Shown here piece by piece: positions 1 through 42,012 of a stretch of DNA of 42,012 bases. Source of the stretch: an uncultured Archangium sp. (GTDB lineage: Bacteria > Myxococcota > Myxococcia > Myxococcales > Myxococcaceae); contig CAIVGN010000108.1 of NCBI GenBank assembly GCA_903905455.1, positions 1 through 42,012 on the forward strand, given 5' to 3'. The notes below the pieces were generated by a model. It had not been told where the DNA came from and searched no databases. It was given only the letters and a program-made list of their open reading frames with translations. The translations under genes were made by a program, and so were the position numbers. Positions within the stretch are counted from its first letter, which is position 1; every line of letters starts with the position of its first letter.

Positions 1-963
1 GGCGATCGACCACCGCGACTCGACCCGCGAGACCAGCGGACCCGGCACGCGCACGTCGGCGACCAATTCGAAGTGCTGCGAGGGGGCGATGAACTTCGCC
101 TGGCTCCCGTCACTCGAGCCGAGCGCGTCGGTGTCGAGCCGCAGGCCCGTCGCGTGGGGGCGCACGAAGGGCGTGGGCGTCAGCTCAACCGCGAGCGATC
201 CCACCGGCGAGCCGCGGTGCGTGTCGGCCAACCCGAGGCGCAGCGTCGATGGCGTGGTGCAGTCTGATGGGAAGTACGCCCACAGCGAGACGCTCGCCCT
301 CCCCCCCGGCGCCATCTCGCCCACGACGACAGTGCGCTTGACGTCGACCCACGCGCACCCGCTCACGCGCGGAAAGGCCGAGGTGCTGAACCACGGCTGC
401 TTGGTGGCGTTGCTGAAGGTCACCTCGAGCCGCACCCACTCGCCGGGGTCGATGAGCTGGTTGACCAGGCCCTCGCTGCCGATCTCTTCCGCCACAGCGA
501 GGTGCTCGAAGACGAAGCGTTCGGCGCCTTCGAGCTGCGTGGCCTGCGACCAGGTACCGGTGGTGGGCAGGACCTCCGGCAGGGTGAGCGGCGGCAACGA
601 GAGCCACGCGTTGATTCCCTGCTCGGCGAACTGGGGGGTGGTCACCAGCCGCACCAGTCGTTCCCACGCTTCGCGGCGCGCGAGACCCGGCTGCGGGGGA
701 ATGGTGGAGAGTTCGGCTTCCAGCTGGCGGATCAGCCGCGCCCGCAACCACTCCTGCGCGGCGCCGTCGAGCGGCACGCCCTCTCGCTCGAAGAGGTTCT
801 CGGCCTGCGCCATGGCCGCGAGCAGCAGCCCCGAAGGCACCGGGTCACCCGACCTCGGCGCGCGCGTGGCCGCCTGGTTCGAGGCCAGCTCCATCAACGC
901 CTGCACGCTCGGTCCATCGCCTTGCGCCGCCATCACCGCCACCACCACTGCCGTCAGCATCAT
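1..963 (-). CDS. Exported protein of unknown function, N-terminal part (runs off left edge)
   Basis: An open frame of 321 codons runs without a stop from ATG at 963 to base 1, so the C-terminus lies outside the window. An in-frame TAG sits four codons upstream of the ATG pair at 963/960, which fixes the start. The first 14 residues are hydrophobic and end in Ala-Ala-Gln-Gly, which looks like a short signal peptide. Residues 20-110 are rich in Leu, Ala and Glu and probably helical. From about residue 130 the chain is rich in Val, Thr and aromatic residues, with two isolated cysteines about 33 residues apart, suggesting a beta-sandwich. I do not recognise the family. It is divergent from the chemoreceptor gene with 189 bases between the starts. 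The reading frame is well supported by codon bias; the function is unknown. Confidence 0.7.
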
Positions 964-1152
964 GGCGCAGGACTAGCGGCCGCCCCTGACACCGGAGGTC
1001 AGTGCCTTGTTCGCCGAGCTTCGCGAAGATGGCGGCAATACATGTTCTGGGTCGTGATTCTTCGGGGCGGGGGTGGCGGGCGTCCTGTGAGCCGTGCACG
1101 ACCACAGACCAACGCGGCGTTCCCATCAGCACGGACCAACACGGGAGCAACC

Positions 1153-2619
1153 ATGTCGTTGCGCATGAAGTTGTTCTGCGGGTTCCTCGCGGTGGCCGCG
1201 GTGCTCTGCCTGGTGGGCCTTGCGGGCGTGGTCGGATTGCATACCACCAGCGCGGCGATCGCCGAACTGGGGAGCAACCGGCTCCCCAGCATCCAGGCGC
1301 TGCTGGTCATCAGCGAGGCGCAGTCGGCCATCGATGGGTCCGAGAACGCGCTGCTGCAGCAGGACATCACGCCGGAACACCGGGCCGCCGCCTTCAAGCG
1401 CTTCGACGACTCCGCGCGACGGGTCGACGAGGCGTGGAAGCGCTACGAGCCGCTGCCCCAATCGGCCGAGGAAGCCGGCGTGTGGAAGAAGTTCGTGCCG
1501 GCCTGGCAGCACTGGCTCCAGGACCACGACGACTACGTGCGGGTGGTGCACGCCTACCAGCAGAGCAAGAGCGCCGCCGACTACGACAGGCTCACCTTCC
1601 AGGCGCTCGAGACCAACGGACGGTCGTTCGCCGAGGCAGAGACGCTGCTCAATGAACTGGTGCGCATCAACGAAGTGCTGGCCAGCCAGGCGACGGTGGG
1701 GTCGCTGTCCGATGCGGCGACCGCGCGCCTGACCATGGTGCTGGGCATCGTGCTGGGGGTGGTGCTCGCGCTGTTGATTGGACTGGTGCTCTCGAACTCC
1801 ATCGCGAAGGCGCTCACCAGCATCGTGGCGTCGATGACCAGCGCCTCGCAACAGGTGGCGGCGGCCGCCTCGCAGGTCTCCTCGTCGGGGCAGCAGCTCG
1901 CCAATGGCGCCAGCAGCCAGGCCGCGAACCTCGAGGAGATCTCCTCGTCGCTCGAAGAGGTGACCTCGATGACGCGGCAGAACGCCGAGCACGCGAGCCT
2001 CGCCAACGATAAGGCCCAGGAGGCGTCGCGCGCGGCGAGCCGGGGCAGCGGCGCGGTGGAGCGGATGACGAGTGCCATCTCGAAGATCAAGGCCTCGGCC
2101 CTGGAGACGGCGCGGATCATCAAGACCATCGACGAGATCGCCTTCCAGACGAACCTCCTGGCGCTCAACGCGGCGGTCGAGGCGGCGCGGGCGGGCGAGT
2201 CGGGCAAGGGCTTCGCGGTGGTCGCCGAGGAGGTGCGCAACCTGGCGATGCGCAGCGCCGAGGCGGCGAAGAGCACGGCCGCGATGATCGAAGAGTCGCA
2301 GCGCAACGCCGACAGCGGAGTCACCGTGTCGACCGAGGTGGCCGAGGTGCTGACCGAGCTGGCGAAGAGCAGCGAGGCGGTGACGCGCCTGGTGGCCGAC
2401 ATGGCCACGGCGGGCACGCAGCAGACCTCGGGCATCCAGCAGATCGCCACCTCGGTCTCGCTGCTCGACCGGGTGACGCAGTCGACGGCGGCCAACGCCG
2501 AGGAGTCGGCGTCCGCGAGCGAGGAACTCACCGGGCAGGCGGAAGAGTTGCACGGCATGGTCGACGCGCTGCTGCGCCTGGTGAACGGAAACGGCAGCGC
2601 CCCCGCCCGGGCGGCCTGA
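1153..2619 (+). CDS. Methyl-accepting chemotaxis protein (orphan chemoreceptor)
   Basis: The 488-residue product senses a stimulus outside the inner membrane and would signal to a CheA/CheW array. A transmembrane helix lies at about residues 7-29, a periplasmic four-helix-bundle-type sensor at about 30-190, and a second helix at about 193-215. The cytoplasmic coiled coil contains the hallmark receptor tip ([18 protein letters not shown] near residues 326-343) followed by [16 protein letters not shown] canonical HAMP module is not evident: the second helix leads almost directly into the Gln/Ala/Ser-rich methylation helix, as in one common receptor class. There is no C-terminal CheR-docking pentapeptide; the chain ends in Ala-Arg-Ala-Ala. 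The frame stays open upstream to 502, but ATG 1153 begins the membrane anchor and has GGGAGC just upstream. No che genes are nearby, so the partner array is encoded elsewhere. Confidence 0.93.
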
Positions 2620-2688
2620 GGGGTCCCGCGCGCGCCGAAGCGACTCCGGGCCCGCGCCGGCTCACCGCGCGAGTAGCCTTCGCCGCGC

Positions 2689-4356
2689 ATGTTCTTCTTC
2701 CTGCCGACGGGGTCGACCGCCGAGACCTCGCGCAAGCCGCTGGTCACGATGAGCCTCGCGGCGACCTGCGTGGCGGTCTTCGCGTGGTCCGCCCTCGTCG
2801 AGCCCCGCCCGCGTGACGCGGTCGCCTTCCGCGAGGCCGAGGCCTACGCGCGTGAGCGGCCGTACCTCGTGGACCCCGACTCCGACGGCGACCAGCCGGA
2901 GCGGGCCGAGTTCGAAGCACAGAAGCGGGAGTTCGAGACGCTGCTGATGCGCGGCGCGGATCGCAGCGGAGGCGCCGAGCGCAGGCTGAGCCTCGTGCCC
3001 CGGCGCGGCGTCGCGCAGGTCGGCTGGCTGACCAACCTCTTCGTGCACTTCAACCTCATGCACCTGCTGGGGAACCTGCTGTTCCTCTGGCTGGTGGGGC
3101 CGCTGCTCGAGGAGGCGTGGGGGCGGCGGCGGTTCCTCGCCTTCTACCTGGCCGCGGGCCTGGTCGCGTCCCTGGTGCAGTTCTTCCTCGAGCGCACGAG
3201 CCCGGCGAGCATCGGTGGCGCCTCGGGGGCCATCGCCGGGTGCATGGGCGCTTTCACCCTGCGCTTCGCGGCCACGAAGATCCGCTTCCACTACTTCCTC
3301 TGGTTCATCCGCATCTTCATGGGCTCGGTGCACGTGCCGGCGTGGCTCTGCGGGTTGTTGTGGTTCGGGCGGGAGTTGCTCGACCTCGAGGGAGGCGGGG
3401 CCGCGGGCGTGGCCACCGGCGCGCACGTGGGCGGCTTCGTGCTCGGCGGCATGGTCGCCTTGAGCATGCGCGCGCTCGGCTCGGAGAAGACGCTGCTCAC
3501 CGTCGCCGAGTCGGCCGAGGAGCGCGCGCGGCGCACCGAGCGCTTCGCCGACGCCCAGTCAGCCCTCTCGCGGGGAGACTCCGAGCGGGCCCGCGAGTCG
3601 CTCACGGCCCTGCAGCGCGAGGCCCCCGACTACCCCGGCGCGGCGATGTTGCTGGCGGAGGTCGACGTGCACAGCCAGCGCGGGCTGGCGCGGCTGGAGA
3701 AGGTGCTGCGGCCGCTGCTCGCCAGGCCGGAGCAGGCCAGCGAGGTGCGCACCACGTTGCACCGGCTGTGGCCGGCGATCGACGCGCGCGGCTTCTCACC
3801 GGCCTTCGCGTGGCAGCTGGCTGAGCAGCTCCGCGCGTGGCGGTCGAGCGAAGAGATGATCGCCGCGCTGCTCGAGGCCGTCGCCGGGGGCACGGGCGCG
3901 CTGGCCATCAAGGCGCGCGCGCTGCTCGACGCCGCGCCGCCCCGGGAGGTGCCCGCGCACGTGGAGGTCGAGGCGCCGGACGCGCCCGTCAGTGACGACG
4001 CCCGCGTGCTGCCGGTGACGCTGGTGGCGGCGAAGCGCGAGGGGCTCGAGGTCATCGTCAACGGTGTCTCGCGGCTGGTGCCCTTCCAGGTCATCGCGGG
4101 CGTGCACGGCGGCCTGGTGGGGCGCGCGCTGTGGGTCGACGTGCTGATCCACCAGTCAGGCCCTCGCACCGCGTTGCGCTTGAGCGGCGCCGACCCCTTC
4201 GTCCCCACGTTGTTCCCCGGCACGCCGGTGCCGAAGGCCTGGCAGGACTTCATCGCCGCGACGCGACGGGCCGCCGGGGTTCAGCCCGGGAGCGCGCCGT
4301 GGGAGCACTTCGAGTCGGTCGACGCGCTCACCGCGAGCTGGGCCACGGCGAACTGA
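2689..4356 (+). CDS. Rhomboid family intramembrane serine protease with long C-terminal soluble region
   Basis: The 555-residue product is an integral membrane protease that cleaves transmembrane substrates. The rhomboid signatures are complete: H120 and H125...N129 in the HxxxxHxxxN pattern of the second helix, the catalytic serine S179 in GGASG, and the catalytic histidine H246 in GAHVGG. The first helix (about 20-37) is separated from the core by a charged insert of about 70 residues. After the last helix (about 262) comes a soluble tail of nearly 300 residues. The part at about 270-410 is Ala/Arg/Glu-rich and helical and resembles TPR repeats; the last 130 residues are beta-rich and unrecognised. 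It lies 69 bases downstream of the chemoreceptor on the same strand and converges on the lipase-like gene with 9 bases between stops. The substrate is not indicated. Confidence 0.9.
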   Translation: MFFFLPTGSTAETSRKPLVTMSLAATCVAVFAWSALVEPRPRDAVAFREAEAYARERPYLVDPDSDGDQPERAEFEAQKREFETLLMRGADRSGGAERRLSLVPRRGVAQVGWLTNLFVHFNLMHLLGNLLFLWLVGPLLEEAWGRRRFLAFYLAAGLVASLVQFFLERTSPASIGGASGAIAGCMGAFTLRFAATKIRFHYFLWFIRIFMGSVHVPAWLCGLLWFGRELLDLEGGGAAGVATGAHVGGFVLGGMVALSMRALGSEKTLLTVAESAEERARRTERFADAQSALSRGDSERARESLTALQREAPDYPGAAMLLAEVDVHSQRGLARLEKVLRPLLARPEQASEVRTTLHRLWPAIDARGFSPAFAWQLAEQLRAWRSSEEMIAALLEAVAGGTGALAIKARALLDAAPPREVPAHVEVEAPDAPVSDDARVLPVTLVAAKREGLEVIVNGVSRLVPFQVIAGVHGGLVGRALWVDVLIHQSGPRTALRLSGADPFVPTLFPGTPVPKAWQDFIAATRRAAGVQPGSAPWEHFESVDALTASWATAN

Positions 4357-4365
4357 GCGCCCGTC

Positions 4366-5295
4366 TCACGGCTCCCCGAGGCTCGCGAGCGGCGCCGGCA
4401 GCAAGATGCCCTCGCGTTGGAGGGTTTCGATGAGCAGGCGCGGCGACACCCCATTTTCACCGACCACGGCGGCGTGGCCTTCCCGGAGGGTCACGCTGTC
4501 CCACGTGGGGTCACGGGCGATGAGCTCGTTGCGCTGCTCGGCGAGGCCAAAGACGAAGTCGTCGACCTCGCACCGGCCGTCGGCGCGGCGCGTGCGGCAG
4601 GACTCGCGCTCATCGGTGATGATCTGCAGGTGCCGGGTGACCGACACCGGCGCGGGGTTCTTCATGAAGCCCGAGCCGGGGAAGATCTCCGTCCACTTGT
4701 TGCCGGTGATGACCAGGCAGACGACGACGGTGGTGGAGAGGCTGACGACGTGGAGCCACGTCTTGCCGCAGTCGGCGGAGGAGGCGATGCCCGCGAACGG
4801 CGTCGACACGGTGACGAGGCGGTAGGTGAAGCCCGGCCTGGTGCGCACCGGCCGGGGGAGATCCGCCTGCAAGGCGCGTCGGGCCACGAGGCCGCCCTGG
4901 CTGTGCCCGAGGATCGTCAGTTGCTGCGGCGCGAGGCGGCCCTGGAGAAACGACAGCGCCTCCGCGAGTTGCGTGGCCGAGGTGTTGAGGTAGTCGCGGT
5001 CGTTGTAGTTGAAGCAGAGGGTCTGCTGACCGCTCGCCTCGAAGACGTTCGCCAGCGTCTTGAAGCGCGCGCCCGACGAACTGCAGCCGTGCACGAGCAG
5101 CGTCAGCGGCTTCTCCGGGTCGAGGTCGATGACGCCGCGACCGCCTTCGGTGCAGGGGTAGAGGCCGGGAATGCGCGCGTCCGAGAGGGCCTCGCGCGCG
5201 CCGATGACGGCCCCCACGTTGCGCTTGCAGCCCGTCAGGAACGTGGCGCTCACCAGCGTGAGCAGGACGACTCGAACCAGGACGGGAACGGGCAC
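4366..5295 (-). CDS. Lipase-like alpha/beta hydrolase, predicted lipoprotein
   Basis: The product has an alpha/beta-hydrolase core: an oxyanion-type LLVHGCSSSG strand-loop, the nucleophile elbow GHSQGG, and a late histidine in EGHAAVVGE. That is the layout of triacylglycerol lipases and related esterases. With GTG at 5295 as start, the protein is 309 residues and opens with a 22-residue hydrophobic leader ending in the lipobox FLTGC, so it would be lipidated and exported. The frame stays open upstream to a TTG at 5511, four bases from the kinase stop. That extension (about 72 residues) is Arg/Pro/Gly-rich and unlike a leader, so I prefer the GTG. No strong ribosome site is visible for either start. 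It lies downstream of the kinase on the same strand and may be cotranscribed with it. Substrate unknown. Confidence 0.78.
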   Translation of the reverse strand: MPVPVLVRVVLLTLVSATFLTGCKRNVGAVIGAREALSDARIPGLYPCTEGGRGVIDLDPEKPLTLLVHGCSSSGARFKTLANVFEASGQQTLCFNYNDRDYLNTSATQLAEALSFLQGRLAPQQLTILGHSQGGLVARRALQADLPRPVRTRPGFTYRLVTVSTPFAGIASSADCGKTWLHVVSLSTTVVVCLVITGNKWTEIFPGSGFMKNPAPVSVTRHLQIITDERESCRTRRADGRCEVDDFVFGLAEQRNELIARDPTWDSVTLREGHAAVVGENGVSPRLLIETLQREGILLPAPLASLGEP

Positions 5296-5514
5296 CAGGA
5301 AAAGGTAGCTGCCGCGGGATTTCGGCGCACCACTCCAGCCTGGCCGCGGGCCACCACGGCACGTGAGCCTGCGAGGGCGGCCGGGCCCGCTGTGCCCCTG
5401 GAACCAGCACAGCTCGCTCACGGTCTCCACGAGGCCCCGGCGGGTCGCGGTGAGCTCCGTCACTTCCAGCCGCTCGCGGTTCAGCAGGCGCAAGCTGCCG
5501 AGTGGAGGCAACGC

Positions 5515-8283
5515 TCAGGGCGCGGGGAACCGCAGCGTGATGCGCGTGCCCTGCCCCGGCGCACTGTCTACCGCGAGGTGCCCGTGGTGCGCGGTCACCA
5601 GCGAATAGACGATGGACATGCCCAGGCCCGTGCCCTGCCCGGGGTCCTTGGTGGTGAAGAAGGGCTCGAACAACCGGGCCTGCACCTCGGCGCTCATGCC
5701 CTCTCCCTGGTCGCTGACCACCAACTCCACCTCGGACGCCAGGCGCCGCGCGGTGACGGTCACCACCGAGTCGGCGGGCGAAGCGGCCACGGCGTTGGAC
5801 AGCAGGTTCACCAGCACCTGGATGAGCTCGCCGGCCACGCCCTGCACCGCGAGGCCCTCCTCGAGCTGCGCCTCGATGCGCCGGTGCTTCGTCATGGACA
5901 CCAGGGACACCGCGTCGCGCACCACCGCGTCGAGGAACACCAGCCGCGGCTGGCGCCCACCCTGCTGCTCGCCCCGCGCGAAGGTGACCAGCGCCTTGAC
6001 GATGTCGTCGATGCGCCGGCCCTGCTCCACGATGTCGCCGAGGCGCTCGCGGAGATCGACCGGGTGCTCCTCGGCGGCGAGGTTCTGGGCCACCATCAAC
6101 AGCCCGGCCAGGGGGTTGCCGATTTCATGCGCCACGCCGGCCCCGAGGCGCCCGATGGAGGCGAGGCGCTCCTGGTGGGCCATGGTCCGCTCGAGCGCGC
6201 GCCGGGTGGTGAGGTCTTCGACCACCAGCACCCGCCCGCCCGGCAGCGGCCCCTCGCCGGTGACTTCCGCGCTGGTGACGCTCAGCGTGCGCGCGCCCAC
6301 CACCAGCTCGCCGACGCTCGGGAGTTGACGCAGGGCTTCAGGCTTCGGCGCGCCGGCGAGCGTGGTCCACGCGTCGTTCCACCACACCGCGTCGCCCTGG
6401 GGGCTCACCACGCACACGCCCACCGGCAACGACGCGAAGACGTTCGAGAGCCACGCGCGCAGGGCCTCGGCCGCCGCGCTGCCACCGCGCCGGGCCTCCT
6501 CTTCGAGCAGCTGCAGGCGGGTGGCCAGCGGCACCAGCTGCCCCGGCACTTCGTCGCCCTCGGTGGTCAACGCGGCGTGGCTGAGCACGGGCCCCAGCAG
6601 GCCGGTCAGGTTGGCCTCGAGCCGCTCGGCCACGCGCTGCAGCGCCGCGGCCCCGGTCTCGTCGCGCGAGAGCTGGAGTTCGGTGGTGACACGCTCGACC
6701 TCCACCCGCGCCGCCGCGCGACCCAGCACGCGCGCCACCCGGTCCACGAAGCCCTCGAGCGAGGCCGGCAGCCGCCCCGGGGACAACGAGTCCACCTCGT
6801 CGCGGCACAGCTGCGCGGCGCGCAACTCCACGGCTGACGAGGGAGCCAGCGACGAGCCCACCAGCGCCGCGAGCACGTTGAGCGTGAGGCTGACCAGGGC
6901 GCTGACGCCCAGCGCGTCGTGGCCCGTGAGCCAGCCCGGCAGCGCCACGCCCGACAGCCCGATGACCGGCAACGCGAGCAAGAGGCCCCACGTCACCAGG
7001 CCGGCGACCAGGCCCGCGAGCACCCCGGCGCTGCTCAGGCGCGGCAGGAACAGGACCCCCACCAGCCCGGGCACCAGCTGCAGCACCGCGGCGAACGACA
7101 CGAGGCCCACCTGGGCCAGCGCCCCGCCCCGGGCCTGCGCCCCGCCCGTGTGGTCCAGCGCGAGGAACACCACGAAGGTCGCCAGCAGCAACAACCCCAC
7201 CACCACCCGGCGCTGGCGCACCAACGTGCCGTACACGTCGGGGTCGTCCGCGCGCCGCCACGGCAACACGAGGTGGGTGAGGCTCATCGACGACAGGGCC
7301 AGCGAGGCGACGATGACCATGGCGCTGGAGGCCGACACGCCGCCCAGCCACACCACCGGCGCCAGCCACGGCACCTTCTCGGCGACCAGCAGCACGTAGA
7401 GGTCTCCGTCGGCCTGCGGCGCGAGGGCCTCACCCGCCCACAGCACGAGGGGGATGGGCAGGTTCATCACCAGCAGCAGCAGCGGGAAGGCCCAGGTCGC
7501 GCGGCGCAGCGCGCGCTCCCCCCGCTCTCCCTCGGGAGCCTCGGTGAAGGCCATGTGGAATTGGCGCGGCAGCAGGAACGTCGCGCCCACCGAGAGCAGC
7601 AGCACCGAGGTGAAGCCGCCGGTGCGCGCGGGCTCGAGGAAGGCCTCCACGCGGGCGGGCGTGGGGGTGACGTCGAGCTGAAAGGCCACCACGCCCACGG
7701 CGAGCAGCGCGAGGGTCTTGAAGGCCGACTCGAAGGCGATGGCCATCACCAGCCCGGGGTGCCGCTCGCGGGTGGTGGCGTGGCGCGCCCCGAAGAGCGT
7801 GGCGAACACCAGCATCACCGCGCAGAACGAGAAGCCGACGACGTGCGGGTCGAGGCCGGGCACCAGGGCCACCGCGGTGGTAGCCACGGCGCGCACCTGC
7901 ACCGCGAGGTAGGGCAACACGCCCAGCAACATGGCGACGGTGACCGCCACGCCCAGCGCCTGGCTCCGGTAGCGGAAGGCGAAGAGGTCGGCGGTCGTGG
8001 CCAGCTGGTGTCGCCGCACCAGGCGCAGCAGCGGCAGGAAGACGGCGGGGATGAGCAGGCACGCCAGCGTCGGCCCCAGCGAGACGGCGATGAAGCTCAC
8101 CCCTTGCGTGCGCGCGAAGCCCACCGCGCCGAAGAAGGTCCAGCTCGAGGCGTAGACGCCCAGGGACATCGCGTAGACGAGGGGGTGCTCCGAGAGGCGC
8201 TGCCACGAGGGCCGCGAGTCGGCCAGCCGCGCCAGGGCGAAGAGCAGCGAGAGCCAACCCAGGGTGAAGGCGAGGAGCAGCAT
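5515..8283 (-). CDS. SLC5-type transporter/sensor histidine kinase fusion (CbrA-like)
   Basis: The 922-residue product joins a sodium/solute symporter-like domain to a histidine kinase. About 13 membrane helices fill residues 1-480, including the SSS-type stretch ASSWTFFGAVGFARTQG near the N-terminus. A linker of about 90 residues (where CbrA carries its STAC domain) and a PAS-like segment (about 600-690) follow. The kinase core has the phospho-acceptor H719 in GVAHEIGNPL, an N-box NLLSNAV, and G-boxes DQGEGM and GTGLGMS. In Pseudomonas, CbrA has this build and controls carbon/nitrogen balance. ATG 8283 is chosen because it overlaps the stop of the upstream small gene by one base (TGATG); an upstream open extension to 8433 would only overlap that gene. 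No response regulator gene is adjacent, so the phospho-relay partner is unknown. Confidence 0.92.
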   Translation of the reverse strand: MLLLAFTLGWLSLLFALARLADSRPSWQRLSEHPLVYAMSLGVYASSWTFFGAVGFARTQGVSFIAVSLGPTLACLLIPAVFLPLLRLVRRHQLATTADLFAFRYRSQALGVAVTVAMLLGVLPYLAVQVRAVATTAVALVPGLDPHVVGFSFCAVMLVFATLFGARHATTRERHPGLVMAIAFESAFKTLALLAVGVVAFQLDVTPTPARVEAFLEPARTGGFTSVLLLSVGATFLLPRQFHMAFTEAPEGERGERALRRATWAFPLLLLVMNLPIPLVLWAGEALAPQADGDLYVLLVAEKVPWLAPVVWLGGVSASSAMVIVASLALSSMSLTHLVLPWRRADDPDVYGTLVRQRRVVVGLLLLATFVVFLALDHTGGAQARGGALAQVGLVSFAAVLQLVPGLVGVLFLPRLSSAGVLAGLVAGLVTWGLLLALPVIGLSGVALPGWLTGHDALGVSALVSLTLNVLAALVGSSLAPSSAVELRAAQLCRDEVDSLSPGRLPASLEGFVDRVARVLGRAAARVEVERVTTELQLSRDETGAAALQRVAERLEANLTGLLGPVLSHAALTTEGDEVPGQLVPLATRLQLLEEEARRGGSAAAEALRAWLSNVFASLPVGVCVVSPQGDAVWWNDAWTTLAGAPKPEALRQLPSVGELVVGARTLSVTSAEVTGEGPLPGGRVLVVEDLTTRRALERTMAHQERLASIGRLGAGVAHEIGNPLAGLLMVAQNLAAEEHPVDLRERLGDIVEQGRRIDDIVKALVTFARGEQQGGRQPRLVFLDAVVRDAVSLVSMTKHRRIEAQLEEGLAVQGVAGELIQVLVNLLSNAVAASPADSVVTVTARRLASEVELVVSDQGEGMSAEVQARLFEPFFTTKDPGQGTGLGMSIVYSLVTAHHGHLAVDSAPGQGTRITLRFPAP

Positions 8284-8444
8284 CAGCCGCGCCGTTCCTT
8301 GCTGAGCCAGAGCCCCGCGACGACGAGCCCGGCCCAGGCCACGAAGACCGCCCCTGCCCACGCCCCGGGGCGCGCCCACACCAGCCGCAGCGGCGACGCC
8401 AGGAGCAGCACGCCGAAGCCGAAGGTGAGCCACGATCGCGCCAT
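8283..8444 (-). CDS. Small two-helix membrane protein, CbrX-like, translationally coupled to the SLC5 kinase
   Basis: A 53-residue frame starts at ATG 8444 with GGGGGC just upstream and ends in TGA whose last base is the first base of the kinase ATG (TGATG). Residues about 5-22 and 29-46 are hydrophobic, separated by an Arg-Pro-Gly loop, and the chain ends Lys-Glu-Arg-Arg-Gly. This is a hairpin of two membrane helices with a basic cytoplasmic tail. In Pseudomonas, cbrA is preceded by an overlapping gene, cbrX, for a small hydrophobic protein of about the same length whose translation is coupled to cbrA. The position, size and topology match here, although I cannot show sequence homology. It may be a subunit or folding aid of the transporter domain. 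Confidence 0.75.
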   Translation of the reverse strand: MARSWLTFGFGVLLLASPLRLVWARPGAWAGAVFVAWAGLVVAGLWLSKERRG

Positions 8445-8468
8445 GCCCCCAGCCTATTCAGGAAACGA

Positions 8469-8512
8469 CTCCCTCGCCCTGCGAAGCGGGGAGCGGGCCT
8501 GAGGTGAGGGGC
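8469..8512 (+). repeat. Dispersed quasi-palindromic repeat, copy 1
   Basis: This 44-base element begins ctccctcgccctgcga and ends gtgaggggc. It matches the element at 35755-35798 at nearly every base apart from one single-base gap on each side and a few substitutions. The ends are complementary (CCCTC against GAGGG), so it can fold. It sits in the divergent gap between the CbrX-like gene and the transglutaminase-like gene. Elements of this general type, recognisable when translated as SPLSQGEG-like peptides, are scattered between genes in many GC-rich proteobacterial genomes. Confidence 0.75.
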
Positions 8513-8611
8513 TAAACTGGAGCCTCCGCGCGCCACGGACTCTCCGCATTCGAGAAACCCACTCCTTCCGCGGCCTCAAGCTGAGCCCGAAACCTGCACA
8601 GCCGCGGGAGC

Positions 8612-10102
8612 ATGACCACTCCTGCACTCCGCACCCTCGAAGCGCTGCTCACCCGCGACGACGACCGCCTCGAGGTCGACGACGCGAACCTGCTGATCAC
8701 CTCGAGCCGGGACGGAGGCGCGGTCACCGCCGACGAGCGCGCCGAGCTCCGCGCGTTCTCGACCTCCCCGCGCACCACGCTCGCGGCGCGCAACGTGCTC
8801 GAGACCTTCCTCGACACGAAGGCGTCCAACACGCCTGCTCCCCTTCGTGCGGTGACCGGCGCCGAGCCCAGCCGCTTCACCGACGACGCGCTGGTCCTCG
8901 GGCCGGACGGCAGCACGAAGGGCACCTCGAGCGTGACGCCCTACACCCGGGCCTACGACGCGGTGCACACCGGCCCCTTGCGTGAGGCCCACGGCAGCCC
9001 CCCGCCGCGCTCCTCGATCCTCACGGACGCAGAGCGCGCGCAGCTCGAAACCCAGACACCGGCGGAGGCCCTCGACGCCGCCGCCCGCGAGCGGGGCCTC
9101 CCCCTGGGCGAAGGCTTCGTGGCGCTCTCCACCTCGAAGTCGGCGTGGGATCCCGAGGCGCCGAGCTGGTGGGGCAAGTGTCACGCCTGGGCCTGGAGCG
9201 CGCTCTCCACCGAGCTCAGCGCCCGGGTCGACGTCGGCGGCCCCGAAGGCGAGCGCGGGCTGTGGCTCTCCGGCCAGTGGCTCAGCCGCGCGGACCTGGG
9301 GAACTTCCTGATGGGCGTGTCCGACACCATCGCGCTCGCGGACGACAACGAGCTGTTCCAGGGCCCGGTGAGCGCGACGGATCTCCTCGAGGCCACGGCG
9401 CAGTACCTGCTCGAGGGTGGCGGCGGCTTCGTGGCCGACCTGCACAACGACGCGGTGCACGGAGGCGAGCGCGAGGTGTGGAACCAGCCCTTCGTGGCGG
9501 CCGACGTGGACACGAAGACGCTGACCGGTGAAGGCGCTGCGGCGGTGCTGAAGCTCGCGCACGAAGACGGTCACGCGGGCGTCGCGGTGAAGCACGTGCA
9601 CCTCGTGGGGCGCTACGGCAACGAGCGCGCCGATGACTGGGAAGGTGCGTGGAACGCCTCGAGCCGGAGCTGGAACCTCTACGCGGTCACCGACGCGAGC
9701 GGCCGGGTCCTCACCGCGTACATGGCCGACGACGCGCGCCTCGACGACGCGCAGGGCCTGCCGACCCGCGCCAGCCACGAGCTGCCCGAGTACATCTGGA
9801 AGCCGACGCTGCGCGCCGTGACGTCGGGGCTCGCCGGCACGAAGGACCCGGCCATCGACACCGACGCGCTGGCGACCGAGTACCGGTTCCTGGTGGGCAC
9901 GGTGCTCACGCACGGGGTGCCCGGCGCGAGGCGCGCGGCCTTCGAGGCGGAGGTGGCCGCGCTGCCCGCGGGCGCACTGAGCACCGAAGCGAAGGCGGCG
10001 TTGCAGGCGAAGTTCAGCGGCGTGGCCGAGGCGTACACCGGGGCGCAGTGGGCGCGCGCGTTCGGGAGCCGGGGTCTCGCGGCGAAGGACTTCGGCCACT
10101 GA
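8612..10102 (+). CDS. Transglutaminase-elicitor-like protein
   Basis: The 496-residue product resembles the transglutaminase-elicitor family first known from Phytophthora, enzymes that crosslink Gln and Lys side chains. The evidence is a WWGKCHAWAWSAL motif with the candidate nucleophile C190, followed about 90 residues later by DLHNDAVHGG and EVWNQPF, an order like that of the family. Residues 1-75 are acidic and helical, with a loop (about 33-41) reading as Asp-Gly-Gly-x-Val-Thr-x-Asp-Glu, reminiscent of an EF-hand-like calcium loop. No signal peptide is visible, so export would need another route. The final 130 residues are helical. It converges on the lipoprotein gene at 10133 with 30 bases between stops. 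ATG 8612 is taken as start because it opens the charged N-terminal module. The family call is from motif memory, not a search. Confidence 0.68.
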   Translation: MTTPALRTLEALLTRDDDRLEVDDANLLITSSRDGGAVTADERAELRAFSTSPRTTLAARNVLETFLDTKASNTPAPLRAVTGAEPSRFTDDALVLGPDGSTKGTSSVTPYTRAYDAVHTGPLREAHGSPPPRSSILTDAERAQLETQTPAEALDAAARERGLPLGEGFVALSTSKSAWDPEAPSWWGKCHAWAWSALSTELSARVDVGGPEGERGLWLSGQWLSRADLGNFLMGVSDTIALADDNELFQGPVSATDLLEATAQYLLEGGGGFVADLHNDAVHGGEREVWNQPFVAADVDTKTLTGEGAAAVLKLAHEDGHAGVAVKHVHLVGRYGNERADDWEGAWNASSRSWNLYAVTDASGRVLTAYMADDARLDDAQGLPTRASHELPEYIWKPTLRAVTSGLAGTKDPAIDTDALATEYRFLVGTVLTHGVPGARRAAFEAEVAALPAGALSTEAKAALQAKFSGVAEAYTGAQWARAFGSRGLAAKDFGH

Positions 10103-10132
10103 AGGATGGAGCCGACGAGGGGCGCCCCGCGC

Positions 10133-11284
10133 CTACCGGCAGTCGTAGCCCGTGATGCCTTGGATGTAGGAGCCACAACAGGAGAGGGAGGTGGGGACGT
10201 TGCCTGCGGACTGGCACCGCCTGACACTGAACGGCTCCACGTCGATGAGGTCGCTGAGCGCAGCTGCCAGGTTGAGGGGGATGCGCCACGTCTCATTCAT
10301 GTCGATCCCGGCGACCGCCTTGATGGTGACCGAGTCCGTCGGCAACGGGACGCTGACACCGAGCTGCGCCGGCCCGCAGAAATCCACCGTCCGGCTGGGC
10401 AGATTCCCGTCGAAGTAGAGGTCTGAGGGGAGTCGGATCCGGGTGTTCCCCGCCATGATGTCGACCAGGGACAGGCCGGGAATGGCAACGCAGGTGCCCG
10501 TCGGGACCTGCAGCGTGCCGGTCACGTTCGCTCGCAGTCTGGCACGCAGGTTGAGTGCGAGCTCCGGGCTCGGCGCGAACTGTGCGCTGGGGTCGCTGGC
10601 CGTGAGCGCGAAGTGCCCGAGGGTGAAGTCGGCCATTCCAGGCGTGACGCTCTGGAAGGACAAGTCCACGGTCGAGGTGTTCGCGGCGACTTGCAGGCCG
10701 CCGCCGACCACGGTGCTCGAGCAAATGGGGTCCCGGTAGAACGTGCCCACCCCGCTCACACCGGTCGCGGTGAGGTTGACCGTGCTCGTCTGCGTCGTCT
10801 GCGCGGGGCTTCCGTCGGCGCAAAGGAACTGAAGCGTCAGGCTCTGACAGCCACCGGCATTGAGATTCTGCGCGGCGCTCAGCAACTGCAACTTGGGAGC
10901 ACTGCAGGCAGTCCCACCACCCGTGCCTCCGCCTGCGCTCGCGCCTGTGCCTCCGCCTGCGCTGGCCCCCGTGCCGCCACCGGCCGAACCACCGCCCGCG
11001 CTCCCGCCACCGGCCGAGCCTCCTCCCGCGCTCCCGCCGCCTGCGGAGCCGCCACCCGCACTCCCGCCGCCGACCGAGCCGCCACCCGCGCTCCCGCCGC
11101 CGACCGAGCCGCCACCCGCGCTCCCGCCGCCGGCCGAACCGCCGCCCGCACTCCCGCCGCCGGCCGAGCCTCCGCCCATCCCGCCGTCGCACCCGCCCTC
11201 CGCGCACCGCTCGGCGAGCAGCGTGTCGAAGTCACAAGCCGCGAAGAACGCCGTGAGTCCCAACAACACCAGAGAAGTGCGCAT
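10133..11284 (-). CDS. Surface lipoprotein with Gly-Ser-Ala repeat linker
   Basis: The 383-residue product starts at ATG 11284 with a leader ending in the lipobox FFAAC (lipidated C17). About 15 residues later it enters a linker of 13 consecutive GGGS-A/V units and three GGGT variants (about residues 36-123). The rest (about 260 residues) is beta-rich with eight or more cysteines, including a pair near the C-terminus (SCCGS), typical of an extracellular disulfide-stabilised domain. The domain is unrecognised. The long flexible linker would hold it away from the outer membrane. ATG 11284 is chosen over the longer frame to 11389 because it begins the leader. It starts 11 bases after the stop of the CsgG/TolB-like gene, so the two are likely one operon. 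Confidence 0.85.
   Translation of the reverse strand: MRTSLVLLGLTAFFAACDFDTLLAERCAEGGCDGGMGGGSAGGGSAGGGSAGGGSAGGGSVGGGSAGGGSVGGGSAGGGSAGGGSAGGGSAGGGSAGGGSAGGGTGASAGGGTGASAGGGTGGGTACSAPKLQLLSAAQNLNAGGCQSLTLQFLCADGSPAQTTQTSTVNLTATGVSGVGTFYRDPICSSTVVGGGLQVAANTSTVDLSFQSVTPGMADFTLGHFALTASDPSAQFAPSPELALNLRARLRANVTGTLQVPTGTCVAIPGLSLVDIMAGNTRIRLPSDLYFDGNLPSRTVDFCGPAQLGVSVPLPTDSVTIKAVAGIDMNETWRIPLNLAAALSDLIDVEPFSVRRCQSAGNVPTSLSCCGSYIQGITGYDCR
10915..11178 (-). repeat. In-frame tandem repeat coding the Gly-Gly-Gly-Ser-Ala linker
   Basis: A run of near-identical 15-base units encodes GGGSA or GGGSV thirteen times, then longer GGGTGASA units. The unit length is a multiple of three, so gain or loss of units changes linker length without breaking the frame. 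The array lies wholly inside the lipoprotein gene at 10133-11284. Confidence 0.9.
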
Positions 11285-11295
11285 CACGGAGTTCC

Positions 11296-12183
11296 TCAAA
11301 ACGTTCCCGATACCACGACGCTCGCGCGCTCGGCGCTGATCGACGCGCTGATCATCGGCGCCTGCGGCGGCGCACCCACCAGCAGCCACACGAGGCTCCC
11401 GACCACCACCGCTCCGCCCACGCCGACGAGCGTGAGCCCGATGGCCTGCTTGGTCTTGCCGCTCTCACTGAGCCTGTTGAGGCTCGTGCTCACCGGCGCG
11501 GTGCGCAGGGTCGCGTAGTCGGCCATGGCCAGCCCCTCGGTCACCGCGCCACCGACCAGCACCGCGCCCCCGACGGCCAGCACCACCCACGGCGCGACGC
11601 GCGGAGCCGAAGCCTCCCCCCTGGGCGCCGTCTTCTCGACGACGGGCGCCTCGGTCACCACCGGCTTTGGTTCGGGCACAGGCACCGGCGCGACCACCTT
11701 CGCCGGCACGTTCGCGCGCAGCGCCGCGGTGACCTTCTTCGCCGCGTCCACGGCGACGCGATCGAGCTCCTCGAGCACCTCTTCCTCGCCCTTCACGCGC
11801 TTGAGCACCTGGTACAGCGGGCGCCCGTCCTTGGGAGAGAGGACCTTGATGGTCAGCTGGTACACCTTGCCGACCAGCGCGATCTCCCCGGTGATGATGC
11901 CCTCGGCCCCCAGCGCGCCGGCCAACTCGGCGAGGCAGCTCGTCTGCGCGTCGGCACAGCCCAGCAGCTGCTTCTGGCGCTCGACACCGAGAATCGAGGC
12001 CACGTCACGCGGCGTGGTGACGCGCACCAGGCCCGTCTCGGCGAGCCGCAGCGCGAAGGTCTCTTCGAAGGACACGGCCAGGTCCCGCTTGATGCGCACC
12101 TGGTTGAAGCCCACCGACGCCAGCCTGATGGGCTCAGCCACCGGGGCCTGGGCGAGCACGAGCAACGACAACGCGAGGAACAT
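11296..12183 (-). CDS. Exported membrane protein with CsgG/TolB-like N-terminal domain
   Basis: The 295-residue product has a signal-like start (MFLALSLLVLAQAPVAEP). A domain at about 20-160 follows the pattern of small periplasmic nucleation/assembly proteins: an opening strand, a helix, a stretch DVASILGVERQKQLLGC, a CLAEL segment, then GAEGIITGEI and a strand pair. This layout resembles the CsgG/TolB N-terminal fold used by many myxobacterial envelope proteins. A Pro/Val/Glu-rich linker at about 163-193 leads to two hydrophobic segments (about 196-216 and 245-267) and a short beta tail. It is the first gene of a two-gene operon with the lipoprotein 11 bases downstream. The function is not determined; an envelope sensor or assembly role is an inference from the fold resemblance. 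Confidence 0.72.
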   Translation of the reverse strand: MFLALSLLVLAQAPVAEPIRLASVGFNQVRIKRDLAVSFEETFALRLAETGLVRVTTPRDVASILGVERQKQLLGCADAQTSCLAELAGALGAEGIITGEIALVGKVYQLTIKVLSPKDGRPLYQVLKRVKGEEEVLEELDRVAVDAAKKVTAALRANVPAKVVAPVPVPEPKPVVTEAPVVEKTAPRGEASAPRVAPWVVLAVGGAVLVGGAVTEGLAMADYATLRTAPVSTSLNRLSESGKTKQAIGLTLVGVGGAVVVGSLVWLLVGAPPQAPMISASISAERASVVVSGTF

Positions 12184-12798
12184 GGTGCTTGGACCGTAGC
12201 CCGGGGAGGCGGCCCGTGGTCATTGAGAACCCGGCCGAGTCACCCTGCCCGGCGCGCCCAGAGGCTGCGCTGCCACCAAACCCCGCGGCGAAGGCGAGGA
12301 GACGCGCTCCCAGGTCTCGCCACGGCTGTTCCGTGGGGAAAGCGGGCGTGCTGGGGGTGGCAGCCGTGCTCTATGCGCGCGTGCCCCGCGAGCTCCGGCA
12401 AGGTGTTCCACGTATGGCTCCCGACCGAGCAGGGGCACCACGGAGGCTGCCGGGGGTCACAGGTGCATCAACAAAGTTGACAAAGTTCTGGTCAGCTTTG
12501 TCAATTTTGATGACGCACTTGCAGACCCGCGCGGTCACCGCACCTCCAGCCCCGAAGCTGGGTCACCGAGTCTCCACGAGCGCGGGTCGAGGGGCTGCCT
12601 GCTACGAGCACGTGCTCGCGAGCACCTGCCGACACCACGCTCCGTCAGGGCAGTTGCCGCTGGGGAGAGAGGGGAAGACCGAACCTGGCGAAGCGGAAGG
12701 GAGCCCCTGCCCCGGGACTTGCCGAGTCATCCCGAGGGGTTCTGCGTTGGCGCGGCTCCTGCTTTGAGCCGCCGGGTCCGCTCACCCCCGAGGTCCGC
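12184..12798. other. 615-base gene-free stretch between divergent operons
   Basis: The stretch separates the minus-strand operon starting at 12183 from the vWA gene starting at 12799. A 192-codon plus-strand frame crosses it, but its composition (Pro/Arg/Ala with no domain pattern and no leader) looks like chance in GC-rich DNA. A small AT-rich island at about 12468-12515 contains a perfect inverted repeat, listed separately. Nothing else recognisable is seen. Confidence 0.6.
12477..12504. promoter_or_regulatory. Perfect 9-base inverted repeat in an AT-rich island (candidate operator)
   Basis: TTGACAAAG and CTTTGTCAA are exact reverse complements separated by 10 bases, so the half-site centres lie 19 bases apart, close to two helical turns. 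The surrounding 45 bases are markedly AT-rich against the GC-rich background. TTGACA also equals the sigma-70 -35 consensus, so the site may overlap a promoter for the vWA operon about 290 bases downstream. A transcribed hairpin is the alternative. Confidence 0.5.
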
Positions 12799-13728
12799 AT
12801 GCCACGCTTTGCGCTCGTCGCGCTCCTGCTCGCCGCCACCCCCGCCCTCGCCGGGCTCGACGTGGTCTTCCTCATCGACACCACCGGCTCGATGGGCGGC
12901 GAGCTGGGCGAAGTGAAGGACCGGGTGCGCCAGTTGTCGGAGGCGTTGCGCGAAGCGCGCGGCACTGAGCGGGTGCGCATCGGCGTGGTGGCCTACCGCG
13001 ACAAGGGCGACGCCTACGTCACCAAGGGCTCGCCGCTGGAGACCGACGTCGAGACGAGCTTCCGCTTCCTCGCCGCGCTCACCGCGGAAGGGGGCGGTGA
13101 TGGCCCCGAGGACGTGCTCTCGGGCCTGGCGACCGCCATCCGCGACCTCAACTGGGACCCGGGCGACGACGTGGAGCGGGAGATCTTCCTCATCGGTGAT
13201 GCGCCGCCGCACCTCGACTACCCGGGCCACGTGAAGCCCGAGCAGCTCCTCGAGGAAGCGCAGCGCGCGCGCATCGTGGTGCACGCGCTGGGGTGTCGGT
13301 CGCTGCCGGCCAACGGCGTCGAGTTCTTCCAGCGCGTCGCCTACGCGACCGAGGGCAGCTACCAGCACGTGGGCCAGGTGCGCTCCGGTCCGGCGGGCGT
13401 GGCCAACGCGATGCTCAAGGCGCTGCAGCGGCCTTCGGGGAAGACGGGGCAACTGCTCGGCGCGCCGCTCGACGTCACCACCGCCTCCGCGCGGCCCGAG
13501 ACCGAGGGCCTCACTCTCACCCCCATCGTGGACCAGGCGCAGGTCTGCACCGTGCGCGTCACGTTGCCCGACGGCCTCACCCTCGACGGCGCCCCGGGGG
13601 CGACGAGCGCCGACCACGAGGTCGAGCTGTCCGCGCGCGTGGCCCCGGGTCCGGGCGGGACGTGGGTCTTCGCCCTGGGCCATTGCGTCGCACCGGGGAC
13701 CCGGCTGCGGCTCGCGTTGCACGACTGA
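12799..13728 (+). CDS. Exported von Willebrand factor A domain protein
   Basis: The 309-residue product has a clean signal peptide ending ATPALA before Gly19. The vWA domain begins at once with DVVFLIDTTGSM, giving metal-site residues D27, T29 and S31, and continues with VRIGVVAYRD and a GDGPEDVLSGL stretch that places the later metal-site residues. The strand EIFLIGDAPPH completes the fold by about residue 145. The remaining part (about 200-309) is beta-rich with two cysteines. It resembles the vWA domain found with alpha-kinases and in many secreted bacterial proteins. It binds a divalent metal and probably a protein partner. The next gene starts 24 bases downstream, so an operon with the VIT-vWA protein is likely. 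Confidence 0.9.
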   Translation: MPRFALVALLLAATPALAGLDVVFLIDTTGSMGGELGEVKDRVRQLSEALREARGTERVRIGVVAYRDKGDAYVTKGSPLETDVETSFRFLAALTAEGGGDGPEDVLSGLATAIRDLNWDPGDDVEREIFLIGDAPPHLDYPGHVKPEQLLEEAQRARIVVHALGCRSLPANGVEFFQRVAYATEGSYQHVGQVRSGPAGVANAMLKALQRPSGKTGQLLGAPLDVTTASARPETEGLTLTPIVDQAQVCTVRVTLPDGLTLDGAPGATSADHEVELSARVAPGPGGTWVFALGHCVAPGTRLRLALHD

Positions 13729-13752
13729 TTCGTTCACCTGGGAAACCACGCC

Positions 13753-16700
13753 ATGAAACTGCCCCTGCGTTCGACGCTGCTGCTCCTCGTGTGTCTCGCC
13801 CTTCCCGCGCTCGCGCAGGAAGACCGCCCCGCCGGCCTCTTCACCCGGGCCCGCCAATTGCCCCTCGTGAGCCAGTCGGTGCGGGTGACGGCCGCCGACG
13901 GCGTGGCGAGCATCGAGGTGGTGCAGGTGTTCCACAACGACGGCCCCGACGAGGCCCAGGCTGACTTCCAGTTTCGCTTGCCCTCGGGCGCCACGGTGGC
14001 GGGCTTCGGGTTCTGGGACGGCGACACGCTGCGACGCGCCGAACTCAAGGAGCGGGAGGCGGCCCGCGAGGCGCACCAGGCCGCGGCCGACGCCCATCGC
14101 ACGACGGCGCTGCTCGAGGTGGACGGCGCGGTGCAGAAGTTCTCGGTGTACCCGCTGCGCGCGGGCGAGTTGAAGCGCGTGGTGACGACGCTGCGCGTGC
14201 CGGTGGCGCGCGAGCTGGGGCGCTCGCAGGTGCGCTTGCCGCTCGACGCGTTCCTCGGCCAGGCGCCGGTGGTCTCGACGGTCAGCGTGCAGCTCGAGTC
14301 GGAGGATCCGCTGGCCGAGCTCGGCGTCGACGGCGCGGCCATGAAGCTCGTCTCGCGCTCGGAGCGCCGCGCGCAGCTCGTCTTCCAGGCCCAGTCCCTG
14401 GCCGACGTGTGGTGGGTCGAGCGCGGTGAGCCGCTGGTGCTCTCGGCCGACGCGGTGCGCCTCGATGACGGGAAGTTCGCGCTGCAGGTTCGCGCGGCGC
14501 TCAACGATGCGGGGCCGTGGAAGGCGTCGTTCAAGCAGGTGCACGTGCTGGTCGACGGCTCGTTCTCGATGAAGCGTCGCTCGGCGGCGGTGCAGGCGCT
14601 CGTGGCGCGCCTCGTGGCGCAGTCGGCCGCGCCGGTCTCGGTGCACGTCGTGGCCGGGCGCACGCTGCGCTTCGACAAGGGAGACGTCGCGCTCGCCGCG
14701 GTCGACGCGGTGATGAAGGGCAAGGCGGGCTTCTCCACTTCGCTCAAGGACGTCGCGGGGTTGATGCACACGCTCGAGTGTCACGCGGCCGGCGTGCGCT
14801 GCATCCTCGTGACCGACCCCGAGCTGACGAAGGACTCCGCCGACGAGGACCTTCGGCAGCTCGACCTGCCCGCCGTGGTGCTCGCCGACGCGTTCGAGCG
14901 CACCTGGGCGCAGGGGCGGTTGCCGAAGGACTCACGCGTGGTCGACCCGGACGTGGATGCGCCGGCGCGGCTCGCGTCGTTGGCGGATCAGCTCGTGTTG
15001 CCGGTGCTCGACGTGCAGATGCTCGACGCGAAGGGCCTCCAGTTGTCCGAGCGCCAGGAGCGCCGGGTCGCGGAAGGCGGCCTCCTTCGACTCTCTGCGT
15101 TGATGGATCAGGTCGTCACCGTCACCGTGCGCGGCGAACTGGCGGGCCACGCGTTCGAGCGGAGCTTGGAGCCCGTGGTGCACGCGCCCGACAGCAGCAC
15201 CGGCCAAGCGGTGCGGCGCGCGTACTTCGAGCGTCGCCTCGCGGATCAACTCCTCGAGTACGCCACGTCGCGGGACCCGGCGCTCAAGCAGGCCATCATC
15301 GAGCTGAGTCTGCGCGAGAAGATCCCCACCTCGCTCACCTCGATGCACGTCGCGTCGCCCGAGCTGTCGATGGTGGACATCAAGCCGGGAGACCCGCTGC
15401 TCGTGGTGCCGCTCGAGCCGGGCCTCGTCGAGGCGACGGCCTGGTACCCGTTCGGGGATTGGCGGCGCCTGGTGAAGGACGGCGCCAACGCGCGCCTGGT
15501 GGACCGCTTCCTCGTGCCGCGGGGCTGGGCCGAGCGCTGGTACGCGGTCGAGGTCTTCAAGCGCTACGAAGACGGAACGGTGCGGCAGCAGCAGGCCTGG
15601 TACCGCGTCGACGAGACCAGCCCCGGCCTGGCAGTCACCAGCGAGGGGGGCGTGCTGGTGGTGCGCAGCGCGGACGACTCGAAGGACCTCTCGTCCGTGC
15701 TGGCTCACCTCTCGGACGGGCGGGTGGTCACGCTCTCGGCGATGGGCGAGATCTTCTCCGTTCGCCTCGACGCGCTGACACGGTCGTTCGCCCTGGTGTT
15801 GCGCGACCGCGCCGGCAACCGCACCACGCAGCACTTCGAGGTGGTCGACGGCGCGGCCCGGCCGGTGTCGGCTGATCAACGCGAGGACCGCAGCACGGCC
15901 CGCGGCGCGCTCCAGGTCGACGGTGTCGGAAGCGGTCTCTCGGTGGCGCGAGGCGTCGCGACCCTGTCCACGGAAGGCAAGCGCCTCTCGTTCCCGGCGC
16001 CACACCTGCGTTCACTCGAGGTGACCGCGTCTCTCACCGAGGGCGACATGCACTTCGTCGGCACCTCGGGCGGAGACTTCTTCGTCGTGCGTTGCGGCGC
16101 CACCTGCGAGGTGGTGTTCAGTGGCGGCTCACCCGGAGGCCATCCCATCTCCGGCATGGCCCGCGCTCCGGGAGTGCACGCAGACGCCCTGCTGGTGGGC
16201 ATCCTGGGCGAAGGCGTGCAGCGCTACGACGGGCGGAGCCTGAAGCCCTCGGGTCTCTCGTTCGGCAGCGTCTTCGTCACCGCGCTCGCCGTCTCGGGCA
16301 AGGACGTGCTCGTGGGCACGGCCTACAACGGGCTGTGGCGCGTCGTGGCTGACGGCCGCGTGCTCAAGAGCCGCTTCCCCGGGACGCACGTCGGCGCGCT
16401 CACCGGCACGGAGTTGCTCAGCGGTGCGGGGCGCTTCCGGTTGCTGGGCCGAGACCAGTTCAAGCGCGTGGGCGAGGAACTCCCCTGCGCTCCGGCGCGC
16501 GCCCCCGCAGTCACCTCGGGCGTGCTCGTCGATGGGGTGCTCGTGGTCGGCACCTTCGACGCGGGCGTGCAGCGATGGGTTGATGGCGCGCTCTGGCCCC
16601 TGCCCCTCGCGCTGACGCCGATGCAGCGCCAGGTCAACGCGATGCTCACGCGGGGTCATCAACTCTGGCTCGCGACCGAGGGCGGCGTGGTGGAGGTGGA

Positions 16701-17292
16701 CCTCGGCTCGCAGCGGGTGACGACCCACTCGTCGCGACCCGCGCATGACCTCGCTGTCTGCGACGTGGGCCTCGTGGCGGCGACCGAGGAGGGCCTGCTG
16801 AAGCTCACCGCAGGGAACGTGGAGCGCGTCGACACCCAGGGCGTGGGCACCGGGAAGTACATGGCCGTGACCTGCGTCGGCGCAGACGTCTATGCAGGCG
16901 GCCTCGAGGGCCTGTACCGCTTCTCGAAGGGCACGGGCGAACACCTCGGCGTCGCGCGGGGCTTCGATGCGGGCTGGGTCACCGCGCTCACGGTGCACGA
17001 CGGCCGGCTCGTGGTGGGCACCTATGCCAACGGCGTCTTCGAGCTGCGCGACGGTGCCTGGTCGCCGGTGCGCGGCCTCGAGCACCAGTGGGTCACGCCG
17101 CATGGCCTCAAGTCCGTCGAGGGCGCGCTGTGGGTCGGTGGCCTGGGCATGGCTGCCAGCGCGGGGGGTGCGCCGCTCGACGTCCCGGCGCGCGACACCT
17201 TCGACTTCGTCGCCACGCCGTCGGAGATCTTCGTGCTGACCTCGCAGGGGGTGATGACCATGCCGCGCCTGACGACGGCCTCGGTGCCTTAG
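13753..17292 (+). CDS. Exported VIT-vWA protein with C-terminal beta-propeller
   Basis: The 1179-residue product starts with a signal peptide (about 1-21, ending LPALAQ). A VIT (vault/inter-alpha-trypsin) domain follows at about 35-165, with the typical VFHNDGPDEAQADFQFRLPSG stretch broken here as VFHNDGPDEA and FRLPSGATV. A vWA domain begins with HVLVDGSFSM, giving a perfect DxSxS metal site (D268, S270, S272). A helical/beta linker containing the inter-alpha-type segment LEYATSRDPALKQAIIELS and KIPTSLTSM lies near 497-535. From about 735 to the end the chain shows repeated blades of the form VLVGTAYNGLWRV, LWLATEGGVVEV, LVVGTYANGVFEL, the pattern of two-component-regulator-type propellers. 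It probably works outside the cell as an adhesion or scaffold protein with its vWA neighbour. Its last 334 bases recur, diverged, at 17954-18287. Confidence 0.9.
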   Translation: MKLPLRSTLLLLVCLALPALAQEDRPAGLFTRARQLPLVSQSVRVTAADGVASIEVVQVFHNDGPDEAQADFQFRLPSGATVAGFGFWDGDTLRRAELKEREAAREAHQAAADAHRTTALLEVDGAVQKFSVYPLRAGELKRVVTTLRVPVARELGRSQVRLPLDAFLGQAPVVSTVSVQLESEDPLAELGVDGAAMKLVSRSERRAQLVFQAQSLADVWWVERGEPLVLSADAVRLDDGKFALQVRAALNDAGPWKASFKQVHVLVDGSFSMKRRSAAVQALVARLVAQSAAPVSVHVVAGRTLRFDKGDVALAAVDAVMKGKAGFSTSLKDVAGLMHTLECHAAGVRCILVTDPELTKDSADEDLRQLDLPAVVLADAFERTWAQGRLPKDSRVVDPDVDAPARLASLADQLVLPVLDVQMLDAKGLQLSERQERRVAEGGLLRLSALMDQVVTVTVRGELAGHAFERSLEPVVHAPDSSTGQAVRRAYFERRLADQLLEYATSRDPALKQAIIELSLREKIPTSLTSMHVASPELSMVDIKPGDPLLVVPLEPGLVEATAWYPFGDWRRLVKDGANARLVDRFLVPRGWAERWYAVEVFKRYEDGTVRQQQAWYRVDETSPGLAVTSEGGVLVVRSADDSKDLSSVLAHLSDGRVVTLSAMGEIFSVRLDALTRSFALVLRDRAGNRTTQHFEVVDGAARPVSADQREDRSTARGALQVDGVGSGLSVARGVATLSTEGKRLSFPAPHLRSLEVTASLTEGDMHFVGTSGGDFFVVRCGATCEVVFSGGSPGGHPISGMARAPGVHADALLVGILGEGVQRYDGRSLKPSGLSFGSVFVTALAVSGKDVLVGTAYNGLWRVVADGRVLKSRFPGTHVGALTGTELLSGAGRFRLLGRDQFKRVGEELPCAPARAPAVTSGVLVDGVLVVGTFDAGVQRWVDGALWPLPLALTPMQRQVNAMLTRGHQLWLATEGGVVEVDLGSQRVTTHSSRPAHDLAVCDVGLVAATEEGLLKLTAGNVERVDTQGVGTGKYMAVTCVGADVYAGGLEGLYRFSKGTGEHLGVARGFDAGWVTALTVHDGRLVVGTYANGVFELRDGAWSPVRGLEHQWVTPHGLKSVEGALWVGGLGMAASAGGAPLDVPARDTFDFVATPSEIFVLTSQGVMTMPRLTTASVP

Positions 17293-17376
17293 GGGGCCGG
17301 CGCGACTCGCGGCCTCGGAGCATTTCCTTCTGAGCCTCCCTTTACGCACCGCCGTCTTCAGGGCGACCATGCCGCC

Positions 17377-17520
17377 ATGAAAGCGATTCTGGTTGTGGGG
17401 TTGGTGGCGAGCGCAGGCTGGGCGCAGTCGTCCGTCGAGCTGACGCTGGTGCCCGTGGCGGTACAGCTCAACGGTATGTGCAGGGTTGCGTCAGACGTCA
17501 GACACATTCCCCCGACATGA
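17377..17520 (+). pseudogene. 5' remnant of an exported (probably outer-membrane) protein gene
   Basis: ATG 17377 opens 47 codons. The first 16 residues form a good signal peptide (MKAILVVGLVASAGWA before Gln), followed by SSVELTLVPVAVQLNG, a beta-strand-like start. The frame then turns into unrelated sequence and stops at TGA 17520. A tail fitting the same kind of protein, out of frame, lies at 17562-17639. I read the pair as the two ends of one outer-membrane beta-barrel gene that lost its middle. A very short real peptide is the alternative. Confidence 0.55.
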
Positions 17521-17566
17521 TCATCCGGGGGAGCCGATCACCTGGGGGCTCTGCGGAATGCAACCC
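17483..17566. other. 84-base segment bounded by a 7-base inverted repeat inside the decayed gene
   Basis: GGGTTGC at 17483-17489 and GCAACCC at 17560-17566 are exact inverted copies. Between them lie a tandem GTCAGAC pair (17490-17503) and a hairpin with a CCCCCG/CGGGGG stem (17509-17531) whose loop holds the palindrome ATGATCAT. The segment is non-coding and falls exactly between the two gene remnants. It could be a small insertion or a rearrangement scar; no flanking target-site duplication is obvious. Confidence 0.35.
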
Positions 17567-17639
17567 ACTGTTCGACACGATCAGTTCGGACCTGCAGCAC
17601 CACGCCGCGCTCTCACTCGGCGTCGGCTGGGTGTTCTGA
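17562..17639 (+). pseudogene. 3' remnant of an outer-membrane beta-barrel gene
   Basis: Twenty-five codons end in a TGA at 17637. The tail HAALSLGVGWVF has alternating hydrophobic residues and a terminal phenylalanine, the classic final strand of outer-membrane barrels that the BAM complex recognises. It is out of frame with the signal-peptide remnant at 17377 and has no start of its own. Confidence 0.5.
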
Positions 17640-17817
17640 CTCCGCTCGGCGCTGCGAGAGTTGAACGCGGGGCTTCTCGAGATGTTTGGGAATGAGCGCC
17701 AGACGTCGAGGCCGAAGGTGCCACTTGGGTTGTTTCAGGGTCGCCCTGACGTGCTCCAGCCAACCCGAGTGCACCGGCGGCCAAGGTGGCGCGCAGTGCC
17801 GCCGCCAGCGGGATGGG

Positions 17818-17945
17818 TCACCGGAACCCGGGCGTCCCCACATCCCCCACGAAGGTGTTGTTGAAGGTGACGATCCACGCGTCCGGCGTGCGCGGGGCCG
17901 CCCACACCCCGACGCGGGTCACCTGGCGCAGCGCGCTCTGGGGTG
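17818..17945 (-). pseudogene. Orphan C-terminal gene fragment (minus strand)
   Basis: On the minus strand, about 40 codons ending in TGA at 17818 read VGVWAAPRTPDAWIVTFNN and then TFVGDVGTPGFR. This is composition-balanced, protein-like sequence, unlike random GC-rich frames. It is cut upstream by the start of the duplicated propeller fragment at 17954. No parent gene is visible in the window and the family is not recognised. The plus-strand bases 17640-17817 between this and the barrel remnant hold nothing I can support. Confidence 0.35.
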
Positions 17946-17953
17946 CGCCATCC

Positions 17954-18287
17954 ATGCGGGCTGGGTCACGGCGCTCACGGTGCATGACGGCCGGCTCGTG
18001 GTGGGCACCGATGCCCACGGCGTCTTCGAGCTGCGAGACGGCACCTGGTCGCCGGTGCGTGGCCTCGAGCACCAGTGGGTCACGCCGCATGGCCTCAAGT
18101 CCCTCGATGGTGCGCTGTGGGTCGGTGGCCTGGGCATGCCCGCGAGCGCAGGGGGCGCAGCGCTCGAGGTCCCGGCACGCGACACCTTCGACGTCGTCGC
18201 CACGCCCTCGGAGAGCTTCGTGCTGACCTCGCAGGGGGTGATGACCATGCCGCGCCTGGCGACGGCCTCGGTGCCTCAGGGGGCCGG
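17954..18287 (+). pseudogene. Diverged 334-base copy of the 3' end of the VIT-vWA-propeller gene
   Basis: This stretch aligns with 16967-17300 at a constant offset of 987 bases, with no insertion or deletion and about 25 mismatches by eye (about 92 percent identity). It encodes the last propeller blades (GWVTALTVHDGRLVVGT and onwards) but has no start. The original TAG stop is CAG here. About 15 of the 25 differences fall at third codon positions, suggesting that the copy comes from a once-functional paralogue rather than from a recent partial duplication. Its end overlaps the stop of the minus-strand TPR gene at 18276. The frame runs on to 18396 in antisense to that gene. Confidence 0.85.
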
Positions 18288-18947
18288 GGCTGGACCGAGG
18301 CGCGACAAGAAGCCGTCGATGTCCTTCTGGGGGCCGCCGCGCTTCTTCGCTTGCGTGAGCAACTCCACGGCGCGCGCGGCATCCGTCGCGGCGTAGACCG
18401 TGCCCGCGAAGAAGTACGGCTGCCACCCCGCGAAGCCGAGAGAGATGGAGCGCTCCGCCGAGCGCTTGACCAACTCGACGTCATCGACGTGCCACGCGAC
18501 GTACGAGAGGGCAGCACAGAGATCAGCGCGCGAGCAGGCGCGTTGCCGGAAGTAGCCGAGGTTCGAGTCGAGGTCGGCCTGCTGCGTGGACGTCAGCGAT
18601 TTCTGGCGCACCAACGCCGTGAGGAGCCCGAGCTGCGCAGACTCGGTGACGCGCAGCCCGAGGGCCTTGCGGTAGGCAGCCTCGGCCTCGGGCCACTGGC
18701 TCTTCATGCTCAACGCGCCGCCGAGCGCGATGAAGTACGGCTCGACCTTCGCGGCACATGTCTCGAGCGGGCGGAGCAACTCGACGCGCTGGTCGGAGAG
18801 AGCGCTCCCCAGCTGCTCGATGGCCGCCCGGTGCGCGGGACACTTCGCGAGCAACTGGCTGCGCAGCTCGGCTTGCTCGCGATCGAAACGGGCAGCGGCA
18901 CTTTCGACGGGGGCGGCGACGAGGACCAGCGCGAGCAGCGGAGACAT
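18276..18947 (-). CDS. Exported TPR-like protein
   Basis: The 223-residue product has a short hydrophobic leader (MSPLLALVLVAAPVESAAA) followed by an all-helical body. The stretch QWPEAEAAYRKALGLRVTESAQLGLL reads, in parts, as a TPR helix pair, and AVELLTQAKKRGG near the C-terminus as another. Three to four cysteines are scattered in the middle. It is probably periplasmic and binds proteins. The last codons and the TGA stop lie inside the duplicated propeller fragment, so the present C-terminus (RLGPAPAP) may have been created by that rearrangement. It is divergent from the FG-GAP lipoprotein, with 91 bases between the starts. Confidence 0.75.
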   Translation of the reverse strand: MSPLLALVLVAAPVESAAARFDREQAELRSQLLAKCPAHRAAIEQLGSALSDQRVELLRPLETCAAKVEPYFIALGGALSMKSQWPEAEAAYRKALGLRVTESAQLGLLTALVRQKSLTSTQQADLDSNLGYFRQRACSRADLCAALSYVAWHVDDVELVKRSAERSISLGFAGWQPYFFAGTVYAATDAARAVELLTQAKKRGGPQKDIDGFLSRLGPAPAP

Positions 18948-19038
18948 GGAAGCGAGGACCCTACCCGACTCGGGCCACGCGACGACTGCCGTGGGACCGG
19001 AGCGTTCGACGAGCCCAAACCAGAGTAGGAGGCGCAGC

Positions 19039-21459
19039 GTGCGAGCCCTCGTCGTCGTCGCCCTTGCGTTGGTCGCCGGCTGCCAGTGTCAACCGGACCC
19101 GGACCTCTGTGTCCCCGAGGTGTGCAGCTCGCACTGCTGCCGCGAGAACATCTGCGAACCGGCCGAGGTGTGCCTGGCGCCGGTGGGCCTCGACGCAGGA
19201 ACGCCCGACGCAGGGGCTCAGGATGCCGGCACGCTCGACGCAGGCACGCCCGACGCAGGCACGCCCGACGCAGGCACGCCCGACGCAGGCACGCCCGACG
19301 CAGGAACTCACGATGCCGGTACGCTCGACGCGGGCACGCTCGACGCAGGAACTCACGATGCCGGCACACCCGACGCCGGTATGCGGGACGCAGGCACCTC
19401 CGACGCAGGCCCTTGCGTGCGCCAGTTCTCCGCGGCCCCGGAGCGCCTCGGCAACGCCGCACCCGAGGGCATGACGACCGCCGACTTCAACCTCGATGGC
19501 ATCCCCGACGTGGTGGCGACCGCGGCGAACTCGGTCGACCTGTACCTGTCATCGGGCACCGTCGCGCTCGCGGCGCCGCTGGCGACCGGGCTGCGCGGCG
19601 AACGTGTCACGAGCGGCGACTTCACCGGCGACCACAAGCCCGACCTCATCACCCACGACAACTTCTCCGCGCGCTATTCGATGGCTGCGGGCAACGGCGA
19701 CGGCACCTTCCAGAGCCCCACGACCGTGCCCTGCATCGGCGCCAGCTCGGTGGCATCGCTCGAGGCCGCGGATCTCAACGGCGACGGCCGGCTCGACCTC
19801 TTCGCGGGCGCCACCGGCGGGACCGCCTGCGTCGCGCTGGGTAGCGGCGACGGCGGCTTCCAGGTGTCCTCCCTCACGCTCGACACGCAGCTCAATGACG
19901 TCGCGGTCGCGGACTTCAACCGGGACACGAAGCTCGATCTCCTCAGCGTAGGCAGTGCGGGCATGCAGTTCCGGGCCGGGGTGGGCAACGGCACCTTCCT
20001 CGCGCCGACCACCGTCTCGCCCCTCTCCTGGGCGAGCGTGATCGCCGGCGACTTCGACGCCGACGGCAAGCTCGACCTCGTCGCAGCGTTCACCGAGCCG
20101 AGCGGCACGACCTTCCAGGTGATGCGCGGCGTGGGCAACGGCACGTTCCTCGCGCCGAGCACCCTCCCGCTGGGCCCCTTCACGTGGATCGGCCGGCTGA
20201 CGCGCGGGGAGCTCACCGGCGACGGCATCGACGACCTGGTCATCAGCAGCATGGAAGACAACTGGGTGCAGGTGTTCGCCGGCAGCGCGACGGGCCTGCA
20301 CCTCGACCGCCGCTACTCCACGGGCAGCAACCCCTACTTCTCGGTGGTGACCGACGTCGACCGCGACGGGGCCGGCGACCTGGTGGTGGCCGTGTACGGA
20401 CTGCCCTATTCGCTCATGGTGCTGCGAGGCGCGGGCGCGAGGATGGAGGGCGCGCAGTCCCTCGAGCTGATTCCCAGGTTCGAGGTCTTGCTCCAATCGG
20501 CCGTGGGCGACCTCAACCGCGACCGGAGAGACGACCTCGTGGCGGCGACGAGCGTCGGGCTGGTGTTCCTGACGAGCGTCGATGGCGGGACCTGGGCGCG
20601 CACCTGGAGCGACGCTGGCGTGTCCGGCGTGGCGCTCGGCGACTTCAACGGCAATGGCGTGGTCGACCTCGCCACCACGTCGCGCAGCGGGTTGAGCGTG
20701 GGCGTCGACTGGGGCACGGGCTCCGGGTCGTTCTCCCCGGGGCTCACCGTTCCGCTGCCGGTGCAGGTGGCGCAGTTGGTCAGCGGCGACTTCAACGAGG
20801 ACGGCCACCCCGACCTCGCCGCGCTGGAGGCCTACGGCGGCGGCATCTACCTCTTGCGCTCGAACGGCAGCGGGGGCTTCGCGCCGGCGGTGCGGTACGC
20901 CACGAGCAGCGGCGCGACGCAGTTGAGCGTGGGCGACTTCAACGGGGACCACCACCTCGATCTCTCGGTGGTCAGCACGGGTACCATCACCGTGCTGCGG
21001 GGCTCGGGCACCGGCACGCTGACCGCCGACGCGCCCATCCAGCTCTCGGCCGGGGACCTCCAGGTCGCCACCGGTGACCTCGACGGAGACGGCCGCACGG
21101 ATCTCGCCCTCGCCAGCGGGAGTGGCGCGGGGGTCGGCGTGGGGCTGAGCCTGCCCGCGGGCGGCTTCGCGGTGAGCTGGGTGCAGATCGCGACCACCCG
21201 GGCCACCGCCGAAGAAGTGCGCATCGCCGACCTCGACGGTGATGGCCGCGGGGAGGTGGTGGTCACCATGCGTTGGTCGAGCGAGATCGCCACGCTGCGT
21301 CGCATCAGCGACGGGGGCTTCGCGGCCGAGTTCTTCGCCGTCGCAGAGGACCCCAGGCGGCCGGCCATCGGAGACTTCGACGGCGACGGCAAGCCTGATC
21401 TCGTCGTGCTCGACGCGGTGACGAACTCGGTGGGCCTGCTGATCAACCGCTGTCGGTGA
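19039..21459 (+). CDS. FG-GAP/VCBS-repeat lipoprotein with Asp-Ala-Gly-Thr linker
   Basis: GTG 19039 is preceded by a good ribosome site (AGGAGGCGCAGC). The leader ends in the lipobox LVAGC (C15 of 806 residues), and a Cys-rich knot with six or more cysteines fills about 17-46. A linker of DAGTP/DAGTL/DAGTH units runs over about 52-124. The rest is a chain of at least a dozen FG-GAP/VCBS-type repeats with the calcium-binding pattern DFNLDGIPDV, DLNGDGRLDL, DFDADGKLDLV and DFDGDGKPDLVV, which build an integrin-like propeller. It is a surface-anchored, calcium-dependent adhesion or binding protein by family. The frame is open upstream to 18706 but the leader fixes the start. It converges on arr with 47 bases between. 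Confidence 0.93.
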   Translation: MRALVVVALALVAGCQCQPDPDLCVPEVCSSHCCRENICEPAEVCLAPVGLDAGTPDAGAQDAGTLDAGTPDAGTPDAGTPDAGTPDAGTHDAGTLDAGTLDAGTHDAGTPDAGMRDAGTSDAGPCVRQFSAAPERLGNAAPEGMTTADFNLDGIPDVVATAANSVDLYLSSGTVALAAPLATGLRGERVTSGDFTGDHKPDLITHDNFSARYSMAAGNGDGTFQSPTTVPCIGASSVASLEAADLNGDGRLDLFAGATGGTACVALGSGDGGFQVSSLTLDTQLNDVAVADFNRDTKLDLLSVGSAGMQFRAGVGNGTFLAPTTVSPLSWASVIAGDFDADGKLDLVAAFTEPSGTTFQVMRGVGNGTFLAPSTLPLGPFTWIGRLTRGELTGDGIDDLVISSMEDNWVQVFAGSATGLHLDRRYSTGSNPYFSVVTDVDRDGAGDLVVAVYGLPYSLMVLRGAGARMEGAQSLELIPRFEVLLQSAVGDLNRDRRDDLVAATSVGLVFLTSVDGGTWARTWSDAGVSGVALGDFNGNGVVDLATTSRSGLSVGVDWGTGSGSFSPGLTVPLPVQVAQLVSGDFNEDGHPDLAALEAYGGGIYLLRSNGSGGFAPAVRYATSSGATQLSVGDFNGDHHLDLSVVSTGTITVLRGSGTGTLTADAPIQLSAGDLQVATGDLDGDGRTDLALASGSGAGVGVGLSLPAGGFAVSWVQIATTRATAEEVRIADLDGDGRGEVVVTMRWSSEIATLRRISDGGFAAEFFAVAEDPRRPAIGDFDGDGKPDLVVLDAVTNSVGLLINRCR
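19192..19410 (+). repeat. In-frame tandem repeat coding an Asp-Ala-Gly-Thr-Pro linker
   Basis: About fourteen 15-base units (gacgcaggcacgcc and variants) encode DAGTP, DAGTL, DAGTH and similar. The period is in frame, so copy number can vary freely. It lies inside the FG-GAP lipoprotein gene just behind its Cys-rich segment. Confidence 0.92.
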
Positions 21460-21506
21460 GCGACTGCTGCGGCCCACGCGCTCATGCCCAAGGAGGAGGT
21501 ACGAGC

Positions 21507-21938
21507 TCAGTCTTCGATGGCTTCCACGCCCTGCGCCGCGAGTCGCGCGACGGAGTCCTTCATGGCCTGGAGTTGCGCGGGTGGGTGGCCCTGCCAGTCC
21601 ACGATCTCCCCGGTGACCCGGAGCGGATCCCGAGAGCGGTAGGACTTCGTGGGGTTGCCCGGGAACTTCTTGTCGGTGAGGTTGGGATCATCCTCGATCG
21701 GCCCGGTCGGCTCGACGACGTAGATCCTTCCCCGCCCCTCGCCCACCGCCAGCTCGGCCCCCCAGGTCGCCGCGTCGAGGGTGGCCGTCAGGTAGACGAA
21801 GGCCGCCTTCTTCTTCATGCCGTAGTTGGAGCTCCACCCCGGCTCGAGCAGGTCGCCAGGCTTCAGGGCCGCCTTCGTGCCGTGGAAGTACCGCGGTGAG
21901 TTCGAGGGGTCGATGTCAGTCATGCGCGTGTCGCTCAC
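21507..21938 (-). CDS. arr: Rifamycin ADP-ribosyltransferase (Arr)
   Basis: The 143-residue product transfers ADP-ribose from NAD+ to the hydroxyl on C23 of rifamycins, inactivating them. The match to the Arr family is strong along the whole length: YFHGTKAALKPGDLL, AATWGAELAVGEGRGRIYVV, EPTGPIEDDPNLTDKKFPGN, and EDxx-type WQGHPPAQL near the end, with a final IED. Counting from the GTG start, H19, Y49 and D84 fall at the numbers of the catalytic residues of mycobacterial Arr. GTG 21938 overlaps the stop of the upstream gene by four bases (GTGA), which supports this start over ATG 21923. It is chromosomal, not in an integron cassette, and its codon use equals that of its neighbours. Confidence 0.94.
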   Translation of the reverse strand: MSDTRMTDIDPSNSPRYFHGTKAALKPGDLLEPGWSSNYGMKKKAAFVYLTATLDAATWGAELAVGEGRGRIYVVEPTGPIEDDPNLTDKKFPGNPTKSYRSRDPLRVTGEIVDWQGHPPAQLQAMKDSVARLAAQGVEAIED

Positions 21939-22540
21939 GGCTTGCGCGGCCGCTTCGCCTGGATGGGCTGGGCGTCACCGGCGGTGCGCGCCTTCGCCAG
22001 CTTCAGCACCTCGGTGCGGGCGGTCAGCGCCTCGAGCGCGCCCTCCACGGTGAGCTCGAGGCCCCCGGGCACGGCCCGCAGGAAGACGATGCGACGCGGG
22101 TCCGGCTTGCCGCTGGCGTCCTTCTGCTGGTCGAGCTTCACGGCCCGGGGCGAGTCGTAGCTCTCGATGAGCACGATCTTGTTCACCTGCTCGAACTCGC
22201 GGCGCGCCTGCACCTCGAGCCACATGCCGTCGTGGGCGCGGCGCACCTCGAGGACGTCCCCCGCGCCGACCCCGCTCCCGTCGAGCACCTCGCGCACGGT
22301 CCACGCCTGGAGGTGCCGCTCCACGGGCTTCGAGCGCCCCGGCGGCAAGCCCGCCTCGGCGCGCGGCACGAGGGCGATGGTCTCGGTGCGATCCGCCGCG
22401 GGGGTGCGCTCGGCGATGACGATGAGGGTCGAGAACTCGACGACCTGCTCCAGGGAGACCGGCTGCTGTCGTCCGCTCGTAAGGCCTCGGTGGCTGGTGA
22501 GGAGCATCAGGGTGGCGGCGAGCGCCGCGCAGGTCCGCAT
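21935..22540 (-). CDS. Small exported protein of unknown function
   Basis: ATG 22540 opens 201 codons with a leader (MRTCAALAATLMLLTSHRG). The body has a strand-rich first half (VVEFSTLIVIAERTP) and a WTVREVLDG...GDVLEVRR segment like the small beta-barrel of proteins that report on metal or protease activity. It ends in a basic tail (QAKRPRKP). A longer frame to 22573 would add 11 residues before the leader. It starts 34 bases after the giant lipoprotein stop and its own stop overlaps the arr start by four bases, so it is the middle gene of a likely three-gene unit. I do not recognise the family. Confidence 0.75.
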   Translation of the reverse strand: MRTCAALAATLMLLTSHRGLTSGRQQPVSLEQVVEFSTLIVIAERTPAADRTETIALVPRAEAGLPPGRSKPVERHLQAWTVREVLDGSGVGAGDVLEVRRAHDGMWLEVQARREFEQVNKIVLIESYDSPRAVKLDQQKDASGKPDPRRIVFLRAVPGGLELTVEGALEALTARTEVLKLAKARTAGDAQPIQAKRPRKP

Positions 22541-22574
22541 GGGCCCGCGAGCTTCGCAGAGTTCACCCCGCACC

Positions 22575-25500
22575 TCACTCGAGGTCGAACACGTCGAAGC
22601 GCCCGTCGGTGCCGAGGTACGCGCGCGTGCCGGCGATGGTCACGCCCGCGTGCTGCGTGCAGGACGGCGACGACACGGTGTGCGCCGTCGGAGCCTGGCC
22701 CATCAGGAAGGGCTCGTCAGGCGTGCCCACGTCGAACGACAGGACGACGTCCTCGAGGCCGCGTTGGCCGATCATCACCACCGTGGTGCCCGCGACGTCG
22801 AGCGCGATGGGCCGCAACACCGAGATGAGCGGGCTGACCAGCATGTCGGCCCACGCCACCTTCGTCGTCACGTTGCCGTCAGCCGCCGCGGCCGCGTTGA
22901 AGGTGTACAGGCCGTTGCCCGACACGGCGTTGAGGTCCTGGGCGGCGAGGTAGAGCGTGCCGTTGCTCAGCTTCCCGTCGAACGATTGGAAGACGGTGCC
23001 CACCGGCGGCACCAACCGCCCGACGAGCTGGTTCGCGCCCATGGTCGTGGCCGGCGCGTCGTCGATCAGGGGGTTGATGTCCACCAGCCAGGCCGTCGGC
23101 TCGGGGTTGGCAGTGCCCGTGGCCCGCGTGACCACCGCGATGCCGTTGGTCACCCGCACCCGCAGCGTGGTGCTGGCCTGCGCGCTGGTGGTGGTGTCGA
23201 ACTGGAACTCCCCGAGCTTGTCGGCCGCGGTGAGGGTGCGGGGCGTGTTGGTCGCCTGCGAGCGCAGCCCGCTGAGCCGGTACACCTCGAGCCACAGCGA
23301 GGTGGGCACGGTGTTCCGCACCGCCGCCACCACCGCGTAGTTGCCCACGCGGTCGATGCTCGTGGGGCGCTCGGCGACGGGCGGCGTGAAGCTCGCGCTG
23401 GCCGCGGTCACCGTGCTGGGCGTCGAGACGCGGTTGAACGAGTCTTCCAGCCGGGTGATGCGGAAGTCGGCGGTGCGCACGGCTACCAGCGTGTCGTCGA
23501 CCACGATGCCGTCGAAGGAGCACGCCTCGGTGTTGCTCGCAGGCGTCATGCGCCGCGTGGGCAGCGGCCCGCTCATGAAGTCGAACACCTGGCCCGACGC
23601 GCCCACCACGAAGCCCGGCCCGACCCGCGGCGTGCCCATGGGGTACTGGACCGAGTAGCGCTGGTGCAGCGAGGTCGCGCTCGACATTTCCCAGGCGTGC
23701 AGCGACGCCGACTGCCCGCCCGACGCGTCGGAGCCGGTGAAGGCGTAGTTGCCGACCACCGCCAGCGCGGTGCCCGAACCCAGCCTGGTGCCGCGCACGT
23801 CGGAGGTGAGCCGCGGCGCGCTGGGCGTACTCAGGTCGCCGGCGCCGAAGTGCGAGGTCGGGGCGGTCGAACTGAAGAAGTACTGCTCGGCCACCAGTTG
23901 CCCCTGGCCGACGGCCGCGAAGGTCGTGCGGCTGATCTCCTGGAAGTAGACCCCCGTCCTGGCCCACAGGCTGGGCAGCGAGACCACCGAGGCCAGCCCA
24001 TTGTTCGAGACCAGGCAGATGTCGCCACTGGTGATGGGCTGGTACCGCGCGGGCGTCGAGGTCACGCCGAGGTAGAAGCGGTCGGCGACCGAGAGGTTGG
24101 TGACGGCGCTGGCGTCCAACGCGTTGGTCAGGTCGAAGGCCGCCGTGATGCTCGAGGACAGCGTGCTGGCGAGGCGATCGCGGGACCACAACAACTGGGC
24201 GGGAGTCGCGACCGCGCTCTGCACCGCGGCCTTCAACGCCGTGGGGAACGACGGGGCCCCCGCGACGTTGTCGTAGAGCGCCGAGACGTCGAAGTGCAGC
24301 ACCACGTCGGTCGCGCCGGTGAAGCCCACGGCGAACAGGTTGTTGCCCCGCACCTCGAGGCCCGTGAGGTTGACGGTGAAGGCGAGGTTCGGCGCGCGGC
24401 AGTCGAGATCCGAGATCAGCACCGGCGAGCCCGTGGCCACCGAGAAGATGCGCACGTGGCTGCCCGACGCCGTGTAGAGCCACGGGTACTCGAGCTTCAT
24501 GCTCGCCGAATAGGGCAGCGTGTTGCCGTCGCTGATGACCAGCGGCTGTCGCGCGACCGGCTGGTAGCCCACACCGTAGGCATTCCCGGTCGTGCCCGGC
24601 GCGACCTTCGTCTCCCAGGACCCGAGCACGAGGTGGCCCTGGGACGAAGCCCCCGCCGCCCACACCACGTCCCCGCTGGTCTCCAGCGCCGACGCGGCGA
24701 CCAGCACCTGGCCGCCACCATCGGGGTTGCCCGCGTCAGGAAAGAGGGGCATCGACCCGATCAAGTCCGCGGGAACCTCGTTGGGTTCGAGGAGCACCTC
24801 GGCGAGCCCACCATCGTTGGGCGGGGTGCCCAGGAGCCCACCTTCGTCGACGGGGACCACGGTGACGTAGGTGGTCGCGCCTTGCGGCAAGCCCGAGAGC
24901 GTGATCGAGCTGCCGGTGACGAAGAGGGGCGAGGGACCCTGTGCCGCGTAGCCGCCGAGGTAGCTGGTGGCCGGGAACACAGGGTCGCCCGTCGCCGCCG
25001 CGTAGTAGACCTTGTAGCCCACCACGTCGGGGCTGGGCGACGCGGTCCAGCCGAACGCCGCGTGCGTGGTGCCGTTGGTGACCCACGACTGGCGCAGGCC
25101 GACGGGCTTCGGGCGCTGGTAGTCGAGTGTCATCACCACGCGGCCCGGGTCGCTCACGTTGCCGGCCTTGTCGCTCTCGGTGATGAGGTACTCGTTCGCG
25201 TCGCCCGCCTCGCTGCCGAAGTTGCGGCCGAAGACCGGCAGCGGGAGCGCGCTCTCGCCGTACTTGATGACCGCGGCCTGGGGGGTGACCGCCAGGCGCA
25301 CCACGTGGTCACCGCCGACGTAGGCCCAGGCCTGGTGCTGCGCGTCGACCACGTTGGCGACGTGCAAGGTGAAGCCGGCCATCGACAGCTGCGTGCCGGG
25401 GTCGAAGGTCTGGCTGGGCGTGAGCACCCGCGGCGTCGCCGGCGCCACCCGGTCCAGGAGCACCACCTGCGAGGTCACGGCCGAGGGGTTGCCCGCGAGA

Positions 25501-28500
25501 TCACGCGCCAGGCCGCACACGGTATACGCGCCGTCGGCGCCCAGCAGCAGCACGGTGTACGCCGCCTGCACGCCCGCGGGGCTCACCCCGGGCAGCGCCG
25601 CGGTGCACGTCGCGAGGTCGACGCCCTGGGCGAGCTGCACGGTGATGGCGCCGGGCGCGGCCACCGTCACCGAGGCCGCCTCGTTGTTGATGAAGCCGCT
25701 CACCCCGCCGGTGGGGCGCACGGTCAGGGTCGGCGTCACGGGCGCGACCAGGTCGACGTCGATGGTGTCGCTGGTGTCGCTCACGTTGCCCACCGCGTCG
25801 CGGAAGCGCGCGTAGAGGGTCAGCGGTACGCCGTCAGTGACGGGCACGCCCGGCAGGTTGCGGACCGCCCCGGTGAAGGCCACGAAGTTGGTCGGCGCGG
25901 TGCTGGTGCCCACGGCCCAGTCGCTGGCCCCCAGCGCGAGGCCGGTGAGCGACGCCGTGGCCTGGCCGGTGGTGACCTGCGCGAGGTTGATGAAGGCCGC
26001 GCCCGCGTTGATGCGCAGCGCTGCGCCCGTGGGGGGCGTGGTGTCGAGGGTGATGGAGCCGGCGGTGACGCTGGCCACGTTGCGCGCGGCGTCGCGCACG
26101 CACGCCTGGAAGGTGTGGAGCCCATCGGCGCCCAGCTGCAGCCCGGCCAGCGTCGAGAGCGTGGCCCACGAAAGCGTGGTCGAGGTGCACGTCAGCGCGC
26201 TCGCCGTCTCCACCAGCGCGACCTCGCGCGGCGTCTCGATGCAGCCCGCGAGGCTCGCGGCGACGGCGCGGGTGGCCGTCGAGCCGGCCGGCGGCACCAC
26301 GCCGTTGAGGCCCACGCCCGGCAGCACCAGCGCGCAGCCCGTCGGCGCCTGGGTGTCGACGACCAGCGAGGCGGGCGTCAGCGCCGCCACGTTGCCCGCG
26401 GCGTCGCGCAGGCACACGTTCACCGTGGCCGTGCCCGCGCCGGTGCCGAGGTTGAAGGCGTTGAGCGAGGCGCTGCCGGGGGCCACGAACGAGCCCGCCG
26501 CGACGGCGGCGCAACTGGCGATGGCGCTCGTCGAGGCGAACACCCCCGTCGCGCCGTCCTGCACCACCTGCAGGCGCACCACCGGGTCCGAGACCACCGA
26601 GCCCGCGACGTCGGAGCTGACCGGCGAGCCGTCGGCGGCGCGCCCGATGAGCGCGAAGCTCCCGCTGGGCCCGAGGCGGTCGAGCGTGAAGGTGGTGGTG
26701 GGGCTCGAGGCCACGTTGCCGGCCGCGTCCTTGAACGAGACGCGCGCGGTGTGCAGCCCGTCGACGGAAGGCAGCGTGAAGGCCACGGGGCCGGTGACGG
26801 TGGTGCTGCTCGTGGGCGGGGTGGGCAGCAGCGGCGCCCCGTCGATCTCCAGCTGCACCGCCTCGGTGGGCGAGAGCTCGCGGTCGTCACGCACCGTCGC
26901 GGTGTACGTGCCGGCGAGCGCGTTGGTGGTGGTGGGGCTGGCGAGGGTGACCAGCACCAGCGACGGCGAGAGCGGCGCGGGCGCCTGGCGGTCGAGGGTG
27001 ATGGTGGCCGTCTGCGGCGCCGACTGGTTGCCCGCCGAGTCGATGAAGCTGAACCACACCGTCTTGAGCCCGTCGGCGGCCTGGTCGAGGAAGCCGGTCA
27101 TCGCCGCGCTCACCGGCTGCGGCGTCGCCGTGGCCAGCTCGGTCATCGAGTTGCCGAGGCGCACGCGCACCGGGCCCCCGTTGGCCTCCGCCACCGCCGC
27201 GACCTGCAGCGTGACGGTGGCCTGCGTGGTGTAGCCCACCTTCGTCGCCAGCGGCCCCTGCTGCACCGAGAGCGTGCCGCTGGGCAGGACGGTGTCGACG
27301 ACCGCCGTGGCCGAGGTGGCGACGCTGACGTTGCCCGCGTTGTCGATGAGCTGGGCGTAGAGCGTGACCGGGCCCTGGGCGCTGCTGCCGCGGGTGAAGA
27401 GCGCGTCGCGCTGGTACGGGAGCTGCCCGGCGGTGACCTGGCCCGCGGTCAGCGCGAGGCCCAGGCGCATGAAGGCGAGGCCCGACGAGGTGCCCGCGGC
27501 GCCGGGGTCGAGGCCGTTGAGGGTGAAGGGCAGCGGGTCGGTCTGGGCGATGTAGCCCGTGCCGTCACCGATGCGCAGCGAGAGGCCGCTGGGCGGCGCG
27601 GTGTCCACCACGATGGACGCCGAGACGACCGGGCCGATGGCCCCGGTGCCGTCCTTGAGCTGGAGGTAGATGGTCTTCTCGCCGTCGCCGCCCGAGAGCG
27701 GGAAGGCGATGCCGGTGCCCCCGTCGGCGCCGAACGTGGTGAAGGGGAGATTGGCGACGGAGGGGTCGCTCTCGGCCGCGCGGTAGTCCGCGACGCCGGT
27801 CACGTCATTGAGCACCAGCAGCACGGCGTGCAGGTGCGTGAAGCCCGGCGCGCTGGTGCTGTCTGCGTCGTCGATGCCGAAGGCACCCGCGACGCGCGTC
27901 AGCCGCGGCAGGGCCGGCAGGTCGGTCTGCCGGTTGGCGGTGATGGAGAACGTGCCCGAGTTGACGGTGCGGTAGCCGGTGCGCTCGGCCCGCAGCGAGT
28001 AGGTGCCCACGGGCACGCCGGTGATGAGGAAGGTGCCGCGCGCGGGGCTGCTGGGCAGGGCGGCGACGGGCGCGGAATAGGGCGTACCGTCGATGAACAC
28101 GGCGACGTCGCGCAGGGGGCTGCCGTCACCCATCTCCACGAAGCCCTGGACGCCGCCGCGGTCGAGGAAGAGCGGCACCTCGGCCAGGGCGGTGTCGGCG
28201 CCCGGCTGCACCTGCACCGTGAGCGCGTCGAAGAGGGCGTGGTGGTTGGCCAACACCACCCGCAGCACGCGGGCACCGCCCGGCAGCCCGCCCAGCGTGA
28301 AGGTGCCGTCGGCGGCGGTGGTGGTCGACGAGCCCGAATCGGAGCTGATGATCACGTTGGCCGCGTCGACGGGCGCGCCGCTGCCTTCGACTTCCCGGAC
28401 CACCTTGCCCACCACGCGGCCGGGGTTGAGCTGCAGCACCAGCGCGTCGTCGGCCAGCGGGACCTGGGCCTTCGAGGCGACCACCACGTCGGCCTTGCTC

Positions 28501-29054
28501 GCGGTCACGAAGTTCGGGTGCGTGACGCGCAGGGTGAAGGTGCCGGGGGGCACCTGCAGGGCGAAGAGCCCGGAGGCACCCACCGCGGCCGTGGCCAGCA
28601 GCTTCATCTCCGGCTGGAGCAGCGCTTCGATGGTGGCGCCCTGCACCTCGCCGGGGCCCGAGGCGACGTGCACCGTGCCCGTCACCGTGCCCGCGCTCTC
28701 GTCGATGGTCTCGGCGAAGAGGGGAATGGTCCCCAGCTCCCGCAGCTGGCCGCTGGCGATGGTGAAGGTGCGGTCGAGGGGGATGAAGCCGTCGCGGCGC
28801 CCGGCCAACTCCCACAGGCCCGGCCGCAGACCGTCGAGGTGGAACGCGCCGTCAGCGCCGGTGGTGACGTCGCGGCCCGGGCCCGTCTCGGGCGTCAGGG
28901 TCAGCGCGAGGCCGGCCACGGGTGCGTCGTCTCGCGTGGCCACGACGCCTTGCACCGAGCCCACCTGGGGGGCGGGTACGACGAGGTCACGGCAACCCGC
29001 CAGCATCAACACCAGCGCGGCGGCACCACGGATCAGCCAGGAGCGGGAAGACAT
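22575..29054 (-). CDS. Giant multi-domain surface lipoprotein (2159 residues)
   Basis: The leader ends in the lipobox LMLAGC (C21). Four carboxypeptidase-regulatory-like beta modules follow at about 32-90, 122-188, 211-275 and 300-365, each with the ADGTFTLGGLPGG or GTFLITGVPVGTYSL-type signature. About nine bacterial Ig-like modules of about 90 residues fill about 490-1320. Each opens with a DTAPPSG, DRQAPAP, DRLGPSG or DTTPPTG-type start and contains an AGNVS or DAAGNVA strand. A fibronectin type III module lies at about 1321-1425 (SPDVVGYKVYYA). The last 720 residues look like a propeller of LVIVD-type blades. It is anchored in a membrane and probably extends from the cell surface as an adhesion or recognition protein. 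The opposite strand is also open over this gene, which is a base-composition effect. Confidence 0.9.
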   Translation of the reverse strand: MSSRSWLIRGAAALVLMLAGCRDLVVPAPQVGSVQGVVATRDDAPVAGLALTLTPETGPGRDVTTGADGAFHLDGLRPGLWELAGRRDGFIPLDRTFTIASGQLRELGTIPLFAETIDESAGTVTGTVHVASGPGEVQGATIEALLQPEMKLLATAAVGASGLFALQVPPGTFTLRVTHPNFVTASKADVVVASKAQVPLADDALVLQLNPGRVVGKVVREVEGSGAPVDAANVIISSDSGSSTTTAADGTFTLGGLPGGARVLRVVLANHHALFDALTVQVQPGADTALAEVPLFLDRGGVQGFVEMGDGSPLRDVAVFIDGTPYSAPVAALPSSPARGTFLITGVPVGTYSLRAERTGYRTVNSGTFSITANRQTDLPALPRLTRVAGAFGIDDADSTSAPGFTHLHAVLLVLNDVTGVADYRAAESDPSVANLPFTTFGADGGTGIAFPLSGGDGEKTIYLQLKDGTGAIGPVVSASIVVDTAPPSGLSLRIGDGTGYIAQTDPLPFTLNGLDPGAAGTSSGLAFMRLGLALTAGQVTAGQLPYQRDALFTRGSSAQGPVTLYAQLIDNAGNVSVATSATAVVDTVLPSGTLSVQQGPLATKVGYTTQATVTLQVAAVAEANGGPVRVRLGNSMTELATATPQPVSAAMTGFLDQAADGLKTVWFSFIDSAGNQSAPQTATITLDRQAPAPLSPSLVLVTLASPTTTNALAGTYTATVRDDRELSPTEAVQLEIDGAPLLPTPPTSSTTVTGPVAFTLPSVDGLHTARVSFKDAAGNVASSPTTTFTLDRLGPSGSFALIGRAADGSPVSSDVAGSVVSDPVVRLQVVQDGATGVFASTSAIASCAAVAAGSFVAPGSASLNAFNLGTGAGTATVNVCLRDAAGNVAALTPASLVVDTQAPTGCALVLPGVGLNGVVPPAGSTATRAVAASLAGCIETPREVALVETASALTCTSTTLSWATLSTLAGLQLGADGLHTFQACVRDAARNVASVTAGSITLDTTPPTGAALRINAGAAFINLAQVTTGQATASLTGLALGASDWAVGTSTAPTNFVAFTGAVRNLPGVPVTDGVPLTLYARFRDAVGNVSDTSDTIDVDLVAPVTPTLTVRPTGGVSGFINNEAASVTVAAPGAITVQLAQGVDLATCTAALPGVSPAGVQAAYTVLLLGADGAYTVCGLARDLAGNPSAVTSQVVLLDRVAPATPRVLTPSQTFDPGTQLSMAGFTLHVANVVDAQHQAWAYVGGDHVVRLAVTPQAAVIKYGESALPLPVFGRNFGSEAGDANEYLITESDKAGNVSDPGRVVMTLDYQRPKPVGLRQSWVTNGTTHAAFGWTASPSPDVVGYKVYYAAATGDPVFPATSYLGGYAAQGPSPLFVTGSSITLSGLPQGATTYVTVVPVDEGGLLGTPPNDGGLAEVLLEPNEVPADLIGSMPLFPDAGNPDGGGQVLVAASALETSGDVVWAAGASSQGHLVLGSWETKVAPGTTGNAYGVGYQPVARQPLVISDGNTLPYSASMKLEYPWLYTASGSHVRIFSVATGSPVLISDLDCRAPNLAFTVNLTGLEVRGNNLFAVGFTGATDVVLHFDVSALYDNVAGAPSFPTALKAAVQSAVATPAQLLWSRDRLASTLSSSITAAFDLTNALDASAVTNLSVADRFYLGVTSTPARYQPITSGDICLVSNNGLASVVSLPSLWARTGVYFQEISRTTFAAVGQGQLVAEQYFFSSTAPTSHFGAGDLSTPSAPRLTSDVRGTRLGSGTALAVVGNYAFTGSDASGGQSASLHAWEMSSATSLHQRYSVQYPMGTPRVGPGFVVGASGQVFDFMSGPLPTRRMTPASNTEACSFDGIVVDDTLVAVRTADFRITRLEDSFNRVSTPSTVTAASASFTPPVAERPTSIDRVGNYAVVAAVRNTVPTSLWLEVYRLSGLRSQATNTPRTLTAADKLGEFQFDTTTSAQASTTLRVRVTNGIAVVTRATGTANPEPTAWLVDINPLIDDAPATTMGANQLVGRLVPPVGTVFQSFDGKLSNGTLYLAAQDLNAVSGNGLYTFNAAAAADGNVTTKVAWADMLVSPLISVLRPIALDVAGTTVVMIGQRGLEDVVLSFDVGTPDEPFLMGQAPTAHTVSSPSCTQHAGVTIAGTRAYLGTDGRFDVFDLE

Positions 29055-29150
29055 CCGGGCACTGTACCGGTCGCGCGGCCCCGTGCGCGAGTCGTCGCAA
29101 GGAAGTCGCTCGTCCGGCGCGTACCGGGGCAGAACTGCACCGGCGGCGGC

Positions 29151-30476
29151 TCACAGCCGGGCCGAAAAGGGAACCAGGTCGAGCTTCGCCTGCAGCGCGC
29201 GCCCCATGCTGTACACGCCGCCCAGCTTGCGGTGCAGGAACAACAACTGCGCCGGCGGCGGGGAACAGGTCAGCGCCCGGTAGTACGCCTTGAGCCGCTC
29301 GCCGGCCTCGTCCACGAAGCGCTTGTCCTGGAAGTTCACCGGCTGGAACGCGGGCTGGAACACGCGCAGCACCGTCTCCAGCAGCCCGTGCAACGCCTCG
29401 CGGCTCGCGGCCGGTTCCGCCGGGTCGATGAGGCTCAGCTCCTGCGCGGCGTGGAGCGCCCCCGGGCGGTCTCCCCTGATGGTGCTCGTCAAGAGGGCCC
29501 GGTACTGCTCGCGAAACGCGGCCGGGTATTCGCGCGTGGCCCCGAAGTCGAGCAGCACCAGCTCGCCCGTCTCGGGGCGGAAGAGGAAGTTCGCGAAGTT
29601 CGCGTCGGTCTGCACCAACCCCCAGTCGAAGAACTCGCGGAAGTAGAGGTCGAGCACCTGGCTGGCCACCTGGTTGCGCGCCGCCTGGTCGGGCCCCGTG
29701 GCGAGGTACGCATCGAGCGTCAGGCCCGCCTCGTAGGAGAGCGCCAGCACCCGCTTCGTGGACATCCCGCGGAACACCTCGGGCACGCGCAGCCCCGGCA
29801 CCCGGTGCGCCAGGGCGCGGTAACGCTCGAGCGCGTCGGCCTCGTGCAGGTAGTCGGTCTCGCGGGTGAGCACGTCGCGCAGCTCGTCGAACACCGCGGT
29901 GACGTCGAAGTGCTTGAGCTGCACGGTGAGGAACAGCCGGGCGATGCGCTCGAGCAGCGAGAGGTCGCTGTCGATGGTCTGGGCGATGCCGCGAAACTGC
30001 ACCTTGAGCGCCAGCTCGTGCACCCCGCCGTCGGGCGAGCGCCACGTGGCCCGGTGCACCTGGCCGATGCTCGCGCTGGCCAGCGGCACCTTCGAGATCT
30101 CCAGCTGCGCGAACCGCTCGTCGCCCAGCTCGTCGCGCAGGATGTCTTCGATTTCGGCGAAGTCGACGGTGGCGCCCGAGGCCTGCAGCTGGCTGAGCAC
30201 CGCGATGACCTCCGGCGGGAGCACGTCGCGCAGCTCCATGCTCAACAGCTGCCCGGCCTTCATCGCCGCGCCCTTGAGCTGGCCCAGGCTCTCGACGATG
30301 GCCCGCGCCTGCTCGACCTGCACCCGCAGCTGCTGGGCCTGGTGCACCAGCGCTTCGCCGCGATCCACCGCGCGCGTCACCCGGCCCTGGAGCTCCTGCT
30401 TCGCGAGGCCCGCGGCCAGCTGCACCAGGCGCGACGAGCGGCTCCACACCGAGCGCGGAGGGGCGTTCTTGCTCAT
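29151..30476 (-). CDS. UbiB/AarF (ABC1) family atypical kinase
   Basis: The 441-residue product has the family's diagnostic elements: KAGQ (K73-Q76) in LKGAAMKAGQLLSM, the Ala-rich nucleotide loop ASASIGQVHRA in place of a Gly-rich loop, the lysine K158 in LALKVQ, a catalytic-loop equivalent TDANFANFLF with D291 and N296, and LDFGA with D310. These proteins bind ATP and support ubiquinone and other lipid metabolism; many have weak ATPase rather than protein-kinase activity. The usual catalytic-loop sequence HADPHPGN is changed to TDANFANF. ATG 30476 overlaps the stop of the MpaB-like gene by four bases (ATGA), giving coupled translation. The longer frame to 31058 only overlaps that gene. Confidence 0.93.
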   Translation of the reverse strand: MSKNAPPRSVWSRSSRLVQLAAGLAKQELQGRVTRAVDRGEALVHQAQQLRVQVEQARAIVESLGQLKGAAMKAGQLLSMELRDVLPPEVIAVLSQLQASGATVDFAEIEDILRDELGDERFAQLEISKVPLASASIGQVHRATWRSPDGGVHELALKVQFRGIAQTIDSDLSLLERIARLFLTVQLKHFDVTAVFDELRDVLTRETDYLHEADALERYRALAHRVPGLRVPEVFRGMSTKRVLALSYEAGLTLDAYLATGPDQAARNQVASQVLDLYFREFFDWGLVQTDANFANFLFRPETGELVLLDFGATREYPAAFREQYRALLTSTIRGDRPGALHAAQELSLIDPAEPAASREALHGLLETVLRVFQPAFQPVNFQDKRFVDEAGERLKAYYRALTCSPPPAQLLFLHRKLGGVYSMGRALQAKLDLVPFSARL

Positions 30477-31591
30477 GACAGCGGCCTCACGGGGAGCTCG
30501 AAGGGCACTTCTGATTTTCCAAAGGTGAGCTCCACGGTGCGCCGCCAATACTGGGCGCCGAGGCGCAGGGCCTGTTCGCGCGCGCCCGGCACGTGGCGCA
30601 GCGCCCGGTCCACCGGGCCCACCAGGTGGCGCAGCAGCTTCGGGGCGAGCTCCCAGGGCCCCCGCGGCAGCTCGAGCGCGTCGGCGTAGCGCGGGCCGAT
30701 GAGGTGCCGGCACAGGGCGTAGCCGAAGTCGATGGCCGCCGGGGGCGCGCCGCGCTCCGCGCCGTCGAGGATCAACGCATGGGTCAGCTTGCGCGAGTCG
30801 AGATCCGGCTCGCCCTGCGTGGCCTCGTAGAGCGCCCACAGCGCGCGGGCCTCCGACGCGGAGGTGCACAGCAGCTCGTCCTCGACGCCCATCAACCGGC
30901 CCGCGTAGCGCCACTGGTGCAGGGTGGCGTCTTCTTCGGCCCCGGTGACGGTGGCGCCCAGCTGCCGCAGCCCTTCGATCAACACCGACGAGAAGAGCAG
31001 CGTGGTGCCGGCCAGGTCGTACTGGTTGATGGGCGCGCCCCAGTCGGCCGCGCGCCACGCGGGCGACTGGCGCAGCGCGTGCCGCACCCGCGCGTGAATG
31101 AGCCGCACCCGCACCGTGGCCACGAAGCCCGGGGCCCCCAGCCGCAGGCCGCCGGGGTGGCTGACCGCCTCCACGAAGCGCGACGTCTCGGCGAGGCGCT
31201 TGTTGACGTCACCGGTGAGGCGCCCCGAGAAGGCCAGCGGCTTGTTCCCGGCCGGCGAGCAGTAGCCGATGACCAGCGACTTGAAGCCCAGCACCAGGCC
31301 CGAGAGGAGCCCCGAGCGCAGCAGCACCTCGCCGCCGGCGTTCGCGCGCGCCTCGTCGAACCACAGCGGCACCTCGCGCAACGACTCGTGCAGCGTGGCC
31401 AGGGGCGCGGGCAGGGCCCCGGGGGTGGTCGAGACCAGCCGGGAGATGAGGGCCTCCTGCTCGGCGCGCGGCAGCGGCACCAGCGCGTGCATCACCGCGT
31501 CGGCGAGGGGGTCTTCGCGCTCGAGGAACCGGGCGAGGCGTTGATGCCGGGGGCTTTCAGGGGACGACGACAGGAACCGCGACGGAGGCAT
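30473..31591 (-). CDS. MpaB/rubber-oxygenase (DUF2236) family protein
   Basis: The 372-residue product resembles the oxygenase family that includes fungal MpaB and the latex-clearing protein Lcp, haem b enzymes that cleave double bonds of polyisoprenoids. The supporting segments are GFKSLVIGYCSPAGNKPL, RLAETSRFVEAVSHPGG, VRVRLIHARVRHAL (with the conserved basic run near residues 163-175) and INQYDLAGTTLLFSS. These follow the family order. It lacks a signal peptide, unlike secreted Lcp, so a cytoplasmic or membrane-associated substrate is likely. It starts 25 bases after the small DUF2780-like gene and overlaps the UbiB-like start by four bases. The pairing suggests an isoprenoid or quinone-tail substrate; that is an inference. 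Confidence 0.82.
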   Translation of the reverse strand: MPPSRFLSSSPESPRHQRLARFLEREDPLADAVMHALVPLPRAEQEALISRLVSTTPGALPAPLATLHESLREVPLWFDEARANAGGEVLLRSGLLSGLVLGFKSLVIGYCSPAGNKPLAFSGRLTGDVNKRLAETSRFVEAVSHPGGLRLGAPGFVATVRVRLIHARVRHALRQSPAWRAADWGAPINQYDLAGTTLLFSSVLIEGLRQLGATVTGAEEDATLHQWRYAGRLMGVEDELLCTSASEARALWALYEATQGEPDLDSRKLTHALILDGAERGAPPAAIDFGYALCRHLIGPRYADALELPRGPWELAPKLLRHLVGPVDRALRHVPGAREQALRLGAQYWRRTVELTFGKSEVPFELPVRPLS

Positions 31592-31616
31592 CGCGGGGCT
31601 GACTAACGGGCCCAGT

Positions 31617-32003
31617 TCAGGTCTTCACGACCTTCGAGATGGCCGCCACCACCGAGGCCTCGAGGCGCGAGCTGAGGAAGCGCAGGGCCAGGGCGTTGAT
31701 CGCCGACGACTCGCGCGCGTGCACGCTGAAGCGCTCCAGCAGCGCGTGGAGCTCGGCCTGGTCACCCAGTCCCCGGGGCGACGGCTGGAGGTCCGCGAGG
31801 AACAACGAGCCGGGGCGCAGGGTGGGCGCCGAGACCTGCCACTGGGCCATCTCCGGCACCGCGTCGCGCAGCCGCGCGGCGACCCCGAAGCTGACCTGCT
31901 CGCGCACCGTGTCTTCGATGAGCCCGAGCACCTGGCCGGCCAGGCCGCGGGCGGCGTTCTCGGGGAGCTGGAGCTGCGTGGCGAGGGCGTCGACGAGATC
32001 CAT
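31617..32003 (-). CDS. Small helical protein, DUF2780-like
   Basis: The 128-residue product starts MDLVDALATQLQLPENAARGLAG, which matches the opening of small DUF2780/DUF2267-type proteins: a helix with LVxxLxxQL, then a second helix. The rest is amphipathic helix with no leader and no cysteine, ending AAISKVVKT. The role of this family is unknown. It is the first gene of the operon with the MpaB-like and UbiB-like genes and is divergent from the hybrid kinase, with 110 bases between. The family link is weak. Confidence 0.65.
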   Translation of the reverse strand: MDLVDALATQLQLPENAARGLAGQVLGLIEDTVREQVSFGVAARLRDAVPEMAQWQVSAPTLRPGSLFLADLQPSPRGLGDQAELHALLERFSVHARESSAINALALRFLSSRLEASVVAAISKVVKT

Positions 32004-32113
32004 GAACGCTCGACCCTACCCTGCTTCGGGCGCCCCCCACGGTCCGTTGACGCAGGTCCTGCGTCCCCCAGGCGGCCGGAGTTCCCAGACGCGCAAGAAC
32101 AAGCTCCACCTAC

Positions 32114-33865
32114 GTGACCACGGCACCGGCCGCTGACCCACGACGCTCTGGCCCGACGCGCCGAGCAGGACTACGAGCCTTGCTCATGTCAGCGGTCGGC
32201 GCGTGGTCTGGCTGGGTGGAGCGGCGGTTGCCACCGGAGCTCTCGCCCATCGACAAGCCCCGGGCGCGCGTCTTCCTCATCACCCTCGCGTTCGGCTGGG
32301 GCCTGAGCCTGGTCTCGGCGGTGCTCGCCGCGACGTCGTCACTGTGGGTGTTGGCGGTGGCGAACGTGGTGAGCGTGGTCGTCACCTCCATCGCCATGCA
32401 GCGTCTCTCGCGCCAGGCCGACCTCGCGCCGTCGGTGCGGCTGATGCTCTGGGGCTTCAGCGTCACGTTGCCGGTGGGGGCCCTGGCCACCACGCCCATC
32501 GAGCTCACGGGGCTGGGCTACCTCTTCATCCTGCCGCTCGTGGCCGCGACGATGCTCGAGCGCCGCGAGGCGACGGTGTGGTTCTTCCGGGTGATGCTCA
32601 TCGGGAGCCTCGCGGTCATCGCCGACGCGCTGGGCCTCCGGGTCCCGGAGATCGACCCGCTGCCGCTGGTGACACGGGTGATGAACTTCACCTGCGCGCT
32701 GACCGCGGCCATGGCGCTGCTCGGGGCGCTCGCCGACGAGCGGGAACGCGACGTCGAGCGCCTTCGCCAGACCGAGCGCGCCAAGAGCGCCTTCTTCGCC
32801 AACATGGGCCACGAGATCCGCACGCCGATGAACGGGGTGCTGGGCATGACCGACGCGCTGCTCTCGGCCGACCTGGGCGCCGAGGAGCGGACCATGGCCC
32901 AGACCATTCGCTCGAGCGGGGCGCTGCTGCTCACGTTGATCAACGATCTCCTCGACCTCTCGAAGCTGGAGGTCGGGCGCCTCGAACTCCACGCCACGGT
33001 GGTGCCGCTGCAGCCGCTGGCCGACGAAGTGCGCGCCCTGTGGACCCCGCTCGCCGCGCAGAAACACCTGGCCTTCACGGTGATCCTCGACCCCGCGCTC
33101 CCGAAGGCGGTGCGCCTCGACGGGCTGCGGCTGCGCCAGATCATCGGCAACCTCGTGAGCAACGCGCTCAAGTTCACCGAGCACGGGCAGATCTCCGTCT
33201 GGCTCGGCGTGGTGGAGGGGCGGCTGTGCTGCACCGTGCAGGACACGGGCATCGGCATCACCACGGATCAGCGGGACCGGCTCTTCGAGCGCTTCGTGCA
33301 GGCCGATGACGCGCGCGTGCGCCGACACCAGGGCACGGGCCTGGGCCTTTCGCTGTCGCGGGAGCTCGCGGGGTTGATGGGCGGCACGCTGGAGCTCGCC
33401 CCGGCGCCGGTGGCCGGGAGCTGCTTCGTGTGCACCCTGCCGCTCGAGCCGGCCGAGCTCGTCCCCGCCCCCGCGCCCACCCACGGGGGACACGAGCTCC
33501 CGCGGGCGCTGCACGTGCTGGTGGTCGACGACAACGCGGTGAACCGCCTCGTCGCCCAGCGGCTGCTCGACAAGAGCGGCTGCGTGGTGGTCGTGGCCGT
33601 CGACGGTCAGGGCGCCATGGCGGCCGTGGAGCGCGAGCGCTTCGACGTGGTGCTGATGGACGTGCACATGCCCGACATGGACGGCCTGGAGGCGACGCGC
33701 CGCATCCGCGCGCGGCCCGGCGGCGAGATGGTCCCCATCATCGGGGTGTCGGCCTCGGCCGAGCGCGAGGACGTCGAGAGCTGCCGGGCCGCCGGCATGA
33801 ACGACTTCCTCGCCAAGCCGGTGACGAAGGACCGGCTCGTCGCGGCCATGCTGCGCAACCTCTGA
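32114..33865 (+). CDS. Hybrid sensor histidine kinase with C-terminal receiver
   Basis: The product of 583 residues (if GTG 32114 is the start) has five or six membrane helices at about 52-205, with little outside the membrane, then a short coiled coil. The HisKA domain carries H233 in NMGHEIRTPMNGVLG. The ATPase domain has NLVSNALKF (N346, N350), DTGIGI and GTGLGLSLSREL. A receiver follows with VDDN (D472-D473), the phospho-acceptor D516 in VLMDVHMPDMDG and K568. The build is that of BarA/LuxQ-like hybrid kinases without a phosphotransfer domain, so an external Hpt protein is needed. ATG 32186 (24 residues later) is an equally possible start; neither has a strong ribosome site. The stop is 5 bases from that of the convergent DoxX gene. 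Confidence 0.92.
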   Translation: MTTAPAADPRRSGPTRRAGLRALLMSAVGAWSGWVERRLPPELSPIDKPRARVFLITLAFGWGLSLVSAVLAATSSLWVLAVANVVSVVVTSIAMQRLSRQADLAPSVRLMLWGFSVTLPVGALATTPIELTGLGYLFILPLVAATMLERREATVWFFRVMLIGSLAVIADALGLRVPEIDPLPLVTRVMNFTCALTAAMALLGALADERERDVERLRQTERAKSAFFANMGHEIRTPMNGVLGMTDALLSADLGAEERTMAQTIRSSGALLLTLINDLLDLSKLEVGRLELHATVVPLQPLADEVRALWTPLAAQKHLAFTVILDPALPKAVRLDGLRLRQIIGNLVSNALKFTEHGQISVWLGVVEGRLCCTVQDTGIGITTDQRDRLFERFVQADDARVRRHQGTGLGLSLSRELAGLMGGTLELAPAPVAGSCFVCTLPLEPAELVPAPAPTHGGHELPRALHVLVVDDNAVNRLVAQRLLDKSGCVVVVAVDGQGAMAAVERERFDVVLMDVHMPDMDGLEATRRIRARPGGEMVPIIGVSASAEREDVESCRAAGMNDFLAKPVTKDRLVAAMLRNL

Positions 33866-33870
33866 TCAGC

Positions 33871-34275
33871 TCAGAGGTTGGAGCCCTGCAGCAGCACCGC
33901 GCCGATGGCGAAGCAGGCGTACGGCACCATGCCCGCGGCGGCCGCGTAGTCCTTCGCGAGGCGCTGCCCGAAGAAGAGGGCCACCACGTTGAGCCCCGCG
34001 AGCGCCGCGCCCACGAAGGCCAGGCCCGCGTTCCTCGTGAGGAACACCGTCACGCAGCCCGCCGCCGACGCCACGCCGGCGAAGACCTCGAGCACGGTGA
34101 TGTTGAAGAGCAGGAAGGTGCTGAAGCGCCGCAGCGGCGTCTTGGCGAAGTACCCGCCGAGGTATTCCCTGTTCCCCTTCCAATCGAGCACCTTGTCGAG
34201 GCCCGACTGCAGGAAAAGGATGGCGAGGAAGGCGGCGGCCAGCGTCTGCGCGACCCACAGCGAAAGGGAGCTCAT
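33871..34275 (-). CDS. DoxX-like membrane protein
   Basis: The 134-residue product has four membrane helices (about 7-27, 50-72, 79-100 and 110-130). The first helix carries FLAILFLQSGLDKVLDW, the pattern at the start of DoxX/SURF4-like proteins, with the short loop NREYLGGYFAKTPL following. DoxX proteins occur in redox and thiol-stress modules and in clusters with DUF692 enzymes. ATG 34275 is used; the longer frame to 34383 runs back into the divergent gene. The DUF692 gene is divergent with 44 bases between the starts, so the two promoters must overlap. Confidence 0.83.
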   Translation of the reverse strand: MSSLSLWVAQTLAAAFLAILFLQSGLDKVLDWKGNREYLGGYFAKTPLRRFSTFLLFNITVLEVFAGVASAAGCVTVFLTRNAGLAFVGAALAGLNVVALFFGQRLAKDYAAAAGMVPYACFAIGAVLLQGSNL

Positions 34276-34319
34276 TCGGCGCAGCGGGTTAGCACGAAGG
34301 AGAATGATAGAGGCGCGGC

Positions 34320-35753
34320 GTGAAGACGCTCCCGTACCTCGGCCTCGGCTTGTCGACCAACGCGCAGCTGCAGGACCAGCCACACCCCTACGCGCTGCTC
34401 GACGCCACCCCCGGGCTCTTCGACTACGTCGAGTACAGCGCGCCCCTCGACGTGGCCCAGGCCCGGCTCGAGGCCTCGCTGTGGCCCCAGATGGAAGCGC
34501 GCCGCACGCAGGTGCCGCTCGTCTACCACCCGGTGCACCTGAACCTCTTCGGGGCCGAACTGGAGTCGCAAGAGCGCCTCGCCCTGGCCGCCACCCACGT
34601 CACGGCCATGGGCAGCCCGTGGGTGTCCAACGACGTCGGCTGGTGGCACCACGCCGGCACCGCCCTGCCCGGCTACCTGTACCTCACGCCCCCGCTCACC
34701 TCCGAGGGCCTGGCGCTGGCGGTACGGCACGTGAAGCACGTGCGGGACGCGATGCCCGTGCCGGTGCTCATCGAGAACCCGGTGGTGATGACCCGCCGCG
34801 GCACCATGCACGTCCTGGAGTTCATGAGCCGCCTGCACGAGGCCACCGGCTGCCCGCTGCTGCTCGACGTGGGACACCTCGTGGCGCACCAGCTGACGTA
34901 CGGGCTGCCGCTCGACGCCGGGCTCCTGGGCGTGCCCTGGGGCCAGGTGGCGCAGCTCCACGTCGCCGGCGGGGTCATCAGCCAGGGGGGCGTGTACGCC
35001 GATGATCACCCCCAGCCCATTCGCGACGAGGCCTGGGCGCTGTTCGGCGAACTGGTGAAGCGCGCGGGCTCGCTGCGGGCGGTGACCTACGAGGCGGACG
35101 GGCACCCCGACCCGGTGGCGCGGCGGAACCTGGTCCGGCTGCGGCGTGACGTGCCGGCGACCCGGGACACGGGCTTCGAGGTGCACGCCCCGGCCGTCGC
35201 CACCGCCGAGGTCGAGGGCGCGGCCTGCTGGAAGTTGTTCGCAGAGGTGCACGCCACGCCCGGCCCTGAGCGGGACTTCCGCCTCGCGGTGCTGGCCGAG
35301 CGGCTCGACGCCGAGGTGCCGCTGGCCCGCGCCGCGGTGGCGCCGACCCTCGCGCAGCTCGCGCCGTTCATGGCGGGCCCCGCGTTCCTCGAGTGGTTCC
35401 AGCGGGGCACCCGGCCGCTGGGGGATTCCTTCCTGAACTGGGCCCTCGGGGAGTGCCGCCGCCCGGAGCTGGCCGGCGCCGACGCCCTGGTCGCGCTCGA
35501 GGTCTGGGCCCGCACCACCTGGGGACGCGCGCGGAAGCCCGGCGTGGCCCATCTCGACACCGTGTTCCCCGCCGACCTCACCGAGGCGGTGCACGCGGCC
35601 TATGCGCTCAAGCGCCACGTGCGCGGGCGCGAGCTGGGCGAGGCCTCGGCGTGGGAAGGGCTGCTGCAGTGCGCCCGGCGGGCGGAGAAGGGCCCGTGGG
35701 CCGTGCGCTTGAGTGAAGAGGGCCCGCGGGTGGTGGTGTCACCGCGGATCTAA
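34320..35753 (+). CDS. DUF692 family (MNIO) metalloenzyme with C-terminal extension
   Basis: The product of 477 residues belongs to the multinuclear non-haem iron oxidative enzymes (MbnB, BufB and relatives), which use two or three irons to modify cysteine or other residues in partner peptides. The TIM-barrel part (about 1-290) has candidate metal ligands in the expected order: YHPVHLNLFG (H70, H73), SNDVGWWHHAG, LIENP (E152), LLDVGHL (D183, H186), QLHVAG (H214), ADDHPQPI (D228/D229, H230) and YEADG (E258). The last 190 residues are helical and are not part of the enzyme core; they could be the peptide-binding partner domain, normally a separate protein. GTG 34320 has GAGG 9 bases upstream. 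No precursor peptide gene is visible beside it. Confidence 0.88.
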   Translation: MKTLPYLGLGLSTNAQLQDQPHPYALLDATPGLFDYVEYSAPLDVAQARLEASLWPQMEARRTQVPLVYHPVHLNLFGAELESQERLALAATHVTAMGSPWVSNDVGWWHHAGTALPGYLYLTPPLTSEGLALAVRHVKHVRDAMPVPVLIENPVVMTRRGTMHVLEFMSRLHEATGCPLLLDVGHLVAHQLTYGLPLDAGLLGVPWGQVAQLHVAGGVISQGGVYADDHPQPIRDEAWALFGELVKRAGSLRAVTYEADGHPDPVARRNLVRLRRDVPATRDTGFEVHAPAVATAEVEGAACWKLFAEVHATPGPERDFRLAVLAERLDAEVPLARAAVAPTLAQLAPFMAGPAFLEWFQRGTRPLGDSFLNWALGECRRPELAGADALVALEVWARTTWGRARKPGVAHLDTVFPADLTEAVHAAYALKRHVRGRELGEASAWEGLLQCARRAEKGPWAVRLSEEGPRVVVSPRI

Positions 35754-35754
35754 A

Positions 35755-35798
35755 CTCCCTCGCCCTGCGACAGCGGGGAGAGGGCCGGGGTGAGGGGC
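35755..35798 (+). repeat. Dispersed quasi-palindromic repeat, copy 2
   Basis: This is the second copy of the 44-base element at 8469-8512, in the same orientation, starting one base after the DUF692 stop codon. It shares ctccctcgccctgcga at the left and gtgaggggc at the right and differs at only a few bases between. Being foldable and directly behind a gene, it may act as a transcription end or mRNA stabiliser. Confidence 0.75.
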
Positions 35799-35834
35799 CG
35801 CGCCGGGCCACCCCTTGACGGCCATCCACCCCAG

Positions 35835-35870
35835 AAATACCGTCCTGCCAAACGCGAAATACGAAAGGAC
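35835..35870. promoter_or_regulatory. Candidate promoter/operator of the toxin-antitoxin pair
   Basis: AAATAC occurs twice, at 35835-35840 and 35857-35862, 22 bases (two helical turns) apart. GTCCT (35842-35846) and AGGAC (35866-35870) form an inverted pair across the same segment. The stretch is AT-rich relative to its surroundings and directly precedes the antitoxin gene. Ribbon-helix-helix antitoxins bind such paired short sites to autorepress. The AGGA of the right half also serves as the ribosome site of the antitoxin. Confidence 0.4.
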
Positions 35871-35873
35871 GTC

Positions 35874-36104
35874 ATGGAGTCCATGTCCATCAAGCTGCCA
35901 CGCGCGCTGAGCGCCAAGGTCTCCCGCCTGGCGAAGCGACGCAACGTGAGCCGCACCGAGATCGTCAGAGACGCCCTCGAGTCCTATACCGCGGAGGAGG
36001 GCTCGTCAGCGGGCAGCGCGGTCAGCGATCTCAAGGGCTGCCTCGAGGGGCTGCCTCGAGACCTTTCCACCAACCCTCGGCACCTCAAGGGCTACGGGGA
36101 GTGA
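35874..36104 (+). CDS. Ribbon-helix-helix antitoxin
   Basis: The 76-residue product starts at ATG 35874 with AAGGA 6 bases upstream. Residues about 4-9 (MSIKLP) form the DNA-binding strand, followed by helix A (SAKVSRLAKRRNV) and SRTEIVRDALESY as helix B, the CopG/Arc-type fold. The tail from about residue 48 (AVSDLKGCLEGLPRDLS and on) is the toxin-binding part. The stop overlaps the toxin GTG by four bases (GTGA). It would neutralise the PIN toxin and repress the operon. Confidence 0.88.
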   Translation: MESMSIKLPRALSAKVSRLAKRRNVSRTEIVRDALESYTAEEGSSAGSAVSDLKGCLEGLPRDLSTNPRHLKGYGE

Positions 36105-36514
36105 CCCGCATCACGTTGCTGGACACGGGTCCGCTCGTCGCGTTCCTGTCGGCAGGAGACCAGCATCACCGCTGGGCCGCGGAGTCCTTCGACGCGTTGA
36201 CCGGGCGGTTGATCAGCTGCGAGGCGGTGGTCAGCGAGGCGAGCTTCTTCGTGGCCCGCGGCGGACATCGACGGTCGGTGGTCCTCGAACTCGTCGAACG
36301 CATGGGCATCGAGGTCCAGCCACTCGGCGCGGAACTGCGGACGCTGCGTCAGTTGATGGACAAGTACGCCTCGGTGCCGATGTCCTTCGCCGACGCCTGC
36401 CTCGTGCGGCTGTCCGAAGTTCACCCGAGCAGCGTGGTCATGACCTGCGATGCCGACTTCCGCACGTACCGCCGGAGCAACCGCAGGGTCATCAATACCC
36501 TGATGCCGCCCTGA
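36101..36514 (+). CDS. PIN-domain toxin (VapC-like ribonuclease)
   Basis: The 137-residue product has the PIN acidic site: D8 in LLDTGPLVAFL, E46 in VVSEASF, D98 in SFADACLV, and D117/D119 in TCDADFRTYRR. VapC-like toxins cleave specific RNAs with Mg or Mn. Length and motif order are normal, so the toxin looks intact. The GTG start overlaps the antitoxin stop (GTGA). Two bases behind its stop lies a 47-base copy of the inside of the upstream DUF692 gene, which hints that the pair arrived by a recombination event. Confidence 0.9.
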   Translation: MTRITLLDTGPLVAFLSAGDQHHRWAAESFDALTGRLISCEAVVSEASFFVARGGHRRSVVLELVERMGIEVQPLGAELRTLRQLMDKYASVPMSFADACLVRLSEVHPSSVVMTCDADFRTYRRSNRRVINTLMPP

Positions 36515-36516
36515 GA

Positions 36517-36563
36517 CCGGCGCCGACGCGATGGTCGCCCTCGAGGTCTGGGCCCGCACCACC
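36517..36563 (+). repeat. 47-base copy of an internal part of the DUF692 gene
   Basis: Bases 36517-36563 match 35473-35519 with 3 mismatches and no gap. In the DUF692 gene the segment encodes AGADALVALEVWARTT; here it has no start or stop and lies between the toxin stop and the 3' end of the minus-strand gene at 36575. The left boundary is 2 bases after the toxin stop. Confidence 0.85.
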
Positions 36564-36574
36564 GCGGCGCGAGC

Positions 36575-37762
36575 TCACGGGCACTTCTGCAGACGCATGG
36601 CCCCGATGGTGTAGGTCGGCGCCGCGTAGCCACCACCGCCCGAGTAGGTCTCGTGGGCCGTCCACTGGCGGTACTCGCACCACTTGCCCTTGCCCTTGGA
36701 GAGCATCGCGCCGGTTCGGTAGCGCTCGGTGGGAATGCCCAGGGCGTTCTTGTCGATGCTGGCCGCCTGCACGAGGAGCCCCGTCTTGAGCACCTGCCCC
36801 TGGTAGATGCGCTTGAAGTACGCGCTGGCACCCGCCTCGAGCTGCGGCGCGTGGAAGCTGGCGACGAACGGCCAGGTCGGCGCGAGGCGATCGATCTCCG
36901 CCGCGAAGGCGTCGAGCTTCTCGTCGAGCTCCTTGAAGGCCTTCTGTTCGTCGAAGGTCTCGCCCGCCGCGGCGAGGGCCGGCTTCAGGTTTCCGGCCAC
37001 GGTGGTCTTCGTCTTCGCGCGGTCGAGCAGCGCCTTGTAGGGGCGACCGTCTTCGGCGATCAGACCTTCGTTCTTCGCGAGGTTCTCGCGCGCCTCGTCG
37101 ATCTCCGCGAGCACGCCCTTCCACGCCTTCTCGACCCCTTCCTTGACCGCGGTCTTGAAGATCTCCTCCCGGCGCGAGGCCACGCTGCACCAGGTGCCCG
37201 GCTCGATGGCGAGCTGGAAGGAGAGGTACTGGTCGTCCGCGATGCCCGGGTACTTCGACTTGCACAGCGCGTCGAGCTTCGCCAGCTCGGCCACGCCGGC
37301 CTGCAGCTCCGAGACGGTGCCATGCGGCCCGTTGCGGAAGGAGCCCACCACGCGCGCCCAGGGCCTGGTCTCTTCGCGGAAGGCGCGGAACTGACCGTCG
37401 GCCGCGGCGCTCGCCTTGGAGCCGCCCTCGAGCGAGGCCTTGAGCTGGTCGCGGACGGTGGCGAACTCGGCGAGCTTCTTCGTCACCTCGACCACCACCG
37501 GGTCTTCCTTGTCGGCCTCCGGCACGCGCGAGAGCTCGCCTTCCCCGCGCTTGAGCGCGTACTCGAGGTCCCGCAGCAGGTTCTCGGCCGTCTGCTTCTT
37601 CTCGCGGGGGATGGGCCCCGTGAGCAGCTCGGGCAGGAGCTGCACGCTGTTGATGGCACTCTTCACGTTGTTCATCGCCCGGTTCGTCGAAGGCGAACCC
37701 GCGAACGAGAGCGTGCTGCAGAACACGACGGCACCAGCCAGAAGGCGACTCGCAAGACGCAT
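36575..37762 (-). CDS. Exported helical protein of unknown function
   Basis: ATG 37762 has a strong ribosome site (GGGGGAAC) and opens a signal peptide (MRLASRLLAGAVVFCSTLSFA). The 395-residue product is mostly helical and charged, with Lys/Glu-rich coiled-coil-like stretches (EKKQTAENLLRDLEYALKRG, and ENLAKNEGLIAEDG later). The C-terminal part holds KGKWCEYRQWTAHETYSGGGG and ends MRLQKCP; three of the four mature cysteines fall in conserved-looking contexts. No family is recognised. A longer frame to 37822 would put 20 residues before the leader. It is followed on the same strand by nothing and preceded by HxlR, with 120 bases between. Confidence 0.8.
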   Translation of the reverse strand: MRLASRLLAGAVVFCSTLSFAGSPSTNRAMNNVKSAINSVQLLPELLTGPIPREKKQTAENLLRDLEYALKRGEGELSRVPEADKEDPVVVEVTKKLAEFATVRDQLKASLEGGSKASAAADGQFRAFREETRPWARVVGSFRNGPHGTVSELQAGVAELAKLDALCKSKYPGIADDQYLSFQLAIEPGTWCSVASRREEIFKTAVKEGVEKAWKGVLAEIDEARENLAKNEGLIAEDGRPYKALLDRAKTKTTVAGNLKPALAAAGETFDEQKAFKELDEKLDAFAAEIDRLAPTWPFVASFHAPQLEAGASAYFKRIYQGQVLKTGLLVQAASIDKNALGIPTERYRTGAMLSKGKGKWCEYRQWTAHETYSGGGGYAAPTYTIGAMRLQKCP

Positions 37763-37882
37763 GTGGTGTTCCCCCAGGGAATTGAAGTCACCCATCGTGC
37801 TCAAGGGACTCGGGGTCCGCAACCTTCGAGACGCGAGCGTCAGGGCGTTGACGCAGCCTGGAGCGAGCGGGCGGGCGACGCT

Positions 37883-38251
37883 TCAGCGCGCGGCGCGGGC
37901 CCGCTGCACCCGGGGCACGTTGGCTTCGATCCAATCCACCAGGCTCTCCACCTTCACCGCCACCTCGCGGCCCAGCGGCGTGAGCCGGTACTCCACCCGG
38001 GGCGGCACCTCGGGGTACGCGGTGCGCTCCACGAACCCGTCTTCCTCCAGCGTCACCAGGGTCTGCGCGAGCATCTTCTCGCTCACCCCGCCAATCTTCC
38101 GGCGCAGCGCGCTGAAGCGGTGCATCTCCTCCGCCAGCGCCACGAGCACCAGCACGCCCCAGCGGCTCGTGAGGTGGTCGAGCACGCCCCGGGAAGGGCA
38201 CTGCGCCGCGTACACGTCTGCCGGGGGGTTCCGCTTCGCGAGGCCAGCCAT
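37883..38251 (-). CDS. HxlR-family redox-type transcription regulator
   Basis: The 122-residue product is a winged-helix regulator of the HxlR family: CPSRGVLDHLTSRWGVLVL, LRRKIGGVSEKMLAQTLVTLEEDGFV and YRLTPLGREV match the family pattern. C18 is in the position of the single conserved cysteine that senses quinones and aldehydes in YodB, CatR and QorR. It is divergent from the qorB gene, an arrangement also seen in Escherichia coli (ytfH/ytfG). It probably represses both genes until the cysteine is modified. Confidence 0.92.
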   Translation of the reverse strand: MAGLAKRNPPADVYAAQCPSRGVLDHLTSRWGVLVLVALAEEMHRFSALRRKIGGVSEKMLAQTLVTLEEDGFVERTAYPEVPPRVEYRLTPLGREVAVKVESLVDWIEANVPRVQRARAAR

Positions 38252-38257
38252 GTTCGT

Positions 38258-38282
38258 TACTTACCAAAAGGTAGGTACTTAC
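38258..38282. promoter_or_regulatory. Operator between the HxlR gene and qorB
   Basis: TACTTACC-AAAA-GGTAGGTA (38258-38277) is an inverted repeat of two 8-base arms with one mismatch and a 4-base centre. A third arm, TACTTACG, overlaps its right end (38275-38282). It starts 7 bases upstream of the regulator ATG, in an AT-rich patch of the 90-base divergent gap. HxlR-type regulators bind TACT...AGTA-like palindromes. The position would block the regulator's own promoter and probably that of qorB. Confidence 0.7.
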
Positions 38283-38341
38283 GCAAAGTGAGTGTCCCCG
38301 TTACACGGCGCCCACACCCGCAGTCCACCTGGAGTCACCCC

Positions 38342-39199
38342 ATGATCGCCATCACCGGAGCCACTGGTCACCTCGGCCGCCTCGTCATCACCGCCCTGCT
38401 GGAGAAGGTCCCCGCCAGGGACATCGTCGCCCTCGTGCGCACGCCCTCGAAGGCCTCGGACCTCGCCGCGAAGGGCGTCACCGTGCGCGCCTTCGACTAT
38501 GCCCAGCCCGCGACCCTCGCGGCCTCGCTGCAGGGCATCGACGCGCTGCTGCTCATCTCGTCGAGCGAAGTGGGCCAGCGCGCCACCCAGCACCAGGCGG
38601 TCCTCGACGCGGCGAAGGCGGCCGGCGTGAAGCACGTCGCGTACACCAGCATCCTCCACGGCACGGGCTCGAAGCTGGCGCTGGCCGCCGAGCACGTCAC
38701 CACCGAGCAGGCGCTGGCGGCCTCGGGCGTGCCCTTCACCCTGCTGCGCAACGGCTGGTACTTCGAGAACTATACCGACCACCTCGCCACCTCGCTGGCC
38801 CATGGCTTCGCGGGCAGCGCGGGCACCGGGCGCATCGCCGCCGCCTCGCGGGCCGACTACGCCGCCGCCGCCGTGGCCGTGCTCACCGCCCCGGGGCACG
38901 CGGGCAAGGTCTACGAGCTGGCCGGCGACACCGCCTTCACCATGACCGAGCTGGCCGCGGAGACCTCGAAGCAGAGCGGCAAGCAGCTGGCCTACGCGGA
39001 CCTCCCGCCCGAGCAGTTCAAGGGCGTGCTGCTGGGCGCGGGCCTCCCGGGCGTGGTGGCCGACATCTTCGTCGACGCCGACGTGAACATCACCACGGGC
39101 CAGCTCGACGACGGCAGCGGTGACTTGAAGCGCCTCATCGGCCGGCCCACGACCACCCTGGCGGCGGCCGTCAAGGCGGGCCTCGCGCGCCTGGGCTGA
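38342..39199 (+). CDS. qorB: NAD(P)H:quinone oxidoreductase, QorB/YtfG type
   Basis: The 285-residue product reduces quinones with NADPH and belongs to the atypical short-chain dehydrogenases (NmrA-like). The nucleotide site is GATGHLG near residue 6. The following segments match E. coli QorB closely in order and length: LLLISSSEVGQRATQH, AAKAAGVKHVAYTSILH, FTLLRNGWYFENY, ADYAAAAVAVL, KVYELAGD and RPTTTLAAAVKAGL. Length equals that of the E. coli enzyme (286). ATG 38342 has GGAG 9 bases upstream. The divergent HxlR regulator and the operator between suggest induction by quinones or other electrophiles. Confidence 0.94.
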   Translation: MIAITGATGHLGRLVITALLEKVPARDIVALVRTPSKASDLAAKGVTVRAFDYAQPATLAASLQGIDALLLISSSEVGQRATQHQAVLDAAKAAGVKHVAYTSILHGTGSKLALAAEHVTTEQALAASGVPFTLLRNGWYFENYTDHLATSLAHGFAGSAGTGRIAAASRADYAAAAVAVLTAPGHAGKVYELAGDTAFTMTELAAETSKQSGKQLAYADLPPEQFKGVLLGAGLPGVVADIFVDADVNITTGQLDDGSGDLKRLIGRPTTTLAAAVKAGLARLG

Positions 39200-39287
39200 T
39201 CACCCGGCCTTCGTCTCCTGGCCCCAGGCCGCGACCAGCCGCTTCGCCCGCCGGCTCGTCGAGCCGCCGTGGGCGGTGCGGGGCTGA

Positions 39288-40412
39288 TCAGGCCTCGCGG
39301 CGCAGGAGTTCCAGGCGCTGCTTCAGCTCCGGGTTGAGCACCACCAGTTGCCCGTCGCGGAAGAACACCCGCTCCTGTGAGCCGGCCCCCGAAAGCGAGC
39401 CGTCGAGCAACTCGCCCAGCCGCGTCAGGAGCACCTGCGGGGCCTCCCCGTCGCTCCACAGCCCGTGGGGCGTGCCCCCGAGGGTCACCATCAGGCCCGC
39501 GCCCTCGCGCACGTCTTCCCGCACCGCGCCCAGCGAGCAGCCCTCGCGCGACAACACGGGCTGCAGCAACTCGAGCAGGTCGCCCACGCCGCCCTTGATC
39601 AACACCTCCGGCTCGGCCTCGAACGAACGCCCGGCGGCCACCAGCCACTCGTCGGGACCGTCGGCGACGGCGGCCTTCACCCGGGTCAGCACCTCGGGGT
39701 CGACGTACTTGTAGAAGCCCAGCGGCTCGACCTCGTCGACGACCGGGGGCAGCGGCCCCGAGGGCGCGGGGGACGCACCGGTGCCCATGCGCAGCAGCGT
39801 CGCGTCGAGGTCCTCGAGGGTGCCGGACAGGAACTCGGCGTCGTACTTCGGGCGGTACTCGCTGAACCGGAAGGTGCGCTTGGGCCGCGCCGGCTTCACC
39901 ACCGCGCCCTGGGCGGTGCTGCCCAGCACGAACACCTGGTCTTCGTGGCGGGCCCAGACGAGCGAGAGGCGCGCCCGGACCTCGTCGGGTTCCCAGAGGC
40001 AGAGCACCTGGTCCGGCGCGACCTGGAGGAACCACGCATCGTCGCCCCCATCGTGCAGCACCACCGCCCGGGACACGTCGAGCGCGACCTCTTCGACCTG
40101 CCCGCTGGCGAGGGTGGCTTCGAGCAACAGCAGCCGCGAGGAGCGTGGCTTGACGTGCTTCGGCGCCAGGGCCCCCTCGACGAGCCAGCCGACGAAGAGT
40201 CCCACGGAGCCGAAGCCCACCGCGGCCTCCCACACCACCTGCCGCCACACGACGAACAGCAGCACCGCGAGGCCGAGCCCGAAGGAGAGCCCGATCCACT
40301 TCGCGGGGCGCCGCGCGGGCACCACCGGCTCGTGCGCGCGCCGTCGCTCGAGGGCCTTGCGCACCCGCTCGCGCTCGGGAACCGTCAGCTGCCGCGTCTG
40401 GCGATCGACCAT
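39288..40412 (-). CDS. Membrane-anchored protein of unknown function
   Basis: The product (374 residues from ATG 40412) has a basic N-terminal helix (ERERVRKALERRRA), two membrane segments (about 37-55 and 60-78) and a large soluble part. The first part of that, about 85-185, is beta-rich and contains VALDVSRAVVL and FLQVAPDQVLCLW. The last part is mixed helix/strand and ends with RDGQLVVLNPELKQRLELLRREA read as a helix. GTG 40445 would add 11 residues and cannot be excluded. It is divergent from the stress operon. I do not recognise the family. Confidence 0.78.
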   Translation of the reverse strand: MVDRQTRQLTVPERERVRKALERRRAHEPVVPARRPAKWIGLSFGLGLAVLLFVVWRQVVWEAAVGFGSVGLFVGWLVEGALAPKHVKPRSSRLLLLEATLASGQVEEVALDVSRAVVLHDGGDDAWFLQVAPDQVLCLWEPDEVRARLSLVWARHEDQVFVLGSTAQGAVVKPARPKRTFRFSEYRPKYDAEFLSGTLEDLDATLLRMGTGASPAPSGPLPPVVDEVEPLGFYKYVDPEVLTRVKAAVADGPDEWLVAAGRSFEAEPEVLIKGGVGDLLELLQPVLSREGCSLGAVREDVREGAGLMVTLGGTPHGLWSDGEAPQVLLTRLGELLDGSLSGAGSQERVFFRDGQLVVLNPELKQRLELLRREA

Positions 40413-40551
40413 GGCCGGGGAACCTACTTCGGCAGCCCTGATCACCCCTTCAGTTTGATGACGTCACTTTGGGCTGATGGCTCGGGGCGCAGTCCAGGTC
40501 GAGCAAACACGGGCAGGTGCGCGGGGCACGCGGGGTGCACACACGCCGCCC

Positions 40552-41076
40552 ATGACCACCGAATCGAAGGAGCAGACCGTCGTCGCCGTGTACCCGTCCC
40601 ACACACTCGCCGAAGACGCCGTGAAGGCGCTGCAGCTCTCGGGGGTCGACATGAAGCGGCTGTCCATCGTGGGGAAGGACTTCCACACCGAAGAGCACGC
40701 CGTGGGCTTCATCAACGCGGGCGACCGCATGCAGTTCTGGGCGGGCCGGGGCGCCGTCTGGGGCGGGCTGTGGGGCACGCTGTTCGGCAGCGCCTTCTTC
40801 CTCCTTCCGGCCATCGGGCCGCTGCTGGTGATGGGCCCGCTCGTGGGGTGGATCGCCGGCGCCCTCGAAGGCGCGGCCATCGGCGCGGCGGCGGGTGCGC
40901 TCGGCGCGGCGCTCACCAGCGTCGGCATCCCCGAGGACAGCGTCGTGAAGTACGAGCTCGAGGTGAAGGCTGGCCGGTTCCTGGTGCTCGCCCGCGGCGA
41001 CGCCGCCCTCATCGAGCGCGCCAGGGCCGCCCTCGCCCCGACCCACCCGTCGATGTTGACCGCCCACGGAGCCTGA
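40552..41076 (+). CDS. General-stress-type membrane protein (17M/DUF1269-like)
   Basis: The 174-residue product starts with a domain of the heat/general-stress 17M type: VVAVYPSHTLAEDAVKAL, then MKRLSIVGKDFHTEEH and GDRMQFWAGRGAVWGGLWG. A glycine-rich hairpin of two membrane segments (about 68-115) follows. It ends in SVVKYELEVKAGRFLVLARG. This order is typical of a widespread family of uncharacterised membrane proteins linked to stress and envelope upkeep. ATG 40552 is chosen over 40477 because the family begins there. It heads a tight operon: the next gene starts 8 bases after its stop. Confidence 0.85.
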   Translation: MTTESKEQTVVAVYPSHTLAEDAVKALQLSGVDMKRLSIVGKDFHTEEHAVGFINAGDRMQFWAGRGAVWGGLWGTLFGSAFFLLPAIGPLLVMGPLVGWIAGALEGAAIGAAAGALGAALTSVGIPEDSVVKYELEVKAGRFLVLARGDAALIERARAALAPTHPSMLTAHGA

Positions 41077-41084
41077 GCGCACCC

Positions 41085-41378
41085 ATGAACGCCACCACGC
41101 GAGCCGAGATGACCACCCGCGACATCGTCTTGATGCTCCTCGATGACGAGGAGCTGGCGCGGGCCACCACGTCCGAGAACAAGCCCCGACTGCTGGACGG
41201 TGACGAGTACGTCGAGCTCGACCACCTCGACCGGGGCGTGCGGCGGGCGCACGGCTCGCGCACCCCGATGCACCGGGTGATCCCCCGCTGGTCGGTGCAC
41301 CCCACCACCTGGGAGCGCATCCTCTCGAAGCTCTCGAGCAACGCTCCGCGCGGTGGAACGAAGCGGGCCACGCCGTGA
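41085..41378 (+). CDS. 97-residue hypothetical protein
   Basis: The soluble product starts at ATG 41085 with no leader or membrane segment. It is charged, with a DIVLMLLDDEELARATTSEN helix region read in part and a DEYVELDHLDRGVRRAHG centre; the tail is basic. It lies between the 17M-like gene (8 bases upstream) and the DUF3185 gene (4-base GTGA overlap), which supports it as a real coding frame. The function is unknown. Confidence 0.72.
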   Translation: MNATTRAEMTTRDIVLMLLDDEELARATTSENKPRLLDGDEYVELDHLDRGVRRAHGSRTPMHRVIPRWSVHPTTWERILSKLSSNAPRGGTKRATP

Positions 41379-41581
41379 TCCGCGTCATCTCCGGGGGGAT
41401 TCTCGCGGGCGGCATCGGGCTCACCGCGTACGGCATCAACGCCTCGCACGCCTTTGGCTCGGAAGTGACCCGGTTCTTCACCGGCAACCCGAGCGACCAC
41501 TCGATGCTGATGATCATCGCCGGCGTGGTGCTCATCGGCGCCGGGCTCGCTGGCCTCTTCGCGGGTGGGAAGAAGGGCTGA
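41375..41581 (+). CDS. DUF3185 family small membrane protein
   Basis: The 68-residue product has two membrane helices (about 4-22 and 45-63). Between them is SEVTRFFTGNPSDHSM, the signature of DUF3185 proteins. GTG 41375 overlaps the upstream stop by four bases. Members are small inner-membrane proteins of unknown role, often next to stress genes, as here. Confidence 0.88.
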   Translation: MIRVISGGILAGGIGLTAYGINASHAFGSEVTRFFTGNPSDHSMLMIIAGVVLIGAGLAGLFAGGKKG

Positions 41582-41602
41582 CTCGGAGGCGACGCAGCGG
41601 GC

Positions 41603-42012
41603 ATGCTGCGCCGCATGCGACGACTGTGCGGCGGCGTGCTGGTGCTCTTCCTCGGTGCGTGCAGCGCGCCTGGTGCCCCGGTGGACGCGGGCTCGCCGGG
41701 CGGTGGGACGGCCACCGGCGGGGGTAACGCCGCAGCAGGGGGAGGAAGCGCGGCCAGCGGCGGAGGGAGCGGCGCGACGGGTGGAGGCGGCGGGACCGCC
41801 TCGACGCACCCCGGGCTCTTCGAGCAACTCCATGCCTGGAACACGGACGTCTCCACGTCTGCGAAGTCTGGGCGCTCTGACGCCATCACCGCGGCGTTGA
41901 TCCGCTCGGGGGGCTGGGGCAACGGCGACGTGCTGCAGGCCGACTTCTCCTTCGCGCTGTTGAGCGCCGACGCCTCGACCCCGCGGCGCACCATCACCGG
42001 CGTTCCCCACTA
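41603..42012 (+). CDS. Gly-rich lipoprotein, N-terminal part (runs off right edge)
   Basis: ATG 41603 (or 41615, four codons later) opens a frame that stays open for 136 codons to the window end. The leader ends in the lipobox FLGAC. A Gly/Ala/Ser/Thr-rich linker (about residues 27-65) follows, of the same style as the lipoprotein at 10133-11284. A mixed globular part then begins (HPGLFEQLHAWNTDVSTSA). No family is assignable from the visible part. It lies 21 bases after the DUF3185 stop and may belong to the same transcript. Confidence 0.78.
   Translation, partial: MLRRMRRLCGGVLVLFLGACSAPGAPVDAGSPGGGTATGGGNAAAGGGSAASGGGSGATGGGGGTASTHPGLFEQLHAWNTDVSTSAKSGRSDAITAALIRSGGWGNGDVLQADFSFALLSADASTPRRTITGVPH

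Follow-up and report, generated by a model that had tools for sequence, protein, structure and literature searches.

The gene at 34320..35753 of the window, the whole stretch of 42,012 nucleotides analysed here, probably encodes a single-chain MNIO holoenzyme, that is, an iron-dependent peptide or protein oxidase with a fused partner (PME) domain. Its most likely reaction is hydroxylation of a residue other than Cys in a substrate whose gene lies elsewhere in the genome. The MNIO family and its separate partners are already known; what would be new is a natural one-chain MNIO-partner enzyme with an Asp/His metal site. In a literature search that covered a minority of subscription papers, neither a natural MNIO-partner fusion nor the MNIO clade of the window was found described.

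The ORF starts with GTG, no in-frame start being present further upstream, and its third-position GC of 0.96 marks it as coding. In comparisons with three congeners, dN/dS was 0.25–0.33 for the barrel and 0.27–0.46 for the extension, values that indicate purifying selection on both halves of the fusion. In Pfam, PF05114 matches residues 56–262 with 111.1 bits (cut-off 25), and the approximately 190 residues behind the MNIO domain match no Pfam family, even at E 10. The gene and its parts are:

34320..35753, + strand: MNIO fusion gene with the putative partner domain, 477 aa
34320..35168, + strand: MNIO (DUF692, PF05114) TIM-barrel domain, residues 1–283 (PF05114 at 111 bits, TglH fold match)
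35169..35219, + strand: linker, residues 284–300, among the lowest-confidence stretches of the model
35220..35531, + strand: helical subdomain of the extension, residues 301–404, DUF2063-like by fold (model and structure search)
35550..35750, + strand: strand-helix-helix-hairpin end of the extension, residues 411–477; the last two RRE-like helices of other genera are missing

The whole protein was modelled in AlphaFold2 with 31 orthologues as input (mean pLDDT 90, pTM 0.88). Structure comparison of residues 1–283 with TglH (8hi7_B) gave Z 26.6 and rmsd 2.9 over 270 aligned residues, followed by MbnB (Z 24.4) and 3bww (Z 22.4). The next structural families after the MNIOs are epimerases (Z about 17) and endonuclease IV (Z about 15). 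The model indicates a xylose-isomerase-like barrel of the TglH/MbnB type. An MNIO enzyme with a 190-residue C-terminal extension, as stated in the original prediction, is borne out by the ORF, the PF05114 match and the TglH fold of the first 283 residues.

Since a structure search with the whole protein was filled by barrel matches, the extension was folded and searched separately. The copy used for this was that of a full-length Archangium orthologue (252 aa, pLDDT 87); the window copy was folded only inside the whole protein, and the partner fold is assigned to it via homology. Among 350,542 PDB chains, TglI (8hci_A) was the sole Foldseek match of the orthologue extension with E < 0.001 (4.8e-4), and the second rank was occupied by TglI again (8hi7_A). 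In VIA-align, the same extension obtained Z 9.6 and 9.4 with TglI and 7.4 with NGO1945, the next match being 6.2 over 55 residues, so that the top matches are the MNIO partners TglI and NGO1945. The models point to a fold-level relation, with a high rmsd of about 7, which presumably comes from comparing two subdomains together. PME proteins have a helical domain and then an RRE-like strand/helix part (PMC12452194), and the domain order of the extension is the same. In the full-length orthologue, the extension presents the PME-type 2 partner fold, a DUF2063-like helical domain plus a full or partial RRE, without the DUF2063 sequence signature. The window protein resembles the TglH-TglI pair (peptidyl 2-mercaptoglycine synthase, 8hi7/8hci) both in the barrel and in the two-part partner fold, but TglH-TglI consists of two chains and the window protein of one.

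The partner domain was detected by fold comparison only, as sequence-only searches gave no significant match: hhalign of the extension against DUF2063 partner proteins was insignificant, and a PDB profile search with the extension was empty. This dissimilarity to DUF2063, together with the existence of one DUF2063 protein in the window's genome, would fit an extension with a role in dimerisation or regulation and no relation to MNIO partners, the partner, for example that DUF2063 protein, being supplied in trans. We consider such an arrangement quite improbable, since the best-ranked structure matches are all MNIO partners, the one DUF2063 protein encoded in the genome is already part of the EGKCG-type operon of contig 43, and in some fusion-carrying genomes, such as G042, no protein matches DUF2063. 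A built-in PME-type partner, shortened in the window's genus through loss of the last RRE-like helices, is most likely what the modelled extension represents.

The RRE-like strands and helices are present in most orthologues. In the window's genus, the protein ends after the beta hairpin, and the last two helices and the final strand are missing. The end point is the same in three congeners, so the loss is not an assembly frameshift. The RRE-like end is also reduced in some other genera. With this end missing, leader-peptide binding may be weakened or absent in the window's genus, a loss that mildly favours a substrate without a classical leader.

A pair of relatives links the extension to separate partner genes. 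At locus L149, in another family of the Myxococcota, an MNIO of the Asp/His ligand type (see below) stands unfused and is overlapped by the next gene. This next gene is homologous to the tail of L152, an Asp/His-type MNIO with a fusion (E 1e-12). Because of this homology and of the fold matches, the extension is most likely of the partner type; the suggestion in the original prediction that the fused domain may replace the partner protein is probably right. L152 (genome G050, contig 379) is a second, distantly related Asp/His-type MNIO with a partner-like tail, found in a congener. In the tree it groups with L149 (100/99), apart from the window's clade and on long branches, which indicates that the fusion arose at least twice. 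L145 and L148, from another Myxococcota lineage, present an Asp/His-type MNIO and then an overlapping or abutting separate partner-like gene, behind which lies a small gene that is DUF493/YbeD-like by eye; no precursor was seen at these two loci.

A third, independent fusion is found in two genomes of the same genus, G052 (L093) and G051 (L098), where a canonical MNIO is fused in frame to a DUF2063/RRE partner in proteins of about 540–570 aa. It adjoins a Cys-containing precursor with a signal peptide and a sigma-factor-like gene. These proteins are the natural counterpart of the engineered HvfB-HvfC fusion, which has the domain order of the window protein and is highly active (PMC13419390). 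Other natural MNIO fusions are MovX, whose extra part is a winged-helix/RRE domain only (PMC12452194, PMC13419390), and PflD, an MNIO-nitroreductase fusion (PMC13060819); a complete partner is described for neither of them.

The iron ligands of TglH are His71, His107, Glu151, Asp184, His216 and Glu258, with Asn187, Asp229 and His231 for the third iron (PMC10880893). The equivalent positions in the window protein, by alignment with TglH, are:

34527..34529, + strand: His70, equivalent to TglH His71
34632..34634, + strand: Asp105, which replaces the canonical His (TglH His107) and corresponds to PbsC Asp133 (PMC10880893, PMC12257519)
34773..34775, + strand: Glu152, equivalent to TglH Glu151, the Fe1/Fe2 bridge
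34866..34868, + strand: Asp183, equivalent to TglH Asp184
34875..34877, + strand: His186, which replaces the canonical Asn (TglH Asn187) and corresponds to PbsC His216 (PMC10880893, PMC12257519)
34959..34961, + strand: His214, equivalent to TglH His216
35001..35009, + strand: Asp228-x-His230, equivalent to TglH Asp229 and His231
35091..35093, + strand: Glu258, equivalent to TglH Glu258

On the ligands, the original prediction needs one correction: seven of the nine canonical ligands are kept in the alignment, and two are replaced (His107 by Asp105 and Asn187 by His186). The canonical set is H-H-E-D-N-H-D-H-E, and that of the window protein is H-D-E-D-H-H-D-H-E, invariant in its clade. As a longer signature, HHDEDHHDHE occurs in 59 clade rows (some loci overlap), against HSHEDNHDHE in 24 canonical rows, and the second MNIO of the window's genome, of the EGKCG type, carries the canonical signature. 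By eye, the two swapped positions are Asp and His in the relatives L144–L149 and L152 too, and in the tree the Asp/His proteins are separate from the canonical MNIOs with support of 100/100. In addition, TglH Asn73, which is needed for the Cys chemistry of TglH, aligns with Val72 of the window protein.

Published modelling gives the same two deviations for PbsC, which hydroxylates Phe and Tyr and whose ligands in an AlphaFold 3 model are H97, D133, E178, D213, H216, H247, D260, H262 and E290 (PMC12257519). The ligands of the window protein match this set in the same order and with near-identical spacing, in a comparison made by residue order and spacing from the published list, without sequence alignment. 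As the active PbsC is modelled with the same deviation, the exact canonical set is no strict requirement of an MNIO. PbsC-PbsD belongs to a biphenomycin-like pathway, as a Phe/Tyr ortho-hydroxylase, and differs from the window locus by a separate partner, precursors with the FRF motif, an arginase and a B12 radical SAM enzyme (PMC12257519). None of these was seen at the window locus, and the window protein is not filed as a PbsC orthologue because the PbsC cluster genes are absent among the Pfam-scanned neighbours.

In MbnB, the thiolate of the substrate binds the iron that has two His ligands (PMC13419390); Asp takes the place of one of these His in the window protein. This replacement and the PbsC-like ligand set make Cys chemistry, including that of the bufferin type, unlikely for the window enzyme. 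By analogy with PbsC, hydroxylation of a non-Cys residue would be the best guess.

An MNIO-fold protein that has lost peptide oxidation and hydrolyses or isomerises its substrate at a zinc or manganese site, as in endonuclease IV or the sugar epimerases, is an unlikely alternative. It is suggested by the third-site His after Asp-x-x, which is also the arrangement of endonuclease IV, and by the position of endonuclease IV and the epimerases as next structural neighbours of the barrel. However, the Z of 26.6 with TglH stands against 15–17 for these families, a partner-like domain is fused to the barrel, and PbsC, an MNIO of demonstrated activity, has these ligands in its model (PMC12257519).

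The close neighbours are those that the original prediction had named, a divergent DoxX protein and a toxin-antitoxin pair:

33871..34275, − strand: gene for a divergent DoxX-like membrane protein (134 aa), placed head-to-head with that of the MNIO
35874..36104, + strand: ribbon-helix-helix antitoxin, beside the MNIO gene in the window only
36101..36514, + strand: PIN-domain toxin, beside the MNIO gene in the window only

Four genomes of the window's genus carry the MNIO gene, and three of them have DoxX head-to-head with it; DoxX is absent beside the gene in the other sampled genera and in L053. DoxX was dropped as an essential partner, its adjacency being limited to the window's genus, and the toxin-antitoxin pair was dropped as part of the system, as it is not conserved beside the MNIO gene elsewhere. 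Beyond DoxX lies a histidine kinase/response regulator hybrid. Also on the − strand of the window are an uninterrupted 2159-aa ORF (22575–29054) with a lipoprotein-like signal at its start, probably a giant repeat surface protein, and a gene (30473–31591) for a protein with an MPAB/latex-clearing-type oxygenase domain (PF09995, 86 bits), downstream of which an ORF resembles an ABC1/UbiB kinase by eye.

The DoxX neighbour had led the original prediction to a bufferin-type module, and a bufferin/oxazolin-type Cys oxidase with DoxX as part of the system would agree with the head-to-head arrangement in three genomes of the genus and with the NCBIfam bufferin maturase (BufB, NF050167) as best-scoring named model. 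We regard it as very improbable. The NF050167 score of 94.6 bits is far below the cut-off of 310, DoxX does not accompany the gene in other genera or in L053, and neither a Cys-rich precursor nor a separate DUF2063 gene lies beside the MNIO gene. BufB/HvfB share with the window protein the MNIO family and, sometimes, an adjacent DoxX, but they have the canonical His/Asn ligands, a Cys-rich Sec-exported precursor and Cys to thiooxazole chemistry. Membership in the bufferin maturases was rejected on the NF050167 score, the differing ligands, and the missing DUF2282 and precursor.

The window's genome has no DUF2282 protein. A precursor of the EGKCG type lies on contig 43, with its own MNIO and partner. 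There, a complete EGKCG/oxazolin-type operon (L052:4288-6113) comprises the precursor, the canonical MNIO and the DUF2063 partner, and the precursor (5844-6113) presents a signal peptide and SCSGEKGCSG repeats. Beside the fusion gene, no conserved short ORF was found in 20 loci, the only frames being on the opposite strand near the downstream genes of crown genera. The absence of a visible precursor holds both here and in the relatives, and the survey of homologues showed DoxX limited to the window's genus. In most genera, a uridine kinase gene is downstream of the MNIO gene.

In at least five genera, the MNIO gene is the last of, or just behind, an exporter operon encoding a TolC-like protein, a MacA-like adaptor, a MacB ATPase and two permeases, and it nearly touches or overlaps this operon in four. 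The exporter-linked loci, with MacB-type genes upstream, are L062, L080, L083, L059 and L151; in crown genera the two are separated. The closest exporter relative upstream on the same strand is about 16 kb away in Myxococcus and about 42 kb in Corallococcus, and in the window's genome the exporter is on another contig than the MNIO fusion. The MNIO-exporter linkage occurs on older branches, and given the separation in Myxococcus and Corallococcus it looks ancestral and later broken.

The extended MNIO is present in 75 of the 96 Myxococcaceae genomes searched and in a single genome of a different family. It is always fused, with one copy in each genome, and it is absent from 11 of the 26 sampled Myxococcaceae genera. 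Named loci come from Myxococcus, Corallococcus, Archangium, Pyxidicoccus, Citreicoccus and Hyalangium. A search of 189 Myxococcota genomes gave no extension that stands alone. A worldwide contig scan with clade motifs, whose clade-specific patterns would miss distant relatives, returned Myxococcaceae-like loci only. L071, a record titled Comamonas sp. KCTC 72670 (BNCN01000004.1), carries myxobacterial sequence and is probably a mislabelled record.

An alternative reading of these data is an MNIO without a precursor whose target is a full-size protein, perhaps a client of the MacAB-TolC-like exporter, with an extension that recognises this protein and not a leader. The lack of a conserved short ORF in the 20 loci, the single copy in most Myxococcaceae genomes, which speaks for lineage inheritance and not for a mobile cluster, the position at the end of the TolC/MacA/MacB/MacB operon in at least five genera, and the RRE-like end lost in the window's genus and reduced in some others are all in favour of it. 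On the other hand, the exporter is unlinked in Myxococcus, Corallococcus and the window's genome, so the link may be historical, and no candidate protein substrate was identified. We consider this reading possible but somewhat unlikely.

For the preferred single-chain holoenzyme, the fold, the fusion, the ligand swap across the clade within a set that is still complete, the single-copy conservation and the missing neighbouring precursor are observations, from which we infer docking mode, iron binding, chemistry and a substrate in trans. The extension would dock beside the barrel mouth, as TglI does on TglH and MbnC on MbnB, completing or closing the active-site cavity and helping to present the substrate. 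Two or three irons would bind in the Asp/His-variant site, and O2 would be activated to hydroxylate a non-Cys residue. The substrate, a leader-bearing peptide or a whole protein, would come in trans. No TglA-like scaffold peptide, which TglH-TglI has, was seen for the window enzyme.

To our knowledge, only a few of the known MNIOs work without a separate partner, and the study of MNIOs suffers from weak binding between enzyme and partner; a natural one-chain MNIO would be a convenient model for the activation of the cluster by the partner. By the Asp/His set the examined MNIOs fall into two groups, and the set may tell Cys from non-Cys chemistry. Most Myxococcaceae probably possess a self-contained modifying enzyme with the partner as its own tail, and the conservation of such a precursor-free MNIO raises the question of whether ordinary proteins are modified by MNIOs. 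It is a doubtful proposal that the target of hydroxylation by this lineage-wide enzyme with its built-in partner is a full-size protein of the Myxococcaceae, cellular or exported. If it is true, MNIOs would be not only natural-product enzymes but also general protein-modifying oxygenases.
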